The notes beneath the pieces were generated by a model, which had not been told where the DNA came from, searched no databases, and worked only from the letters and a program-made list of their open reading frames with translations. The translations under genes and the position numbers were made by a program. Of a stretch of 64,000 nt of DNA, positions 1 to 64,000 are shown piece by piece; the stretch's first letter is position 1; each line of letters opens with the position of its first letter. The stretch is taken from assembly GCA_001899635.1 (NCBI GenBank), contig MKVQ01000043.1:679962-743961 (forward strand), written 5' to 3'. This DNA is from Myxococcales bacterium 68-20. Lineage in GTDB: Bacteria > Myxococcota_A > Polyangia > Polyangiales > Polyangiaceae.

Positions 1-1264
1 GCATCGTCTTCACCTCTGCGGCCGGGGCGGGAAGCCCCTCCACCTTCACGGCGTGGTACGCATGGTTCTTCGTGCCGTCGCCGGCCTGTCCATGCGAGTT
101 GAGCCCCCAGCAATACACGTCACCCGACGCGCCAACGGCACACCACCGCTGCGGTCGCACCGTGCGCGAGCTGGGCGTGCTGGTCGCGCTGGTCTCGGTC
201 GTAGCGATCTGCACGAGAGGCTCCGGCGCGACGACGGGCTTCGGAAGAGCGTTCACGAGCGGGGACGGCGGATAGTCCTCGGGCAGTCCGGTCGTATCGA
301 TCGCTCCCCAGCAGTAGCCAACGCCCTTCGACGTGGCGCACGCGCTCGTGTTCGTCAGGTCGAGCGACGAGATCGCGGCGAGCCCCGTGGGCGCCGGATG
401 AGGATCGGGGTCGAGAGAAGACACGCGTCCAAGCGGCGGGCTACGACCCCAGCTCCACGTCGACCCGTCCTCGCGGATGACGAACGTGGCGTCGCCGACG
501 ACGACGTCGCGGATCGGCGCGCCGGGCGGGAGGTCGACCGGCGTGGGTGGAAGTAATCCGCCGCGGGGGATCGGGTCGATCTGCAGGAATGCGTTCTGCC
601 CCCAACAAAGGAGCCCGTCGTCGGTTGCCGCGCATCCGACGAGACGTCCCAGGCCGATCCGCTTTGCAGGCGGGATCGGGACCCTCACGGGCGCGGGCTC
701 AGACGCGTACGCGCCAGCGTCGCCGCGGACGTACACTCCCAGTCCCCAGCACCAGACGTCGCCGCTCGCGCTCCGCGCGCAGTTATGAGCAAGCTCGACG
801 ATGTTCGAGAGGCCGACTACGCGCGCAGGTATCGCGCTTTCGGTGATCCCCGCATCGTCACCGCGACCGAGCTGCCCATCGTTGTTTGCGCCCCAGCACG
901 CAACGGTACCGTCGTCGAGCAGCGCGCAGAAGCCCTCTGCCGGGGCGATTGTCGACGGCCCGCTCAAGACCATCGTCGGGAGCGTCGTCACGAGCGACTT
1001 CGCGCACGGTTGGGACGTGCACACGACGGGGCGGGAGCCACCGTCGAACGCCGCGGCATCACGGAGCGGCGGACCATCGACCTCGGCGTCGACGGCGGGC
1101 TCGGACGTCTCGGGCCCGGCGCCGGCGTCGAGCGAGTCGGAAGGCAGCAGCGGGCCATCCTCCTCGCTGCTCGAGCAGCTTGCGCCGGCTGCTGCACACA
1201 GAGAGCACACCGCGAGCACGACCACCGAAGGACGTCGATCAAGGAGTCGTCTTATGAAACGCAT
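1..1264 (-). CDS. RCC1-repeat lipoprotein, C-terminus beyond window
   Basis: Exported surface or periplasmic protein with RCC1-type beta-propeller repeats; ligand unknown. The frame is open from an ATG at 1264 to the window edge (about 421 codons). The N-terminus is basic (RRLLDRRP), then hydrophobic, ending at a weak lipobox Cys near residue 30. An Asp/Glu/Ala-rich linker follows. From about residue 112 come repeats of the form C-A-x5-G-x-V-x-CWG-x5-GQLG, e.g. CWGANNDGQLGRGD, and later CWGLNSHGQAGDGT. The ATG lies inside the end of the upstream gene (26-nt overlap), so it is the last visible member of the operon headed by the sigma factor. An internal GTG at 1225 is possible but would remove the basic n-region. 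Confidence 0.85.
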   Translation of the reverse strand, partial: MRFIRRLLDRRPSVVVLAVCSLCAAAGASCSSSEEDGPLLPSDSLDAGAGPETSEPAVDAEVDGPPLRDAAAFDGGSRPVVCTSQPCAKSLVTTLPTMVLSGPSTIAPAEGFCALLDDGTVACWGANNDGQLGRGDDAGITESAIPARVVGLSNIVELAHNCARSASGDVWCWGLGVYVRGDAGAYASEPAPVRVPIPPAKRIGLGRLVGCAATDDGLLCWGQNAFLQIDPIPRGGLLPPTPVDLPPGAPIRDVVVGDATFVIREDGSTWSWGRSPPLGRVSSLDPDPHPAPTGLAAISSLDLTNTSACATSKGVGYCWGAIDTTGLPEDYPPSPLVNALPKPVVAPEPLVQIATTETSATSTPSSRTVRPQRWCAVGASGDVYCWGLNSHGQAGDGTKNHAYHAVKVEGLPAPAAEVKTM

Positions 1265-2567
1265 AGCCGTTCCCGGTTGCCCAGATGTTGGTGTCGGAGG
1301 AGCCTCGAACTCTGTACATCGGGGAGCTGATTGGCCTTCCATTCAGCGCGATCGTCGAGACCGCGTAGGTCCCGGCGTCTCCCGTACCCTGTCCTCGAAT
1401 CACGAGACCGAAGGACGTCAGCCAAACGTCGGTGGACGAGCGCCATAGAGAGCGGATGAGGGGGAGCCCGTTGGCGTTGACCGCATTGAACGTCGGGACG
1501 TTGTCCACGGCGGCAGCGACGGTGTCGCCCTCCGCGGAGATCCGCACGATGTCCTTCGACCCCTTCAGACCAGTGATCTGGCCCGGTCCTGTCGCCTGGA
1601 TGTCCGTGAGCAACCCGTGAGCTCCGTCGAGGCGCAGGAAGCCGGCGCGCTCCGCACAGCCGCTACTCCGAACGATTCCATCGGCAACTCGAGCGAATCC
1701 TGCCGGTGTCTTGCGGACGAGCACCGCGCAGTTCGGTTCTACGAGATATTCCCCGATGGCGTCGCTTCGCACCGCGGCGAACCAGACGTCGTCGGCGCTG
1801 GATCCGGCAGCGCTCACGAAGAACAGGTGATCGGACGCCACGTCCAAATCGTCGGCCACGTACTCCGCGACCCACTCGGGAGCGCCGCCGTCGTTACTCG
1901 TCCAGTGGTAGACGGTATTCGAGTACCAGGCATAGACGTTGCTCCCGTCTGTCCCCCATACGCCGAGCGCTGGATATTTCTCCTGCAACGACGGGTTCCT
2001 CGGGTAGCCATGATCGTGCGATGCGTGTGCAGCCTCGCCGACGTGGCTGTTGTCGTCGAGCCGCTGGCGTGACCACGACCAGCCCGTCGCGGGAGGGGAA
2101 AGCCTCGTCCCGCGATAGATGAACGAGGGCGCGACCGCGTAGTAGACCGTGTCGTCGTTCGGAGCCCAGATCGTCCCAGCGTACTTGCCGCCGACCTCAT
2201 TCTGGGTGTTGTCGTCGATGTAACTCCAACCGGAGCCGCCGTCCTTCCACTCGAGAACCTTCACGCCGAGCGTGGGGCTCTCCGCGATGGCAAAGGCGCG
2301 GCCCGGAAGAGGCCAGACGTCCTTGATCATGAGGTCGCTGTCGGGCAGCGGTGTCATGCACCATCCGGCCTTGCTGCACGTGGAGACTGCAGCATCCGTC
2401 TCGACGCTGTCAGACGCGTCGTCGCTTGGAGCTGCATCGAGAGCCGGCGCAACGACACCACCATCCTGAGTCGGCGATTCGTCCGGCCCGAGCTCGTCCG
2501 AGCTCGCACACGCAGCGAACGCCGTGAGCGCGGACGACGCAGCCGCGAAAAGAACAACTGCTCTCAC
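1239..2567 (-). CDS. beta-propeller-like lipoprotein
   Basis: Predicted exported lipoprotein of about 442 aa with no assignable enzymatic activity. The start is a GTG at 2567 that overlaps the stop of the upstream gene (GTGA), with GGAGG a few bases before it. Longer upstream frames would run through the neighbour. The N-terminus is a signal peptide ending in a lipobox (LTAFAAC), followed by an acidic Ser/Asp linker and then about 370 residues with repeated Trp/Gly motifs such as SSADDVWFAAV and DTNIWATGNGYAF. These resemble the D-V-W-A-V-G repeats of myxobacterial propeller proteins. It is the second of two adjacent propeller paralogues, which probably arose by duplication. The fold is inferred from repeats, not proven. 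Confidence 0.85.
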   Translation of the reverse strand: MRAVVLFAAASSALTAFAACASSDELGPDESPTQDGGVVAPALDAAPSDDASDSVETDAAVSTCSKAGWCMTPLPDSDLMIKDVWPLPGRAFAIAESPTLGVKVLEWKDGGSGWSYIDDNTQNEVGGKYAGTIWAPNDDTVYYAVAPSFIYRGTRLSPPATGWSWSRQRLDDNSHVGEAAHASHDHGYPRNPSLQEKYPALGVWGTDGSNVYAWYSNTVYHWTSNDGGAPEWVAEYVADDLDVASDHLFFVSAAGSSADDVWFAAVRSDAIGEYLVEPNCAVLVRKTPAGFARVADGIVRSSGCAERAGFLRLDGAHGLLTDIQATGPGQITGLKGSKDIVRISAEGDTVAAAVDNVPTFNAVNANGLPLIRSLWRSSTDVWLTSFGLVIRGQGTGDAGTYAVSTIALNGRPISSPMYRVRGSSDTNIWATGNGYAFHKTTP

Positions 2568-3796
2568 GGCTTGCCTCCGAGCGAGAGGAAGACACCATGC
2601 CCGCCGATCCACACGTGGCCCGGCGCGGCCGTCCAAACGGTGTAAAGGTCCGGCCGACGCGGACCGAGGCCGGCGATCTTCATGCGCGACCAGCGCGTTC
2701 CGTCGTAGTGAAGAACGACCGCACCATCGCCGACGGCCCACACGTCGGAAGACGACGTACCCCAGACCGCGTTGAGGTGTCTGATCGTCGGGACGTCGGA
2801 GACGATGTCCCAATCATGGGCGCCGCCGGTGTAGTGGCGGATCGTTCCGCTCCCGCCGACAGCCCACGCCTCCGACTCCGACGCCACCCAGACTCCGCGA
2901 AGCCCGTTCCGCGTTTTGGTGTCGAACAATGCGTACTCCGGCTTGGCTTCTTGCGCGCCCGTGACGCGGGCGGCAACACCGTTGTCTCCGACGGCCCACA
3001 GGACGTCGGTAGAGATGCCGTGGATGCTCGTCATCCCATAGAAGAACCGGGATGGATCGACGCCGACGGCCACTTCGAACCCGGACGGTGAACGGCGCAT
3101 GCGCCAGAGACCGCAGCTCCGCAGCGCCTGGTTCGGGTCGCTCGACCGCGCCGCCAACCAGAGCCACTCCGCGTCGGGTGCGGCCGAGGCACTCACGAGC
3201 ACCGTGGAGGGCCAAGTGTTGTACCTGGCGTCGATGGTCGCGGTCTTTTGGATCGTCCAGCCGTCGGGAGAGACGCCTGCGTCCGGGACGCTGATGCCGC
3301 GCGTGTGGAGGACCTCGGGTTGCCCGAACGCGACCTCGACGTCGGACAGCCAAAGTGCCACGAGCGTATCGTGCGTGCCCGATGCCGAACGCGCCCACGA
3401 CGTGCCGTCGAAGTGAGCGATGGCGCCGGCGCCGCCCGCCACCCAGACATCGTTCGCGGAGCGGCCGCGGATGACGTTGACCCGCGTGCGCAGGTCGAAT
3501 TCTCCGCCGGCAATGCCCGGATCGAAGGGACCATACGAGCACAGGGCATCGGGCACGCAGCTCTCGGGGAAAAACTCGCAGTCGGCGCAGGGAGCGTCGG
3601 CACCACTGTCGGTGGCATCGCCGTCGTCGAGACCGCCGTCGGCGCCCCGCACCGTCTCCTCGCCGGAAGCTGGCTCGATTGTCACCGCGGGACCGTTGGT
3701 CGCGCACGCGGCGACGAGGGCAGCCGAGGGCGCGGCCACCACCGCGCCCAGGGCGAGCCACAGCGCTCGCGCGTTCGATCGGCTTCGAGAAATCAT
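2564..3796 (-). CDS. beta-propeller lipoprotein with VWAVG repeats
   Basis: Predicted exported lipoprotein of 410 aa. The signal peptide ends at a Cys in LVAAC (about residue 31), followed by an Asp/Gly-rich linker and a Cys cluster (CADCEFFPESC). The rest carries several blades marked by S-x-N-D-V-W-V-A-G-x-G-A-I-x-H-F-D-G and S-S-D-V-W-A-V-G, a pattern shared with photosystem-stability/BNR-like propellers in myxobacteria. The ATG start overlaps the stop of the upstream Cys-rich gene (ATGA), and its own stop overlaps the next start (GTGA), so translation is probably coupled. No catalytic residues are evident. A structural or adhesive surface role is inferred. Confidence 0.87.
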   Translation of the reverse strand: MISRSRSNARALWLALGAVVAAPSAALVAACATNGPAVTIEPASGEETVRGADGGLDDGDATDSGADAPCADCEFFPESCVPDALCSYGPFDPGIAGGEFDLRTRVNVIRGRSANDVWVAGGAGAIAHFDGTSWARSASGTHDTLVALWLSDVEVAFGQPEVLHTRGISVPDAGVSPDGWTIQKTATIDARYNTWPSTVLVSASAAPDAEWLWLAARSSDPNQALRSCGLWRMRRSPSGFEVAVGVDPSRFFYGMTSIHGISTDVLWAVGDNGVAARVTGAQEAKPEYALFDTKTRNGLRGVWVASESEAWAVGGSGTIRHYTGGAHDWDIVSDVPTIRHLNAVWGTSSSDVWAVGDGAVVLHYDGTRWSRMKIAGLGPRRPDLYTVWTAAPGHVWIGGHGVFLSLGGKP

Positions 3797-5007
3797 CGCG
3801 CAAGGCCTCCGTCGCCGTCATCGCAAGGCGCCACGACGCACTGTCCGCGTACGCAGGCTTGTCCTTTGATCGCGTTGCAGACGACGCCACATCCTCCGCA
3901 GTTCTGCGGATCGCTCAGCGTGTTCACCTCGCAATCGGGGTTGCCGTCACAGTCGGCTCGCCCCAGTGGGCAGTGCCTCACGCACGAGCCGTGCTCGCAG
4001 CTCCCATCACACTTCAGGCCGCAGCCGCCGCAGTTGTCGGCGTCGGTCGTCACGTCGATGCAGAGGCCCCTGCATTCCACCGGCAGAGGAATGGTGACGT
4101 CGCCGTCCGGTCCGTGAACGACGACCGTCCCCGGTGACTTGCACTCCCCGCAGAAGGTCTGTCCTTCTTCGCATCCGCAGTAAGCTTTCGGCTGGGTCTC
4201 AGGCGTTCGCAAGCACGTCTGGCCCCTCGCGGTGCAGTCGTCGCCGCAACCGGCGCAGTCGGTGTCCGTGCCGGCCGGCGTCTCGCAGCCATTCGCCAAC
4301 AATCCATCGCAATTGGCCCAGCCGACTTCGCATTTGAGCTGACCGCACTCGCCCTTCAGGCACCCGAAATACATATGGTCCGGACGGACGCCGCCATCCC
4401 CAGCGGGATCGCACGCATTGAAACAAGCACCGCAATTCTCGTCGTCGCTATTCGTATTGAGGCAAAGATTGAATCCCCATTCCGGCGGGAGGTCGCAGAG
4501 CGTGAGCCCCGACGGACAGCCACACTTCCCCATGATACAAGGATAATCGGGATCCGGACACTTTACACCGCAAGCACCGCAGTTGTCGTTGGTGCCCGAT
4601 ATGGTCTCACAGCCGTTGTCGGGGACGCCGTCGCAATCGAGACGGGGCTGTAACCCAGCGAACGAACATGTCATCACGCATTGGCCGTCAACGCAGGAGA
4701 AGTGCTCGTTGAAGGTGCTCGCGGGACACGAGGCGCCACACGCTCCGCAGTTGAGAGGGTCCGTCTTCAGGTCGACGTCGCAGGGGAAGAACGACTCCGG
4801 ACAGGTCGTCCACCCCGCTGGGCACTGATTCGACGGGCAATACGACGTGAGCCCAGCCTCGAACGAGACCTCGGCGCCAGAGTCAGGCTCGACGAACGAC
4901 GGAACCGAGGCCGGAGCCCTGTAGTCGCCGATATTCCTCGCGTCGCTGCAGCTCGCAGCCAGAACGAGCACGGAGATTGTCGTGAGGCAGAGCGTCTTGC
5001 GGCTCAT
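3793..5007 (-). CDS. Cys-rich repeat lipoprotein (NCGACGxxC repeats)
   Basis: Exported lipoprotein of 404 aa. The signal peptide MSRKTLCLTTISVLVLAASC contains a clear lipobox (LAASC). The mature part is built of about seven Cys-rich modules of the type P-x-NCGACGxxC and CDG-x-x-NGCET, probably disulfide-stapled and surface exposed. Such proteins are often misnamed tryptophan synthase alpha chain in databases; there is no TrpA similarity here. The ATG overlaps the upstream stop (ATGA) and the stop overlaps the downstream ATG, placing it inside the sigma-factor operon. The function is unknown; metal or ligand binding and a structural role are both possible. Confidence 0.88.
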   Translation of the reverse strand: MSRKTLCLTTISVLVLAASCSDARNIGDYRAPASVPSFVEPDSGAEVSFEAGLTSYCPSNQCPAGWTTCPESFFPCDVDLKTDPLNCGACGASCPASTFNEHFSCVDGQCVMTCSFAGLQPRLDCDGVPDNGCETISGTNDNCGACGVKCPDPDYPCIMGKCGCPSGLTLCDLPPEWGFNLCLNTNSDDENCGACFNACDPAGDGGVRPDHMYFGCLKGECGQLKCEVGWANCDGLLANGCETPAGTDTDCAGCGDDCTARGQTCLRTPETQPKAYCGCEEGQTFCGECKSPGTVVVHGPDGDVTIPLPVECRGLCIDVTTDADNCGGCGLKCDGSCEHGSCVRHCPLGRADCDGNPDCEVNTLSDPQNCGGCGVVCNAIKGQACVRGQCVVAPCDDGDGGLAR

Positions 5008-5732
5008 GGCGTTCCCTCGGAGGCATGCGTGCGCGCCGCGGCGTCGAGCGCATCGTCGACGCGCTGCCGGTAGGCCGAGCCCGCGAATGTCGAGAAGAAC
5101 CTCTCGGCGCGTCCGCGCGCTTCGGCCATGCGCTCGAGTCGTACGAGGGCCTCGATCGCGATGACCTCGCGCTCCTCGACGAGCACTCCGTTCGGGAAGC
5201 GACGCGCATGCTCGGCCGCAAACGCGAGCGCTTGCGCTGGATCCGAAGAGATCGCGGCGTGCGCGCGCTGGAGGAGCGCGCCTTCGGACATCTCCTCACC
5301 GGGCGACGCCTTGACGCTATCGGGGCTGCCTTTGCGCACCTCCGGAGGCCGCTTCGAGTCCGGCAGGGCATGGATGTCCGTCGTCGGGATCTTCGTCGCC
5401 TCGCTCACGGGTTCCCGCACGGAGGGCTCCACTTCCAACGCCGACGTAGTCGCCGGCTCCTCATGAACGAGAGGTTCGCTCTTCGATGACGTCACGAGCG
5501 AGGTGCCCTTCTCGTCGAACATTTGCGTCATTGCGAATACGCCCAAGCCGACGGCGGAGACGGCGACGATGGCGGCCATACGCGGACGAATGAGCGAGCG
5601 AGTCGAAGCACCGGGCGGGGGCAGGTGCGCGACCACGTCGTCGGCGACACGCGACAGCGTCGAGAGCGACGGTTCGTCTCGGAGAGCCGCAGAGACGAGC
5701 CCATCGACGGTGGGAGGGACGCGTTCCTTCAC
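5004..5732 (-). CDS. one-pass membrane protein, candidate anti-sigma factor
   Basis: Protein of about 242 aa starting at a GTG (5732) that overlaps the sigma-factor stop (GTGA). Residues 1-50 are cytoplasmic and helical, and 51-72 form a single membrane helix (MAAIVAVSAVGLGVFAM). A Glu/Ser/Thr-rich linker follows, and about the last 90 residues are helical and resemble tetratricopeptide repeats (ALLQRAHAAISSDP, EREVIAIEALVRLERM). The position right behind an ECF sigma gene and the single-pass topology fit an anti-sigma factor. However, no zinc-binding HxxxCxxC motif is present, so this role is inferred from context. It could instead be an assembly or sensing partner of the downstream lipoproteins. 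Confidence 0.8.
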   Translation of the reverse strand: MKERVPPTVDGLVSAALRDEPSLSTLSRVADDVVAHLPPPGASTRSLIRPRMAAIVAVSAVGLGVFAMTQMFDEKGTSLVTSSKSEPLVHEEPATTSALEVEPSVREPVSEATKIPTTDIHALPDSKRPPEVRKGSPDSVKASPGEEMSEGALLQRAHAAISSDPAQALAFAAEHARRFPNGVLVEEREVIAIEALVRLERMAEARGRAERFFSTFAGSAYRQRVDDALDAAARTHASEGTP

Positions 5733-6265
5733 GTGTTCACCAGCGCCTTCTCGAGCCCCGCGCACGCGCGCCGGTACCGGGAGTAAGCGGTCGACAACGG
5801 ACAGCGGGCGATCTTTGCAACCTGTTCCATCGGCATTTCTTCGACCCGGTGGAGGACGAATATGGTTCGACAGTCCTCGTCGAGACGATCGAGGAGAGAG
5901 AGGAGTAGCTTCTGCGCATGAGCGAGCTCGAGCCCCTCCTCTTGCGAGGGCGGAGCGACGGGCTCCGGCATTTCATCGACGAGCAGCTCTCGATGGCGAC
6001 GCGCTCGCCGACGGTAGTTCTTCGCGTGGTTGAGACAGATGGCGCGGAGCCACGGCCGAAGCCCATTGTCGGCGAGGTCGCCGAGCTTCCGATGGGCGGT
6101 CGTGAAGACCTCCTGGCAGATGTCCTCGAGGTCCTGGTCGCCGACGCCGAGATAGCGAAGGAGCCGCCAGACGTACCTGCCGTGCGAATGGACGATCTCG
6201 CGCATGCAGGGAGCCTGATGGACCAGGCTCGTTCGATCCGGTGAAACCATCCGCACCGCAGTCAT
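5729..6265 (-). CDS. ECF-type RNA polymerase sigma factor
   Basis: Sigma-70 family ECF factor of 178 aa that would direct RNA polymerase to a dedicated promoter set. Region 2 spans about residues 25-90 (RYVWRLLRYLGV, DICQEVFTTAHRKL, RPWLRAICLNHAKNYRR). Region 4 spans about 117-173 (LDEDCRTIFVLHRVEEMPM, then the helix-turn-helix VAKIARCPLSTAYSRYRRA). The gene heads a chain of overlapping genes for a membrane protein and four lipoproteins, so it probably autoregulates this operon in response to an envelope signal. The ATG at 6265 is supported by family length. I saw no clear promoter motif upstream. Confidence 0.93.
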   Translation of the reverse strand: MTAVRMVSPDRTSLVHQAPCMREIVHSHGRYVWRLLRYLGVGDQDLEDICQEVFTTAHRKLGDLADNGLRPWLRAICLNHAKNYRRRARRHRELLVDEMPEPVAPPSQEEGLELAHAQKLLLSLLDRLDEDCRTIFVLHRVEEMPMEQVAKIARCPLSTAYSRYRRACAGLEKALVNT

Positions 6266-6343
6266 TGGCTACCATCCCCTATGTCCGGGTCCGGCCAGCA
6301 TTCCAACGCGCGGACGAAAATCGACGCAGCGAGCTCAGACGCT

Positions 6344-7393
6344 TCAGGGCAGCGTGTGCCAGACGAGACCGACAGCAAGCTCGGACGTGAGCCACGGCAC
6401 GGCGAACGACGTCCGCTCCTCGCCTCCCGGCGCGAAGTACTTGAACGAGGGTGACGTCGGCGAAAACCGGGCCGTCGCCGCCGCGTAGGCGCTGACGGCC
6501 CCCAACCGCACGCGACCTTCGACGCGAAGTGGAAGCACGCCGAAGACGAGTCCGCCGACGTTCGAACGCGGGCCGATAGGCTGAGCTTGCAGCGCGGCGA
6601 GATGAGCTCCGCCGCAGATGTGAACCTCGACGTCGGAGCGTGCGAGGCCGAGCGGACAAACCTCGGCGCCGCCCAAGAAGCCACGCACGACGATCCCCTC
6701 CCCTGGAACCGTCGCTTGTTCGACCCCGAACGGATACGCCGTCGCGCGAACGACGATGGGCACGAACCGAGGAGGACGAACCAGCCCGAACAGTGTGGGG
6801 CCGACGGTTGGGCTCGGCATGAAACCGAGGGCCGCGCTGCCGCCGAGCCCGAGCTCGAGCGTCCACGGACGCCCTTGCGGTGCGGACGGCAGCGGGAGCG
6901 GAGCGAGCCTCGCTCCCTCTGGCGACTGCCATCGAGGAAGCGGTGATAGTTCGACGAGCTCATCCGATCCCCTGCCGTGCACCGCGTTGCGCACCCGCGG
7001 AGTCTCGACGAGCAAGACGAGCGCGACGATCAATGAGTCATCGAGAGCCCTGCACGAGCGCGCGGACAACTCGAACGTTCGCTTGCCGAGCGGGCGACCG
7101 ACCGCGTCGCGCAGCACGAGCTCGGTTCGAAAACCCTCCGCGCGCGGCTCGATGCGTCCGATGATCGAGAAATCCGCGTCCTTGCGATCGAGCGTCAGCA
7201 CCGCATCGGTGCTCACGCGTGCGCGGGTCTCGATCAGCAGCTCGTCAGGGGAGATGCAATGCTCGGCACCAGGTGCCCGCGTCCACTCCACGACGACTTG
7301 CGCTGGACGCGGAGGCTGTTCGGCGCGTGCAATCTCCGCGCACGCTGAGACCGCGACCCCCAAGAGAACGGCGGTGCGGCACACAGATGCCAA
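6344..7393 (-). CDS. exported protein of unknown function, possible OM barrel
   Basis: Protein of about 349 aa with an N-terminal signal peptide (hydrophobic LLGVAVSACAEIARA, cleavage after ARA). The first half contains alternating beta/helix segments with a R-S-C-R-A-L-D-D-S-L-I-V-A-L-V-L-L core. The second half is Gly/Pro and aromatic rich and ends in alternating hydrophobic residues (SELAVGLVWHTLP), typical of an outer-membrane beta-barrel. The start is a TTG at 7393; an internal GTG is an alternative. It lies 78 bp upstream of the sigma gene on the same strand, and this N-domain/barrel architecture often accompanies myxobacterial ECF operons. Its role is unknown. Confidence 0.75.
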   Translation of the reverse strand: MASVCRTAVLLGVAVSACAEIARAEQPPRPAQVVVEWTRAPGAEHCISPDELLIETRARVSTDAVLTLDRKDADFSIIGRIEPRAEGFRTELVLRDAVGRPLGKRTFELSARSCRALDDSLIVALVLLVETPRVRNAVHGRGSDELVELSPLPRWQSPEGARLAPLPLPSAPQGRPWTLELGLGGSAALGFMPSPTVGPTLFGLVRPPRFVPIVVRATAYPFGVEQATVPGEGIVVRGFLGGAEVCPLGLARSDVEVHICGGAHLAALQAQPIGPRSNVGGLVFGVLPLRVEGRVRLGAVSAYAAATARFSPTSPSFKYFAPGGEERTSFAVPWLTSELAVGLVWHTLP

Positions 7394-7502
7394 CGACCAC
7401 GGAGTCTACACGAGACGCCTCACCTGCGGGTCGTCTCAGTGGACGTCCCCAAGCGGAACCGGACAAGCGCAACGGGATCGCGTTCGACCTCGTCGCGAGA
7501 TG

Positions 7503-7859
7503 CTAGTCGCCCCGCGGTCCGAGCACGATGATCATCATCCCGATGACGGCAACTCCCGCGCCGACCATGTCCCAGCGGGTCGGACGCTCGCCTTCGACGA
7601 TCCAGAGCCAGAAGAGCGCCGTCGCGATGTAGACACCTCCGTACGCTGCATAGGTTCGCGCCGCCCCGGTTGGGTGAAGCGTCAGCAGCCACGCGAAGAC
7701 CGCGAGCGAGATCGTCGCGGGGAGCAGCAACCACGGCGCCCCGCCCTTCCGAAGCCAGAGGTAGGGCAGGTAACAGCCGACGATCTCGGCGAGCGCGGTC
7801 GCTACAAACAGGACACCGGTACGACCAACGGTCGACAGCGCGGAGCTGGCGGCCGACAT
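7503..7859 (-). CDS. YnfA/UPF0060 family small membrane protein
   Basis: Small integral membrane protein of 118 aa, close to the usual 106-110 aa of the UPF0060 (YnfA) family. Four membrane helices are visible: [56 protein letters not shown] and the C-terminal [17 protein letters not shown]. Family hallmarks are [14 protein letters not shown] and the Y-A-A-Y-G-G-V-Y-I loop. The family is related to SMR-type drug exporters, and a transport role is likely but the substrate is unknown. The ATG overlaps the stop of the broken MerR-like frame (TGATG), suggesting it was once translationally coupled to its regulator. Confidence 0.9.
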
Positions 7860-8092
7860 CAGTTCTGCCGTCCCTTGGGTGTGTTCGGAGCCGTCCTTCG
7901 TGCAACCTTCGGCGCGCGATCGACGAGACCGCATTCGCCGCGACCACATCGACGGAGCGTCTCACGAAGCCGCTCTCGAACGGCCACGAGCGACGCGTTG
8001 CGCTCCTCGAAGACGAGATATCCAGACGCGCGGCGCGGTGCGATGGACACGCCGGCTCGTGCCGCCACCTCGCCGATCTCGAGCCTTTCCAT
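7859..8092 (-). pseudogene. MerR-family regulator with internal deletion
   Basis: A 77-codon frame that begins like a MerR regulator (MERLEIGEVAARAGVSIA). It then jumps straight to the wing-like segment PRRASGYLVFEE and to a C-terminal dimerization-like tail with Cys ([20 protein letters not shown]). Intact MerR proteins have about 120-145 residues, and the recognition helix (usually xTLRYYERxGL) and much of the middle are missing. The stop overlaps the ynfA-like start, so this was probably its regulator. An internal deletion most likely destroyed DNA binding. A functional mini-protein is possible but unlikely. Confidence 0.6.
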
Positions 8093-8144
8093 GCGGCTAC
8101 CATAGCCGCGTCCACTCTGGAGTCGAGGCCAGAGTCCCGATCGC

Positions 8145-8690
8145 TTGCGTGCGCAACGTGCTTCCCATGCTGTCCGCGTTGCCCTGGTAGAGCGGATCGT
8201 CCGAAGTGGCGAGCGAATGACCAGGATGATCGAACAGATTCTCGATCTCGCCCGAAGCCGATTGGGCAAGGGCATCCCGCTGGAACGCAAGCCATGCAAC
8301 CTATTGGACCTCGTCGCCAACATCGTGGACGAGATGCAAGCGGCCCATCCAGACCACGCGTTCAAGTGGACCGGCAAGGCCGCATGCGAGGGCTCTTGGG
8401 ACTCGGATCGGCTCGGACAGGTTGTCTCCAATCTCCTCGGGAACGCTTTGGAGCATGGGGATCGGGTGAGCCCGGTCGAGGTGTCGATGGCCTCGACGCC
8501 GCAAGAGGCGGAGCTGAGCGTGCGGAATCTGGGACCGCCCATCCCTACCGAAATGCTTGGGACGATCTTCGACCCCTACCGGCAAGGGACTCGCCAAGCA
8601 AAGTCGACGGAACTCGGGCTCGGCCTGTTCATCTCCAAGGAGATCGTCGAGGCGCATGGACCAGCTCGACCACCCAGCCGCGCGGACGAA
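8145..8690 (+). pseudogene. sensor histidine kinase fragment
   Basis: The frame encodes the second helix of a HisKA domain (RIVRSGERMTRMIEQILDLA). A HATPase_c domain follows, with N-box VVSNLLGNALEHG, an altered G1-like segment (SVRNLGPPIP), F-box IFDPYRQG and G2 box TELGLGLFISKEIVEAHG. The phospho-accepting His helix (HDLRNPL-type) and all sensory domains are absent upstream. After SKEIVEAHG the frame leaves the family (GGR-type continuation missing), which points to a frameshift and 3' truncation. The remainder runs to about 8966 without similarity. It is a decayed kinase, most like the GAF/PAS hybrid kinases common in myxobacteria. Confidence 0.65.
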
Positions 8691-8760
8691 TTGTGTCGTG
8701 TGCCACGTGGCCTACCGACTACGGGGGTTCTGGACCGGGGATTGACCTCGGCCTCGCGGC

Positions 8761-9708
8761 TCAGCGCCTTCGCGCGAGCGTCGTCGATGGATACTCGCCG
8801 AAGCGCTGGAAGTAGTGCGCGCCGAAGCGACCGACGTGGGCGAAGCCGGATGCGAGCGCGACCTCTCCGACGGTCGGTCGCTCCTCGGGCGCGGACAGGA
8901 GCTGGCGCGCCATCTCGAGCCTCTGCTCGTGCAGGAACTGCATCGGCGTCGCGCCGCGATACTTGAGGAACGCGAGCTGGAGCCCGCGGATCGACACCCC
9001 GGCGGCACGCGCGATCTCGGCCATGCGGATCGGCTTGGCGGCATTGGCCTCGAGATACTCCGCCGCCAGTCGCACGTGGCGTGGCTCTGCCGAATGGCTC
9101 TTCGCTTCGAACAGGCTGCGGGCGTTGTGCGGATGATTCACGAGCAGCCCGGCAAGGACGGCATCCGAGAATCGTGCGCCGACGATCGGAGAGTCGATGA
9201 GCCCACCGTGATCGACCTCCGATGCCATGAACGCCGCGAGCCGATCGAGTGCCGCGCCAACCCCCGCGTCGAGCGCCAGGCGCTGCTCGAAGCGAAGCGG
9301 CTCGCGTGGCGCCCTTCCAGTGAGTGCGTGAACCGCGGCGCTCATCTCGCGAGCGTCGACCATGAGCTGGAGCCCGCAATACGCGGTCCCCAGATCGAAC
9401 GAGCGCGCCCCGGTAGGCGAGCTCACGACGGTCGAGCGGCCGCGCGCGATCACGATCGACTCCCGACCGCTCCTCGCCTCGCCTCCGACATCGGACAGCG
9501 GAAAGGACGCGGTGAACATGTCGGGCGAGTCGTCCGAGGTAGCGCGGAACGCCGCTCCGTATCGATGGGCCGCGAGGACGACGGCGCCGACCTTCACCCG
9601 ATGGCTGATCCAGCAAAACCGCGTGCTCCGATCGAGCTGCTGGACCTGAACGGGGGTCGCCATCCGCGAGAACGTCGCCTGCGCTTCATCGACGCTGAAC
9701 GTCGACAC
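8761..9708 (-). CDS. AraC-family transcriptional regulator
   Basis: Regulator of about 315 aa. The N-terminal half matches the AraC-binding-like domain (a cupin-like sensing fold, residues about 1-170). The C-terminal about 100 residues form the two helix-turn-helix AraC DNA-binding domain (AEIARAAGVSIRGLQLAFLK, VGEVALASGFAHVGRFGAHY, then FGEYPSTTL). I prefer the GTG at 9708 because the family starts with F-S-x-D-E-A. A GTG at 9843 would add 45 Arg-rich residues. It is convergent with the kinase remnant. The effector and targets are unknown; the direct repeats at 9964-9999 upstream are a candidate operator. Confidence 0.88.
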   Translation of the reverse strand: MSTFSVDEAQATFSRMATPVQVQQLDRSTRFCWISHRVKVGAVVLAAHRYGAAFRATSDDSPDMFTASFPLSDVGGEARSGRESIVIARGRSTVVSSPTGARSFDLGTAYCGLQLMVDAREMSAAVHALTGRAPREPLRFEQRLALDAGVGAALDRLAAFMASEVDHGGLIDSPIVGARFSDAVLAGLLVNHPHNARSLFEAKSHSAEPRHVRLAAEYLEANAAKPIRMAEIARAAGVSIRGLQLAFLKYRGATPMQFLHEQRLEMARQLLSAPEERPTVGEVALASGFAHVGRFGAHYFQRFGEYPSTTLARRR

Positions 9709-9963
9709 CGAGGGATGGCCGGCGAGCGGCAGCGGGCGCGGTTGCAGGCCCTTCAGCGTAGGCCAACGACACGTCCGCGGTCCACGACGACCTGCTGAGC
9801 CTCCGCGCCGCGCCGCGGCAGATCGCTCGACCGAGGCTTTCACCGCGGTCGTGCACTCGTGACGCGCCTTCGTCGGTGGCGGCGCCGCGCTTCGCCCTGA
9901 GCAGGCCCCCTCCGCCCCATCACTCCGGCATGCGTCACGAGCGACGCCGCATGCGCATGCGTC

Positions 9964-9999
9964 CTTCGCAATTCGGATACCTTCTTCGCAATTCGGACA
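9964..9999. repeat. two direct 16-bp repeats, candidate operator
   Basis: CTTCGCAATTCGGATA at 9964-9979 recurs as CTTCGCAATTCGGACA at 9984-9999, with a period of 20 bp. A partial third copy (ACTCGGATA) follows about one period later. The repeats lie between the divergent AraC-type gene and the collagen-like lipoprotein gene. Spacing near two helical turns fits binding by a dimeric or AraC-type regulator; this is inference. Confidence 0.5.
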
Positions 10000-10041
10000 G
10001 CGTCGCTACTCGGATAGCCGCCCGCGCATCGCTCACCTATA

Positions 10042-10668
10042 ATGTCCGACCGCTATACGAAGATGGCTCTCCGTCTCGTCACCTGCATTCTCGTTGCCTG
10101 TTCGTCGGAAGAGGCCGGGAACAATGGCGCGACGGGCGCCTCGAGCGCCTCTGGAGCAACCGGCGCGACGGGCGACAAGGGGCCGAGCGGTGACGTTGGA
10201 CCGGCCGGCCCTGCGGGCGACGCGGGGCCGAGCGGCAGCGTCAGCGTGAACGGCTACATCTTCGTGATAACCACCTCGCAAGAAGGCATGGTCGGAGGTG
10301 CAGGTAGCGAGTTCATCGTGCCGCTGAACAACGTGGAGCTCGCCGGAGGCAACACCATCCTCACGGCTGCCGCGGGCGTGGGCCGCTATACCGTCCAAAG
10401 AGCCGGAGCCTACCTCATCACGTACAATCTCAACTTTACGAATTCCGTCGCGGCGAGCACATATCTCACTTTGAATGGGTCGCCGGTGGGCACGTCGACC
10501 GTCGGTGGCACCACGGTAACGACCAAGCGACCATCGTTCGCGAGCACCGTCATCCTGAAGCTCGCTGTCGGCGACGTCATCGCGGTTGGCCTCACCAAGC
10601 ACGACGAGTTTACCGTCACGCCGCAGCCCGGCAGCGGCGCCACCCTCACCCTCGTCCCGCTGAACTGA
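10042..10668 (+). CDS. collagen-like lipoprotein with BclA-like C-terminal domain
   Basis: Protein of 208 aa (201 if the ATG at 10063 is used). A short hydrophobic N-terminus ends in a lipobox-like LVAC. Gly-X-Y triplets follow at about residues 28-66 (GATGATGDKGPSGDVGPAG and onward), forming a short collagen-like stalk. The C-terminal about 140 residues are beta-rich (YIFVITTSQEG, RYTVQRAGAYLITYNLNF, VILKLAVGDVIAVGL) and resemble the C1q/TNF-like trimeric heads of BclA-type proteins. It is probably a surface-displayed trimeric fibre. It is a structural parallel of the collagen-like lipoprotein at 20311-20946. The partner is unknown. Confidence 0.85.
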   Translation: MSDRYTKMALRLVTCILVACSSEEAGNNGATGASSASGATGATGDKGPSGDVGPAGPAGDAGPSGSVSVNGYIFVITTSQEGMVGGAGSEFIVPLNNVELAGGNTILTAAAGVGRYTVQRAGAYLITYNLNFTNSVAASTYLTLNGSPVGTSTVGGTTVTTKRPSFASTVILKLAVGDVIAVGLTKHDEFTVTPQPGSGATLTLVPLN

Positions 10669-10918
10669 GCCCCTGCCCAGCCGGTCGACGCCGATTGGTG
10701 ACGACGCGCTTGCGTCAGCCGCGTGCAACCGACAATCGCCGGCCCCTCGACGCCGTATTCGAGTGGGGCTCGGCCACCGCGGTGATGGCCGCGAGGCCCT
10801 ATGCGGACGAATCTAGAACCGCGAGCTTCTCCGCGCGCGTGACCAGACGGAGCGCATGCTGAAGATCAGCGGTGTCCTCATGGCTCAGAAGTGTGCGACG
10901 CACTAGGATGAGGTTGCC

Positions 10919-11374
10919 ATGCGGCCTGCAGCACTCGTCCTCGCCTTCGGGGCCACCATCGCCTGCACCTCTGAAACCACCGTGCCGGTAGCACCGGTAG
11001 GACCGGATCCCTGTGAAGGGGAACCGTTCCGTGTCTTCGAGCGTTGCCCCGATCACGCGGATTCGAGCGGTCCCGTGATCGACGGCGTCAACGGGCCGTC
11101 GTGCGTTCGCGTCAACGGGACGGGTCGTTACGAGCTCACGTTCCGTGCACCAGCCGCTCCCGACCGGATCATCGGCATTCGCATCAGTGGTTCCCTCGTG
11201 ACGCCGACGAACCCCTGGGAGACCCGCTGGTCTGCAGCGGTGACTCCACGGGATCGCCTCGCGTACACCTTTGGTCCGGTGAGCCCCGGCGAAACGAAGC
11301 TGGAGCTGCAGCTCATCGACGAGCAGGGCAAATACGGACCGCCGATGTGCGGCGACGTATCGGTCCGGGAGTAG
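10919..11374 (+). CDS. small exported lipoprotein, unknown function
   Basis: Protein of 151 aa with a short signal peptide ending in a lipobox (GATIAC, Cys at about residue 16) and a Thr/Pro/Val linker. The beta-rich domain contains four Cys (DPCEG, ERCPD, PSCVR, PMCGD) that may pair as disulfides. The alternating pattern RIIGIRISGSLVTP and ETKLELQLIDEQG suggests an immunoglobulin-like or jelly-roll fold. I do not recognise a family. It stands alone, about 250 bp after the collagen-like gene on the same strand. Confidence 0.7.
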   Translation: MRPAALVLAFGATIACTSETTVPVAPVGPDPCEGEPFRVFERCPDHADSSGPVIDGVNGPSCVRVNGTGRYELTFRAPAAPDRIIGIRISGSLVTPTNPWETRWSAAVTPRDRLAYTFGPVSPGETKLELQLIDEQGKYGPPMCGDVSVRE

Positions 11375-11662
11375 GATCAAGACGCAGCGGCGAGTGCAGT
11401 GGTAGTGCTCATCCTCGATGAGGCCGAGCGGCTCGGGCTCGCCAGCGATACGCCGGCGTCGCCGAACCATGTTGCCGCTCCGATCGATCGAGCGAGACGG
11501 TGTCGCCGCAGAACTGGTCGTCGACGAAGACGCGCGGCAGTCCACTGTCGTCGTGCGGATCGGTCAGCGACGACGAGTACGCCGAGTCTGTTCTCGGCGA
11601 GAGCCAGCAGAATCTCGACGAGCACGCCCTCGAAGGCTTCGCTTCGCGCGCGAACGCGCCTT
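11375..11662. other. 288-bp stretch without a recognised gene
   Basis: No complete gene is supported. The minus strand contains short pieces with protein-like composition in two different frames (LVEILLALAENRLGVLVV and LPRVFVDDQFCGDTVSLDR). They could be a frameshifted remnant, but I cannot assign a family. Confidence 0.35.
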
Positions 11663-12280
11663 CTAAAGCGATGTACCGGGCGCAATCGTACGAGGCTTGG
11701 GCTCGGTGGGGACCTGGAGAAATAGCGCGTCGATCCTGTTTTTGGACGCAACGTCGAGGCGTGCGAGAAACGCGGTGCACGCCTGCTTGTGGGCCCTTCG
11801 GTACTTGTCGTGCATGCAGCGCTGGACGGTCTCGGGCATCGACTGGCAGGTGACGATGAAGTCGCGGGACGTGGGCGGCTCATCCAAGAGAACGCCGCCC
11901 GATTTAGACGCCCAATAAGTGCCGAAGCCTTCCCGGACCTTCGAAGCGGCGTGGCATACCTGGCTGTCCTCGCGATCGCTCGAGGCCGGAGACGACGTCG
12001 AGGCGGGCGTGGATTCCGCGCTCGATGGCAAATCGGCCCTGCAGGAGACGAAAATCTCGACGTGATGGGATGTAAGTCCGCCGGTTCTGACTCCGTGGCC
12101 CTCGCGAATCACGTAATCCCCGTTGCAGATGTTTGCCGCTTTCTCGTAGCAGGCCGCCGCGGCATTACACGAAATCACGTGCGCATCTTCGCCGTCGGGG
12201 CCTCGAACCGTCGTGGACGAGGCACCACACGCCGTGAGGACAATCGCCGCGAGGGCTCCGTAGATCGAGAGACGAGCCAT
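11663..12280 (-). CDS. exported lipoprotein, unknown function
   Basis: Protein of 205 aa starting at ATG 12280, chosen because it places a normal signal peptide (MARLSIYGALAAIVLTAC) with lipobox LTAC at the N-terminus. Upstream in-frame codons add only an implausible basic stretch. The N-terminal domain has paired Cys (VISCNAAAACYEKAANIC, a motif of myxobacterial lipoproteins that ends in GDYVIREG). A Ser/Pro linker follows, and then a helical C-terminal domain with Cys (QSMPETVQRCMHDKYRRAHKQAC). The function is not known. Confidence 0.8.
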   Translation of the reverse strand: MARLSIYGALAAIVLTACGASSTTVRGPDGEDAHVISCNAAAACYEKAANICNGDYVIREGHGVRTGGLTSHHVEIFVSCRADLPSSAESTPASTSSPASSDREDSQVCHAASKVREGFGTYWASKSGGVLLDEPPTSRDFIVTCQSMPETVQRCMHDKYRRAHKQACTAFLARLDVASKNRIDALFLQVPTEPKPRTIAPGTSL

Positions 12281-12997
12281 TTTGCACGACGTATAGTCCA
12301 CAATGGACGCGCTGCATACCCGCGTTTCCTTGGGGTTCGAGCGACGCCTCACAGCGTGACGACCGACGCTCTGCGCCGAGGGTTGAGTCGACGCATCGTC
12401 ATCGAAGAATCAACGCTCGCCGTCGACCTCGCTCCATGGGCGGCCCGGGGTGAGCGACGCTCGATACGCTGGTGTGTGGGAGCTTCCGGTGCTCGACACG
12501 GCTGAGCTTCCACTGCCGTGTTGATTCGGCCCGACGAACGTGTCGCGTGGCCCGGTGGCGGCACGGACCAAGCCTTCGTGCCCCCTAACCACCTCGTTCG
12601 GACCGCCCACTGCGCCGTAGCTCGCGTCCCGTGCTGAATTTCGCAGAACGAACAGGCCGCCGAACCGGGACCTTTTCGATTCGGCGACCTCCCTGTTTGC
12701 GCGGGCATGCGACGCACGGAGTGCCGCGTCACGCTCGCGCCTCGGCGACACCTTCGAGCCCTTCCGCACCAGAAGATGCTGAAGCGCCCGACACGGCCTT
12801 CACCCTCGACGCCGTCGTCGACGCCTTTCGCGATCTTCACTCCTGGAGCTTGGAGCGCACCGAAGCCCCCCGCGCTCTCGCACGACGGCAATGAGCCGCC
12901 GCGCGGAAAGCAACGCCGCTTCTGGCTCTCTGGAGAGGCCAGCGCCCTCGGTTCCCGCGCACTTGCGGAGATCCGGCCTCGGAGCGATCATCCACGG
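12281..12997. other. about 720 bp without a supported gene
   Basis: Frames up to 180 codons are open on both strands, but they are Arg/Ser/Pro-rich, show no family signature and are typical of chance openness in GC-rich DNA. I see no RNA gene or repeat here. It presumably carries the promoter regions of the flanking divergent genes. Confidence 0.4.
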
Positions 12998-13696
12998 GTG
13001 TTCGCTTCTCGGCCGTGGGCGTTGGCTCTTCTCATACTGACCGCCCGTTCGCTCGTCACGACCTCCGGGCATGCACTCGAGCCGACCGTCCCGGCGGATC
13101 CGATCTCCTTCAAGCCCGCCCAACCTCAGGGCCTCAAAAGGGCGACCGCTCCGCACCGCGTCAGTCTCACGTTCTCCCCTTTTCACCTCGGCTATCCGCT
13201 CCTTTTCATATCCAATGAGCTCCGCGTTACCCGCAAGTTGGGTGTTGCGCTGGAGACGGGTCTCGGTGGCTATCGAGGCGGCACGGTCGGTCAGCTTGGG
13301 CTCCGGGCAGTTGGTTATCCCGTAGGAAGCTTCGACGGCGGCCTCCAGCTCGGACTTTTCCTTCGCGGGACGAGGTTGCACCTCCCCGATGCCGACGCTG
13401 TCAACTTCGACGAAGTCGGCTCGGCCCACCGGGCCATGGCTCCGATCTACAACGACGTCGAGTTTGCCCGGGCCAACGGGAGGGATGCGGTGTTCGGTGG
13501 CGTCCTCATCGGCGGCAAGCTCGTGGTCGATGGCGGCGAGGGCGAGTTGGTGCGAGGCTTCACAGTCCAGGGTGGGTTTCTCCTTGGATACCATCACCTC
13601 ACGGGCGAGGCTCGGCATGGTCCATCACCCGATGCGACCCGGACGCGTAGTGGCTTCCTCCCGATGCTCTATGGGGACATCGGCTGGAGCTTGTAA
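12998..13696 (+). CDS. exported protein, possible outer-membrane barrel
   Basis: Protein of about 232 aa. The GTG at 12998 puts a signal-like segment (RPWALALLILTARSLVTTSG, then HALEP) at the N-terminus; longer forms of the frame are low-complexity. The mature region has alternating amphipathic strands with Gly/Tyr turns (VSLTFSPFHLGYPL, GVALETGLGGYRGGTV, QGGFLLGYHHLTGEA) and ends YGDIGWSL, consistent with a small outer-membrane beta-barrel. No family is recognised. It stands alone on the plus strand. The start is the least certain part. Confidence 0.65.
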   Translation: MFASRPWALALLILTARSLVTTSGHALEPTVPADPISFKPAQPQGLKRATAPHRVSLTFSPFHLGYPLLFISNELRVTRKLGVALETGLGGYRGGTVGQLGLRAVGYPVGSFDGGLQLGLFLRGTRLHLPDADAVNFDEVGSAHRAMAPIYNDVEFARANGRDAVFGGVLIGGKLVVDGGEGELVRGFTVQGGFLLGYHHLTGEARHGPSPDATRTRSGFLPMLYGDIGWSL

Positions 13697-13870
13697 GCCG
13701 ATCCGGGGTCGGGACCGGCGAGGTCGGACGACTGGTCTCCCCCCCGGTTCGGTGGACGGTCTGCCTATGCCGCAACCGCGGCCACATATGCGCTCAATTC
13801 GAACTCGATCGGACTCTCGTAGTCGATGAAGGGATACGTGCGGACCAGCAGGTCCCCCTAACGTAGCGTG

Positions 13871-13902
13871 CCTACGTCGACGAGTTTAGTACTGCGGTGA
13901 TG
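13871..13902 (+). repeat. dispersed repeat, copy 1 (diverged)
   Basis: CCTACGTCGACGAGTTTAGT followed by ACTGCGGTGAT matches the first about 32 bp of the longer repeats at 17839 and 18312 with few differences, in the same orientation. Downstream similarity is lost. It lies between the barrel-like gene and the HxlR gene. Confidence 0.6.
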
Positions 13903-13919
13903 GCGGGCGACCTCCGTGT

Positions 13920-14351
13920 TCATCGGGCGGGGGTGTGAACGCTCTCGCCACGAGCCGTGCGGGCTCGACGATCATAGCGACGCCGCGAACTCTCGACGGC
14001 TTCGCGGTTCTCGAGCGCCCACACGGCCAGCGCGTTTATGGGCTTCAGTACCTCGCGTCCCATCGCCGTGAGCGCGTAGTCCGTCCGCGGGGGAGAGGTC
14101 GGCGTGAGCTTCCTCGAAAGGTAGCCGTCACGCTCGAGGGCACGCAGAGTGCTGGTGAGCATTTTCTGCGAGATGCCGCCGATACCACGTCTCAATTCGC
14201 TGAAACGCTGACCACGTGTCGACAGCATCCGCATGATCAAGATGGTCCATTTGTCGCCGAGGAGCGCGAGAACCCCGCCTACCGATCGACAAATTTGGGG
14301 TGGGAGATCGAGAGCAGGTGGTTTCGTCGAGGTGCCTTCTTGTGTCCGCAT
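13920..14351 (-). CDS. HxlR-family transcriptional regulator
   Basis: Winged-helix regulator of 143 aa. The family core is CRSVGGVLALLGDKWTILIM, then RFSELRRGIGGISQKMLTST, LRALERDGYLSRKLTPTSPP and R-T-D-Y-A-L-T-A-M-G-R-E-V. The Cys in the first helix matches the redox-sensing position seen in several HxlR/QorR proteins. The ATG at 14351 gives the usual family length; the longer frame would invade the divergent SDR gene. It is divergent from that SDR gene with about 51 bp between starts, the usual layout for an HxlR repressor controlling a neighbouring reductase. Confidence 0.92.
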   Translation of the reverse strand: MRTQEGTSTKPPALDLPPQICRSVGGVLALLGDKWTILIMRMLSTRGQRFSELRRGIGGISQKMLTSTLRALERDGYLSRKLTPTSPPRTDYALTAMGREVLKPINALAVWALENREAVESSRRRYDRRARTARGESVHTPAR

Positions 14352-14402
14352 CGGTTTCGAATAGTGACACGGTCTCCTTCGGAAACCATAGAGGAGAGCG
14401 CG

Positions 14403-15221
14403 ATGAAGAGAGTACTCGTGACGGGCGCGAGCTCTGGTGTCGGTTTGGAGCTCATGAAACGCCTGCTGGGCTCCGGCCATCACGTGGTCACCCTCACGCG
14501 GTCGCCGTTGCCCGCCGTCCCCGAGGTCCAAGCCGCGCGCGAGCGTGGGCACCTATCGGGCTATCAGGGCAACCTGGCCGACGCGAAGAGCCGAACGACC
14601 GCGCTCGCCGAGATCGCGAGCGCCCACCCTCGGCTCGATGTCGTCTTCAACGTCGCCGGGGTGTCGCTCGGGAAGCCGCAGACCACGGCGCAGGGCCGAG
14701 AGATCCACTTCGAGGTGAACACGCTCGCGCCCTTCGTCGTTCTCGACGAGCTCCGACCGAGCCTCGAGCGTGGAGAGGACCGGCTCCTCGTGAACGTCTC
14801 GTCGAACGCGGCGCTGATGGTGAACTCGTTCGACCCCGCCGTTCTGCCTGCGCCGGAGGAGTTCAAGAAGTTGTTCGGTCCGTATGCTCTCTCGAAGCTG
14901 GCGCTCTCGCTCTGGACTCACGCGCTCGCCCCACGTCTCGAGGCCACCCGGATCCGCGTCATCAGTGTGTGCCCCGGGCCCAACAAGACGCCGATGACCG
15001 CCGGCGACGGCATGCCGTGGTGGCTTCTGATGCTCAGGCCTCTCTTGTTCGCGCATCCTCGGAAAGGTGCCACTACGCTGTGGCAAGCTGCGTTCGCGCA
15101 CCCATCCGCTCCGAGCGGCGCCTTCCTCGTGAAGGGCAAGCCCACGCCCATTCCGTTCCTCGAACGCGCCTCGGAGGTGTTGACGCTCGTCGAGTCCGCC
15201 GCGGGCACGAGAGGTCACTGA
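14403..15221 (+). CDS. SDR-family NAD(P)-dependent oxidoreductase
   Basis: Short-chain dehydrogenase of 272 aa. The Rossmann motif TGASSGVG is at residues 7-14, an NVAG motif stands in place of NNAG, a Ser lies in VNVSSNAAL, and the catalytic Y-x-x-x-K is in GPYALSKLAL. A CPGPNKTPM segment follows. The start ATG 14403 is preceded by a GAGGAG-like ribosome-binding site. Its substrate is unknown. The divergent HxlR regulator 51 bp away suggests induction by electrophiles or quinones, by analogy with other HxlR/SDR pairs; this is inference. Just downstream lies an IS256 remnant. Confidence 0.92.
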   Translation: MKRVLVTGASSGVGLELMKRLLGSGHHVVTLTRSPLPAVPEVQAARERGHLSGYQGNLADAKSRTTALAEIASAHPRLDVVFNVAGVSLGKPQTTAQGREIHFEVNTLAPFVVLDELRPSLERGEDRLLVNVSSNAALMVNSFDPAVLPAPEEFKKLFGPYALSKLALSLWTHALAPRLEATRIRVISVCPGPNKTPMTAGDGMPWWLLMLRPLLFAHPRKGATTLWQAAFAHPSAPSGAFLVKGKPTPIPFLERASEVLTLVESAAGTRGH

Positions 15222-15253
15222 CATTCGGTCGTCGGCGCCGGGACAGCCGAAGA

Positions 15254-16088
15254 ATGCGCCCAAAGAACGACGACCCGCCAATCGAGGCCCGACTCTTCGA
15301 CAAGCTCCGCGACGGGGATCCACTCTCTGCCCGTGTCGCGGAGCAGATCGTCCTGGGCGTCTCCGCGTGGTTACGAGCGCAGCCTCGAACCGATCGAGCC
15401 TGAGCTCGGAGGTCGTGGTGCGAGCAAGAGCAACGCGAGCCGCTCGCTGATCGATGCGACGACCGAGAAGCTCGCTGCGTTCGTCTCGCGCAAGCTCGAC
15501 GACGTCGACCTCGTGGCGATGTTCATCGACGGGATCGAGTTCGTGAATCACGCTGTGGTCATCGCGCAGGGCGTCACGATCGACGGCACGAAGGTGCCAC
15601 TCGGCCTGTGGGCGGGGTCGACCGAGAACGCCGTTGTCGCGACCGCGCTCTTGCAGAAGGTCATCGAGCACGGACTGCGCGTCGATGAGTCCATGCTCTT
15701 CGTCGTCGATGGTGGCAAGGGGCTTCGCAAGGCGGTTCGCGACGTGTTCGGAGATCGCGCCATCGTGCAGCGATGTCAGGTTCACGAGGCCGCGCTCCTC
15801 GGTCCGAGCCTCCTCGTCGCGCTCGCCGAGGAGCCGCTGCCGAAGTCATCCGACGCCAGCGACACGCGCCAGCGCGCCTTCTCGCTCCTCGTCACCGCCT
15901 ACGATGAAGTTCGCCGCGCCGTCACCTTCGTGCGCTGGGCGGAGAACGACGTGGATGCCTTTGCGCCCTCGCTCTACGCGAAGTCGCGCAAGCGGAGGCC
16001 GGGCGCAGGCGACGACGACGACGGCGACATGGACGGCGGCGACGCGGTCGCTCCCGTCGTCTCGCCGCCCGATGCGACGCCGAGCTGA
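15254..16088 (+). pseudogene. IS256 (Mutator) transposase remnant fused to unrelated gene tail
   Basis: The first frame (15254 on) gives RLFDKLRDGDPLSARVAEQI and VLGVS. The match continues in the +1 frame as RGYERSLEPIEPE, so there is a frameshift near 15363. Next comes the transposase core with catalytic-type Asp segments MFIDGIEFVNHAVVIAQGV and LFVVDGGKGLRKAVRDVFG, then VQRCQVH. At about 15795 the IS256 match ends abruptly. The frame continues into a different myxobacterial hypothetical family (AFSLLVTAYDEVRRAVTFVR, then an Asp/Gly tail). The C-terminal transposase domain is missing. This is a decayed insertion junction. Confidence 0.8.
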
Positions 16089-16315
16089 TCCGCGCGCGAT
16101 GCTCACCGGCGCGGCGGGCCCGGCTCGTCGCGCCGGCTCCGTCGACCAGGAGCTGCGCGTGCTTGCCGCAGCAGTTCGCTCCGCGGCCGACGGACTCGAA
16201 GATGGATCAACGAGTACCGGGTCCGTCCTTTCCGGTGGCTTCAGCCTTTCATGGGGTCCGGCTCTTTCTGCCCTCGTCAGCCGCGGGCTGGCGCACCACG
16301 TGCTAGAAAGTCTTC

Positions 16316-16522
16316 ATGGCAGCGAAGAGTGACAAGCTCATCGAAGAGGCGCTCGCGCTTCCGACGGAAGAGCGTGCAAAGCTCGTCGCAAGGCTCGCCG
16401 CCAGCCTAGTTCCATTGGAGCGACCTCACGTCTCCCTGCTTTCCCTCGCCGGGCGGGGAACCGGGATCTGGGATGACGATTCGACGGGCCACCTCGACCG
16501 ACTTCGCGACGAATGGCGCTGA
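16316..16522 (+). CDS. addiction-module antitoxin (VapB-like)
   Basis: Small protein of 68 aa. The N-terminus DKLIEEALALPTEERAKLVA matches the helical addiction-module family found as antitoxins, and the C-terminus (GIWDDDSTGHLDRLRDEWR) is the acidic toxin-binding tail. The stop overlaps the PIN-domain start by 10 nt, so the two are translationally coupled. It would neutralise the toxin and probably autorepress the operon. No DNA-binding AbrB or RHH motif is obvious, so repression is uncertain. Confidence 0.78.
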   Translation: MAAKSDKLIEEALALPTEERAKLVARLAASLVPLERPHVSLLSLAGRGTGIWDDDSTGHLDRLRDEWR

Positions 16523-16956
16523 CGGGACCGCTTCGAGGAGCTTCGAGAATCGCCCTCGACACCTCCCTCTTCATCTACCTCGTCGAACGCCATCCGACGT
16601 GCTTCCCGAAGGTGGAGCCAGTCTTTCGTGAGCTCGACGCTGGCACCGTCAAAGGCATTGCCTCTGTTCTCACGCTCCTCGAGGTCCTCATGCGCCCAAT
16701 CGAGGTCGGCGCGATCGCCCTGGCCAACGAGTTCCGGGACGTCGTGAGCGCCGCGCCCAACCTGGACTTGGTCGTCGTCGACACGAACATCAGCGAGCTC
16801 GCCGCGAAGATCCGCGCCGCCCATCGCTTCCGGACGCCCGATGCGATCCACCTCGCAACTGCCGTACACGCCAATGCCGACGCGTTCGTCACGAACGATA
16901 CGCGCCTCGCCTCCTTCACCGACCTTCGGGTCGTAACGCTCGACATGCTGCCCTAG
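16513..16956 (+). CDS. PIN-domain RNase toxin (VapC-like)
   Basis: PIN-domain protein of 147 aa that would act as a Mg-dependent endoribonuclease. The acidic residues of the family are visible: D in RIALDTSLFIYLVE, E in SVLTLLEVLM, D in RTPDAIHLATAV, and the terminal T-N-D-T-R. The start overlaps the antitoxin stop. Family length and motifs are intact, so it is probably active. The cellular RNA target is unknown. Confidence 0.9.
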   Translation: MALTGPLRGASRIALDTSLFIYLVERHPTCFPKVEPVFRELDAGTVKGIASVLTLLEVLMRPIEVGAIALANEFRDVVSAAPNLDLVVVDTNISELAAKIRAAHRFRTPDAIHLATAVHANADAFVTNDTRLASFTDLRVVTLDMLP

Positions 16957-17127
16957 GAGGCTGCTGCCATCTCCCTGAGCCAAGGCTCTCCGGACCATCC
17001 GGCAACTACGCTGACGCGGGGGGCCATTGATCTTCGGTTAGCGCGTGTCGATGCACCCCGATTTTTGATCATGCGCGATCGCGCGACGCAATCCATTCGT
17101 GCAAGTGATCGGTTTGATCCAACAAAT

Positions 17128-17151
17128 GGGTGTCCCGAACTAGGGACACCC
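17128..17151. repeat. perfect 9-bp inverted repeat
   Basis: GGGTGTCCC (17128-17136) and GGGACACCC (17143-17151) flank a 6-nt loop GAACTA. There is no T-tract, so it is a weak candidate for a terminator. It may be an operator or the end of a decayed insertion element. Confidence 0.4.
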
Positions 17152-17206
17152 CCTAGGCCTCTCGAACAAGTTCGACAGGCAGCCTGACGGAGCGACGTTC
17201 TCGACC

Positions 17207-17458
17207 GTGTTCCGAGACGTCGTTGTCATTGCCAAAAACGCGACCAGGCCCCCCGAACTGTCGTTCAGCGCTCGAGCCTTGACCCGTGTCGGACGTGAGC
17301 TTTCCGAGGTGCTGGTGAGAGAGACCGACCGCCGACAGATCAAAGCCATCGTGGAGCTAGCCAAACAGCGTGGGTTCCAAGCGGCAGCGCATCTGCTACT
17401 AGCGCGAGCCGGCGACACAGTATCCTTCGCCAATCCGCCGATCGAACTTCCGGATTGA
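17207..17458 (+). CDS. small hypothetical protein
   Basis: An 83-codon frame starting at GTG. The composition is protein-like, with helical segments (SARALTRVGRELSEVLVRET, RRQIKAIVELAKQRGFQAAA) and a short C-terminal tail (TVSFANPPIELPD). I do not recognise a family. It lies between the toxin-antitoxin pair and an IS21 fragment, inside decayed mobile DNA, so it may be the remnant of a longer gene. Confidence 0.4.
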   Translation: MFRDVVVIAKNATRPPELSFSARALTRVGRELSEVLVRETDRRQIKAIVELAKQRGFQAAAHLLLARAGDTVSFANPPIELPD

Positions 17459-17506
17459 CCCATACGGTCGGACCGAAGAAGGCGCTCAGTCCGCGCCGGT
17501 CTCGCG

Positions 17507-17700
17507 ATGCGGCAGCAGCACAAGGCCGGCGAGCATGCTTTCGTGGACCACTCGGGCAAGAAGCCGTCGGTGATCGATCCGAACACCGGAGAGGAGATCA
17601 ACGTCGAGCTCTTCGTGGCGGTGCTAGGCGCCTCGAACCTCACGTACGCGCAAGCGACGCCCACGCAGACCGTGATCGACTTGGTGAGCCCCGCCTCCTC
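17507..17700 (+). pseudogene. istA: IS21-family transposase (IstA) fragment
   Basis: The frame gives QQHKAGEHAFVDHSGKKPSV, then IDPNTGEEINVELFVAVLGA and SNLTYAQATPTQT. This matches the segment of IstA that contains the first catalytic Asp of the rve/DDE domain (VDxxG). Sequence before and after is missing: the upstream helix-turn-helix is absent and similarity ends near TVIDLVS. Full IstA is about 500 aa, so this is a short remnant. The IstB ATPase partner is not found. Confidence 0.8.
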
Positions 17701-17800
17701 CTGCCGTGCCGGTCGGCCCCGCCGCCAGCCACTCCTGAAGCTGCCGAAGCGCGGTACTGCTCGCGGAACGCGGCTCACACGCGAAGGCCCCAAAAAGTGA

Positions 17801-17829
17801 AAACCCCTCGCAGGACCAACGAGGGGTTT
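17801..17829. terminator. 10-bp stem hairpin, likely terminator
   Basis: AAACCCCTCG (17801-17810) pairs perfectly with CGAGGGGTTT (17820-17829) across a 9-nt loop. On the minus strand the stem is followed by a T-rich run (TTTTCACTTTTT), giving a better rho-independent terminator in that direction. On the plus strand the stem follows a stop codon. It is possibly bidirectional. Confidence 0.55.
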
Positions 17830-17838
17830 CGGGGGGCG

Positions 17839-17896
17839 TCCCTACGTAGACGAGTTTAGAACCGCGGTGATCGAGCTCGGGAGGGCGGCGTGACCC
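17839..17896 (+). repeat. dispersed about 57-bp repeat, copy 2
   Basis: The sequence begins TCCCTACGTAGACGAGTTTA and ends GGAGGGCGGCGTGACCC. It matches 18312-18370 over its full length with only about six mismatches, and the first half matches 13871-13902. In one frame both full copies read PYVDEFRTAVIE(L/F)GRA followed by a stop. It directly precedes the hypothetical gene at 17928. Confidence 0.75.
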
Positions 17897-17927
17897 GCGG
17901 ATGTGGTTGCGTGCAATCATGCGCGCC

Positions 17928-18248
17928 ATGGTCGAGCCCTCCTCGGAAACGAACGAGCCCTTCATCGGCTTCAGCCGCCTTCACGACGCCACCCTCGAGA
18001 CCATCGTTCTCGATTGGCCAAACGGGGTAGTCGAGATCCGCCTCAAGACCGTATCGGGGACCGTTGTTCTGCAAGCATCTGCAGTTGCACGGCTCTCATG
18101 CCCTCGCCTTCATCCGTGGGGATCGAGTTCGTCGGTCAACGAGGTGCGATCTGCGCTCACGTCCGACAGTCGCCGAGTCGTCGAGATCGAGATGCAGAGT
18201 GGTGACGTGATCGCGATCGAAGCTGGGAGCTTCACGACCGAGAGTTGA
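17928..18248 (+). CDS. hypothetical beta-rich protein
   Basis: Protein of about 106 aa (start ATG 17928; ATG 17919 is an alternative). The pattern FSRLHDATLETIVLDWPNGV, EIRLKTVSGTVVLQASAVAR and VVEIEMQSGDVIAIEAG describes a small, mostly beta fold seen in many bacterial hypothetical proteins that are sometimes scattered on mobile elements. No catalytic residues are apparent. It sits between two copies of the dispersed repeat, so it may travel with them as a cassette. Confidence 0.65.
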   Translation: MVEPSSETNEPFIGFSRLHDATLETIVLDWPNGVVEIRLKTVSGTVVLQASAVARLSCPRLHPWGSSSSVNEVRSALTSDSRRVVEIEMQSGDVIAIEAGSFTTES

Positions 18249-18311
18249 GGTTACAAAGCGCGCGATGGTGCCGGTAGAAAGTGTCACGGTCTCGGGCGGA
18301 TATACGAGGCC

Positions 18312-18370
18312 TCCCTACGTGGACGAGTTTAGAACCGCGGTGATCGAGTTCGGGAGGGCGCCTTGACCCC
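18312..18370 (+). repeat. dispersed about 57-bp repeat, copy 3
   Basis: Near-identical to 17839-17896 and in the same orientation, 473 bp downstream. It ends exactly where the Rep-like reading frame begins (TTG at 18363), so the element may supply a promoter, an operator or a replication/recombination site for that gene. Confidence 0.75.
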
Positions 18371-20100
18371 TCGCAAGGCCCCCGGCCTCACCTGTCCGGT
18401 CTGCGCTGAGCCTCGAGCCGCCCGCGCCAACGCACGGTCCTGCGGTGATGGCGCGTGCCGACAGTCGGCATTCAAGCGCAAGCGCAAGCTCATCCGCCGG
18501 TTCGAGGGTCGACACGGCAAGACGCCTCCGCGCGAGACGATCGCCGCGATCGCGATGCGGTTGGCGTGGAAGCCCGGTAAGTGGTTCACGGTGGAGTGGG
18601 CCGCCACCGCGGCCGCGCGTTCCGGCATCCACTTCGGCGACGCGGAGCTCTCGAACTTTCTCGGCGAGCTCGTGGAGGACGTCCTCGACGAAACCGTTAC
18701 CACCTCCGGCGTTCGGCTGTTCACGTTCCCGCCACCGCCGACGGTCCTCACGAATCGCGCAACGACGGCTCGGCGTTCGCCGCGCAGAGCTCCTAAGAGG
18801 GGCGCGCGAGCGGGGGCGAGCATGCGGGTGACGGCAACGGAATCCGCTGCTGCCCTCGCCGCGCCAGCCCCGTCGGCGCCGCAGGCGCAGGGGCACGGCC
18901 GTGAGGCCGCGGCCCCACTTACCCATGTCTCCGTGAAGATGATTGCGCCTCCGACGATCGACGGCGGCACGGCGTTCAAGCTCCAGGTGAAAGCTCACTG
19001 CTGGAACGAGCAGCTTCGCCACCTCGTCGAAGCGGCGGACCGCAACGGATGGAAGGCGATGCGCAACACCGTCCCCCTCCGTGATGACGACGGCGTCGTT
19101 ATCGGCCCCCCCCAAGGTCCGGCGTGGCACTCATGGCGGCATCACCCTGGAGTTCGAGGGAGAAGCGCAGCTCAACCTCTACGACAGCGGCGGGTACGCC
19201 ATTCTGATCGCGAAAGCGAACGCGCTCTGGGTCAACGGCCTCGAGTCGTGGATGCGCACGTGGTTCGACCGTGCGAGCTGGCTCTTGCTCGGCCTGCACT
19301 GCGATTCCCCTGCCGCCGCCGCGGCACTGGGGTGGAAGACCCGAAACATCGAGCTCTGCGCCGACTTCACCGGGCTCAAGTTCTTCCACGCGGACGTCTC
19401 GTGCTTCATGGGGACAGGCCCCGACGGGCCGGGCTGCTTCCAATCCAAGGGCTACAAGCAAGACGGCGCCGCGGAGACGATCGAGAGCGGCAAGCGTCGT
19501 CGAAACGTGTTGTCGCTCGGAACGCACAACAAGACGCAGAAGGTTCTCGGGGACAAGATCCGCCCCGAAGAGTCCGTCTACTCGTCCACGTGGCGTGCGT
19601 TTGGATGGGACGGCATGTCGGAGGTCCGACGCGTGGAGCTGCGCGCTGACGGGAACGCGCTCAAGCTGACAAGCGCCAAGGAGAAGCTCGATCTCCAGTC
19701 GCCCGACGCGCTGCTGAACGAGCCCATGCTCCGTCGCTTCTGGCGGCACGCAACGAGGCGGCTCTGCCTTGCGGTCCCACCGAAGAAAGGGCGTGCGCTG
19801 AGCCGCGCGAACGTGGACCCGCGCTGGAGGGCCGTGCAAGCAGCCGGCGGCGACGGCTTCGTACCTCGGTTCGTCGTTGATAGGAGCGAGGCTCGGCGGC
19901 TCGATCTTGCAGTCCTGCGCGAACGTGCGAACCGAGACCTGCTTCGCGCGCTCGCTCGTGCCGTCGGTCTCCACAAAGACGACGATGCGCGCAGCGCCGT
20001 GGCGAGCCTCATCGATGAGGCGACGAACGCGGCGAGCTTCAGCGGGCTTGTTCAGTCGGCTAGGGAAAACCGCGACCGACGCCTCGGGCTCACGTGCTGA
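18363..20100 (+). pseudogene. Rep-like replication initiator split by a poly-C indel
   Basis: Two frames make one protein. Frame 1 (TTG 18363 on, about 249 codons) has a zinc-ribbon-like start (CPVCAEPRAARANARSCGDG), a helical domain and an Ala/Pro linker, and reaches DGVVIGPP. Frame 2 (to 20100) continues VRRGTHGGITLEFEGEAQLN. It then gives NIELCADFTGLKFFHADVSC, NVLSLGTHNKTQKV and EVRRVELRADGNALKL with LRRFWRHATRRLCLA, a pattern seen in plasmid/phage replication initiation factors. The frames meet at eight C residues (19106-19113); seven would give a single 578-aa frame. It is either a pseudogene, a phase-variable gene, a recoding site or a sequencing error. The Rep assignment is moderate. 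Confidence 0.65.
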
Positions 20101-20310
20101 GCTTTCGAGCGTGGGGCGCATGCGTGCACCTTGCTCGCATCGGGACGCGAACGGAGCGTGGGCGTCGGGATGGTGTGCACGTATCCGCCGACCGGGATGG
20201 CGCTGATATGGGCAGGAAGAGACCGCGATACGGTGCGTGGAGCCCTCTGCGTGCGCCTCGCCGAGAAAAACAAGCGCGTGTCGCACGCAATGGCGCCGCT
20301 CCCCGCCGAC

Positions 20311-20946
20311 CTACGGCACCTGTAGGCAGCGCGCCATCACCTCGATGTTGCCGCTGCCGGGGTAGCCGAACGTGCCAGGACGAGCGAGACACCGCCAGCC
20401 GAGAGTGAGGGCGGGCACGCCATCGTTCATCATCGGGTTCCCCGTCTGGACAAGGCCCTGCGAGAAGACGCACGAGCCGGAGAGCATCACGTCGTTCACG
20501 TCGTCGCAGTATGCGGTGACCTCGAACGAGCCATCGGCCTTCGGCGCATTCGTGTAGGAGTGCCTCACGTAAACCTGGGCACGCGTGATGAGCGTCCCGT
20601 CCTTCCCAGCGGCGCCCGCCGGACCGGCCGGTCCACCAGGACCTTGGAGCCCCATCGGTCCGACCGCCCCGACTGCGCCCGGTTCTCCCTGCGGACCAGT
20701 AGGCCCGGTAGGCCCGGGCGCACCCGGGTCGCCATTCGGCCCCGCCGGCCCTTCGGGGCCTTGAGGTCCAGGCGGACCAGGAGGCCCCTGGGGGCCGGCC
20801 GTCCCTTCGCTCACGCTCGTCGGCGTGTCTTTGGGCTCGCACGTCCCATCGGCGACGGTGGGAGCGACACCACCGCCGGTCTTCTCCGAGCCACACGCCA
20901 CCGCGGCCGCCGCGGCGAACGTCATCGTGATGATCGTCTTCAACAT
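20311..20946 (-). CDS. collagen-like repeat lipoprotein
   Basis: Exported protein of 211 aa. The signal peptide ends in a lipobox-type AAVAC (Cys about residue 18). Residues about 48-116 are an almost uninterrupted collagen-like Gly-X-Y tract ([19 protein letters not shown] and onward). A Cys-containing globular C-terminus follows ([20 protein letters not shown], four Cys) and may trimerise. It is probably a surface fibre. The downstream gap to 20100 holds no gene. It is related in layout to the protein at 10042-10668 but has a different head domain. Confidence 0.88.
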
Positions 20947-21112
20947 GTCCCGGTCTCCCTTCGATGACTTCTCGTGCCGACGCGCACGGCACCATCGCGA
21001 CTAGCGCCACGCCCAAGCGCGCATTCACTCCCGCGCCTTCGGGCCGAGTGGTCGTGCGCGACGTTCCGCCCGCGCCTGCTACCCGACTGCGTCCGAGGCA
21101 CCGCCCCGGTCG

Positions 21113-22063
21113 CTACAGCATCGTGGTCGTGGCCACACCCGTCCGAGGATCGTAGGTGCACTGGTAGTTCGTGCGGATCGTCGCTCCGAACGAGTTCTGC
21201 GCATCCACCCACGACACGTAGACGGTCGTGCAGCCATCCTTCGAGGTCGGCTTGTCGTCGTGATCGAAGATGCCGGGGTGCTCGGCGCTCTTCGGCGACT
21301 TCAGCACGCGCTCGACCGCCATCCGGCAGAGCGCCTTCACCTCCGCCTCGTCGACCGGTTGAATCTTCGCCGTGGGACCGAGCTTGCACGCCTTCCGCAA
21401 GCGGTCCTCGTCGATTCGTTCCGCGCTCATCTTGCAGGCGCCGACGTCCTTGCCGGTCTCGTCGCGCACCGTCGTGAAGTCGAGCTTCCGCGCCTCGCAA
21501 TCGGCGGACGTCTGGGGGCGGTCCTGATAGAGGATGTTGCGATCGCAATCCCAGTAGTGAGGCTCGCCCGGCACGTTGTAGGCGATCATCTCGACGGGCA
21601 TCCGGTCCTTGGCCTTACAGACAGGCAGCATGCTCGATCGCGTGAGCTGCTCCTGCTTGTACCCGGCGGCGAGGAGCGCGGGGTATGCGGCCTTCGCTTT
21701 CGCGTCCGCCTCCTGCTTCTCGACGGCGCTCTCGAGCGCGGCGAGCTCGTCCGCGCGCCATGACTTGCACACGTCCCGAGCTGACTGAATGCCGGTACGG
21801 CTGCCGTTCGGATCCCCGGCGGCAACACGCGTAGAGGCAGTCTGAATCGCGACGGCGCAGTCCGCCTCCTGCTTGTGCGCGGCAGACCTGAGAAGCAGGA
21901 CCAGCCCGACGAGGACCAGGAGCCCGCCACCGACGAGTCCGGCGATCAACGCGGGCGACGCCTTGGGTTTCGGTGCTGGCGGAGGCCCGCCCTGCCAGCC
22001 CTGCGGCGCGCTTCCTTGTCCGTACTCCACGGGCTGTCCCCACCCCTGACCATGTTGATTCAC
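21113..22063 (-). CDS. single-pass membrane protein, unknown function
   Basis: Protein of about 316 aa. The GTG start at 22063 is favoured by an AAGGAGAA site just upstream. It has a short Gly/Gln/Pro-rich cytoplasmic N-terminus and one membrane helix at about residues 38-60 (LIAGLVGGGLLVLVGLVLLL). A Cys-rich extracytoplasmic domain follows, with repeated motifs of the type C-x-(V/M)-A-x-E-R or C-K (ARDVCKSWRADELAALES, SADCEARKLDFTTVRDETG, KALCRMAVERVLKSPKSAEH). The last part resembles a recurring domain that reads HPGIFDHDDKPTSKDGCTTV, with a Trp/Tyr-rich end. No catalytic signature was recognised. Confidence 0.75.
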   Translation of the reverse strand: MNQHGQGWGQPVEYGQGSAPQGWQGGPPPAPKPKASPALIAGLVGGGLLVLVGLVLLLRSAAHKQEADCAVAIQTASTRVAAGDPNGSRTGIQSARDVCKSWRADELAALESAVEKQEADAKAKAAYPALLAAGYKQEQLTRSSMLPVCKAKDRMPVEMIAYNVPGEPHYWDCDRNILYQDRPQTSADCEARKLDFTTVRDETGKDVGACKMSAERIDEDRLRKACKLGPTAKIQPVDEAEVKALCRMAVERVLKSPKSAEHPGIFDHDDKPTSKDGCTTVYVSWVDAQNSFGATIRTNYQCTYDPRTGVATTTML

Positions 22064-22189
22064 GCTCGTTCTCCTTCGCGGCCGAGTTCGGCCGACTGAC
22101 ATTGTCTTCGTCCCCGCAGATCGCATCAAGGACTTGATCTTCGTATCGGGCCTTCATCCTGGGGCTCGCTTCCCAAAGCCTTCGAGACG

Positions 22190-22552
22190 ATGGCTTCATC
22201 GTCCCGCTTGCCGCTCGGGCCTCGCCTCCGTCAGGCCCGCATCGATGCCGGACTCACCCAGGCTGAGCTTGCAGAGCGCGCGGGGGTTGCGGACGCAACG
22301 CTGAGCAGGATCGAGCGAAACCGCCTCGTGCCGTCCATCGAGCTCACGACCCGAATCGCCGCAGCACTCGGGCTGTCCGTGGACGCTCTCCTGAGCGGTC
22401 CGACCGCGAGCCTGACGAAGCCTCGCGGACTGCGACGCTCCGAAACCAGGCTGCTGGCGACCGTTCGGGACCTCGACGAGTCCGTGGTCGACGACATCAA
22501 CCGGGGGCTCCGGCTCATCATGGCGGCTGCTCGACGCGCGGCGAAGAAGTGA
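22190..22552 (+). CDS. XRE-family helix-turn-helix regulator
   Basis: Cro/C1-type DNA-binding protein of 120 aa. The helix-turn-helix is at about residues 10-66 (LRQARIDAGLTQAELAERAG, VADATLSRIERNRLVPSIEL, TTRIAAALGLSVDALLSG). The remaining about 50 residues are helical (RDLDESVVDDINRGLRLIMA) and may mediate oligomerization. It is divergent from the membrane protein at 21113-22063 and convergent with the small gene at 22611. The target is unknown, but regulators of this type often control mobile-element genes. Confidence 0.9.
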   Translation: MASSSRLPLGPRLRQARIDAGLTQAELAERAGVADATLSRIERNRLVPSIELTTRIAAALGLSVDALLSGPTASLTKPRGLRRSETRLLATVRDLDESVVDDINRGLRLIMAAARRAAKK

Positions 22553-22557
22553 CCAGG

Positions 22558-22621
22558 GCGCGGGTTAGACCGCGCAGGCTCGCGGGTTAGACCGCGCCGA
22601 GAAGCGCAGGCTAAACCGCGC
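22558..22621. repeat. three REP-like hairpin repeats
   Basis: GCGCGGGTTAGACCGCGC (22558-22575), CGCGGGTTAGACCGCG (22581-22596) and GCGCAGGCTAAACCGCGC (22604-22621) recur every 23 bp. The first two are short palindromes with loop GTTAGA. They lie between two convergent genes, a typical place for transcription-terminating REP elements. Confidence 0.6.
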
Positions 22622-22793
22622 CCCGGCCCCAGCGCCTGGGGGCGCTCTCCCCGTGGACGACGATGGCCTCATCGATCTCGAGGATCACGACGGCGAGCTC
22701 TTCGAGGTCCTCGGCGCTCGCGCGCTCCTCGATGGCCTTGCGGGCGAGACGGAGGGCGCTGGCGAGCAGGGCGTCGATTCGGCGTCTGGGCAT
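22611..22793 (-). CDS. small acidic helical protein next to ADP-ribosylglycohydrolase
   Basis: A 60-codon gene starting at ATG 22793, 10 bp after the stop of the ADP-ribosylglycohydrolase gene on the same strand. It reads MPRRRIDALLASALRLARKA and then EERASAEDLEELAVVILEID. Helical, charged and compact, it could be a regulator or partner of the upstream enzyme, but no family is recognised. The stop overlaps the third REP-like repeat. Confidence 0.55.
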   Translation of the reverse strand: MPRRRIDALLASALRLARKAIEERASAEDLEELAVVILEIDEAIVVHGESAPRRWGRGAV

Positions 22794-22803
22794 GCCCCGA
22801 CTG

Positions 22804-23901
22804 TCACCACCCTGGATAGCGAGACCACTCGGTCGCGGTGTCAAACCTCTCGCTTCGCACCGCGACCAGGTCGTCCGCCACCCGCCCGATTACGTCACGC
22901 AACTCGAGGTCGGCGAGCCAGCGCGCCGGGATCACCTCGTGGCCCCATGCCGTCCCGAGTAGCTGTCCCGTGAGCGAGCCCGTCGAGTCCGAGTCGCCCG
23001 AGTGATTCACCGCGAGGCACACGCCGTGTTCGAAGGACTCAGCCCGGAGCGCGCAGTAGAGCGCGATCGCCAGCGCCTCCTCTGCTACCCATCCACCGCC
23101 AAGTCGCTCGACCGCCTCGGCCGTGGGGTCGCCGCCCTCGTCGGCAAGCTTCAGCGCCCCCCCGAGGGCCCGCGTCACGACATCGGAGCCCGCGACGTGC
23201 GCCAGGAAGGCCATCAGCGCGTCGACCGCACGTCGGAGCTCGAGGCCCTCCACCAAGAACGCGATGAGCAGGGCGAACGAGCCGCCCGCCACGATCGCGG
23301 CGGGATGCCCATGCGTGACGACTGAGGCGTCGGCGCCGAGCTCGTAGGCGGGAGACCGGCCCTCGTCACCGCGAGGCTGGCAGACGAGGCCCACCGGCGC
23401 TACGCGCATGATCGTCCCGCACCCCTTGCTGTCGTTGCGGGCGGCCTCCCCGAGGGTCACGGTCTCGGCGAGCGCGGTCAGGCACGTCTTCCCTGGCGCC
23501 CTCCGGGCCCAGAGCCGGCGCTCTCCGATGAGCCAGCCATCCGGCCACGGCTCCATGGCGGCGACCTCCGCCCGTGGCTTCACGCCCTGCGTGACCAGCC
23601 AGCGCACGTAGGCGTGATGGATGACCGCTCGAGGCGAGCAGATGCCTCGCTCCACTTGGCGCACGTACGCGCGCACGACGCCCTCGGCCGTGAACAGGGT
23701 CATCTGCGTGTCGTCCGTGATCGCTCCGACGCGTCCGTACGCCTCCAGGTAGTCCGCTATGCCCTCCCGCCAGCGCCGCCGGATGTTCGCCAGCGAGAAG
23801 AACTCCACCGGCGCGCCGAGCGCATCCCCCACGGCGCCCCCGAGAAGGCACCCTTTGACGCGAGCAGCTGTTCGATCGTTCTGGTCCATCACGTGCATCA
23901 T
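22804..23901 (-). CDS. ADP-ribosylglycohydrolase family protein
   Basis: Enzyme of 365 aa of the DraG/ARH family, which removes ADP-ribose from proteins or nucleic acids with two Mg ions. The N-terminal core is KGCLLGGAVGDALGAPVEFF, metal site 1 is ITDDTQM (Thr62-Asp63-Asp64), and metal site 2 is NHSGDSDSTGSLTG near residue 310. The metal ligands are intact. The ATG at 23901 follows GAGGAGG closely; ATGs at 23898 and 23887 are alternatives. It is divergent from a serine recombinase and followed by a 60-aa protein. In mobile DNA such hydrolases can be the antidote of ADP-ribosylating toxins or part of defence; no ADP-ribosyltransferase is seen nearby. Confidence 0.92.
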   Translation of the reverse strand: MMHVMDQNDRTAARVKGCLLGGAVGDALGAPVEFFSLANIRRRWREGIADYLEAYGRVGAITDDTQMTLFTAEGVVRAYVRQVERGICSPRAVIHHAYVRWLVTQGVKPRAEVAAMEPWPDGWLIGERRLWARRAPGKTCLTALAETVTLGEAARNDSKGCGTIMRVAPVGLVCQPRGDEGRSPAYELGADASVVTHGHPAAIVAGGSFALLIAFLVEGLELRRAVDALMAFLAHVAGSDVVTRALGGALKLADEGGDPTAEAVERLGGGWVAEEALAIALYCALRAESFEHGVCLAVNHSGDSDSTGSLTGQLLGTAWGHEVIPARWLADLELRDVIGRVADDLVAVRSERFDTATEWSRYPGW

Positions 23902-23973
23902 GGCCTCCTCTGCCCGCTCCGGCGTTCCCGAGACGGTCGTCACGTAGACGAGCACTGGTGAAGATCGGGACGG

Positions 23974-24747
23974 ATGGCAAACGGACAAGGGCGAGTGATC
24001 GGATACACGCGCGTAAGTACAGAGGAGCAAGCGGCAAGCGGCGTCAGCTTGGACGCTCAGGAAGCGGCCCTCCGCGCTTACTGCGCCATGCGCGGCCTCG
24101 ACCTCGTCGAGATGATCGTCGACGCCGGAGTCAGCGCCGGGAAGCCGCTCGCTTCGCGCGAAGGTGGACGTCGCGTGATCGACCACGTGCGAACAGGCAG
24201 CATCGTCGCGGTCGTCGCCTACAAGCTCGATCGCGTCTTCCGAGACTGCGCCGACTGTCTCGCGGTCGTACGGGACTGGGACGAGCGCGATGTCGCCCTT
24301 CACCTCGTCGATCTCGGCGGGCAGACGATCGACACCGGGACGGCGATGGGGCGATTCTTCCTCACGGTGATGGCGGGCGCCGCCGAGCTTGAGCGGAACC
24401 TCATCGGAGAGCGAACCAAGGCGGCACTCGCTCACATCAAGAGGGACCGTAGCGTGAAGCTCGGGGCGCCTGCACTCGGATGGACCCGCACCGACGAACG
24501 CGACGCTGACGGGCGGCTCGTCGCTCGCGAGGTCGACGGCGAGGTCGCCACGGTGAACCGCATCGTCGAGCTGCGCGCTCAGGGGCTCTCTCTCCGAACC
24601 ATCGCAGCAACTCTCACGAAAGAGGGGCGGATGACCAAGCGGGGAGGAGCGTGGCGTCCCGTGACCGTCGACCGCGTGCTCCGTCGGCAGAGCTGCGACC
24701 GGCCCTGGCGAGCGAGCTCCAAGGGCGGCCCCGCCTCTTCAACTTGA
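23974..24747 (+). CDS. serine recombinase (resolvase/invertase family)
   Basis: Site-specific recombinase of about 257 aa. The catalytic Ser15 is in VIGYTRVSTEEQ, a resolvase motif (VVAYKLDRVFRD) contains the active-site Arg, and ELERNLIGERTKAAL lies in the long linker helix. The C-terminal part is a helix-turn-helix/recombinase region (GLSLRTIAATLTKEGRMTKR, ending at AWRPVTVDRVL). The last about 20 residues diverge from the family, so the 3' end may be altered. It lies 72 bp from the divergent ADP-ribosylglycohydrolase start and may have mobilised this cluster. Confidence 0.9.
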   Translation: MANGQGRVIGYTRVSTEEQAASGVSLDAQEAALRAYCAMRGLDLVEMIVDAGVSAGKPLASREGGRRVIDHVRTGSIVAVVAYKLDRVFRDCADCLAVVRDWDERDVALHLVDLGGQTIDTGTAMGRFFLTVMAGAAELERNLIGERTKAALAHIKRDRSVKLGAPALGWTRTDERDADGRLVAREVDGEVATVNRIVELRAQGLSLRTIAATLTKEGRMTKRGGAWRPVTVDRVLRRQSCDRPWRASSKGGPASST

Positions 24748-24969
24748 TCGAGACGCGAGACTCCGTCGTCAAAGCGCTGTCTCCGGCGCTGCGCCCCCGA
24801 TTCGCAGACACGGGCCACCATGGAAAAACGAGTGAACGGCCGCCGGCAACATGAGGCTACGGAGACCAAGTAGATCAAGGTCGAGGGCAGCATCATCCAC
24901 ACGGCGCGGACCTCGAATCGTGTCGCTATCGATTGACGGCTAGGAGGGAGGAATACATTCTCGTCCGCG

Positions 24970-25611
24970 ATGGCAATTCGCACGTCACCGGCGCTCGCGT
25001 TCATCGTCCTGACAGGCCTATTGGCCGGATGCAAGTCGCAGGAGCAGCGCGAGCGAGAGGCCTTCATCGCGCAGAACTGCCCCGGAATGACGGACTACAC
25101 CGGGTGCCAGCTCTTCCTAAAGTCGAAGGAGCACGACGCGAAGCACCGTGCGCAGCTATCTGCTGCACCGCCGCCTAGCACGGCGCCGGCGCCTGTTGCC
25201 GCCCCGACAAAGGCTGCCACTCCCGTCACCACCGCTGAACGCGCGCGCATTCTCGCCGGGATCGCGGACCTGAAGGCGCTCGTGCTCAAGCGTACCGCCA
25301 ACGGCGTCGCGGCTGATACAGAAGAGACGTGTGATGCCCGTCAGAGCCGAATGATGGTCGCGGCAAAGGCTGCCGAGTCGAAGATTGGTGAGGAACGCAT
25401 GCTGCAGAAAACGCGGTTCGCGATGCGTGCGCCCGACCTCGGTCAAGACCTAGGCGGCGTCGTGTCAACGTGTCTGATGGGGTGCCTGCTCGACGAAGAA
25501 TCTGATCCTGGCCACAAGGACGGTCGCGAATTCGTCTACCGGAGCTGCCGGCAGTCTGCCACCGCTCTTGACGATCTCGCGGAGCAGGTGGAGGCGCTGC
25601 CCTCAAAGTAA
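24970..25611 (+). CDS. exported lipoprotein, unknown function
   Basis: Protein of 213 aa with signal peptide SPALAFIVLTGLLAGC (lipobox LAGC, Cys about residue 18) followed by KSQEQREREAFI. It has an Ala/Pro/Thr linker at about 60-80. The C-terminal domain is helical (RARILAGIADLKALVLKRTA, CDARQSRMMVAAKAAESKIG), with four Cys likely to form disulfides. No family is recognised. It is a single gene, convergent with the Qat operon end at 25891 across a 279-bp gap in which I see nothing. Confidence 0.72.
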   Translation: MAIRTSPALAFIVLTGLLAGCKSQEQREREAFIAQNCPGMTDYTGCQLFLKSKEHDAKHRAQLSAAPPPSTAPAPVAAPTKAATPVTTAERARILAGIADLKALVLKRTANGVAADTEETCDARQSRMMVAAKAAESKIGEERMLQKTRFAMRAPDLGQDLGGVVSTCLMGCLLDEESDPGHKDGREFVYRSCRQSATALDDLAEQVEALPSK

Positions 25612-25890
25612 CACCCGACATGAAGCGGACGTGCGTCGAATCCATGGCCGAGGTTGGGCTAGTGACTCCGCTCTCGTGTCGGTTATGGCATTGACCAAAA
25701 CGTAGTGTCGTCGTCGTCGCCGTACCTGCAGGCTGGTGCGACCGACCCCGTGGACGCACGTGCCGAGTCGATCTCGGCGGCTGGGACCAGTCCAGGTCAG
25801 CTCCCCTCAACGATAGCGGCGAGATGAGGCGCCTGTCGGGGTTGCTGAGCGTTGACACCGCGAACCGCGAAGTACGAAGAGCTGACTTGG

Positions 25891-26661
25891 TTAGGGCCTA
25901 TCTTCAGCGAGCAGGAGGTTTCGCAGGTTCCTAGCGATGGTCTGAGCCATCGCCTCGGGTTGAACTGCCCGGACTGCAGCCAGCGACGCGATCACCGAGC
26001 GGACATCGCCCGGCCTTGCAATGCGGCCCTCGACCTTCGTGAAGGGGCCGTCCGTCTCGGTGAGAAGCCTCTCCGTCGGCAGCGTCGCGACCAGCGTCCG
26101 GTGCCGATCGCTGTCCAGCATCGCCGCGTTGATCGAAAAGTAGCATCCCAGGTCGATCGCACGCCGCGCTTCGGCCTGCGTGCCGGTGAACCAGTGAAGT
26201 ACGAGCCGCGTGCGATCTGGGCGAAGGTGCGCTTCGACGAGGTCGAGCACCGCCTTCACGGCGCGAACGCTATGCACTGACAGGATCTTCCCGCCCTGCC
26301 GATCGCACTCCCTGAGGATGGTCGCGAAGACCTCCTTCTGTTGCTCGAGCGACCGAAAGAAACGTGGGCCTGCATCCAGTCCGACTTCACCGACGTAATG
26401 CGCTTCGGTGAGGAGTTCCCTCCACAACGCGAGTTCTGCCGCTCGCTCGGCGACAAGTTGTGGATGGAGCCCGAGCGCAACGCGTACGAACTTGGAGTGC
26501 ACGGCGAGCTCTCGATTCCGACGCCACGCCTTCGGTGTTGTCGTAACGGCCAGAGTGTACACTCTCAGACGTTCGCACTCGGCGATCAGAGCGGCGTGAT
26601 CCTCGTAGAGGTCGACGTGACAATGGAAGTCGACGAGCGGTGGTTGCGTCACGGCGGCCAT
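25891..26661 (-). CDS. qatD: QatD, TatD-like metal-dependent DNase
   Basis: Last gene of the Qat operon, 256 aa, TIM-barrel hydrolase of the TatD family. Metal ligands are intact: H13 and H15 in VDFHCHVDLY, E92 in VGEVGLDAG, H130 in ILSVHS, H156 in LVLHWFTGT, and D204 in TETDGPF. QatABCD was shown experimentally to protect against phages in a published screen of defence genes. The biochemical role of QatD (probably nucleic-acid cleavage) follows from its family. The start overlaps the qatC stop (TGATG), implying coupled translation. Confidence 0.93.
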   Translation of the reverse strand: MAAVTQPPLVDFHCHVDLYEDHAALIAECERLRVYTLAVTTTPKAWRRNRELAVHSKFVRVALGLHPQLVAERAAELALWRELLTEAHYVGEVGLDAGPRFFRSLEQQKEVFATILRECDRQGGKILSVHSVRAVKAVLDLVEAHLRPDRTRLVLHWFTGTQAEARRAIDLGCYFSINAAMLDSDRHRTLVATLPTERLLTETDGPFTKVEGRIARPGDVRSVIASLAAVRAVQPEAMAQTIARNLRNLLLAEDRP

Positions 26662-28022
26662 CAGCTCGGCTTCGCGATCGTGTTCGCGAGTAGCGCGCCG
26701 ACCTCGTCCATCCCACGGCGGTAGACGGATGCGAGTTCAGCGAGCCGGGGCTCCTCATCGCGCAACGGGCCCGACTTGTGAATGAGGATCCGTTCGATGC
26801 CCGGCTTCGCTTTGAGCCTCGCTGCGGCAAGCTGGAACGAACGGACCTGCTGCCCTTCGGCTTGGCGTGTGTCGAGCGGACGCGCCGAAAGATCCGCGAC
26901 GGTGTACGTCGTGGGGTCGTTGCCGCGGCCCCACGCTCGCTCAATCGCCGCCCGGCGAATCAGGCATGGTACGCAGTACCCGCAGTGCTCAATCCCGTGC
27001 CCCTGCCAGCGTGCCTTGGCGGGCGACGAGCAGGACATCGACGATGGCACTAGCTTCTGAAGCAGCGAGGGATTCCGACACTCGGCCGCCATCTCGCCCT
27101 TCGTCCGATTCCAGTAGCGGTTTGTAACGAGCGCCGGAATGCCGAGTTGTCGGAGGAGCTCGTTCCATCGGGCGAGATAGAAGGGGTGTGTTGTCCGCGT
27201 GCTCAGTGAGCCGAGACGGAGGACGTCGAGCGGCACGTTCAGCGCGATCAGGCCGTTCTCGGGAATCTCGAGTACGAATTGTTGCTCGAGTCCGCTTCCT
27301 GCGGCGACCCCAAGGGCGATGAAAAGAAACGAGCGTCCGCGGGTCGTGTTCTCTGATCGTACATCCTTCACCAGCCCCTCCGGGAAGCTGATCCACGCGC
27401 GAAGTCGCGCTAGCGACGGGGTCGCGTATTGGGTGCGCACGCCTTCGAAACAGGCGGTCTGCGCCTCGCTGGTCGCGCCCTCCGACGCATGGCTCACGAA
27501 GAGCGGGTTGGCGCCCGCGTCGACCGCGTCGATACCGCCAATCAGGCTGTCGAGCCCACCCGAAAAGAGGCTCACCTGATCGAATGCGCGCTGCGAGCTA
27601 CTTTGCGCCCTCCCGCCAATGGCGAGCGTGAACGCGCTCGCGCGCGGAACGAATGTGAGGTCCCAGATGTCGCCCGTGAGAAACGACAAGATCGTCTTGA
27701 GCAAGTCACTGCACGCCGCCCAGCGGTCTGGGGCGCTCACGGGAACGACGAGGCGAAGTTCGCGGGTCCACGTGTCCTGCGATTCAGTTGTCCTGGCGAC
27801 CCGGGTGTCCGCGGCATGTACCAGCGCAGCGAGGAGCAGAAGGTCGATTCCCACGTCCGTGGCGGGAACGCCAAGCTCCTTCAGATCGCGGAGCACGTTG
27901 CCTACGCCGTGCTCGAGGCGACCGTCCGCGCTGCCGAGCAGAACGTTGGTCACCGTCTCGTCGGATGGCGACGCCGTTCCGTCAATCTTTCCGAGATGTC
28001 CAATGAGAGTGTGGCGCGTCAT
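26661..28022 (-). CDS. qatC: QatC, QueC-like nucleotide-modifying protein
   Basis: Protein of 453 aa. The N-terminal about 140 residues are specific to QatC. A PP-loop ATPase domain like that of 7-cyano-7-deazaguanine synthase follows, with motif FSGGLDSLIGG at residues 153-163. Near residue 355 the QueC-type zinc site reads EHCGYCVPCLIRR. The chemistry is predicted to be an ATP-dependent conversion or conjugation related to deazaguanine synthesis, but the substrate in Qat is not established. It overlaps qatB by ATGA and qatD by TGATG. The catalytic motif and zinc ligands are complete, so it looks functional. Confidence 0.93.
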   Translation of the reverse strand: MTRHTLIGHLGKIDGTASPSDETVTNVLLGSADGRLEHGVGNVLRDLKELGVPATDVGIDLLLLAALVHAADTRVARTTESQDTWTRELRLVVPVSAPDRWAACSDLLKTILSFLTGDIWDLTFVPRASAFTLAIGGRAQSSSQRAFDQVSLFSGGLDSLIGGIDAVDAGANPLFVSHASEGATSEAQTACFEGVRTQYATPSLARLRAWISFPEGLVKDVRSENTTRGRSFLFIALGVAAGSGLEQQFVLEIPENGLIALNVPLDVLRLGSLSTRTTHPFYLARWNELLRQLGIPALVTNRYWNRTKGEMAAECRNPSLLQKLVPSSMSCSSPAKARWQGHGIEHCGYCVPCLIRRAAIERAWGRGNDPTTYTVADLSARPLDTRQAEGQQVRSFQLAAARLKAKPGIERILIHKSGPLRDEEPRLAELASVYRRGMDEVGALLANTIAKPS

Positions 28023-28891
28023 CGCCCCTCCTCGGCTTCGCCCATCAGCCTCAAGATCTCGAACGCGCTCGCGTAGACCTCGTCGACGAACTGAAGCACG
28101 CTGCGCGTCGTCAACGCTGCCAGCGCTGCGCGGGCGTCTGCGAGCGCGTCCGCAACGCCCCGTCGAATGAAGTCTCGAAGCTGCGCTTCGACGGCTGCGG
28201 CCGCAAACGCGCTCGCCGGCATCGCCACCGTCTTGGCGCCGATATCGTTACATAGGCGCGCTTCGATGGCGTGCGTCGCGTAGATCTCGAAGACGGTCTG
28301 CATCTGATCCGTCGACAGAGTCGCGAGATCGGAGATGCCTTCGGCCGCGAGTTGCGCAATCGTCTCGATGAAGGCGTCACGTGCGATCCCATCGTCGACC
28401 GTCCCGCCCACGGGACAGACGAAGTCAGCAAGCCCAATGAAGATCTCTTCGACGGAACGACCGGCAAGCGCTTCGAGATTGAGCGCGCGCAACGCCGCAG
28501 GGACGCCCCGAGCCTGAACGTCGCTCAGGAATCCGAGGAGGCCTGCGGTCGCTCTCCGCGAAGCCCCGAGCCGACGGGCTGCGAGAGCGGAGCCGCCAGC
28601 CGCTCCCGACACGTAGCCGGACACCGCTCGGCCAAGGCTCCGTCGATCGGTTCCGCCGGACGTCGCGAAACGCGTGAGGCTCGCGCGCGGTGCTGCGAAG
28701 CGCCCGGGATCGGCGGGTGGCTGAGGGACGCCGACGTCTGCGCCCGACATAGGGTCAGCAAGCGCCGCCTCTTCACCCGACTCCGCATCGGTTCCCGGGG
28801 GTACGGTCGCCGCGGACGCTTCCGCGTCAACCCAGCTTGGGACCAGCGGCGTGCCCCCGCCGGGGCCACGGTATGAGCTTGATGTTCCCAT
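28019..28891 (-). CDS. qatB: QatB, Qat anti-phage system component
   Basis: Protein of 290 aa; the ATG at 28891 overlaps the qatA stop (TGATG). The N-terminus reads MGTSSSYRGPGGGTPLVPSW, the Ser/Gly/Pro-rich beginning typical of QatB, followed by an acidic disordered stretch. From about residue 95 it is helical (GRAVSGYVSGAAGGSALAAR, RATAGLLGFLSDVQARG). A C-terminal helical domain contains IEARLCNDIGAKTVAMP. The molecular role is unknown; it is required in the described Qat systems. The assignment rests on the N-terminal pattern and its place between qatA and qatC. Confidence 0.9.
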   Translation of the reverse strand: MGTSSSYRGPGGGTPLVPSWVDAEASAATVPPGTDAESGEEAALADPMSGADVGVPQPPADPGRFAAPRASLTRFATSGGTDRRSLGRAVSGYVSGAAGGSALAARRLGASRRATAGLLGFLSDVQARGVPAALRALNLEALAGRSVEEIFIGLADFVCPVGGTVDDGIARDAFIETIAQLAAEGISDLATLSTDQMQTVFEIYATHAIEARLCNDIGAKTVAMPASAFAAAAVEAQLRDFIRRGVADALADARAALAALTTRSVLQFVDEVYASAFEILRLMGEAEEGR

Positions 28892-30888
28892 CAATGCGAT
28901 GCTTTCTTCAGCCGGAGTGTAGTGATCGCGGCCCTGACCATCGAGTCCTTCGTTGCGATATGCAGCCGTCCGAGGAAGTCTTCGAATCTCGCCAACGATG
29001 CGGCTTCGACCACGACGCCTGTCCACCCCTTCACGATCCAAGCGCCAACGCGCTCGGCGGGAAGGCGTTCTAGGAAGTCCACAAGTTGCATCTGCAGCGT
29101 CGGATGCGCCTTTACGAGGGCGATGAGTCCTGCGACGCCCTCTGGCTCCGTGGCGAAGGCGTCGCTCGCGAGGATGCGTTCGCAAACCGCGTTGAACACG
29201 GTGCCGGCCTCCGACGGCTTCAGGTTCTTCAGGTCCGCATCGGCGCCCTGAACCGCGAGCTTCGATCCGAGTAGTCGTTCGACGACCGAAGCGAGGTGGC
29301 CGAGAGCCGAGACACCAAAGAAGTCTTTCCGATCCTTCGCGACGAACAGGTACGCCCGCAGGTCAACGTCGCCGAGGACCGGTTGCACACGGGCCCATGC
29401 AAGCGTCCGCGGCGATGCGAGCCATTCTGACAGGATCGTACTTTCGGTGGCTTGCTTCGGCGCAGGTTCATCCTTCGCAGCCTCTTTCGCCATCGCAGGC
29501 TTCGTCGCAGCCTCTCTCGCCACCGCAGGCTTCTTCGTCGCCGAGACAGCCGGAGCAGGCGGTGCCGACGCGGCGCCTTCGAGCGCACTCAGGTCAGGGC
29601 AGCGACCATCCGGCGCTGCTGCAGCAAGCGTCGCGATCTGATCAAACAGCCGGGGCTCGAACCGCTCGGAAAGCATGAGCTTCGCGAGCACGGGCAACTT
29701 GATATCCTCGCCGAACCCGCGCGCCTGCGCGGTTGCATGACGAAGCTGCAGAGAGTTCAGAAAGCGCTTGATCTGGCGCGGGTTGCCCCTCGTCCCGGTC
29801 GCAAGGACCGGGCCGATTTGATCGCTCAACACCAGCGCCGCGTCGGCCTTGCTCGCGTGCTTTCCCAGAACCTCCTTTACGATTGCCGGGTCGAGTCGCT
29901 CGCCCTGCCACGGACGTCGGAGGCGTTCGCGTGCCGCGACGATGAGTGCTGCAAACTCCGGCGCGCTGTCGCCTAGCGCGGCGCCGATGAGGAGGAGCGT
30001 TACGTAGATCCGCGTCTCCGCCTCGCCGAGCGCCGGAATCCGAAACGGAACCTGGATGAGCTTCTCCAGATAGTTCCTCGCGTAGTCGCGGGGGCCCGAC
30101 GTCTCGGGCAAGTCCGGGAAGTGCTTACGGACGGCGTACTCGATCATCGCCTCGTCGGCGGCGACCACGAATGCGGTCCGTGCCATGAAGACGAAGAGCC
30201 GAACAGCTTCGAGGGTCTCGATGGCGGTGTCCGGAAGACAGCGATCCAGATCGTCGATGAGGACAACCAACTGCTCGATACCAGCACTCTCGAGAAGCGA
30301 TTCGAACTCCCTGCGGAACTCCTTGATCTGTTCGGGCACCGTCTTCACTTCGAGCGGCTTGAGCAGCCCGCCGGCCCCGTCGTCGGCCTTCAGGCTGGGC
30401 GCGATCTTCTCGCCTGCCGACATGAGCTGATGTGTGACGCCGGCGGTAGCGATTGCATGAGCGAGTTCGCCCTGGCCCGACAAAGCCGCGAGCAACGCCG
30501 GTCCGTGCGACAGGGCGAGGCCACCGCCCTTCTTGGCCAGCTTCAACCAGTCGATCCTGGAGAAGAGCTTCTTGACGCGTTCGACGAGGCCGGCGGCGAC
30601 ACCTCGCTTCTCCGCGATCTCGGAAACGATCGCCTCCAGGAGCGCGATCTTCGCGTCCTCAAAGCCCTGAAAACGCCAGCCATTGAACTTCAGGCAGAGT
30701 ACCCTGCTGTCGGGTTCAAGCGCGGCTTCAATCATCTCGAGGACGCTCGACTTGCCCGCGCCCCAATCGCCATGCACACCGACGGTGACCGGGCGCTCGG
30801 GCTTGCTGCGGAGCAAGGTGATGATTGTTTTCGCGATCGCCTCGTTGTTGAGCAGATCGACCTTCGTCTCGTTGTCGGTCAGCAGCAT
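28891..30888 (-). CDS. qatA: QatA, KAP-family P-loop NTPase
   Basis: First gene of the operon, 665 aa. KAP NTPase with Walker A GDWGAGKS (residues 40-47) and Walker B LVVLIDDLDRC (about 207-217). The sensor-like segment GNPRQIKRFLNSLQLRHA is typical of KAP proteins. A weakly hydrophobic insertion at about 120-150 occupies the place where many KAP proteins carry membrane helices. Residues about 450-490 form an Ala/Lys/Pro linker built from tandem repeats, followed by a helical C-terminal domain. It is presumed to be the ATP-driven sensor or effector of the Qat defence system. An AAGGAAC site precedes the ATG. Confidence 0.92.
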   Translation of the reverse strand: MLLTDNETKVDLLNNEAIAKTIITLLRSKPERPVTVGVHGDWGAGKSSVLEMIEAALEPDSRVLCLKFNGWRFQGFEDAKIALLEAIVSEIAEKRGVAAGLVERVKKLFSRIDWLKLAKKGGGLALSHGPALLAALSGQGELAHAIATAGVTHQLMSAGEKIAPSLKADDGAGGLLKPLEVKTVPEQIKEFRREFESLLESAGIEQLVVLIDDLDRCLPDTAIETLEAVRLFVFMARTAFVVAADEAMIEYAVRKHFPDLPETSGPRDYARNYLEKLIQVPFRIPALGEAETRIYVTLLLIGAALGDSAPEFAALIVAARERLRRPWQGERLDPAIVKEVLGKHASKADAALVLSDQIGPVLATGTRGNPRQIKRFLNSLQLRHATAQARGFGEDIKLPVLAKLMLSERFEPRLFDQIATLAAAAPDGRCPDLSALEGAASAPPAPAVSATKKPAVAREAATKPAMAKEAAKDEPAPKQATESTILSEWLASPRTLAWARVQPVLGDVDLRAYLFVAKDRKDFFGVSALGHLASVVERLLGSKLAVQGADADLKNLKPSEAGTVFNAVCERILASDAFATEPEGVAGLIALVKAHPTLQMQLVDFLERLPAERVGAWIVKGWTGVVVEAASLARFEDFLGRLHIATKDSMVRAAITTLRLKKASH

Positions 30889-31932
30889 CGAACGTTCCTT
30901 CGTGCCTCTGGCGGCACTCTACAGCACGGGACGCCCCCTCGTACCCTATCGCGACCTGCGGACGGAATTCGGTTTGGCATTGCTCCGGTCTGGGTCACCT
31001 CGCGCAGAGACCCAGGACAACCGACGCAAAGTAGCGTCACTACTCCTCCTCATCGGTGACGGCCGCCTGGTGGCCGAGGCGGGGCGCGCCGCGTGACGTA
31101 CACGTACGCGCTGCGTCGGCCCGTTCTCGAGGGGTGCGGGCCGACGCAAGCTCGCCGTCGCGGACGTGTGATCGGACGGTCACGGATCGGAGGCGGTCTT
31201 CGGGACGTTTTCCGCGACCGAGGAGGCGAAGACGCAAGCTCGCCGTCGCGTCCGCGGCGCCGTCCGTGAACGGTGAATCGCTGGCGCGGAGAGACTGACG
31301 ACAACCTGCTCGCGGCCTATCGCGCATGCACACCGGCCTCCGTCTCGACCGCGAAGCGTCGGCGGTGCATTCAACATTGCGCACGATGGGTCTTCTCGCG
31401 GGCTATCAGGTCAGATCGACCTGGGCCGTCGCGACGTGCCAAGTTCCGTCGATGCGCGGGATGCGTCCGCCGACCTCGCGGGACTCGGCAACGGCACTAA
31501 CCGTGACGGTTCAGCGTACCTGTACTTCTTCTGGAGGCGCTCGTAGTTTGCGGAGGCGCCCCCCACCACTGGCCGGCCCCTGCCGAACGGACGCGCCATT
31601 CGAGACTGCCATCACGCCTCCGTCCCTCGACACTCGACTTCGACGACTGCAACTTCGCGAGCATCGGTTCCTGCTCAGCCGGCGCGCCATCAGCTTGTGA
31701 CGCGGCGGCCGTGACCCAAGCTCAAGCGGTAGGCCGGTGGCGAGGGCGCGCCGACCAGGGGAACGCTGACGCGAGAGCACGCACCGTCAACCCCGGACAT
31801 CCAGGGGGCTGCCGGGACGATTCCATGCTGTTCGTCGGCGGGCCGAAGCCGTCCGATTGGAGGAGCGCTCGGGCGAACGAGAGGTGACGCTTCCAAGCAA
31901 ACGGACGCCGTGAGGCCGTCGAGGAGCGAACG
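30889..31932. other. about 1 kb without a supported gene
   Basis: Only short Arg/Ala/Ser-rich frames are open on either strand. It contains a 20-bp direct repeat GACGCAAGCTCGCCGTCGCG at 31143-31162 and 31231-31250. It separates the divergent Qat operon and the plus-strand island genes, so the promoters of both should be here. I could not pick a convincing -35/-10 pair. Confidence 0.4.
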
Positions 31933-32634
31933 ATGAGCACCACCGAGAACGCGAAGCGCCCCCCCGCAACGAGCACCGCAAAGCCGCATGCCGAAGGTGG
32001 TGGCCGCGACCTGGGCGCGAAGTCAAGTGCCTCCAAGAGCAGCGCCGGCACCGCCGCCCCGCCCACGCAGAGTGCCGCCCCGAAGGTGAAGCAGGAGTCG
32101 CCAGCTACAAAGAAGAAGGTCACCTACGAGAAGCGGATGCGCGATCTCGCGCCCGTCGTCCGAGTGCGCCGGAAGCTCGAGAGCACGGTCAAGCGATTCA
32201 CAAAGGTCGCCGCCGAAGTCGAACGATGGAAGAACGCACCTGCCCTTCGCGAGGCCGCGACGGATGTAGCCACCTCTCTGGCGGCGATGCTCAGCGAAGC
32301 GACAACGATGCCCGACGACTTCAAGCCGGAACGAGACCGCAAGGCGAACGGGCACCAGCTCGCCGTCGGCGCGAAGGTCACGCTCCGGGAGAAGTTCGTC
32401 GCGCGGTACGAGGACGTCCTGGGGCCCGCGGAACGCACGAGCCTCGAAGTGATCTCGGTCGCGCGTGGTCACGTCTCGGTGAAGACGTCTACGGGATCGC
32501 GCCTCGTCCTCCCGCGTGGCCACGTAACAAGACTCTCCACGAGCAATCCCCCCGCCGCGAATACGACGCGCGATCCATCTATCGCCTCCCCCCACGTGAT
32601 CTCGGGCATCGCGCGAGAGCGTCGCGAAGCGTAG
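31933..32634 (+). CDS. hypothetical protein, disordered N-terminus and coiled coil
   Basis: Protein of 233 aa; ATG preceded by GAGGAG. Residues 1-65 are Lys/Ala/Ser/Pro-rich and probably disordered. About 66-135 are helical and charged (YEKRMRDLAPVVRVRRKLES, VKRFTKVAAEVERWKN). The C-terminal part is a small beta-barrel-like domain (LAVGAKVTLREKFVARYEDV, TSLEVISVARGHVSVKTSTG) resembling a SH3/KOW-like fold. It may bind nucleic acid, but this is inference. It is the first gene of the plus-strand cluster beside Qat, 25 bp before the HNH-like gene. Confidence 0.65.
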   Translation: MSTTENAKRPPATSTAKPHAEGGGRDLGAKSSASKSSAGTAAPPTQSAAPKVKQESPATKKKVTYEKRMRDLAPVVRVRRKLESTVKRFTKVAAEVERWKNAPALREAATDVATSLAAMLSEATTMPDDFKPERDRKANGHQLAVGAKVTLREKFVARYEDVLGPAERTSLEVISVARGHVSVKTSTGSRLVLPRGHVTRLSTSNPPAANTTRDPSIASPHVISGIARERREA

Positions 32635-32659
32635 ACGACTCGCGATATAGTTGCGCACC

Positions 32660-33652
32660 ATGGCCGCGACCGACCAGTGCAGGCTCTGTCGGAGGCGCGG
32701 CATGACGCTTCGGTCGAGTCACGTCGTACCCAGCTTCGTCTTCCGTTGGATGCGCGAGTCTAGTCCAGGGTTCATGCGCGACGGCATGAACGCCGACCGC
32801 CGCGTCCAAGACGGACCTAAGCGCCCGTGGCTCTGCGACGAATGTGAGCAGCGCCTCTCCCAGTGGGAGAAGCCGTTCGCCGAGCAGCTGTTCGCATACG
32901 TGCATCGGACGTCGGAAGATCAGAAGGCCGTGAGCTACGGCGCCTGGGCGATAAAGTTCGCCGTCTCGGTCTCGTGGCGCACACTCCTCTACTACCAAGA
33001 GCAGTCCGACTATCGAGCCCCTACGCACATGAACGCCGAGAATCTCGCCGCTGCGGAGCGCGCTGAGTCAAGGTGGAGAAGGTTTCTTCTGGACGAAGAG
33101 GAGCACCCTGGTCCTTTCGAGCAGCACGTCCTCTTCGTCGACACTCCAGCCGAAGTGAGGGGGTCCGTCTCACCGTTCATAAGCCGCTACCTGACGCGAT
33201 CGGTGCACATTGACCTGCTCGCGGCGTCGTCGACGTGTGTGACCTACACGAAGCTTTGCCGAGTGGTCGTGTTCGGCTTTGTGCAGATGCCTTCCCCTGG
33301 CAAGTGGAAGGGCACGAAGCTACATGTCAAGAAGGGCTCCATCGGCGGTCGCGGACGCGCGGAGATCCCGGAATGGGTCCTCAACTACTGGAACGAGAAG
33401 GCCGATGCGATGGGCACGGCATTCGCTGGCATGTCCCCGAAACAAAAGCAGCGGGTGAGCGACATGTTCAGAAGCACGCCGCTCGACGCTCTTGGCGCAT
33501 CGGAGGCGTTTCGTGCGATGCGTGCGGACGTCGCGCTCAGTGGGAAGCGTGCGTTTTCGGCCACGGGAAGACCAGTCGGCATGTCGGGTGCCGTCGATCT
33601 GGCCATCCAAGACGGCGAAGACGGCGCTGAACCTGAGGGCAGAACTCCATGA
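32660..33652 (+). CDS. Cys/His-rich HNH-like protein
   Basis: Protein of 330 aa; ATG 32660 preferred (a TTG 9 bp earlier is possible). The N-terminus has CRLCRRRGMTLRSSHVVPSF, then WLCDECEQRLSQWEKPFAEQ. This CxxC ... S-H-x-x-P ... CxxC arrangement resembles the treble-clef zinc site of HNH nucleases, with the His of SHVVP as candidate catalytic residue. The rest (about 100-330) is a mixed alpha/beta domain with no recognised family. It lies in a cluster with a HEPN-signature protein next to QatABCD, so a defence nuclease is plausible. Nuclease activity is inferred from motif spacing only. Confidence 0.75.
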   Translation: MAATDQCRLCRRRGMTLRSSHVVPSFVFRWMRESSPGFMRDGMNADRRVQDGPKRPWLCDECEQRLSQWEKPFAEQLFAYVHRTSEDQKAVSYGAWAIKFAVSVSWRTLLYYQEQSDYRAPTHMNAENLAAAERAESRWRRFLLDEEEHPGPFEQHVLFVDTPAEVRGSVSPFISRYLTRSVHIDLLAASSTCVTYTKLCRVVVFGFVQMPSPGKWKGTKLHVKKGSIGGRGRAEIPEWVLNYWNEKADAMGTAFAGMSPKQKQRVSDMFRSTPLDALGASEAFRAMRADVALSGKRAFSATGRPVGMSGAVDLAIQDGEDGAEPEGRTP

Positions 33653-33686
33653 CCGCGCTGCGGTCGACGGCTGCGCGCCAGCGAGA

Positions 33687-35267
33687 TTGCGGACGACGGC
33701 GCGCGCGTGGCCGAACGACGACCGCGAGTTTTTTCGAGAGATTCAGCTCACGCATCTCGGGGGATGTGGAGGCGACGTGATTCGCGATCTGGAAGAGCAG
33801 CTCCTTCGCATCCCTCGACCCGAGGCTCGGGAACAGATGGCCGAAGCGGTGCGGTGCTACCACGCGGGCGCGCATCGAGCGGCGATCGTGATGGCGTTCG
33901 CAGCGGCGATGGACGATCTGCGACGGAAGCTCGTCGATCTCGCCGGCAGCGGTGGCGCCTCGTCAGACCTCAAGGCAGCGGTCGGCCACATCGAAAGCAC
34001 GTTCGCCTTGCAGCGGGCGTTTGAAGAAGACGCCATCGCGACTGCGCAGGTGCACGCCCAGTTGATCTCGCCCGACGAGGCGAAGGCACTTCAGTCTTAC
34101 CTCAAGCTCCGCCATCTCTGCGCGCACCCTTCCGGATACGTCGCAACCGCCGAGGAGGCGCGCGCCGTGATCGCGCGAGTGACGGATTCCGTCTTGTCAC
34201 GTCCGGCGACCTTGGGAATGGTTTTCGTCGATCAGCTACTACAGCGCCTGCGCTCGGAACACTTTTTCCCCGCGCAGGACGTCGAGTCGGTGACCAAGAC
34301 CCTCGGTCACGAGCTGTCCGTCATGTCACCGGGGCTCTTGCCGGCGCTGATCTTGAAGCTCGCCGATGCAATGCGAACGGAGAACGAGGCCGCTCCGCCC
34401 AACCAGCGGCTCCGCTTTCTCCGCGCTCCTCTATATCGAAACGCACTCGCGGCGCTCTCGGGCCTGGCCACCTTGCCCCAAGCGGAGGCCATGTTCTGGC
34501 GGCAGCGCGCCGTGCAAGAACTCGTTCTCTCGCCCGATGATCCCCTGACGGCGCTGTCATTGCTCGCCGCTCGCCCTGCCGCGATCACGACACTCGACGA
34601 CATCACGCGCGGCCGCCTGCTCCTCGTCGCGAACCGCCATCTTCATGACGCCGACGTTCGCCAGCTCCTCAAGGCGCTCGAACCCTTTCTGCGTCCGGGT
34701 GAACGCAACGATCTGGCGCAATCTCTCAAGCGCGACTTCGTTGACTCGTTGGCGCCGAGATCTCCCATTATGCTCGCGGAGGTGGGCTGGCCGGACCTCG
34801 AGGACGCACTCGTCGAGCGCGTCTTGGCTCAGGCCAGAGCCACGAGCTACATCGAGGTGAATATCGCGATCGGGGCTGCGGACGCTCTCACGGCTGGCCA
34901 GGTCAGCCGAATCTCCGCAGAGCGGAGAACGGAGTTTCTACTCGACATCGCCTTGAAGACGGAAGGCACGTACCCGTCGTTCGTCGCGAGAGATCGGAGG
35001 AAGGACGGGCTGGGCGCACGCACCGACTTCATCGATGCCGTCATCGAGACGGCCAGGGGCGACGTAAGGCTGTTTGTCGACAAGGAGGCCGGCCTGCATG
35101 CACACTTCGAGATGCTGCTGGCCTCGCAACGACCGGATGCGGTCGCCGCGATTATTGGGGCACTGACGACAGCTTCGCGTGTTCTGCCGGAGCGGGCGCG
35201 GGAGGCAGCGGCCCAGTCGACCTTCCCCGAGATCGTCGCCGCGGTTGAGGATGCTCTCCCCGTCTGA
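33687..35267 (+). CDS. HEPN-signature helical protein, candidate RNase
   Basis: Protein of about 526 aa, almost entirely helical. The first in-frame start near the previous stop is TTG 33687. Residues about 50-165 look like a HEPN domain: MAEAVRCYHAGAHRAAIVMA, a long loop, then LKLRHLCAHPSG, which contains R142-x4-H147, the Rx4-6H signature of HEPN ribonucleases. The remaining about 360 residues are helical and resemble an alpha-solenoid scaffold (QLLQRLRSEHFF, LLPALILKLADAM, LLEALEPFL-type helices). It is 34 bp after the HNH-like gene and in the same apparent operon. It is a candidate abortive-infection type effector; the start codon is uncertain. Confidence 0.78.
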   Translation: MRTTARAWPNDDREFFREIQLTHLGGCGGDVIRDLEEQLLRIPRPEAREQMAEAVRCYHAGAHRAAIVMAFAAAMDDLRRKLVDLAGSGGASSDLKAAVGHIESTFALQRAFEEDAIATAQVHAQLISPDEAKALQSYLKLRHLCAHPSGYVATAEEARAVIARVTDSVLSRPATLGMVFVDQLLQRLRSEHFFPAQDVESVTKTLGHELSVMSPGLLPALILKLADAMRTENEAAPPNQRLRFLRAPLYRNALAALSGLATLPQAEAMFWRQRAVQELVLSPDDPLTALSLLAARPAAITTLDDITRGRLLLVANRHLHDADVRQLLKALEPFLRPGERNDLAQSLKRDFVDSLAPRSPIMLAEVGWPDLEDALVERVLAQARATSYIEVNIAIGAADALTAGQVSRISAERRTEFLLDIALKTEGTYPSFVARDRRKDGLGARTDFIDAVIETARGDVRLFVDKEAGLHAHFEMLLASQRPDAVAAIIGALTTASRVLPERAREAAAQSTFPEIVAAVEDALPV

Positions 35268-35343
35268 CGGCTCGATAGCCCACGATCGGGCGTTCCCGTT
35301 CGTTCAATACGATCGGTACCGCCATCGAGGGGCGTTGTAGACG

Positions 35344-36018
35344 ATGGCATCGCGGCGGAAGACCGACGCGGGCGCGGGCGCGGGCGTCCCCAGCCACGAC
35401 ATCCTCGCGCAGGTCGTCGAGCCGTTGCTTCGACTCGTGGTCGAGATCGCCGAGAAGGAGACCAACCATACAGAGCGACGGCTCATCGAGGCGAAGCTCG
35501 CGAGTATCGAGGCGTGGGCCGCGAGAGCTAGGCGGCGGCGACGGTCAACGACCAAGTCGCCCAGTCCCCCCGGTCGCGTCGAGCGCGACACCGATATTGC
35601 AGATGCTCTCCGCTCCGTTCTCTCCGCTGTCGCCCGCTCGCGGCTTCCCCGCTTGCTCGCGCGCGAGGCGAGGGCATCCACGGTGCTCAACGACTTCGAC
35701 TTCGTCATGACGGTCCTCGATGGCCGCAAGACCGAGGCCGACCTCGCCGTCGTCGACGGTAGAGTCGAGCCCACGTTCGAGGCACTCCTCAGCGAGCCTG
35801 GTCTCCTTGCGAACACTGCCGCCGAGCGGCGCCAGATGAAGCCGGTGCTCGCGGGTTTGGACGGACGACGCGGCGAACTAGCCAAGACGGCTCTCGTCGC
35901 GGCCGGAGAGAGCATCGTCGCCATCCGCCTCGTGTTGCCCCCATCCGGAGTGCGCGAGGCGCGGATTGCTGCTGCCCGCAGCGGTCGTGGCGAGCGGCGT
36001 CGGCGCCGAGCAGTGTGA
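35344..36018 (+). CDS. hypothetical protein in island operon
   Basis: Protein of 224 aa. The N-terminus is Gly/Ala-rich, followed by helices (DILAQVVEPLLRLVVEIAEK, IEAKLASIEAWAARARRRRR). The basic middle segment may touch nucleic acid. The C-terminal half is helical (RVEPTFEALLSEP, RRQMKPVLAGLDGRRGELAK) and ends in an Arg-rich tail. No family is recognised. Its stop overlaps the next start (GTGA), linking it to the genes leading to the recombinase. Confidence 0.6.
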   Translation: MASRRKTDAGAGAGVPSHDILAQVVEPLLRLVVEIAEKETNHTERRLIEAKLASIEAWAARARRRRRSTTKSPSPPGRVERDTDIADALRSVLSAVARSRLPRLLAREARASTVLNDFDFVMTVLDGRKTEADLAVVDGRVEPTFEALLSEPGLLANTAAERRQMKPVLAGLDGRRGELAKTALVAAGESIVAIRLVLPPSGVREARIAAARSGRGERRRRRAV

Positions 36019-36650
36019 AGACTTGCCAGGAATCTCCATCGTCTGATCGTTCAGCAGAGTGTTTCCACGTGCGACGGTGTCCCGAAGACGAACCGACCTT
36101 CTTCGCCTCGCTGAGCACGACGATGATCACACGCAGACACGCGCATGGCGCTGCTTCAGGCGGAACCACCTTCCAGGCCGCGCATGTCGGCCCGGCGCTT
36201 CAATCACGCACCGCGAAGCTCTGCTTCGAGCCGTTCACTTCGGCGCGCGCGATTGATGAGCTCGCCGACGTTCGACGTGAAACTCGCAGCGCCGTGCTCC
36301 GGGTCGCTCGTCTCGGCGCCAAGGATCGCCATCACGGACATCTCCGGCAACTCGCTCTTGTGCCCGAAGAGCTCGTCCCAGACGTTCACGCGGAGTTCGA
36401 GCTCGCCGAGCAGATGGTCCAGCGCTCGGCCTACGATGCGCTAGCGGGCTCGCGATCGCCCCGGCCCTTCACTTCGCCTCACAACGCCAAGGTCGTCTCC
36501 ACCGGGGCCTCGGGGGAGGATGGAGGTCCCTCGTCAGATGCCATGGCACTGTCACGCGATCGCGAAGTGGCGCCTCTGACGCCCGCGGACCTCGTCCACT
36601 TCGTCGAGTTCTTCCGCCGGCTCGACGCCTGGAAGAAGGAAGCCCCATGA
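36015..36650 (+). CDS. doubtful ORF upstream of recombinase; 3' part likely real
   Basis: A 211-codon frame starting at a GTG that overlaps the previous stop and ending in ATGA with the recombinase start. The first two thirds look poorly protein-like, and a minus-strand frame at 36204-36435 (e.g. NVWDELFGHKSELPEMSVMA) competes for the same DNA. The last 35 codons from ATG 36543 (REVAPLTPADLVHFVEFFRR) look genuine and coupled to the recombinase. Small proteins of this type often precede myxobacterial serine recombinases. I favour a short gene 36543-36650, with the rest uncertain. Confidence 0.4.
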   Translation: MKTCQESPSSDRSAECFHVRRCPEDEPTFFASLSTTMITRRHAHGAASGGTTFQAAHVGPALQSRTAKLCFEPFTSARAIDELADVRRETRSAVLRVARLGAKDRHHGHLRQLALVPEELVPDVHAEFELAEQMVQRSAYDALAGSRSPRPFTSPHNAKVVSTGASGEDGGPSSDAMALSRDREVAPLTPADLVHFVEFFRRLDAWKKEAP

Positions 36651-38287
36651 AGCCTCGTCATGCGCACGGCCATCCGGCGTGGTGGGACGCGGGGAACACC
36701 CGCGCGATGCTCGTCTGTCGGATCAGCGACCGAAAGCAGAAGGACGGCGTCTCGCTCGATGCCCAGCAGCACCTCCAGGAGCGATACGCGCGCGAGGCCG
36801 GTCTCACCGTCGCCTCGGTCGCCTCGTTCCAGGAGTCGGCGAAGAAGTCGACCCTCCGGTCCCAGTTCCACGCCGCCATCGCGAAAGCGCGCGCCCAGGG
36901 CGTCAAACACCTCGTCTTCTACGTGTGGGACCGCATCGCGCGGAACTTCACGGATGCCGAGATCCTCGAGGAGATGGTTCGGGAGGGAGAGATCGTCATC
37001 CACATCGCGTGCGGAGGGACCGTCCTCCACGAGGACAGCGACGACTCGGAGTTCTTCCTTTTCGACATCAGCATCGCGCACGCGAAGCAGGACAACCGCG
37101 CCCGCAAGAGCAAGACGATCGACGGCATGGAGCAGCGGTGCCGCAACGGCTGGTATCCGAGCCGTCCGCCGACCTTCTACTGGCAGGACCCGGATCTCGA
37201 CGAGCACGGGCGCCCGAAGAAGCGCGGGAGCACCGTCGCTGGACCGACGCCCGAAGGGCGGCGCCTCGTTCGACGCGAGATGGATCTCCACCTCAAGGGC
37301 TATAGCCTCGACCGCATTCGCGAGACTTGCCTCGGAGAGCAGCTCGTCCCGCCGAACATGATCCCGAGCTACTACCGCACGACCGTCGAGAAGCATCTGA
37401 AGCAGGACTTCTACGCGGGCATCCCGAACCCGCACGATGGCTTCAAGAGCCAGTTCACCTGGCGCGACACCTGGTACGAGGCCAAGCACGAGCCCATCTT
37501 CACCGCCGAGGAGTGGCGACGCCTGCAGGCCTCGTTCGGCAAACAGGGGACCTACCGCAAGCTGAAGCACGAGGGCCTTTTCAACCAAGGGCCTCTCTCG
37601 CTGACGTGTGCCGCTCCGGGATGTGGCTGCAAGATCACGTTCGCCCCTAAGACGAAGGGCACGGGCGAGCACACGCGCGAGTACCGCTACTACCGCTGCG
37701 CCGACGGCAAGCGCGTGCACGTCGATGGTGGCGAGCGTCAGGTCAACGTCCGCGAGGAGGACATCCTCGACGCCCTCGGCGAAGCCGTCGAGCGCATCGC
37801 CATCGACGACTTCATCGCCGAGGCGATCGCTCACGCGCTCAACGTCACGCACCGTGAAGCGAAGGCCGCGCGCTCGAAGGCAGCCGAGACCTACCGCGCC
37901 GAGCTCCAAGCGCTCGACCAGAAGGAGAACACCCTCGTGGACGTCCTCACCTCCGGCAACATCGACGCCGAGACGTTCAGCCGCCAGCAACGGCGCGTCC
38001 GCGCCGAGCGCGACGCGCTCTTCGACAAGCTCCGCGAGGCGGACGCGATGATCGACGACGGGTACCTCGTCACCGCGCACCGCGTTTTGGAACTCGCGAA
38101 GTCCGCGCGAACACTCTGGAATGGGCGAAGCGCCCAGGAGAAGTGCGAGCTCCTCGAGAAGCTGGTTTGTAACCCGCGCCTCGAGGGCCGAACCGTTCGT
38201 TATGACCTACAAAAGAGCTTCGCCGCGCTAGCCCAGATGCGCGGCGAAGAGGGGTGGCGTCCCCGACGGGATTCGAACCCGTGTTAG
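36647..38287 (+). CDS. large serine recombinase (integrase) ending inside tRNA-Glu
   Basis: Site-specific recombinase of 546 aa. Catalytic domain with Ser27 in MLVCRISDRKQKDGVSL and Arg motif VWDRIARN. A recombinase domain follows (LVRREMDLHLKGYSLDRIRE, KQDFYAGIPNPHDGF). The zinc-ribbon has CAAPGCGC and YYRCADGK, and the coiled coil spans about residues 400-450 (YRAELQALDQKENTLVDVL). The last 11 codons (PRRDSNPC end) are the complement of the 3' part of the tRNA-Glu gene, so integration at the tRNA supplies the C-terminus and stop codon. It overlaps the preceding small ORF by ATGA. It is probably the integrase of the whole island. Confidence 0.93.
   Translation: MKPRHAHGHPAWWDAGNTRAMLVCRISDRKQKDGVSLDAQQHLQERYAREAGLTVASVASFQESAKKSTLRSQFHAAIAKARAQGVKHLVFYVWDRIARNFTDAEILEEMVREGEIVIHIACGGTVLHEDSDDSEFFLFDISIAHAKQDNRARKSKTIDGMEQRCRNGWYPSRPPTFYWQDPDLDEHGRPKKRGSTVAGPTPEGRRLVRREMDLHLKGYSLDRIRETCLGEQLVPPNMIPSYYRTTVEKHLKQDFYAGIPNPHDGFKSQFTWRDTWYEAKHEPIFTAEEWRRLQASFGKQGTYRKLKHEGLFNQGPLSLTCAAPGCGCKITFAPKTKGTGEHTREYRYYRCADGKRVHVDGGERQVNVREEDILDALGEAVERIAIDDFIAEAIAHALNVTHREAKAARSKAAETYRAELQALDQKENTLVDVLTSGNIDAETFSRQQRRVRAERDALFDKLREADAMIDDGYLVTAHRVLELAKSARTLWNGRSAQEKCELLEKLVCNPRLEGRTVRYDLQKSFAALAQMRGEEGWRPRRDSNPC
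38255..38287. other. putative attachment site in tRNA-Glu 3' end
   Basis: The 33 bp shared by the tRNA-Glu 3' half (T-arm, acceptor stem, CCA) and the end of the recombinase gene. tRNA 3' ends are common integration sites, and the recombinase sits directly beside it. The matching second copy (left junction) was not found in this window, so this is inference. Confidence 0.55.
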
Positions 38288-38330
38288 CGGCGTGAAAAGC
38301 CGCGGTCCTGGGCCTCTAGACGACGGGGAC
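38255..38330 (-). tRNA. tRNA-Glu (UUC)
   Basis: 76-nt tRNA with encoded CCA. Acceptor stem GTCCCCG pairs with CGGGGAC. Anticodon stem GCGGC/GCCGC encloses loop TTTTCAC, giving anticodon TTC. T-arm CGGGTTCGAATCCCG contains the canonical TTCGA. The structure is complete although the 3' end overlaps the recombinase coding sequence on the other strand. Confidence 0.97.
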
Positions 38331-38405
38331 TCAGACGAAGGCGCTCTCTCTACCGTTCAGGCGGCCCGGTGTAAAGGGCTCGTGCACGGGAACGCACGCG
38401 ACGGC

Positions 38406-39212
38406 TCAGCTCACGGCCCGGTTCAGCCCGGCCACCACGCTGCGGAGGACGGCGCGGGGGGCGAAGCGGACGCTCTGCATCCCGATCCAGTTGAGGGCGC
38501 CGTGGATCGAGAGGATCTGGCCCTTCATCATCGCGCGGTAGGCGTCGGCGGCGACCTCCTTCGCGCCCGCAACGCCGCTGCGCTGGAAGAGGCGGGTCTT
38601 GTCGTTGCCGGCCGTGGTCGCGAACTCGGTCGCGGTCGCGCCCGGGCAGTAGCAGGTGACGCTGACGCCCGTGCCTTCGAGCTCGTAGGCGAGCGCTTCG
38701 GTGAAGGAGACGACGAACGCCTTCGTCGCGTAGTAGGTCGCCATGTACGGGCCCGGTTGGAAGCCCGCCGTCGACGCGATGTTCATGACGCGTCCGAAGC
38801 CGCGCGCGCGCATCGGGCGGGCGAGCTGGTGGGTGAGCTCGACGAGCGAGCGCACGTTGACGTCGATCATCTCGAGCTCACGCTTCAGGTCGAGATCGAG
38901 GAACGCGCCGTTCGAGCCGAAGCCGGCGTTGTTGACGAGGAGGTCGACCGTGAGTCCGCGGACTCGGACCTGCTCGACGACGGCGGCCGGCGCAGCTCGA
39001 TCGCCGAGGTCGGCGGCGATGACGTGCGCTTTCACGCCGTAGGCCTTCGTCAGCTCGGCGGCGAGCTCCTCGAGCTTGTTCTCGCTCCGGGCGACGAGGA
39101 CGACGTCGTGTCCGTCGGCGGCGAAGAGCTGCGCGAGCTCCTTGCCGATGCCGGCGGAGGCACCGGTCACGAGGGCGGTCTGCTTGGGTTGGCTCGTCGC
39201 TTCGTTGGCCAT
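38406..39212 (-). CDS. SDR-family oxidoreductase
   Basis: Short-chain dehydrogenase of 268 aa. NADP-binding motif TGASAGIG at residues 16-23, NNAG in LLVNNAGFGSNG, catalytic Ser in NIASTAGFQPG, Y-x-x-x-K in MATYYATKAF, and CPGATATEF after it. The pattern matches DltE/YqjQ-like SDRs acting on unknown substrates. It is the first backbone gene beyond the tRNA-Glu gene, with a 75-bp gap. Full family length and intact catalytic residues suggest activity. Confidence 0.93.
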   Translation of the reverse strand: MANEATSQPKQTALVTGASAGIGKELAQLFAADGHDVVLVARSENKLEELAAELTKAYGVKAHVIAADLGDRAAPAAVVEQVRVRGLTVDLLVNNAGFGSNGAFLDLDLKRELEMIDVNVRSLVELTHQLARPMRARGFGRVMNIASTAGFQPGPYMATYYATKAFVVSFTEALAYELEGTGVSVTCYCPGATATEFATTAGNDKTRLFQRSGVAGAKEVAADAYRAMMKGQILSIHGALNWIGMQSVRFAPRAVLRSVVAGLNRAVS

Positions 39213-39370
39213 GTCCCGGATGTACCCGAGAGCGTGCTCACGCGAAAGCGGCGGCGGGGAGCGGCGGGAGCGCGGCGGGGAGCGCGGCAGCGACGGGGCG
39301 CGGCAGCGCGAGGGCCAATCCGGCGCGGTCCGGCGCGGGCGTTCCCCGCGTCGACCGCACGAGGCCCCGC

Positions 39371-40909
39371 TCAGAACGGAATGCCGAGGCCGACTCGGAG
39401 GCCGCCGCGCGTCGCCGGGGAGGCGTAGAAGAAGCGGCCCTCCGGCGGATCGTTGTCGCGGACGGCGCCGACGCCGTGCACGTTCACGAATGCGGCGAGC
39501 TCGAGGAAGATGGGGCCGACGTCGGCCTGCATGCCCGCGTCGAGGAGGAGGGAGAAGCCGACGCCCTGCCCTTGCTTCGTCAACGTGCTGCCTTGCTGCG
39601 CGAGCCTCGACTCGACGACCAGGCCGTGGATGCCGAAGCCCGCTCCTCCGGTGAAGCGCACCGTGCCCGGGCCGACGAAGCGCGCCATCGGCGTGAGCTG
39701 CCAGTGGGCGACCTGCGTCTCCGAGTCGACGTCATCGCTCGGACGACGCTTGTACTTCGCCTGCATCGCGCCGACGTCGCCGTGGATCTCGAGTGCGAAC
39801 GACTTGGCGAGCAGGTAGCCGACGCGGCCGCCGACCGTGAGACCGGCGAAGTTGCTGCGGCGCGTGCCATACGGGGTCGGCTCGTCGAGCGGGACGCCGA
39901 GGCGATAGCTCACGGTGTCGAGCGCGCCCGTCACCGCGACGTAGAGCTTCTTCTTCTTCGGCGCCTTCAGCTCCGGCGCGACATACGCCGGCGGTGCTTC
40001 ACCGATCGCCTGGAGCTTCACCGGGTAGTCGACCGATGCCCCCGCAGGGACAGTGGCATCGAGCGTCGTCGTCTTCCATCCGGGCGACGAGACCTCGATC
40101 GTGTGCGCGCCCGCGGTGACCTTGCCTCGCCATGTGCCGCGCGCTGGAACCTCGACGCCGTCGACGCGGATGAGGGCCTCGGGGACGTTGGTCTCGATCT
40201 TCAAGAGGCCCTCGTTCGGGCCGAGGACAGGCGCCCCCTGCCCGTTCGCAGCGCCCTGGGCACGCATGAGGAACGTCGCGTCGACCGGCTGGCCGGTCAC
40301 CAGCGCGAGCTTCTTCTCGGGAGGATCCGGGTAGCCCGGCGCGTGCGCGGTGAACGTGTAGATGCCGGGCATCAGGCGGATCGGCCGCCGATGCGCCCCC
40401 GCGGCGAGCGGCTGCGGCTTCGATCCGACCGGCGACGCGGGCTGGATCGCGATGACGGCGTCCTCGACCGGCGTCCTGTCCTCCGTCACGACGGAGAGCC
40501 TCACCGTGGCGACGCTCCTCGACAGCTCCGCGAGCTCACGCTCGATCGCGGCTCGAGTCTCCGGCTTGAGCGTGTCCTTGCCCTCGTCGAGTGCCTCGTC
40601 GAACGCCGTTGCCGCCTCGTCGAGGCGGTTCATGCCCTTCAGCGAGAGCGCGATGTTCTGCTTGATGCCCGCCGACGGCTTCTCCTTGTACGCGTCCTGG
40701 AACGCGGCGAGCGCCTCGGCGTATTGCTTCTTGTCGTAGAGCTCGATGCCCTTCTTGAAGTGCGCCCGCGCGGCCGCCTCGTCTGCCAGCGCGATGCGCG
40801 GGGCGAGGAGCACGACGGAGACGGCCACGAGCACGACCGCGGCCAGCGCGAGCCGCGCGCAGAGGCCGGCCAGCGCCCGGGCAAAGGCATACGTGGAAGC
40901 GAGTCGCAT
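39371..40909 (-). CDS. TPR/PEGA-domain protein with C-terminal barrel
   Basis: Envelope protein of 512 aa from ATG 40909 (an upstream frame adds 12 residues). Signal peptide LALAAVVLVAVSVVLLA, cleaved near ALADE. TPR-like repeats at about residues 43-130 (AHFKKGIELYDKKQYAEALA). Two beta-sandwich segments follow, the second a PEGA domain (LIRVDGVEVPARGTWRGKVT). From about 330 a beta-barrel-like domain ends in GLRVGLGIPF, with the terminal Phe of an outer-membrane protein. It is 32 bp downstream of a Ser/Thr kinase gene, an arrangement common in myxobacteria. Role: probably an outer-membrane or periplasmic scaffold. Confidence 0.85.
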   Translation of the reverse strand: MRLASTYAFARALAGLCARLALAAVVLVAVSVVLLAPRIALADEAAARAHFKKGIELYDKKQYAEALAAFQDAYKEKPSAGIKQNIALSLKGMNRLDEAATAFDEALDEGKDTLKPETRAAIERELAELSRSVATVRLSVVTEDRTPVEDAVIAIQPASPVGSKPQPLAAGAHRRPIRLMPGIYTFTAHAPGYPDPPEKKLALVTGQPVDATFLMRAQGAANGQGAPVLGPNEGLLKIETNVPEALIRVDGVEVPARGTWRGKVTAGAHTIEVSSPGWKTTTLDATVPAGASVDYPVKLQAIGEAPPAYVAPELKAPKKKKLYVAVTGALDTVSYRLGVPLDEPTPYGTRRSNFAGLTVGGRVGYLLAKSFALEIHGDVGAMQAKYKRRPSDDVDSETQVAHWQLTPMARFVGPGTVRFTGGAGFGIHGLVVESRLAQQGSTLTKQGQGVGFSLLLDAGMQADVGPIFLELAAFVNVHGVGAVRDNDPPEGRFFYASPATRGGLRVGLGIPF

Positions 40910-40941
40910 GAGCAGGTTCGATGAAGGAAGGTGACGAAGGA

Positions 40942-42723
40942 TCAAGGAAGGTCGCGCGCGATGTCGAGAGGCTTGGCCCCGCTGGCTCCGGAGCTTCCGC
41001 CGCTACCGCTACCGCTACCGCTACCGCCGTTGCCACTGCCTCCGCCGCCGTTGCGTTGGTTGGCCTTCGACGGCGCTGCGTTCGTGCTCGGCGGCGCAGA
41101 CGATGACGACGACGGCGCTTCGAGCACCGCCGGAGGATCGAGCGATGCCGATGACCCCGACGAGGCGGACGAAGAAGGCACCGCCTCGGACGGCGTCGGG
41201 CTCGGGACGCCGCTCGTGATCGTTGGCGGTGTTGTCTTCGTCGAGGGCGACGTCACTCGCGACGACGGCGTCGGACGCGTATCGGAGCGCCGGTCGAGCA
41301 TGGTGATCACGGCGAGCATGACGCCGATCCCGGTGAGGGTCGCGAGCACCGCCGTCACGACGATCGCCGTGACCGACCGCTTGCGACGTGAGAGCGGCGC
41401 CGCGGTCCCGTTCGACAGCGACGCGGACGCGCCGGAAGACACCCGCTGCGCGGCTCCGGCAAGCTGCTCCCCCGGCGATCGCGCGGAGGCCGACCGCGAA
41501 GCCGAAGCGGAAGCCGACTCCTGATCGCTCGCGCCGGACGCCGAGCCGGCGATGCGCGTCTCGGTGCCGAGCACGGGCTGCTGCGCTGGTCGCTTCTCGG
41601 GTGAGGGCGCCACGCCCGGAGACATGAGCGTCTCCGGCATTCCGACATCGAGCGGCACCCGCGTCTTCTCCGCGGGCGCGAGCTCGTGGAGCGCGCCGAG
41701 CATCCGCTCGGCCGAGGGAAACCGCTCGGCCCGATCGCGGGAAAGAGCACGCGCGACGAAGCTCGCGATCTCGGGCGAGATGCTCGGCTCGACCGCGCGG
41801 AGATCGGGCGCCTCACGCATGCAAATCGAGAGGATGACCTGCTCGTACGTCTCGCCCGTGTGCGGCGGCCGCCCCGAGAGGCATTCGAAGAGGATCGCGC
41901 CGACGCTGTAGATGTCCGCCCGCGCGTCGACGTCGGGCATCGCCTGAGCCTGCTCCGGGCACATGTAGAACGGCGTGCCGAGGACCGTGCCGCGCCCCGT
42001 GAGCGCGAGCGGCGAGGTCTTGTCGCGCGGACGCTCGATCTTCGAGACGCCGAAGTCGACGATCTTCGCGAAGAGCGGATCGGTATCGCTCTTCGTGAGG
42101 AAGACGTTGTCCGGCTTGAGGTCGCGATGGACGATGCCTGCCGCGTGCGCCTTCGCGAGCCCCTTCAGGACCTGCGCGACGATGTGCATCGCCTCCGGGA
42201 TCGGGACACGAGTCGTCCGGCGGAGTCGCTGCCCGAGGTCCTCGCCACGGAGGAGCTCCATTACGAGGAACGGGCGCCCGTCCTCGCTGCCGGCGTCGAG
42301 CACCGTGACGATGTGCGCGCTCTCTATCGCGCTCATCGCCCGCGCTTCACGCGCGAAGCGGGCGACGATGCGCTCGTCGGTCGCGAACTCCTGGTCGATG
42401 AACTTGATGGCGACGCGCTTGCCGAGGCCGAGATGCTCCGCCTCGTACACTGCGCCCATGCCGCCATGGCCGACGAGCGCCCGGAGGATGTAGCGACCGG
42501 CGATCGACTTGCCGATGAGCGCTTCGCGAACGGCGCGCGCACGCGCTTGCTGCTCTTCGTAAGACCCGCCGTCGACGGAGCTACGACCAAAGCTCACGGG
42601 AGCCTCGTAGCGCGGACCGCCAGCGGCAGATCCGCGCCCAGCATCGACCGGAGTTTCGTCGCGCATCCCGCCGTCGGCGGAGCCACGCCTACCCCCGACA
42701 GGAGTCTTCTCGAGCTCGCTCAT
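40942..42723 (-). CDS. membrane Ser/Thr protein kinase
   Basis: PknB-type kinase of 593 aa. Kinase domain at about residues 77-340: Gly loop LVGHGGMGAVYEAE, Lys in VAIKFI, catalytic HRDLKPDNVF, DFG in IVDFGVSK, and activation segment GTPFYMCPEQ. A Ser/Ala/Thr-rich linker leads to one membrane helix near residue 450 (VTAVLATLTGIGVMLAVITM) and a Ser/Pro/Gly-rich outer tail with GSGSGSG repeats. All catalytic residues are present. The next gene downstream encodes a TPR/PEGA protein. Targets are unknown. An 11-bp inverted repeat lies between this gene and rpsT. Confidence 0.94.
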   Translation of the reverse strand: MSELEKTPVGGRRGSADGGMRDETPVDAGRGSAAGGPRYEAPVSFGRSSVDGGSYEEQQARARAVREALIGKSIAGRYILRALVGHGGMGAVYEAEHLGLGKRVAIKFIDQEFATDERIVARFAREARAMSAIESAHIVTVLDAGSEDGRPFLVMELLRGEDLGQRLRRTTRVPIPEAMHIVAQVLKGLAKAHAAGIVHRDLKPDNVFLTKSDTDPLFAKIVDFGVSKIERPRDKTSPLALTGRGTVLGTPFYMCPEQAQAMPDVDARADIYSVGAILFECLSGRPPHTGETYEQVILSICMREAPDLRAVEPSISPEIASFVARALSRDRAERFPSAERMLGALHELAPAEKTRVPLDVGMPETLMSPGVAPSPEKRPAQQPVLGTETRIAGSASGASDQESASASASRSASARSPGEQLAGAAQRVSSGASASLSNGTAAPLSRRKRSVTAIVVTAVLATLTGIGVMLAVITMLDRRSDTRPTPSSRVTSPSTKTTPPTITSGVPSPTPSEAVPSSSASSGSSASLDPPAVLEAPSSSSSAPPSTNAAPSKANQRNGGGGSGNGGSGSGSGSGGSSGASGAKPLDIARDLP

Positions 42724-42753
42724 CCGCGCGTCCTAGCGACGCGTGTGAAGCTT

Positions 42754-42794
42754 ATCAGGACGAGCGGTCGTGCTCGACCCTTGCTCGTCCTGAT
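42754..42794. promoter_or_regulatory. 11-bp inverted repeat downstream of rpsT
   Basis: ATCAGGACGAG (42754-42764) and CTCGTCCTGAT (42784-42794) pair perfectly across a 19-nt loop that has an internal CGAG/CTCG pairing option. It lies between the rpsT stop and the kinase start, so it may be a terminator of rpsT or a leader hairpin of the kinase mRNA. No T-tract follows. Confidence 0.45.
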
Positions 42795-42831
42795 CGTTCG
42801 ATCCTCGATCCTCGAGGAGCGAAGCGGAACT

Positions 42832-43110
42832 CTACTTGGCAGCGGCGGCCGCCAGGCTGTGAACCTGGGCGGAGAGACGCGAGATCGTGCGCGAGGCGGC
42901 CTTCACGTGGACGGCGCCCTTGGTGGCGGCCTTGTCGAGCGCCTTGGTCGCAGCCTTGAGCGCGACATCCGCGGCGCTCTTGTCCTTCGCGTGAAGAGCC
43001 GTACGAACCCGCTTCACGAGCGTACGAACCGTGCTGTTGATGGCGCGGTTACGAGCCGTTTTGACGATACGCTGGCGGTTACGCTTCTCTGCGGAGGGAT
43101 GATTGGCCAC
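42832..43110 (-). CDS. rpsT: 30S ribosomal protein S20
   Basis: Ribosomal protein S20, 92 aa, a basic helical protein that binds 16S rRNA in the small subunit. The family signature is at the start (MANHPSAEKRNRQRIVKTAR) and again in NSTVRTLVKRVRTALHA. It is alone in its transcription unit with a good promoter upstream (43159-43186), as in many bacteria. Length is normal. Confidence 0.97.
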   Translation of the reverse strand: MANHPSAEKRNRQRIVKTARNRAINSTVRTLVKRVRTALHAKDKSAADVALKAATKALDKAATKGAVHVKAASRTISRLSAQVHSLAAAAAK

Positions 43111-43158
43111 GTTCAGGATCCTCGAACAAACGGCCCGTTCGGGGCCTAGGGAGGGCGC

Positions 43159-43186
43159 ACTTTACGGACGGAGCCAGGAAAGTCAA
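43159..43186 (-). promoter_or_regulatory. predicted sigma-70 promoter of rpsT
   Basis: On the minus strand TTGACT (43186-43181) and TAAAGT (43164-43159) are separated by 16 bp, and the -10 lies 48 bp before the rpsT ATG. It is one of the few clear vegetative-type promoters in the window. Confidence 0.6.
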
Positions 43187-43370
43187 GCCGGACGGCGGGC
43201 TTGGACCGCGAGCACGGTCACGCGCGTTGGTCGAGCTCGTCTCATGAGAAACGAGCGTCGTCTCGAACGACGGCCTCACGGCCTACGCCGAGCACGATGC
43301 CCAAGCTTCTAGCATTGCAGCCGATTCGTTCCATGGAGAAGCGCGATCGGTCGGTCGATCGGCAGACGGA

Positions 43371-44552
43371 TCAGCGCGCCGGCCGGCCGACCCAGGCACC
43401 GGCGCAGGCCAGCGCCCACGCGATGGGAGAGAACGCGAGCGCGAAGATCAACGCGACCGGCGCGGCCAACCCGAGCAGGATCAGCGTGAAGAGGATCGCC
43501 AGGCCGGACGCGAGCGCAGGCTCGAGCAACGTCGGCAGGTTCGACGCCCGGGCCACGAGGTAGCCGCTGATCGGGAACGCGAGGAGGAGGCCGGCTCCGA
43601 GCAGCGCGACCGGCGCCGTCGTGCTCACGTCGTGCTCGTCGACGACGGAGAAGTCGACGTGGGCCCAGTGCCCGAACGCGACCGAGAGCCCGAGGCCCAC
43701 CGTCATCACGCCCACGGTGACGAGCGCGCCGAAGAGGATCCAGCGGAGCGTGATCGGGTGCCCCTCGCGGCGCATCGCCTCGCGCACCGATCGGAGGCTC
43801 GGCGGTCCCGACACGACGTACAGGGACGAGACTCGTTCGAGGAGCACCGACGTGCGCGAGCCGCGCTCGGCGATCACCTGCTCTGCCCGTGCGCGCAGGT
43901 CGCGGATCGCGAAGATCGTGGGAACTCCCATCGCCAGAAGGAGCGGGAGCGTCCCCACCAGGGCCCCCGGCCCGCGACCGTAGACGAGATGCACATAAAG
44001 GCCGTGCGCTGCAGTCGCGGCGAGCCAGGCGGCCGGGAAGATCGCGCCCGGGCGCTTGGTGCGCTTCGCGCGACCGAGCGCATAACCCCAGCTGCACGCG
44101 AAGAAGACATGCGCCGGAAGGGCGAGCGCCGTGCGAGCGAGCCAGATCCATCCCGCCGGATGCTCGCGCAGCATCAGCGCGTTCTCGATCGTCGCGAAGC
44201 CGAGCGCGGCGGCAGACGCGTAGACGAGACCGTCGATCGGCTCGTCGAAGTACTTCGACCGGAACGCCGGCCACATCGCGGCGACCTTCGCTGCCTCGCG
44301 GATCGGAGCGGCGAACCCAAAAAGAAAGAGCACGCTCCCCGCAGTCGCGACCGGCGCGTTCGCTTCGAGCCCGGTCCACGTCGCGGCCCGGACCTCGAGG
44401 AGCGCGGTCACCATCTTCCCGGTCCCGCCGAAGACGTAGACGAGGAGCACCAGCCAGAGCGGCTCGCGGCGCCGATCCGACAGATAGATGACGAGAAGGA
44501 GAAGCAGCGCGGGGACGAGCGACGGCCCGATCCAGCGCATCCACGCAAACAC
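43371..44552 (-). CDS. PrsW-family intramembrane metalloprotease
   Basis: Integral membrane protein of 393 aa with about ten hydrophobic helices. Family motifs: PIREAAKV (the Glu region), ALGFATIENALM (E-N pair), LPAHVFFACSWGYALG (His with conserved Gly) and AAHGLYVHL (second His). PrsW proteases cleave anti-sigma factors in the membrane in Bacillus and Clostridium. Here the substrate is unknown; the one-pass protein at 5004-5732 is a distant and speculative option. The first motif has one Glu rather than the usual E-E pair, so activity needs checking. A 260-bp gap before rpsT has no gene. Confidence 0.85.
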   Translation of the reverse strand: MFAWMRWIGPSLVPALLLLLVIYLSDRRREPLWLVLLVYVFGGTGKMVTALLEVRAATWTGLEANAPVATAGSVLFLFGFAAPIREAAKVAAMWPAFRSKYFDEPIDGLVYASAAALGFATIENALMLREHPAGWIWLARTALALPAHVFFACSWGYALGRAKRTKRPGAIFPAAWLAATAAHGLYVHLVYGRGPGALVGTLPLLLAMGVPTIFAIRDLRARAEQVIAERGSRTSVLLERVSSLYVVSGPPSLRSVREAMRREGHPITLRWILFGALVTVGVMTVGLGLSVAFGHWAHVDFSVVDEHDVSTTAPVALLGAGLLLAFPISGYLVARASNLPTLLEPALASGLAILFTLILLGLAAPVALIFALAFSPIAWALACAGAWVGRPAR

Positions 44553-44662
44553 GCGCGCAGCTTAGCGCGACCCTCGGCCGACGCGAACTTAGGGGTAGTC
44601 CTGAGCTCCGAGCCCGAGCGGCAGCCTCGACGAGCTCGGGCCTAGCCTCGCTTCACTTCGGG

Positions 44663-46651
44663 TCACGTGGCGCGCGCGGCGACGCCCCGCTCGAGCGCCT
44701 TCGTCGCCGCGGCCACGTCGACCCGCGCGTCGCGGACGGCGTCGAGCGAATCGGAGCGCGCCGCGCCGGGCGCCCGCGCCACCGCTGCCGCGAGCCCGAT
44801 CGACGCGAGCTCCACGCGGTCGAGCTCGTCCCAGTCGAGAGGGATCGCGACGACGACGGGCTCTCCGGCGCGGGCGGGGCACGGGGCGAACGGCGTCGTC
44901 ACCGAAGAGACGGCCTCGAGCTTCACGTGTGAAGCGACGCCCGCATTCATGGCGAGTTGCGCGAGGAGCGCTCCCAGCGGCGCCGCCGCTTGGGCAGGCG
45001 CGGCTCCGACGCCCACGACGACATCGACGGCGGATGCCCCCGCCGAGACGGGCGCCGACGGCAGGCCGATCTCGGCGGCGAGCGCGCGCACGCTCCGCGC
45101 GGCGGCAGCCACCTCGGACTTTTCGGCTCGATCGCGAGCGACGCTCACTCGCACCGCGACGAAGTCGGCCACGTCCGGACGATCTTCGACGAACGGCCCA
45201 TGCTGGATCGACGGGCAGCCCGCCTCGACCGCGAAGAGCAGGACGTCGAGCGAATCCACCACGAACCCGCGCTCCTCGCGCTTCCCCGCACGGATGTTCG
45301 TCGTGCGCACGAACTTCGGCGTCCACTTCGGAGGCGGCCAGAGCGCCGCGCCGGCGGGCCGAAGGAGCGAGCACACCCGCTCGCGCGCATGACGAAGAAG
45401 CGCCGGCGCGACGGCCTCGAAATAGGTGCAGAGCACATCTTTCGTCGTACCGTCGTGGAGGAGCACCGAAGACGGCGCCGTGACGTGGATGCGACGCGCT
45501 CGCGCCGGGCGGTCTCCGGCGACGCTCGACGGAGCGGACGTGGCCTTCGCGGCGGGCGCGGTCCGCTCCTCGCCGTCCTGCTCGTCGTTCGTCGACGTCA
45601 CGAGCGCCACACCGTCATCCGGCGCAGCCGTGCAGTCCTTCGGGCTCACGTCCGGCCGCACGCCGCGAAAGACCGGGAAGCGCAGGAAGCGCGCGCCGCT
45701 CGGGTCGACGGAGAAGCCGCCGTACCGTACGGACACGACGAGCTCCGGCAGGCAGTGATGCCGCTTCGGCTTCGGTGAGTACTTCCCTTCCGCTACGGGC
45801 TTGTCGACCTCGATCGGCAGGAGGCGCTCGAGGAGCATGTCGATCGTGCTCGCGTCGAGACCGCTGCCGACGCGGCCGCGGAACACGAGGCGGTCACCCT
45901 CGTAGGCACCGAGATCGAGGGCCCCGAGCCGCGCGCGATCGCTCTCACCTTCGGTCCACCCGATGACGACGAACTCCGCGTCGAGCTCGGCCTTGATCTT
46001 GAGCCAATCGAGCGAGCGCTCACCGGCCCTGTAGGAGGAGCCGAGCTTCTTCGCGACCACGCCCTCGAGACGATGCTCCCGGCAGAGGCGAAAGAGCTGG
46101 GCTCCGTCGTCGAAGGTCGGGTGACGGCGGACGAGACCGCCGGCGACGCCCTCGGCGGGAATGACGCGCGTGAGGATCTCCTTCCGCGCCTCGATCGGGA
46201 ACGCGCGGACGTCGTACGGTCCGATCGCGAGCACGTCGAACACGACGTACACGACGGGGACGGACGCCGGAGCCCGGCCACCTCGCTTGCCGAGACCTGC
46301 CTGGATGCGATGACCGAGCCGCTGGAAGTCCGGCCGCCCCTGCTCGTCGAACGCCACGATCTCGCCGTCGAGGACGAGCCGCGTGTCGGCGAGCGTCCGG
46401 ACGGCGTCGGCGATCTCGGCGTAGCTGTCCGTCGCGTCGCGCCGCTTGCGGTACGAGAGCGTGACCCGATCGCCCTTCTTGTCGGCGATGATGCGGACGC
46501 CGTCGAGCTTGAGCTCGAACAGCCAGCCCTCGCGGCCGAGGACCTTCGAGCCCGCTTCTTCACGTTCGCAGAGCATCGGCACGAGCTTCGTGCCGTCGAG
46601 CCCGCCGGGTCGCGCGCCCAGGTACTCGGCGAGCTCCTCCCCCGGCGTCAT
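44663..46651 (-). CDS. ATP-dependent DNA ligase with degenerate LigD polymerase-like domain
   Basis: Protein of 662 aa. The N-terminal about 310 residues form an ATP-dependent ligase: nucleotidyl-Lys48 in LFELKLDGVR, LVLDGEIVAFD, VVYVVFDVLAIG, LEGVVAKKLGSSY and LDWLKIK, then an OB-fold. After a linker, residues about 405-560 follow the order of a LigD primase-polymerase domain (YFEAVAPALLRHARERVCSL, RGFVVDSLDVLLFAVEAGCP, EDRPDVADFVAVRVSVA). The catalytic DLDP is replaced by VRVS and the K-T-S-G-G-K-G-L-H motif is lost, so polymerase activity is unlikely. No Ku gene is nearby. The role is probably end-joining or backup DNA repair; the C-terminal domain may be structural. Confidence 0.88.
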   Translation of the reverse strand: MTPGEELAEYLGARPGGLDGTKLVPMLCEREEAGSKVLGREGWLFELKLDGVRIIADKKGDRVTLSYRKRRDATDSYAEIADAVRTLADTRLVLDGEIVAFDEQGRPDFQRLGHRIQAGLGKRGGRAPASVPVVYVVFDVLAIGPYDVRAFPIEARKEILTRVIPAEGVAGGLVRRHPTFDDGAQLFRLCREHRLEGVVAKKLGSSYRAGERSLDWLKIKAELDAEFVVIGWTEGESDRARLGALDLGAYEGDRLVFRGRVGSGLDASTIDMLLERLLPIEVDKPVAEGKYSPKPKRHHCLPELVVSVRYGGFSVDPSGARFLRFPVFRGVRPDVSPKDCTAAPDDGVALVTSTNDEQDGEERTAPAAKATSAPSSVAGDRPARARRIHVTAPSSVLLHDGTTKDVLCTYFEAVAPALLRHARERVCSLLRPAGAALWPPPKWTPKFVRTTNIRAGKREERGFVVDSLDVLLFAVEAGCPSIQHGPFVEDRPDVADFVAVRVSVARDRAEKSEVAAAARSVRALAAEIGLPSAPVSAGASAVDVVVGVGAAPAQAAAPLGALLAQLAMNAGVASHVKLEAVSSVTTPFAPCPARAGEPVVVAIPLDWDELDRVELASIGLAAAVARAPGAARSDSLDAVRDARVDVAAATKALERGVAARAT

Positions 46652-46661
46652 GACAGCGACG

Positions 46662-47465
46662 TCAGAGCCCGAAGTGCAGGCCGAGCCGCAGACCGCCGGC
46701 GAGCTGGAGCCCCGCGCTCGTCCCCGACTTCTGGTAGACGGGATCGTTCTCGATCGCGGTCCGTTGCTCCTGCGTGAGGCTCGCGAAGTTCGCGGGCTTG
46801 TCGACAGGCGGGCGATTGAGGAACAAGAAGTCGCCTAGGATGCCGGCGCCGACCGAGAAGAGCGGCGAGATGTAGTAGTCGAACGCGACGTCGAGGCCGG
46901 CGTTGAAGCCACGGATCGAGACGGCGTCGGTGGCCGCCGGCGTGCTCGTGTTCGTCGCGAGCCCGACATCGCCGAGGCGCCCGACGAACGAGTAACCGCC
47001 GTGCGCCCCGAAGAGGAGGTCGAACGAGCTCACCGGGATCTTCAGCCCGGCCTCGAGGTTGGCCTGCCACATGTTGAACGACGAGAGCGCGTTGTGACGG
47101 AGCCGCGCGCCGAGGACGAAGATGACGAACCGCACCCCGGCCCCGGCCGAGAACGCCGGCCCACCTGCGCTGCTCTTCTCGATCTGGAAGGACTCCGACG
47201 AGAACTGGGACATGTTGATGTACGAGCCGCCGAGGGACGCATCGAGCCAGAAGAGCTCGAAGTTGCGGCCGCTGTCCTTCTGCTCGGCCTCGTCCAGCTT
47301 GCGCGTCGTCTCGCTGTGCTGCTGCTGCTCGATCGTCGGCGAGGCGGAAGGAGAGCCGGGAGCAGACGGACTGATCGGAGCGGGCGGCGCGAGGCCCTGC
47401 GCAGAGGCGGTCCCGCACAAGAAGAGAATCGAAGCACACCCGAAGAGACCGTGAAGACGGCGCAT
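46662..47465 (-). CDS. outer-membrane beta-barrel protein
   Basis: Protein of 267 aa with signal peptide LFGCASILFLCGTASAQG. After a Pro/Ser/Gln-rich linker come alternating amphipathic strands with Gly-rich turns (GGSYINMSQFSSESFQI, AGAGVRFVIFVLGARLRHNA, DLLFGAHGGYSFVGRLGDVG) and a C-terminal strand LRLGLHFGL. It is 10 bp upstream of the ligase gene and 5 bp downstream of yacG on the same strand, so it may be cotranscribed. No specific function is recognised. Confidence 0.82.
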   Translation of the reverse strand: MRRLHGLFGCASILFLCGTASAQGLAPPAPISPSAPGSPSASPTIEQQQHSETTRKLDEAEQKDSGRNFELFWLDASLGGSYINMSQFSSESFQIEKSSAGGPAFSAGAGVRFVIFVLGARLRHNALSSFNMWQANLEAGLKIPVSSFDLLFGAHGGYSFVGRLGDVGLATNTSTPAATDAVSIRGFNAGLDVAFDYYISPLFSVGAGILGDFLFLNRPPVDKPANFASLTQEQRTAIENDPVYQKSGTSAGLQLAGGLRLGLHFGL

Positions 47466-47470
47466 CGCGG

Positions 47471-47695
47471 TCAGTGTCGCATATCCTTGGGGGTTTTCGA
47501 GGCGGCATCGGACGAGCCGTCCGATGCTCCAGCGTCGTCGTCCTCGTCGAGCTCCGAGTCAGGGACCGGGATGCGATACTCCTCGTTCATCCACTTCCCG
47601 AGGTCGATCGTCTTGCAGCGCGTAGTGCAGAACGGAAAGCTCGGATTGACGGACCGCGGCGCGGCCTCGGCGTCACAGATCGGACACTTCGCCAT
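47471..47695 (-). CDS. yacG: YacG-family zinc protein (DNA gyrase inhibitor)
   Basis: Small zinc protein of 74 aa. The four-Cys knuckle is MAKCPICDAEA ... PFCTTRCKTIDLG, followed by KWMNEEYRIP. This matches YacG, which in E. coli binds GyrB and inhibits gyrase. The tail is acidic (DSELDEDDD) and longer than usual. The start ATG follows a normal spacing. It sits upstream of the barrel gene. Confidence 0.93.
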   Translation of the reverse strand: MAKCPICDAEAAPRSVNPSFPFCTTRCKTIDLGKWMNEEYRIPVPDSELDEDDDAGASDGSSDAASKTPKDMRH

Positions 47696-47799
47696 CGCTG
47701 GCTCTCATAGCACCAGACGTCCACACGACCGAGCCGAGTCGCGCTCACCCGTCGATCGGGCGGGCGCGACTCGACGCGCGGTGTTCGTGAGCTACGCGC

Positions 47800-50154
47800 T
47801 CACTCCGCCGGGACGGCCTCGGCGACCTCGGTCGCCGGAGCGGCCGTGGCCGTGACGCCCGACTCCGCCTCGACGATGCAGCTCTGCTCGAGCAGCTCGG
47901 CGACGTCCATCTGCTTGATGCGCTCCTCGAGGCTCTGGCTCTTGAGGCCGTCGGTGAGCATCGTCATGCAGAACGGGCAGCCGCTCGCCACCGTCTTCGC
48001 GCCGGTGTCGACGAGCTGCAGCGTGCGCTTCACGTTCACGCGGTTCTGGTTCTGCTCCTCCATCCACATCTGCGCGCCGCCGGCGCCGCAGCAGAGGCCG
48101 CGCGTCTTCGTCCAGTACTCCGGCTCGACGAGCTCGACGCCCGGGATCGCCTTGAGGATCTCGCGCGGCGAGTCGTAGATGTCGTTGTAGCGACCGAGGT
48201 AACAGCTGTCGTGGTACGTGACGCGACCGACGACGGGCTTCTTCGGGACGAGACGGCGCTCCGCGAGCAGTCCGCAGAGGTAGTCGGTGTGGTGGACGAC
48301 CTCGAGCTTCGCGCCGAAGTCGGGGTACTCGTTCTTCAGGGTGTTGAAGCAGTGCGGGCAGGCCGTCACGACGGTCTTCATGCCGCCCTGCTCCTTGTAC
48401 GTGTTCAGCACCGCGGCGTTGCCCTCGGCGAGCATCGCGAAGAGGAACTCGTTGCCGGCGCGACGGGCCGGGTCACCCGTGCACGACTCCTCCTGGCCGA
48501 GGATCGCGAAGTCGACGCCCGCCTGCTGGAGGAGCTTCGCGGTCGCGCGTGCGACCTTCTTGGCGCGGTCGTCGTAGCTCGCCGCGCAGCCGACCCAGTA
48601 GAGGACCTCGGCATCGGGCTTCTCGGCGAACGTCTTGACGCCGAGGCCGTCGGACCACGCCGCGCGATCCATGCGCGAGAGGTTCCACGGGTTGCCGTTG
48701 ACCTCCATCGCCTGGAACGGCTTCTGGAGCTCGTGCGGGAACTCGTTCTGGATCATGACGAGGTTGCGCCGCATGTCGACGATCTTGTCGACGTACGAGA
48801 TGAGCACCGGGCACTGCTCCTCGCAGGCGCGGCAGGTCGTGCATGCCCAGATCACGTCCGGGTGAACGACCTCCGGAACGAGGTTCACCGGCTTGTACTT
48901 GATCGGATGCTTCGCGCCCTCCGCCTCGTCGGCTCGGGCCTCGATCTCGATCGCCTTGGCGCTCGCCGACTCTCCCTCTGCTTGGTCGGCAGCCGCGGCG
49001 GCAGCGCCGTCGAGCCCGGGGCCCCAGCGCATCTCACGCTCCACGAGCTCGGGCTCGTGATCGTACATGTGATCGCGGAGAGCGAGCGTGAGGTGTTTTG
49101 GCGAGAGGATCTTGCCGGTCTTGTGCGCCGGGCAGTTGTCCGAGCAGCGGCCGCACTCGGTGCACGTGTAGAAGTCGAGGACGCTCTTCCACGAGAGATG
49201 CTCGAGCTTCGCGATGCCGATGTCGGCCATCGTCGGATCGGGCATCTCGGAGGCGGCCATCATCTTCTCGCCGAGCTTTTCGGCGTTCTCCGCCATCGGC
49301 TCGAGACGACCGCGCGGCTCGAGGTCCTTGAAGAAGACGTTCGGAATCGCCGTGATGACGTGGAAGTGCTTCGAGTGCGGGAGCAGGTTGAGGAAGACCA
49401 GGACGAGCGTCGAGTGCGTCCAGAAGCCGATGTGCGCGAGCGTCACGAGGACGGCCGGGGTTACACGGATCTTCGTGAGGAGCGTCGCGACCGCCGAGCC
49501 CGCCGGCGCCGGGAACGGCGAGAACTCGGCGTGCACCTCGTAAACCGGCGGGAGCGGCGCGATCACCCTCGCCATGCTCGCGCAGAGATCGGGCGCCGCC
49601 GCGAGCTGCGCCGAGACGCCGGGAGCGCACCGCTCGGCGTGCCGATGAACGAGCACGAGCGCCGCGCCGTCGTAGAGGACGTCGGCGATCATCATCGTCG
49701 CGATGATCCCGAGGATGAGCAGGCCCTCCCAGTGAAGCGTCATGCGCTTCTGGGGCTTGATCACGCGGAAGTAGACGAAGACCGAGACGCCCGTGAGGAC
49801 GAGCACCGCGACGATGTCCTTCGCGAACTCATAGACCTTACCGAGGGGCTGCGACGATCCGAGGATGAACAGGTTCCACGACGGATCGAGACCACGTCCC
49901 AGGAGGATGATCGTGCGAACCGTGAGGACCACGAACCCCACGAAAATGAGCTTGTGAGCCCAACCCGTGGGTTGGTAGTAGCTCATCTTCTCCTGCGCGA
50001 ACGCGTACCGGAACACCGCCGCGAGACGCTCGGGGATGCGATCGAACCGGTTCACGAACCGTCCGAGACGCAGAAGCTGCCACCGCCGGATCGCCGACCA
50101 GGCGAACACCACGAGGGCGGTGACGATCACGATGAGCATGGCGGTCGGGTTCAT
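47800..50154 (-). CDS. membrane-bound Fe-S oxidoreductase (HdrD/EtfD-like)
   Basis: Protein of 784 aa. About six N-terminal membrane helices form a NarI-like heme-binding region (LIFVGFVVLTVRTIILLG, LLILGIIATMMIADVLYDGA). Two [4Fe-4S] ferredoxin motifs follow: CTECGRCSDNCPAHKTGK and CTTCRACEEQCPVLI. Two CCG domains come next (WVGCAASYDDRAKK with CPHCFNTLKNEYPDFG; HDSCYLGRYNDIYDSP with GLCCGAGGAQMW). This architecture matches membrane Fe-S oxidoreductases that pass electrons from ETF or a thiol donor to quinone (HdrD/EtfD family). An Ala/Glu-rich insertion separates the Fe-S motifs. No ETF genes are adjacent. Confidence 0.92.
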   Translation of the reverse strand: MNPTAMLIVIVTALVVFAWSAIRRWQLLRLGRFVNRFDRIPERLAAVFRYAFAQEKMSYYQPTGWAHKLIFVGFVVLTVRTIILLGRGLDPSWNLFILGSSQPLGKVYEFAKDIVAVLVLTGVSVFVYFRVIKPQKRMTLHWEGLLILGIIATMMIADVLYDGAALVLVHRHAERCAPGVSAQLAAAPDLCASMARVIAPLPPVYEVHAEFSPFPAPAGSAVATLLTKIRVTPAVLVTLAHIGFWTHSTLVLVFLNLLPHSKHFHVITAIPNVFFKDLEPRGRLEPMAENAEKLGEKMMAASEMPDPTMADIGIAKLEHLSWKSVLDFYTCTECGRCSDNCPAHKTGKILSPKHLTLALRDHMYDHEPELVEREMRWGPGLDGAAAAAADQAEGESASAKAIEIEARADEAEGAKHPIKYKPVNLVPEVVHPDVIWACTTCRACEEQCPVLISYVDKIVDMRRNLVMIQNEFPHELQKPFQAMEVNGNPWNLSRMDRAAWSDGLGVKTFAEKPDAEVLYWVGCAASYDDRAKKVARATAKLLQQAGVDFAILGQEESCTGDPARRAGNEFLFAMLAEGNAAVLNTYKEQGGMKTVVTACPHCFNTLKNEYPDFGAKLEVVHHTDYLCGLLAERRLVPKKPVVGRVTYHDSCYLGRYNDIYDSPREILKAIPGVELVEPEYWTKTRGLCCGAGGAQMWMEEQNQNRVNVKRTLQLVDTGAKTVASGCPFCMTMLTDGLKSQSLEERIKQMDVAELLEQSCIVEAESGVTATAAPATEVAEAVPAE

Positions 50155-50310
50155 GGCTGATCCTCGACATATAGGGGCCTGGCCCCTTGCGTCAATCTCG
50201 GGCTTCGAATGCTCCCGCTTTCGGAGGCTCGGAGCGCCCGTCTTTCATGCGGGGTCCGAACGGATCCGGACCGTGCTCGGGGCACGACCGATGCAGCCCT
50301 CCGCAGGGAA

Positions 50311-50916
50311 ATGCCGCCGACGGACCGCGCCATCCTCCGGAACCTCATCATCGTGATGATTGTGAGCACCGGCGGAGGCGTGGCACTCGGGACAAGTTGC
50401 CTCGGGCGTGACCGAGCGCGACCTTCGCCGAGCGCGGCCCTCGAGAAGAGCGGCACCCCGGCCCGTGCCAGCAGCGCTCCGGCATCACCCGTCGGGCCGA
50501 CCACGATCATGTCGGCGCAGATCAATCGCGGTCGACCTCCGGTCGGAATGCCGCCGCAGCGGATGGCCGAGCCGCCCGACGTTTTCGAGCCATCCTTCCC
50601 GCATTCGCCCATGCCGACTCCGATGTTCCGCGGCGGCTCCCCCGCCCCGATGCCGATGGCCTCTCCGCCGCCGAACACCGGTCCGCTCGGGACGCAGCAC
50701 CCGGGCGCGATGCCTCCTTCGCCGGGCGTCGTGCCGCCCGCGACGGTGCAGCCGTCACCCCATCGCACGCCGCCCCAGGGGCTCGGAGCGGGCGCCGCTC
50801 CACTCGTGACCGAGCCGCCGCCGTTCTCGGCGAGCGCGCCCGCGCCGAGAGGCGAGGCTGGCGCGGGTTCGTTCGCGCCCGAGCACCCGCCGCAGCCCGT
50901 GCCGCCACCGCACTGA
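50311..50916 (+). CDS. Pro-rich single-pass membrane protein
   Basis: Protein of 201 aa from ATG 50311. After a short cytoplasmic end (MPPTDRAILRN) there is one hydrophobic helix (LIIVMIVSTGGGVALGTS) with a Cys after it that could be lipidated. The remaining about 160 residues are low-complexity Pro/Ala/Ser/Gly, ending HPPQPVPPPH. It has no recognised domain. Pro-rich exported tails of this type may span the periplasm or bind other envelope proteins. It is divergent from the Fe-S oxidoreductase and convergent with the next lipoprotein gene. Confidence 0.65.
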   Translation: MPPTDRAILRNLIIVMIVSTGGGVALGTSCLGRDRARPSPSAALEKSGTPARASSAPASPVGPTTIMSAQINRGRPPVGMPPQRMAEPPDVFEPSFPHSPMPTPMFRGGSPAPMPMASPPPNTGPLGTQHPGAMPPSPGVVPPATVQPSPHRTPPQGLGAGAAPLVTEPPPFSASAPAPRGEAGAGSFAPEHPPQPVPPPH

Positions 50917-50928
50917 CGCGCGCGCCGT

Positions 50929-51522
50929 TCAGAGCTCGAACGAGAAGCCCTGCTTGTCCTGCCCCTGACCAGGCGACAACGCGAGGTCCATCGCCCACGT
51001 GCGGCTGCCGACGCGCGCCGAAAGGTGCACCTTCACCGGGAGCTCGGCGTTGCGCGGGTCGACGAGCTTGACCTCGACGACATAGCGTCCGCGCACGGGC
51101 TCGGTGCCGTCGAAGTAGACGTTCTCGACGTTCTGCTGGTGACAGCCGTCGTCGGGGCAGTTCTTCTCGAGCAAGAGCCCCGACGGCGTGCTGCGATTGC
51201 TCTTCGTCACGCGCGCGCCGTTGGGATCCATCACGCTCAGATCGACGTCTGCCGGGCTGTCGCCCCACGCGATCATGAACTGGAGGACGCCGGTGCCGAC
51301 CCCGCACCCTTCGTCGATGACCCCGTTGCAGTTGTCGTCGTTCGCGTTGAAACAGAGCTCGGGGCCCGTCGGCGTACAGCCGGCAGTCACGACGACGCCT
51401 TCGCTCGCGGAGAGGTTCTTCGCGACCACGTTCGCGCCAGGCGATGCCGCGCCGGGAGACGAGGGACCACACGCGACGATCATGACGGCGGCGAGGGCAG
51501 ACATAGCGGGCAAGAGGCGCAT
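50929..51522 (-). CDS. MopE-motif lipoprotein
   Basis: Lipoprotein of 197 aa; ATG 51522 gives signal peptide MRLLPAMSALAAVMIVAC with Cys about residue 18. A Cys-rich metal-binding motif follows (PELCFNANDDNCNGVIDEGC), the D/N-rich loop seen in MopE-like and other myxobacterial secreted proteins. A beta-sandwich domain comes next (FMIAWGDSPADVDLSVMDPN, VRGRYVVEVKLVDPRNAELP). It is likely surface exposed with bound Ca or Cu; the function is not known. The same D-V-D-L-S-V-x-D-P-x-G segment occurs in pre-peptidase-like domains. Confidence 0.85.
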   Translation of the reverse strand: MRLLPAMSALAAVMIVACGPSSPGAASPGANVVAKNLSASEGVVVTAGCTPTGPELCFNANDDNCNGVIDEGCGVGTGVLQFMIAWGDSPADVDLSVMDPNGARVTKSNRSTPSGLLLEKNCPDDGCHQQNVENVYFDGTEPVRGRYVVEVKLVDPRNAELPVKVHLSARVGSRTWAMDLALSPGQGQDKQGFSFEL

Positions 51523-51678
51523 CGCTCGCGCGTTCTTATCACGCCGGGCTCCTGCTGGAGGCCGTAGTCGCGATGGACGCGATGGGCCTCGTCGCTCCAT
51601 GTGCATCCGCGCGCGTGCCTCCGAGCGGTTGACCGCTCGGAGACGACGCGGTGATGCGTGAGGTGCGACCGAGGACGC

Positions 51679-54348
51679 TTACTTCCCCGGAACGATGTTC
51701 CCGCCGGAGCCGGAGCCCTTGGCCTCCGGGATCGCGTCGATCGTCATCTTCGGGTTCATGAGCTCGAAGAACGCCTGGCGGGCCAGCTCCTGCGACGGGC
51801 CGGCCTCCGACTTGAGCGCCATGAGCGGGCCCTTCTCGTTCATGAACTTGAGGAGCTGGATCGCCTGCGTGCGCGTCTTCTCGTCGGCCGAGTGCGCGTC
51901 GCGCAGGAGACGAACGCGCATCTGCACGCGCGTGACCGAGTGCGGGCCATTGTCGTAGTCGATGCCCTGGATGGCGCGCGCGAGGATGAGACGCGGCCAG
52001 TCCTGGATCGCATCACCAAGCTTCACGCGCGAAGCGGCCTGCGCGTTCGAGATCCAGCGCGCGACGTCGCCGTTCTCGTAGTTCTTGTCGCTCCAGTAGC
52101 CGAAGGTCTGGTCGTAGATGACCTTGAGCTCCTCGAGGGCCGCCTTGTCGACGTCGGCGTACGACGCGAGCGCGCGGCGCGCGGTGTCGGCATCGGCGCC
52201 GATGAGGAGCGCGAGCGCCGCGTCGTTGCGCGTGCCCGGATCCTTCAGCTTCTCGAACAGCTTCTTCGCCGTGTCGGGCGTCATGCCGCCGAAGCCGATC
52301 GCGCGCGCGGCCTGGTGCTGGACGACGAGGTCGGTCTGACCGTTGATGAGATCGATCAGCGTCGCGGCCGCCGCGGGGACCGGACGGCGAACGAGCGTCT
52401 CGAGGTAGCAGGTGCGGATCAGCTGGACCTTCGGATCCGGCTTGTCGAGCTCACGAACCTTCTTCGCGACCTCGGCCATCTGCTCGTCGGTGGCGACCCA
52501 GCCGAGCGAGAAGCACGCGTCAAGACGCGACTGCTCGTTGTTCTGCTTGTCCTCGATGTACTTCACGAGGATCGGGTACGCCTTCGGGTCACGCCACTGC
52601 GCGAAGCCGTACGACGCACCGACGCCGACCGCGCGGAGGCTCATGCCCATGACGGCCATGCCGCCCTGGAGGAGGGCCTCCATCGTGGCGTCGACCTTCT
52701 CGGGACGACGGCGGAGCTGCGCCTCGAGCGTGCCCCAGCTCTGCGGGTCCTGCATCCAGCCGATGTAGCGAAGCGCGCTCTGCGCCGTCGCCCAGACCGG
52801 CGGGAAGTCCTGCTGTCCCTCCTTCGGGAACGGGATGCTCGGGTTCGCCCACTTCCGCATCTGCGGGAGCGCTTCCTTCGCGTCGGCAGCCGCCAGGAAG
52901 CGGAGGCCGTTCGCGTGCGGCTGCGGCTTGTCCGTGACCCAGAAGTAGACGCCCTCGTAGGCCTGCGCGCGGATGTCGGCGCGCTTGTCCGGGTAGAGGA
53001 TCGCGAGGTCGGCGAGCATGCGCGAGGAGACGACGCGCTCGTTGTCGTCCTGGCGGTACTCCGGGTCGGTGTCCTTGTTGTAGAGCGTGAGCGGGTCCTG
53101 CTTCATGCGCCACGAGAGCGTGGGCACGGCGCGGAGATCGCCGATCTCGGCGAGGCGGAGCGCGGCCTCGGTCTTCCAGTGCGGATGCGGGTTCGTCGCG
53201 ATGTACTCGACGAGGAGGTCTCCGGCGCGCGGATCCTCGAGGCTCCGCAGCATGTCGAAGAGGAGCTTCGTCTGGAACTTCTCCGTGTCGCCCTTGCTCT
53301 TGTCGACCGAGCGGAGCGCGAGCACGAGCCCCTTGCCGCCGACGCCGTCGCGAAGCGCTTCGAGGAACCGCTGACGCGAGTCCTTGTCGGCCTTCGCGAG
53401 CGCGCTGAGGAGCGGCTGCATCGCCTCCTCGTTCGCGATCTTGCCGAGACCGACCGCGGCCTCACGTGCGACATCGACGCTCTTGTCCTCGACGAGCTTG
53501 ATCAGCGTCTGGGTGTACTTCGCGTCCGTGTTGCGCGAGAGCACCGTCGCGACGAGCTGGCGAACGCTCTCGCTCTCGTCGCCCGCGAGGCTTGCGAGCT
53601 TGTCGAGCGACACCATCGACGCGAGCGCCTCCGGATCGAACGCCGGGCTCTTGTCGAGACGCTGGACGCCCGCGAGCTTGCCGGCGCGGTACTCCTTCAT
53701 GACGTCGTCGAAGGCCGTGGCCTCGTGAAGGGTCGCGAGTGCCCAGGCGATCTGCGGGCGATCGGCCTCCGTCGCCTCCTTGAGCGCCTTCAGGAGCGCG
53801 GGCTTCGCGGCATCAGCCGCGGGCGAGCCGTACTCGAGGAGCGCCTGCGCCGCCGTTCCGCGGACGGCATGGTCGACCGACTCGAGGCCCTTCGTGATGA
53901 GGGGGATCCCCGCCGGGTCCTTCGCCCACGCGAGCTGGGTGAAGCCCTCTTCCTGCAGCTTCGTCTCGTCGTCCTGCTGGGCCCACTTGCGGTATGTCGG
54001 CAAGGCCTCGGCGATCGGAAGGAGGGCGACGTCCTTCTTCTGGACCGCGACCTGCTTCGGGTCCATCCTCTCCGAGTCCTTGATCGACCCGAAGACGACG
54101 GCCGCGGCGATGCCGCCCACCGCGAGGATGCCCACGATGATCGCGGCCGGCGCGAAGCGACCGCGCTTGAAATTGCCGTCGTCGCCGCCGCCGTCCGAGT
54201 AGCTCGGCGCGCCGGGGAGGCCACCGCCCGGAGGCAGCGCATCGTCATCGGGCGGCCACTTCGCCGCTTCAACCTTCGGTACACGCCGAAGCGCGGGCGG
54301 CAGTTGCTTCGTGGGGAGATCGTGGTGGGGCGAGGTGTGGGGTCCCAT
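51679..54348 (-). CDS. HEAT-repeat membrane-anchored protein
   Basis: Protein of 889 aa. A Pro/Gly-rich cytoplasmic N-terminus (about 60 residues) is followed by one membrane helix at about 65-87 (APAAIIVGILAVGGIAAAVV). A very long series of HEAT/Armadillo-like helix pairs extends to the C-terminus (LPTYRKWAQQDDETKLQEEG, AVRGTAAQALLEYGSPAADA, SVRQLVATVLSRNTDAKY, DVAREAAVGLGKIANEEAMQ). It is presumably an extracytoplasmic alpha-solenoid scaffold. The Ala/Val/Asp-rich composition matches its neighbours. No enzymatic motif is present. Confidence 0.9.
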   Translation of the reverse strand: MGPHTSPHHDLPTKQLPPALRRVPKVEAAKWPPDDDALPPGGGLPGAPSYSDGGGDDGNFKRGRFAPAAIIVGILAVGGIAAAVVFGSIKDSERMDPKQVAVQKKDVALLPIAEALPTYRKWAQQDDETKLQEEGFTQLAWAKDPAGIPLITKGLESVDHAVRGTAAQALLEYGSPAADAAKPALLKALKEATEADRPQIAWALATLHEATAFDDVMKEYRAGKLAGVQRLDKSPAFDPEALASMVSLDKLASLAGDESESVRQLVATVLSRNTDAKYTQTLIKLVEDKSVDVAREAAVGLGKIANEEAMQPLLSALAKADKDSRQRFLEALRDGVGGKGLVLALRSVDKSKGDTEKFQTKLLFDMLRSLEDPRAGDLLVEYIATNPHPHWKTEAALRLAEIGDLRAVPTLSWRMKQDPLTLYNKDTDPEYRQDDNERVVSSRMLADLAILYPDKRADIRAQAYEGVYFWVTDKPQPHANGLRFLAAADAKEALPQMRKWANPSIPFPKEGQQDFPPVWATAQSALRYIGWMQDPQSWGTLEAQLRRRPEKVDATMEALLQGGMAVMGMSLRAVGVGASYGFAQWRDPKAYPILVKYIEDKQNNEQSRLDACFSLGWVATDEQMAEVAKKVRELDKPDPKVQLIRTCYLETLVRRPVPAAAATLIDLINGQTDLVVQHQAARAIGFGGMTPDTAKKLFEKLKDPGTRNDAALALLIGADADTARRALASYADVDKAALEELKVIYDQTFGYWSDKNYENGDVARWISNAQAASRVKLGDAIQDWPRLILARAIQGIDYDNGPHSVTRVQMRVRLLRDAHSADEKTRTQAIQLLKFMNEKGPLMALKSEAGPSQELARQAFFELMNPKMTIDAIPEAKGSGSGGNIVPGK

Positions 54349-54413
54349 GACGGCGCGGGGACATTACCCCAAAGGGTCCCCGCCCAGAAGAAAGAGCGGT
54401 CGCGCGACACTGC

Positions 54414-54445
54414 CGAGACGTCGAGACGGCGAGACGCCGAGACGC
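54414..54445. repeat. four perfect 8-bp tandem units
   Basis: CGAGACGT, CGAGACGG, CGAGACGC and CGAGACGC are repeated in tandem from 54414 in the intergenic region between the divergent HEAT-repeat and Cys-rich lipoprotein genes. The units could be an operator array or a simple-sequence slippage tract. Confidence 0.45.
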
Positions 54446-54568
54446 GGCCGCCACAGCCGCATTTTCCCGGGAGAGCCGAACTATTTACCGCGGCTTGGCC
54501 CAGCCGAGCGGAAGCCCGGCAGCGGTGGCGGGTCGATCGCGACGGTCGAGTCGAGCTAGACTCCACCG

Positions 54569-55186
54569 ATGACCGGAGGGAATGGTCGCAAGCGCTGCAG
54601 CGCGGCGGTCGCGCTCGGCCTATTTCTCACCGGCAGCGTCGGGGCGTGCAACATGCTCTCGGGAGCGAGCGACCTCGCGATCTGCGACGGTTCGACGTGT
54701 GCCGAGGAAACGAACGCTCTCCTCGACGAGGCGTCGAGCGCCGATGGAGACCACGTCTCGGTCGATGCCGCGGGCGACAGCCAAACACTCGCTGTCGATC
54801 GCGATGCCGCCCCGACTCCCGATCAGGACGCAGGGCTCGACGCCTCGAGCTGCCCCTCGTGCAGCGGCACCCCGTGCTGCGCGCCGAACCAGTGCATCGT
54901 CGCGACCGGCCTCTGCCAACCGTGCTCAAAGGCCGGCGGACCGTGTAATATCGACGACGACTGCTGCGATGGTCTCCAGTGCAACGCCGCCGGCAAGTGT
55001 GCGAGCCAATGTCTCGCCAAGGGCGCCTTCTGCTTGGGAGGAAACGGCACGTGCTGTCTCGGCCTGAAGTGCTCGATCAACTTCATGTGCACCGCGTGCG
55101 GCTTGAACGGCGATAGCTGCAACAACAACCAGGGCTGCTGCGGGGGCAAGTGCACGGACGGCGGCTGCGTCGGGAACGTCCCGTAG
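54569..55186 (+). CDS. Cys-rich exported lipoprotein
   Basis: Protein of 205 aa. Signal peptide AVALGLFLTGSVGAC with lipobox VGAC (Cys about residue 27). An Asp/Ala/Ser-rich linker is followed by a Cys-rich domain from about residue 95 with repeated CC knots (GTPCCAPNQC, DDDCCDGLQCNAAGKC, GTCCLGLKC, NQGCCGGKC). This pattern resembles small knottin or EB-module domains. It may be a secreted toxin-like or adhesive surface protein. Function unknown. Confidence 0.82.
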   Translation: MTGGNGRKRCSAAVALGLFLTGSVGACNMLSGASDLAICDGSTCAEETNALLDEASSADGDHVSVDAAGDSQTLAVDRDAAPTPDQDAGLDASSCPSCSGTPCCAPNQCIVATGLCQPCSKAGGPCNIDDDCCDGLQCNAAGKCASQCLAKGAFCLGGNGTCCLGLKCSINFMCTACGLNGDSCNNNQGCCGGKCTDGGCVGNVP

Positions 55187-55220
55187 CAGCGAGAAGACGC
55201 GCGCTGCGCTCGCGCGGTGC

Positions 55221-56165
55221 TCAGCGACAGGGATCGGACGGCGCCGCCTGCGGCTCCTTCGGCGTGCCCGAGCCGATCGTCGCGCCTTGCTCCTCGCCCT
55301 CTTCGCCGATCAGGAGCGACGTGTCCTCGGCGAGGATCCCCTCCGCTCCATCGATGACGCTCGGCGGAGCCGGGGCCTTCGGCTCCTTCACCGTGAGCGC
55401 CTTCAACTTCAGGAGCCCACCGTTGAAGAAGTTCGTGTCGACCGCTCCGGTGACGCCGTCGACCTTCCCTTTGTCGGAGTCCTGCCAGAACTGCCAGTCG
55501 GTCCAGCCGCTCGGCATCGTCGGGCAGGTCGTCTGGTAGTTCGCGACCCAGAGGACGTAGTCCGCGAAGTGATTGCCGATGATGTTCGACATGAACGCCG
55601 CGGTGTAGACGATCGGCTTCACGCCGAGCTTGTCTTCGATCTGCGCGATCCAAGCCTTCGCTCGCGCGACCACGGTCGCCGCCGGCAATCCGCCGGCGCT
55701 CTCGAGATCGAGCACCGGAGGCAGGTCTCCAGGCTGGAGCCCGCCGGCTGCGTCGAGCTTGCTGACGAGAAGGTTCACCTGCGCGGTGACGTCCTTGCCC
55801 GGGCGGAAGAATTGATAGAGCCCGCGCACGAGGCCGGCCTGCTTCGTCCCCGGCCAGTTCTGCGCGAACTTCGAGTCCGGGTAGTCGATGCCGTCGCTCA
55901 CGCGCACGAACGCGAAGGTCTGGCCGGCGGCCTTGACCTTCGCCCAGTCGACGTTCCCCTGGTAGTACGAGACGTCGATGCCGCGCAGCGTCGTCGGGCC
56001 CGCGCACGTCTTGAGCGCCGACGACGTCGTGCCGAGGCACTCGTTCATCGGGTCCTCGGCGGTCGCCCCGCCGTCCGTGGTCGACGAGCAGCCCGTGGCT
56101 ACGCCGGCGCAAGCAGTCAGAAATCCTGCGATTGAGACCCACTTCGCCGCCCGGAACGCCAACAT
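55221..56165 (-). CDS. GH25-family lysozyme, lipoprotein
   Basis: Exported muramidase of about 314 aa from ATG 56165 (a GTG 15 bp earlier is possible). The signal peptide ends in lipobox VATGC. Glycosyl hydrolase family 25 core: GIDVSYYQGNVDW (first catalytic Asp), FAFVRVSDGIDYPD, LYQFFRPGKDVTAQ, LPPVLDLESAGGLP (Asp and Glu), TDWQFWQDSDKGKVDG. The catalytic acid residues are intact. The C-terminus (SVIDGAEGILAEDTSLLIGE) is an acidic tail. It cleaves peptidoglycan; in a predatory bacterium it might attack prey, but wall remodelling is as likely. Confidence 0.93.
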   Translation of the reverse strand: MLAFRAAKWVSIAGFLTACAGVATGCSSTTDGGATAEDPMNECLGTTSSALKTCAGPTTLRGIDVSYYQGNVDWAKVKAAGQTFAFVRVSDGIDYPDSKFAQNWPGTKQAGLVRGLYQFFRPGKDVTAQVNLLVSKLDAAGGLQPGDLPPVLDLESAGGLPAATVVARAKAWIAQIEDKLGVKPIVYTAAFMSNIIGNHFADYVLWVANYQTTCPTMPSGWTDWQFWQDSDKGKVDGVTGAVDTNFFNGGLLKLKALTVKEPKAPAPPSVIDGAEGILAEDTSLLIGEEGEEQGATIGSGTPKEPQAAPSDPCR

Positions 56166-56374
56166 CGTCCGGGCGCGCACAGCACAGCTCGTGCCGGCGC
56201 GGGAGGATCGCGATCGACGGCGGATTCCCCGTCAAACGAGATGGGGCGAGCCCGGCCCGGTCGTCGCCCATCGCGAGCGGCCGCGAGCCGTCGCGAATCC
56301 CGAGCGCTCATGCGCGACGGATCGCGAGGCGGGACGTGGATCTCGGGCCAGCGGCAAGAAGCGCGCAGCCGTCC

Positions 56375-57403
56375 CTACGGGCTGACGCGGACGCTGCGTC
56401 CGAGCTGGGAGCGCAGCTCCATCCGGGCGCGCATCGCTCGCGCGACGTCCTCGGCCTCGAGGCAGCGGTCTCGCTCGAGCGCCGCATTGAGGACGCGAAG
56501 CGCCTCGTCGGCCTCCCCCCGCGCAGCAAGCGCGCACCCCGCGATCACCATCAGCTCGGGATCGCCGGGAAGGACCGCGAGGCCGAGCGAGAGCACACGC
56601 ATCGCCCGATCGGTGTCGCCGTTCGAGGCGAGGCGAGTCGCGGCGTCGCGAACGGACCCGACGAGCGAGCGCATCTCCTTGCGTGCGAGGCAGCGTCCGA
56701 CGAGCGCTTCGCCGATCGCGCGTGCATCGGCGACGATGTCGAGGTCCGAGTCGGTACCGGTGTCCGCCATCGCGACGAGCTTGGCGAGGCGCTTCCTCAG
56801 TCGATCGACGCCGTCCTCGGGCGCGCGAGCGAGCGTGGACGCCGTCGCGGTCGCGTTGCCGCCGAGACGTGGAGCTCCGAGGCGGCCGCCCCCGACCCCG
56901 ATCGTGGTCCGGAGGTGGACGAGCCAGCCCGGTAGCTTCGGCCGGGCTATCGCCGTCACGTCCATCGAGCTCACCGGCACGGCCTCGAGCGCGCTCCGCG
57001 TGTCGGGGTCGAGGTCCCACGGCTCCCAGCGCGCCCGCTCGGAGTCGAGCCGGAAGGACAGGACCTCACCCGGATACACGACGAAGTCGAGCGTGGCGTC
57101 TCCCGACGGGGTCGTCGTGCGGATCCGATGCCGCCCCGCGGGAACACCGCAAAAACCTCGGACGGGCTCGGTCGTGTAGCGTCCCCAGGGCTCGCGCAGG
57201 TCGTCGACTGCGCACGCCTCCCAGAGGTTCCCCTCGAGGATCACGAACGCGCTCGCTTCGCGCGCCGCTCGCGGTTTGCGGGTACGACGGCGCGCACGAA
57301 TCACGACGACCAGTGCTATCGCCAGCACGATCGCGAGAGGAACGAGCGCCACGAGGAACGGAGGCAACCACTCGATTCTAGCGCGCTCGCTCCTCCGTGC
57401 CAT
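56375..57403 (-). CDS. single-pass membrane protein with C-terminal helical repeats
   Basis: Protein of 342 aa. A membrane helix at about residues 13-36 (PPFLVALVPLAIVLAIALVV) is followed by a basic stop-transfer stretch (IRARRRTRKPRA). A beta-rich domain (about 45-150) contains ACAVDDLREPWGRYTTEP. A helical C-terminal half resembles TPR repeats (DTDRAMRVLSLGLAVLPGDP, RGEADEALRVLNAALERDRC). No enzymatic motif or named family is recognised. Position effect: it lies between the GH25 lysozyme and a thioredoxin-fold lipoprotein, all on the minus strand. Confidence 0.75.
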   Translation of the reverse strand: MARRSERARIEWLPPFLVALVPLAIVLAIALVVVIRARRRTRKPRAAREASAFVILEGNLWEACAVDDLREPWGRYTTEPVRGFCGVPAGRHRIRTTTPSGDATLDFVVYPGEVLSFRLDSERARWEPWDLDPDTRSALEAVPVSSMDVTAIARPKLPGWLVHLRTTIGVGGGRLGAPRLGGNATATASTLARAPEDGVDRLRKRLAKLVAMADTGTDSDLDIVADARAIGEALVGRCLARKEMRSLVGSVRDAATRLASNGDTDRAMRVLSLGLAVLPGDPELMVIAGCALAARGEADEALRVLNAALERDRCLEAEDVARAMRARMELRSQLGRSVRVSP

Positions 57404-57459
57404 GGAGGCTCGGCCATGGCTTCAGTCGAGCTCGAAGGAGCCAGGCTCGCCCGACGCGG

Positions 57460-58845
57460 TCAGCGCAACGCGGCGAGGCGCTTCACGAGACTTTCGCGGA
57501 TCGCCTTCTGCCCCGGGGTCAGCACCGACGCTTCGCTCCGCGCGAGCGCCTCCTCGAGCGCCTTCGTCTCGCCGGCGCGATCGCCGCGCGCCTTCGCGAT
57601 GTCGGCCTTCAGGGCGAAGACCCGCATCGCGCGCGGCCCGTAGACGCGAGCCGCGGCACGATCTGCTGCCTTGTCCGCGTCGTCGAGACGCTTCATCTCG
57701 AGGTACACGCGTCCGAGGCGAGCGGGAGGGTTGTAGTCGTCGGGGAAGTCCTTCTCGCTCTGCAACAACATCGGCTCCGCACGCGCCGGCTCTCCGAGCG
57801 CGAGGTAGGCGCCGAGTCGCAACGGATCGAGCGATGCCCGTGCGTCGCTCGTCTGCGCCCGCGCGGCCTCACCTTCGAGAAAGGTCGCCCACTCTTTGGC
57901 GAGCTCGTGCGCGCCGGCAGCATCGCCTCGCTCGCTCTTCGTGGTGACGGCCTCCTCGTAGAGGGCAGAGCGATCGTCGGCGAGGAGATGACCGTCGCGC
58001 GCAGCTGCGTCCCGCAGCGCGAGATCGAGGAGGAGATCGACCTCCGCTTTCTTTCCCGCGTCACGCGCGCACCCGAGCCCGGCGACGATGACGCTCGCGC
58101 GAGACGTCCCGCTTGCCATCCCTCCGGCCTCGGCCGCAGCGAGCTCGGCGCACGGACCGGATTGCTTCCGCAAGGCGAGCTGCATGACGAGCGCCTCGAC
58201 GATGCGTGCGCGATGCGGATGATCCTTCGGGGCCGCTGCGAGCGCCGCGCGGTGCTCCTTCTCCGCCGTCTCGGCATCACCGGCGGCGAGCGCACGATTG
58301 CCACGCACGAACGCAGCAGTCGCCGCCACTGCGGGGTTCTCCGCGCTCCCGCGCGCATCGCCGATGGCAACGCTCAGTAGCTCACGGAGCTCGTTCGCGG
58401 TCGCGGTCCCGGCCCACTTGAGGATCGGGCGATCCGTCGCCGGGTCGATTACCCAGAGCGTCGGCAGCGCGGAGTGGGGATGGCGCGCGACCCATTCGGC
58501 ATTCACATCGCGCTCGGTGTCGACCGAGAGCCAGACGAAATCATCCGCGAGCGGCGCGAGCGTCGGGTCGGTGAGGACATACGCACGAAGGCTCTGGCAC
58601 GAGTGACACCACGGCGCCCACGCGTCGACGAAGAGCGGCTTGTTCCGCCGCTTCGCTTCGGCGAGCGCCTTCGGGTAGTCGTCGTGGATGAACGGCAGCA
58701 CCTCGCCGACGGCGACGCGCTCTCCGGTGGCGACCGGTGCGTGAGGCACGTGCCCCGCTCGGCCGGAGCTCGCGTTGTTGCAGGCGACGACGACCAACGC
58801 CGCCGCTGCGAGGACTACTTGTTTCCGGTGAGCGTGAGCGACCAC
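57460..58845 (-). CDS. thioredoxin-fold lipoprotein with TPR-like tail
   Basis: Protein of 461 aa starting at GTG 58845. Signal peptide QVVLAAAALVVVAC (lipobox VVAC, Cys about 22). Thioredoxin-like domain with redox motif C80-H-S-C83 in VDAWAPWCHSCQSL, close to the DsbD/TlpA-like variant, and the cis-Pro segment SALPTLWVIDP. From about residue 170 a long helical region resembles TPR repeats (RGNRALAAGDAETAEKEHRA, LKADIAKARGDRAGETKAL). It probably reduces or repairs disulfides in the periplasm. Its first 31 bases overlap the end of the upstream gene in another frame. Confidence 0.9.
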   Translation of the reverse strand: MVAHAHRKQVVLAAAALVVVACNNASSGRAGHVPHAPVATGERVAVGEVLPFIHDDYPKALAEAKRRNKPLFVDAWAPWCHSCQSLRAYVLTDPTLAPLADDFVWLSVDTERDVNAEWVARHPHSALPTLWVIDPATDRPILKWAGTATANELRELLSVAIGDARGSAENPAVAATAAFVRGNRALAAGDAETAEKEHRAALAAAPKDHPHRARIVEALVMQLALRKQSGPCAELAAAEAGGMASGTSRASVIVAGLGCARDAGKKAEVDLLLDLALRDAAARDGHLLADDRSALYEEAVTTKSERGDAAGAHELAKEWATFLEGEAARAQTSDARASLDPLRLGAYLALGEPARAEPMLLQSEKDFPDDYNPPARLGRVYLEMKRLDDADKAADRAAARVYGPRAMRVFALKADIAKARGDRAGETKALEEALARSEASVLTPGQKAIRESLVKRLAALR

Positions 58846-59555
58846 TTCTGATTGGGATCACAGGTACCAGAGACGTGGCGCACTTCCACCGTCACGGTCC
58901 GATCGTCCTTCGAGCCGTTCCCGAAGAGGTCGCCGTCGCCCTCGCCGAACCGCACATTCGCGGAGTCGTTGACGGTCGTGCTCGTCGACTGGCCCGAGAC
59001 CGCACTGCACTCTTGCGTGTCGCTGGCCGGGACATAGAGATAGACGTCGTAGTTCGTGCCCGCTGGCGATGTGAGCTCTGCAGTCAGCTTGAGCGAGCGG
59101 CCGGCGCTCCCGAAACCGTCATGGTTCTCCGTCACGCGGACGGTGAACCACTGCGAGGTATGCCCCTGCGCAGACTTCGTGTCACTCCCCGTGTCGCCGC
59201 TGACCGAGCCGAGGTCGGTCGCCGTGATGCACTTGTTCGTCGCCGTGCAATTGCCACCGCCGCCGCCGCCCGCGTCGGGCTTCGTACCGCCGTCGCCCGC
59301 ACCGCCATCAGGCCCGCCCTTGCCGCCGCCCGCGTCGACCTCCGGATCGTCGTCCGGATCGTCATCTTCCGGCGGGTTCGACGGCGGAGGCATCGTCACA
59401 CTGTCGTCATCGTCTTCCCCCTTGCCTGCCTCGACGGGCCCCGTGGAGATGAAGGACTCCGCGGGATCCACGTCGGCGCCTTCCGCGCAGCCGACGAGAA
59501 CGCCGACTCCGGCGAGCGGGGCGAGAACTAGGAGAGCGGTGACGTAGCTCTTCAT
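58815..59555 (-). CDS. exported lipoprotein with beta-sandwich domain
   Basis: Protein of 246 aa from ATG 59555. Signal peptide MKSYVTALLVLAPLAGVGVL with a lipobox ending VGC. A long Asp/Pro/Gly-rich spacer (DDDPDDDPEVDAGGGKGGP) is followed by a C-terminal beta-sandwich of the pre-peptidase type (CITATDLGSVSGDTGSD, SQWFTVRVTENHDGF, LTSPAGTNYDVYLYVP). It is probably a cell-surface protein with the domain held out on an acidic linker. The C-terminal frame continues into the start of the next gene with a 31-nt overlap. Confidence 0.82.
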   Translation of the reverse strand: MKSYVTALLVLAPLAGVGVLVGCAEGADVDPAESFISTGPVEAGKGEDDDDSVTMPPPSNPPEDDDPDDDPEVDAGGGKGGPDGGAGDGGTKPDAGGGGGGNCTATNKCITATDLGSVSGDTGSDTKSAQGHTSQWFTVRVTENHDGFGSAGRSLKLTAELTSPAGTNYDVYLYVPASDTQECSAVSGQSTSTTVNDSANVRFGEGDGDLFGNGSKDDRTVTVEVRHVSGTCDPNQKWSLTLTGNK

Positions 59556-59684
59556 TGTCGCCAAGGATAGCGCGAGCATTCCGCCCTGCTCGAACTCCTC
59601 CATAACGAGACGTTAACGCGACTCGCCCATCTCCCACCTTCGGTGACGTCGGCTCCTCCGCGGGCCCTCCGGTAGCGCGAGCCC

Positions 59685-60266
59685 CTATTTTTCCGCGATG
59701 GCGGCGTCGATCGCGGACTCGAGAGCAGCCCTCGACTGGCCCCCTTCGAGCCGCGCGCGGCCGACGTACATGAGCGGTACCCCGTCCCCCTTGATCGCGT
59801 CGAACATGGCGATGTCATGCTCGATGCGAGCGTCCGTGCTCGGGTCGGCCAGGCATTGCTGGAACCGAGCGCGATCGACACCACGCTCGACCGCGAGCTC
59901 CTCGCACGCGGCCTCGGAGAGGTCCTGCGACTCGAAGAGCGCGTGGACGTAGTCGCCGATCAACGGGGGCGTGAGCCTCTCCACACATACCGCAGCGCGG
60001 GCCGCCGTCCTCGCATCGGGGTGCCTCGGGAGCGGGACGTGGCGAACGACGACACGCACGCGATCGTGCCGCGCCGCGACGATCGGCGCGAGAGCCGCGT
60101 GGGTCCGCCGGCAGAACGGACACTGGAAGTCGGTGAAGAAGACGACCGTCGCCGCGCCTGCCTTCACCTGCGAGGTCGTCGCCATCTCCTCTCGGATCAC
60201 GGAGGGCAGCCCGCCGCCGCAGGCGGAGAGCATCGAGACGAGGAGAGCGACGAACAGGGCTCGCAT
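59685..60266 (-). CDS. DsbA-like thioredoxin lipoprotein
   Basis: Protein of 193 aa. Signal peptide ALFVALLVSMLSAC (lipobox LSAC). The thioredoxin fold carries active site C49-P-F-C52 in FFTDFQCPFCRRTH, a typical DsbA/DsbG-like motif, and a late cis-Pro segment (KGDGVPLMYVGRARLEGG). Predicted to catalyse disulfide exchange in the periplasm, perhaps for the many Cys-rich lipoproteins of this window. It lies about 93 bp downstream of the SbcC-like gene on the same strand. Confidence 0.9.
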   Translation of the reverse strand: MRALFVALLVSMLSACGGGLPSVIREEMATTSQVKAGAATVVFFTDFQCPFCRRTHAALAPIVAARHDRVRVVVRHVPLPRHPDARTAARAAVCVERLTPPLIGDYVHALFESQDLSEAACEELAVERGVDRARFQQCLADPSTDARIEHDIAMFDAIKGDGVPLMYVGRARLEGGQSRAALESAIDAAIAEK

Positions 60267-60359
60267 GCGGGCGGACCATAACGCGATGCGAGCCGTCTTG
60301 CTCGTCCAGGCGCGCCGTGGACCGCTCGGCTCAGCTAGAGCGTCGTCTGGAATTGGCCT

Positions 60360-63300
60360 TCAGCCCGCGACGACGGCGGACGACTGGGTCACGTAGGGCC
60401 CGCTCACGAGCTCGTGGACGACGAGGTCGCTCGCCGGCACCGAGGCGCGCGCGAGCTCGACGAGCCGCGCGTGGTGCGTGAAGAAGAGCACCTGCATCGT
60501 GCGCGAGACCTCGGCGAGCACGCCGAGCGCCGCGGAGGCGCGCTGGTCGTCGAGCTGGATGAGCACGTCGTCGAGCACGAGCGGCATCGACTCGGCGACG
60601 CCCGCGCGACGGACGAGGCTCGCGAGGCGCAGGCTGAGGTACAGCTGATCGCGCGTACCGTCGCTCAAGCCGGAGACGTCGACCTCCGTCGTGCCGTCCG
60701 CACGGACACAGCGAAGGCTCGGCCGGTCCTTGTCGTCGAAGCCCGCCTTGATGCCGGAGAACGAGCCCAGCGTCAGGCGCGAGAAGAGCGCCGACGACGC
60801 CGCGACCAGCGGGCCCTGGTTCTCCTCGCGGTAGCGCTCGATCTCGCGCGAGAGGAGCACCGCCGCGAGCTTCACGCGACACCAGCGCTCTGCGTGTTCG
60901 CGAACCCGCGAGAGCTGGAGCTGCGCGGTCGCGGCAGCCTCGGCGGCATGCGACTCGGCGCGCATCTGCTCGAGGCCGTTGCGGAGGGCGCCGATGCGCT
61001 CGGTGAGCCGCGACGTCTCGAGCTCGAGCTCTTCGACGCGCTCGGTCAGCTCCTCTTCGAGCCGCTCCGCTGCTTCGGGATCGGCGACGATCACGCGTTC
61101 GGCGTCGTCGAGAGTGACCTCGCCTTCGTTCTCGAGCTGCCCTTCGACCGTCGAGAGCTCGCGTGCGGTCTCCTTCGCAGCCGTCCCGCGAGCGAAGAGC
61201 GCGTGAGCGGCGTCACGGAGCTCCATCGAGGCCAGATCCGGCGCGAGCTCGGCGATCGCGCGCGCGAGATCGGCCTCGAACGCGCGGACATCCGCATCCG
61301 CGACGCGTGCCCTCGCCTCAGCGTCGGCTCGTCTGTCGATCACGTCGAAGAGGTCGCGCAGCGCCTCGATCGATCGGGTCACCTCCGGCGCAGTCGCATC
61401 CGTCGGGATGCCGAGCTTCGCCGTCAGCTCGCCGAGCTTCACGATCACGTCGGCGAGCGCGGCCTCATCCCGGGTGCGCACGGCGACGCGTTCGTCGAGC
61501 TTCGTCCGCACCTCGACGGCCCCGCGCGCGGCGTCCTCCGCGGCGCGACGAGCGGCCTCGATCTCGGCGCCCCGCTGCGCCGCGAAGGCAACGAGCTCCG
61601 CGAGCTTGTTCGCTTCCGAAGCGTCGGGAAGACCAGCTGCCACGAGCGCACGGGCGAGCTCGCTCTTCGCGCTCGCGACCCTCGCCTCCTCTTCGTGGAG
61701 ACCCGCGCGTGCTTCGCGCACCGTCGCGTACTCGGCCACGATCCGCGCGTGACGATCGAGCCACTGGCGCATCTCCGCGAAGCCGAGCGGCTGGATTTTC
61801 GCCTCGGCGAACAGCGCGGCAAGCTCGCCGTCGAGGTCGGCGCGATCGCGAACGGCACGCGCCTTCTCCTCGGCCACCTTCTCACGCTGGCGCGCGTTGG
61901 TCTCGGCCTCCGAGCGCAGGCGGGCGAGGATCGTCACGCGATCGGCCTCGCGGATCATCCGATCGGCGACGGCGTCGGCCTCGCGGAGGAGCCCCTCCAT
62001 CGCGACCTCGGCGGCGGCTCGTGCCGCGACGTCGGTCGCTGCTCGGACGGCCTTCCAGGCGTCGTCACGCGCGGTCCGCGCAGCGCGCAGCGCGGACGCG
62101 TCCGGAGGAGCGAAGTCGCCCGAGTGCCCGGCCAGCTGCTTCTCGATCGACGAAGCCTCGCGCTCGAGATCGAGCAGGCGCTCGTCGAGGCGCGCGATCG
62201 TCCGCGCGACGTCCGCTCCGCGCGCCTCGAGACGTTCGACGGAGACGATCGCGGGGAGCCGGAGCGCGACGAGCGCTTCGAGCGTCCCCTCGAAGAGCCC
62301 GAGCGTGGCGACCTTCGACTCGAGCTCCTTCGTGCGACGGTCGCTCCGCGCGGCCTCCGCGGCGAGGCGCGCTTCGATCTCTCCGAGGGCCCGCGCGCGC
62401 TCGAGCGCGGTGGCGAGCGCCTGCCCGGTGGCCGCGTTCGCCCCCGCCTTCTTCGACTCGCCTTCTGCCGGACTCTCGACACCGACGGCCCGCGCGAGCT
62501 CGGACAGGCGGGCGAGCTCGCGCTCGAGGCGTACGATGTCGACGCCCGCCGCCTCGAGGCGATCCACGAGCGTGGTCCGCTCGGCGAGGAGCGCGTGCAC
62601 GCGCGCCTCCTTTCGCGCATCGAGCCGCAAGCCCTCTGCGCTTGCTCCGGGGTCCACGCCCGCGCGACGCGCGGCTTCGGCCACACTCTGCGCGAGACGC
62701 TCGGCGTCAGCGAGGAGCGCGCGCCGCTGATCGACTGTCCGCTCGTAGACGGAGAAGCGATCCTTGAGCCCGTCGATGCGCGCCGTCTGTCCGAACGCCG
62801 CGCCAAGCTCGACGCGGCGCTCGATGATGCGCTCGCGCCGGCGCTCGAGCGGAATGCGGCGTCGCGCACGTGCGAGCCGCCCCCGGCGCGTCTCGAGCTC
62901 CTTCTTCGTCCCGAGGCGCGCTTCGCGGTCGCGAATCGCCTCCTCCAGCCCGCGCTCCTGTTCGAGGAAGGCCTCCGGGCGGCTCTCCTTCTCGCGGACG
63001 GCCTTCTGCGCCTCGGCGAACGACTTGAGCGCGTCGTTCAACGGCAGCGCCGAGCCTCGCGGCTTGTAGAGCTTGTCGGCCTCGGCGGTGAGCTCGGCGA
63101 GCAAGCGCTGCACCTCACCACCTCCGCCGACGCTGGCATCGAAGAGACTCTCGCCGAGATCGCCCTTCCCGTCGAGGAGCGCCTTGGCGCCCGCTTCGAG
63201 CGTGTCGTGGTCGAGGCCGAACGCATGGACGAACGTCTCCTTCGACACGCCGCCGAGGAGTCGCTTCATCACGCCCTCGTCGATCGGCTGCTCGCGATCG

Positions 63301-63581
63301 TCGAGGAGCGTGTTGGTGTTCCCCTTCCGGCGTACCACGCGAATGCGCTTGCCCTCCGAGTCCTCGAGGACGCCGCCGATGCGGAGGTCGGCGTTCTTGT
63401 GGACGTGCGCGTCGGGCGTCTTCGCGTCGATGCCGTACAGAAGCCCCGTGATCGCGCGGAGCGTCGTGCTCTTGCCGGCCTCGTTGCGTCCGAGGACGAC
63501 GTGGATGCCGGGCGCGGAGAAATCGAGCGCGAGCCCGCGGAAGGGCCCGTATGCGAGGAGCTCGAGCTTCGAGAGACGCAT
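60360..63581 (-). CDS. SbcC/YhaN-type AAA ATPase (DNA repair)
   Basis: Large ATPase of 1073 aa. The N-terminal ABC half has Walker A GRNEAGKST (residues 33-41) and ITGLLYGIDAKTPD. A long coiled-coil middle (about 190-820, Ala/Arg/Glu-rich) follows. The C-terminal half has signature VSGLSDGTRDQLYLSLRLAS and Walker B PLVLDDVLIQLDD, with H-loop FFTHH. The zinc-hook CxxC is absent, as in the YhaN subfamily rather than SbcC. It is 5 bp downstream of the SbcD-like nuclease gene, consistent with a SbcCD/YhaNO DNA-end-processing complex. Confidence 0.92.
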   Translation of the reverse strand: MRLSKLELLAYGPFRGLALDFSAPGIHVVLGRNEAGKSTTLRAITGLLYGIDAKTPDAHVHKNADLRIGGVLEDSEGKRIRVVRRKGNTNTLLDDREQPIDEGVMKRLLGGVSKETFVHAFGLDHDTLEAGAKALLDGKGDLGESLFDASVGGGGEVQRLLAELTAEADKLYKPRGSALPLNDALKSFAEAQKAVREKESRPEAFLEQERGLEEAIRDREARLGTKKELETRRGRLARARRRIPLERRRERIIERRVELGAAFGQTARIDGLKDRFSVYERTVDQRRALLADAERLAQSVAEAARRAGVDPGASAEGLRLDARKEARVHALLAERTTLVDRLEAAGVDIVRLERELARLSELARAVGVESPAEGESKKAGANAATGQALATALERARALGEIEARLAAEAARSDRRTKELESKVATLGLFEGTLEALVALRLPAIVSVERLEARGADVARTIARLDERLLDLEREASSIEKQLAGHSGDFAPPDASALRAARTARDDAWKAVRAATDVAARAAAEVAMEGLLREADAVADRMIREADRVTILARLRSEAETNARQREKVAEEKARAVRDRADLDGELAALFAEAKIQPLGFAEMRQWLDRHARIVAEYATVREARAGLHEEEARVASAKSELARALVAAGLPDASEANKLAELVAFAAQRGAEIEAARRAAEDAARGAVEVRTKLDERVAVRTRDEAALADVIVKLGELTAKLGIPTDATAPEVTRSIEALRDLFDVIDRRADAEARARVADADVRAFEADLARAIAELAPDLASMELRDAAHALFARGTAAKETARELSTVEGQLENEGEVTLDDAERVIVADPEAAERLEEELTERVEELELETSRLTERIGALRNGLEQMRAESHAAEAAATAQLQLSRVREHAERWCRVKLAAVLLSREIERYREENQGPLVAASSALFSRLTLGSFSGIKAGFDDKDRPSLRCVRADGTTEVDVSGLSDGTRDQLYLSLRLASLVRRAGVAESMPLVLDDVLIQLDDQRASAALGVLAEVSRTMQVLFFTHHARLVELARASVPASDLVVHELVSGPYVTQSSAVVAG

Positions 63582-63586
63582 CGCCT

Positions 63587-64000
63587 TCAGGCCTCCCCGC
63601 CTTCGAGGAGGCGCGGCACGAGCATCTGTTCCACGTCGTCGAGCATCGCGCGGAGAAGCGCTGGGTCCGCGAGACGGAGCGCGCCCTCACCCTCGCGGAG
63701 CTCCGCGGGGAGCTTCTTGTCGAGGTCGGCGAGCACGGACGCGAGCTCCGCGAGTTCCTTCGGGTCCTCCTTCATCGACGCGAGGCGGCGCGCCAGATGG
63801 CCTACCGCGCTCGCCTCCTCGCGGATGCGCTCGAGATCGATGGTCGCGCGCGTCCGGACGACCACCTTCTCGAGCCACGCGGTCTCGCCGAGCCCGTCGG
63901 TCGCCGCGCCGCGCACTTCACTGATGAACCGCTCGACGTCGCGACGGATCGCGCCGTTCGCGCGCGTGCTCCCCGCGATGACGACACGCGCGGCGAGGAC
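63587..64000 (-). CDS. SbcD/YhaO-type exonuclease, C-terminal part only
   Basis: The window cuts this gene; only about the last 137 codons are visible. They read VVIAGSTRANGAIRRDVERF at the edge, then a helical tail (RARLVVRTRATIDLERI-type and KEDPKELAELASVLADLDKK). The C-terminus fits the non-catalytic cap of YhaO/SbcD-like metallophosphoesterase nucleases. The catalytic DNA-binding metal motifs must lie beyond position 64000. The stop is 5 bp before the YhaN-like ATPase start, so the two form an operon. The assignment rests mostly on that partner. Confidence 0.7.
   Translation of the reverse strand, partial: VLAARVVIAGSTRANGAIRRDVERFISEVRGAATDGLGETAWLEKVVVRTRATIDLERIREEASAVGHLARRLASMKEDPKELAELASVLADLDKKLPAELREGEGALRLADPALLRAMLDDVEQMLVPRLLEGGEA

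Follow-up and report, generated by a model that had tools for sequence, protein, structure and literature searches.

A large serine recombinase gene that ends inside a tRNA-Glu gene in a Myxococcales genome, and exchange of recombinase tails at tRNA genes in related elements

The window, i.e., the whole 64-kb stretch of DNA analysed here, corresponds to C43:679962-743961 of an 11.9-Mb genome in 52 contigs (labelled G000; other genomes carry labels of the same kind). Its features are collected in Table 1. ARAGORN detects a single tRNA gene in the window, a tRNA-Glu(UUC), and the 3′ end of a recombinase gene overlaps the 3′ end of this tRNA on the opposite strand. The coordinates and the 33 bp length of the overlap, both claimed in an earlier note on this DNA, were borne out, and its count of 11 codons is correct if the stop is included: 10 sense codons and the stop TAG of the recombinase are the tRNA 3′ end read antisense. 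The protein terminates in ...GWRPRRDSNPC*. A Resolvase domain (Pfam, 3.5e-13) is followed by a Recombinase domain (6.4e-7), which identifies the product as a large serine recombinase (LSR), as had been proposed.

Table 1. Features of the window (positions are those of the 64-kb stretch).
Feature	Position	Strand	Basis
Non-syntenic lower-GC3 DNA, recombinase side	1-38254	.	Pfam, synteny, GC3
Mutator-type transposase, recombinase side	15333-16088		Pfam
PIN, recombinase side	16513-16956		Pfam
KAP NTPase, recombinase side	28891-30888		Pfam
Upstream ORF, overlaps recombinase start	36015-36650 (3′ part 36519-36650)	+	Start uncertain
Large serine recombinase (LSR) gene, family A, 546 aa	36647-38287	+	ORF list, Pfam, 62-66% identical full-length homologs
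Predicted attP left half, recombinase side; would comprise the element-borne 3′ acceptor strand of the tRNA	38231-38264	+	From G024 attP palindrome
33-bp overlap, recombinase 3′ end/tRNA 3′ end antisense	38255-38287	.	ORF and ARAGORN coordinates
tRNA-Glu, anticodon UUC (TTC), presumed attB	38255-38330	-	ARAGORN
Predicted crossover dinucleotide GA, acceptor/T-stem junction	38265-38266	.	By position from G024/G159 (AG)
Host short-chain dehydrogenase, first gene of conserved host side	38406-39212	-	Pfam; synteny in G005, G009, G011

The gene order to the right of the tRNA is kept in genomes of the same genus (e.g., G003, G005 and G009) and that to the left is not. With our own ORF picking, GC3 values to the right of the tRNA are 0.79-0.94 and those to the left mostly 0.7-0.85, and the coincident change in synteny and GC3 indicates that the tRNA-Glu marks an island-type boundary. 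The same tRNA gene in G005 is occupied by an LSR of another, larger clade. Direct repeats of 62 nt occur on the recombinase side (13865-18369); the copies at 17835 and 18308 are 92% alike, and that at 13865 is weaker. The last ~40 residues of the ORF overlapping the recombinase start resemble, by eye, small upstream ORFs in G023, G118, G099 and G154, and its product may be a partner or directionality factor of the LSR.

Homologs of the recombinase (family A) were found in 11 of 183 genomes of the order (E <= 1e-20), full length in six (G000, G023, G117, G118, G099 and G154) and partial in five (G007, G108, G121, G152 and G164). Those in named records come from Myxococcales/Polyangiaceae MAGs, and G154, G118 and G023 fall in the same taxonomic family as the window genome. 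At E <= 1e-40, at least 9 of 317 genomes in a sample of the class and at least 5 of 377 in a sample of the phylum were positive, all of them already known, with 3-4 candidates per genome scored among the matches listed. Family A was absent from viral contigs, and it matched three plasmid records (22-27% identity) and one phage record (21%). The association with tRNA-Glu is not due to chance, because nine of the 11 homologous loci run into a whole tRNA-Glu (eight UUC and one CUC, in G164); in these the integrase gene adjoins the tRNA 3′ end across hosts. The stop codon lies inside the tRNA in G000, G099, G007, G121, G152 and G164, and in G023, G117 and G118 the reading frame remains open through all of the tRNA and terminates shortly after it. 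In G154 and G108, the gene has a tRNA-derived fragment at its end (~24-26 and 13-15 nt, respectively), with other DNA after it; judged from these fragments, both genes seem to have been displaced from the tRNA.

The 10 kb in between in G108 encodes an MmeI-type restriction enzyme, a tyrosine recombinase and another LSR. This second LSR likewise takes its C-terminus from tRNA-Glu, and its left end sits on the end of the A-family remnant. The MmeI-type restriction-modification gene (L083, 7069-10665) thus lies between two LSRs at tRNA-Glu. The differing C-terminus of the G154 gene was considered as a direct view of attP and set aside: its fragment matches the host's own tRNA over 24 nt up to the T-loop, which makes a later T-loop insertion beside the gene more likely. 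Judged by end overlap, the contig of G154 is not circular. Next to its A-family LSR are genes for a MobA/VirD2-type relaxase with DUF3363 and for a ParA-like protein (L036, 1645-5021), suggesting a mobilizable element.

A trivial origin of the overlap has to be considered, in which a convergent gene without a stop of its own before the tRNA is simply read through it and the overlap carries no meaning. The RRDSNP tail is what an antisense frame over the tRNA yields anyway, and in three family A loci the frame passes the whole tRNA. However, when 29 tRNA-Glu loci were picked by their tRNA as a control, an antisense ORF of >=200 aa stopping inside the tRNA was present in three, and all three look like recombinases: the LSR of G005 (by identity), an LSR-like protein (by blastp to the window protein, 22.6%, E 2e-14) and a tyrosine integrase (by motifs). 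LSR genes in general were surveyed by following the frame of PF07508 matches in the 183 genomes to its stop. Among the matches listed, 90 loci were taken (30 returned and 60 roughly down the ranking, several from one genome), none of them an A-family gene; two had no stop within the locus, leaving 88. The stop lay inside an antisense tRNA gene in 27 of the 88 (13 Met, 8 Glu(UUC), 2 Glu(CUC), 2 Arg, 1 Ala and 1 Asn), compared with a chance expectation of ~0.02 for 88 genes, assuming 60 tRNAs per 9 Mb. With the insertion point and tail swap observed between G159 and G024 (below) also standing against it, read-through was already disfavoured and is very improbable.

In a quick tree, 50 LSRs form one clade with two subclades, Glu (16 rows) and Met (34 rows, including one at tRNA-Ala). 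The window lineage lies apart from this clade on a long branch, its exact place being unsure. A stop within a tRNA was detected in 24 of the 50; among the remaining 26, a tRNA-Glu or tRNA-Met core directly precedes the stop in 19 (5 of 6 Glu and 14 of 20 Met), against 2/35 (Glu) and 0/35 (Met) among background LSRs. These core-bearing genes may be read as displaced or in the free state, while for some of them the tRNA was perhaps uncalled by ARAGORN or cut off by the contig end.

Integration at a tRNA gene can be followed directly in two genomes of one genus, G159 and G024. The resident recombinase of G159 (LSR-X) ends in tRNA-Glu (...CLKSASPAGFEPA*), and an LSR with this kind of tail is also found at tRNA-Glu in G170. 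In G024, the LSR-X region (5.3 kb, 88.9% identity to G159) is followed by 36,005 bp and then by the tRNA; the right-hand homology between the two genomes is only 147 bp at 95%, including the tRNA (71 bp right flank). The insertion point, GCGTCCCC-AG-CGGG, is the acceptor/T-stem junction of tRNA-Glu, and the attP of the inserted element is a near palindrome centred on AG, GTGCAGTACCGTTTGCGTCCCC-AG-GGGGACACGAACGGTACTGCAC. Near-palindromy of this kind is what one expects of the attP of a serine integrase. In G024, the tail of the resident LSR-X has been exchanged, from SPAGFEPA to SPGGHERYCTSKKRR...LWN, so that the protein now ends in ...CLKSASPGGHERYCTSKKRRMQGYQMPLPVQILWN*. The recombinase of the inserted element (LSR-Y) in turn ends in tRNA code (SPAGFEPA), and acquires a longer tail when the element ends are joined in silico. 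The comparison shows that tail exchange occurs in the wider LSR class, and the insertion confirms that tRNA genes are LSR targets in the order. The earlier note proposed that excision would change the recombinase C-terminus; a change of tail, on insertion, is borne out for the resident LSR of G159/G024 and is not supported for the window copy, for which no left end was found in 418 kb.

Left ends of other islands were sought by scanning for a core with a palindromic arm. In G024, the known end had z=8.0 among the positions of the 44-kb flank (score 30, next 21). Candidate elements at tRNA-Met were obtained in G039 (9,198 bp, z=7.9, score 30, next 28) and G148 (18,935 bp, z=5.9, score 26, next 22). 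The left ends in G015, G108, G005 and G100 (tRNA-Glu CUC) rest on a 10-11-nt core or on context; that of G108 is firm by context, and the other three are suggestive. Five of the 21 islands were missed by the T-loop pattern, one of which (G100, Glu-CUC) was scored separately, giving 17 scored islands. A candidate left end was present in seven of these and absent in ten, some of which have short flanks (5.8-13 kb in G159, G026, G016 and G118). Core-only matches, which were not counted, also occur elsewhere (e.g., G006 and G118), and three of the other four islands missed by the T-loop pattern (all but G031) showed no repeat among the matches listed in a direct-repeat search. In G100, a longer repeat of 24 nt, with its cut in the T-loop, lies at a distance of 13,458 bp and is a rival left end. 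Joining the ends into a circular form lengthens the protein by 20-41 residues past the core in all seven candidates. For the reconstructed circular-form tail of G148, 16 of 29 residues agree with the tail of a different LSR (L197), the whole alignment being 25% identical; the corresponding matches of the other candidates were weak, trivial (G024, the same DNA) or lacking (G108).

For the window, the crossover is predicted from these other elements at the dinucleotide given in Table 1; the stop codon of the LSR is inside the tRNA-Glu, and the att site as a whole is a prediction. Two contigs of the G007 assembly bear on this. Next to the tRNA, the first has a truncated A-family gene and the second a terminator-like hairpin, and the two have exactly 119 bases in common, comprising the 5′ flank, the tRNA and a few bases beyond. 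From the contig sequences, the assembly seems to contain both an occupied site and an empty one. An empty tRNA-Glu site in a relative, which the earlier note had proposed to look for, may thus be present here with a terminator-like flank, although the recombinase at the occupied site is truncated. As the host-like bases run past the tRNA into the recombinase, the family A crossover could lie further left than predicted.

C43:300001-751250 and 300 kb of G117 were searched for a direct repeat of the tRNA 3′ end with a 28-mer, replaced by a 24-mer in the farthest part. None was found: the best other matches were 19/27 in the nearer part of G000, and none reached 19/23 in the farther parts. A match of 20/28 in G117 reads like the T-arm of another tRNA. 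A second model, built after G024 from a short core (10-nt in G024) and a palindromic arm, gave nothing convincing in 418 kb of G000 or in 283 kb of G117. The candidate with the best total, 103 kb away with an arm of 20/24, has a core of only 5/11 and was rejected. A gene from the flank in G009, matched 96 kb left of the tRNA in G000, was considered as the native left flank, and no att-like sequence was seen there. A displaced tRNA-end fragment marking the far end of the island was likewise absent in 418 kb. Neither the anticipated left-flank copy of the 33-bp overlap nor a shorter core with a matching arm was found in 418 kb, and a 33-bp repeat was in any case the wrong expectation, given that the common core in relatives is 10-11 nt.

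Because no left end was found in 418 kb, decay or fixation of the window element is possible; its recombinase gene is intact, and the copy could be a remnant, could have become fixed or could have lost its left end. Whether the recombinase is now an immobile gene, left by an old integration at tRNA-Glu with its left end gone and its tail without a role, is an evenly balanced question. Such a history is compatible with an origin in a mobile element and differs on present function. It agrees with the failure to find a left end in 418 kb and with five of the 11 family A homologs being partial; no family A element with both ends was seen. In genus g13 (three congeneric genomes), the recombinase gene has different DNA to its left among the blastn matches listed, and this variable flank again fits a remnant. 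Against decay stand the intact 546-aa ORF, the GC3 of the gene (0.87, own ORF picking) and its conservation in g13, where dN is 0.02-0.05 and dS 0.33-0.57 (dN/dS 0.07-0.09), indicating purifying selection on the recombinase as a protein. The g13 gene looks vertically inherited, and together with the different DNA to its left this is as compatible with a fixed gene as with a mobile one.

It could also be argued that tRNA-Glu is a hotspot driven by tyrosine integrases, with the LSR merely lying beside the tRNA. A tyrosine integrase-like ORF (by motifs) reads into tRNA-Glu in G020 (L023), fragments of tRNA-Glu cut in the T-loop are found in G055, G099 and G154, and a T-loop cut is among the tyrosine integrase subsites given in a passage of PMC4383910. 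However, the LSR junctions (G024 and others) are cut at the acceptor/T-stem junction and their arms reach into the LSR gene, and the type of target tracks the LSR tree (Glu versus Met subclades). A tyrosine integrase-driven hotspot is accordingly an improbable explanation.

Other small structures at tRNA-Glu were noted. Three loci of G099 (L131, L132 and L133) and one of G055 (L064) have a terminator-like hairpin, a ~24-28 nt T-loop-cut tRNA-Glu 3′ end and similar starts (e.g., TGGGGAACGGGCGCGATC); this shared layout suggests that a single type of element that cuts in the T-loop has left its left end at all four. In L066 (G009:C46, ~8855-10952), an intact tRNA-Glu and a partial copy of 48 nt are 2 kb apart, and the copy also takes in some of the terminator-like sequence of the flank; this is a small insertion whose boundary within the tRNA is a different one. 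In G042, an ORF with an LSR-like C-terminal stretch, recognised by eye, ends across a 24-nt tRNA-Glu fragment (L065, 110-1144) and is probably a decayed, displaced LSR.

The comparisons that follow draw on passages of the cited papers. The closest precedent, and the nearest in behaviour as described there, is DsiB of the Dehalococcoides ssrA islands, a 540-residue serine recombinase whose gene always has its 3′ end over the att site and takes its stop codon from ssrA or from the adjacent island, the islands being in tandem; the authors suggest that full function is perhaps reached only on the circle (PMC3146451). Its target is the tmRNA gene, cut in the T-loop with a 20-bp repeat (PMC3146451), whereas the LSRs described here use tRNA genes, the acceptor/T-stem junction and a 10-11-nt core. 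The phiRSM filamentous phages of Ralstonia also employ a serine recombinase, with a 13-nt core that matches the end of a tRNA-Ser exactly and lies beside int (PMC3816273). They differ in that the enzyme is small and resolvase-type and the core sits between ORF14 and ORF15, and the passages on phiRSM Int describe no tail exchange (PMC3816273). Streptococcal ICEs at rumA with a single serine integrase have att in the integrase gene and a 3′ swap that alters the C-terminus, but their target is a protein-coding gene (PMC4701971). Eight related serine recombinases of Mycobacterium AICEs target tRNA-Leu, which the authors call rare; neither att within the gene nor tail exchange appears in the passages on them (PMC3218068). 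Att sites within the gene are also described for archaeal suicidal integrases (PMC8371274). The parallel with phage Mx8 drawn in the earlier note is apt in that attP of Mx8/Mx9 lies inside int and integration alters the C-terminus and specificity (PMC6070905), but the Mx8 integrase is a tyrosine recombinase (PMC4701971) and the window enzyme is a serine recombinase by Pfam, so that DsiB/ssrA is closer. Similarly, a serine enzyme at a tRNA is notable for its rarity, as had been remarked, although it has precedents in DsiB/ssrA and, within the passages cited, in PMC3218068 and PMC3816273.

Tail swaps through att sites within genes, and serine integrases at tRNA or tmRNA genes, are thus already known. 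What is new is their combination at tRNA genes, its frequency in one order, the mapped crossover and the natural two-genome comparison. A literature search covering few subscription journals listed no paper that describes, for Myxococcota, LSRs targeting tRNA genes and exchanging their tails.

The window LSR is probably the integrase of a mobile element that targets tRNA-Glu, with its attP across its own 3′ end and a tail that is exchanged on integration. The attB would be the 3′ half of the tRNA-Glu, with a two-base crossover at the acceptor/T-stem junction. On integration, the 3′ acceptor strand of the tRNA would come from the element, and the integrase would gain its end and stop codon from the antisense reading of the tRNA; in the circular form, the integrase gene would end in an element-encoded tail. 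In relatives of the wider class, comparison of two genomes revealed where one element was inserted, its two ends and the changed tail of a resident LSR, and family A, including the window copy, is taken by analogy to follow the same scheme.

More tentatively, a large clade of serine integrases may use tRNA genes as replaceable 3′ ends, the protein recording the state of integration. The tail would be short and tRNA-coded in the integrated enzyme, but element-coded and 20-41 residues long in the circular one, and the state of the tail might act as a directionality switch, instead of or together with a separate directionality factor. More than one origin would be probable, since the window lineage and the main clade are apart in the tree and both are at tRNA-Glu. 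The 27 of 88 LSR genes ending in a tRNA represent natural sets of enzyme, attB and attP for short, conserved targets, and make it testable whether C-terminal exchange controls integration versus excision.
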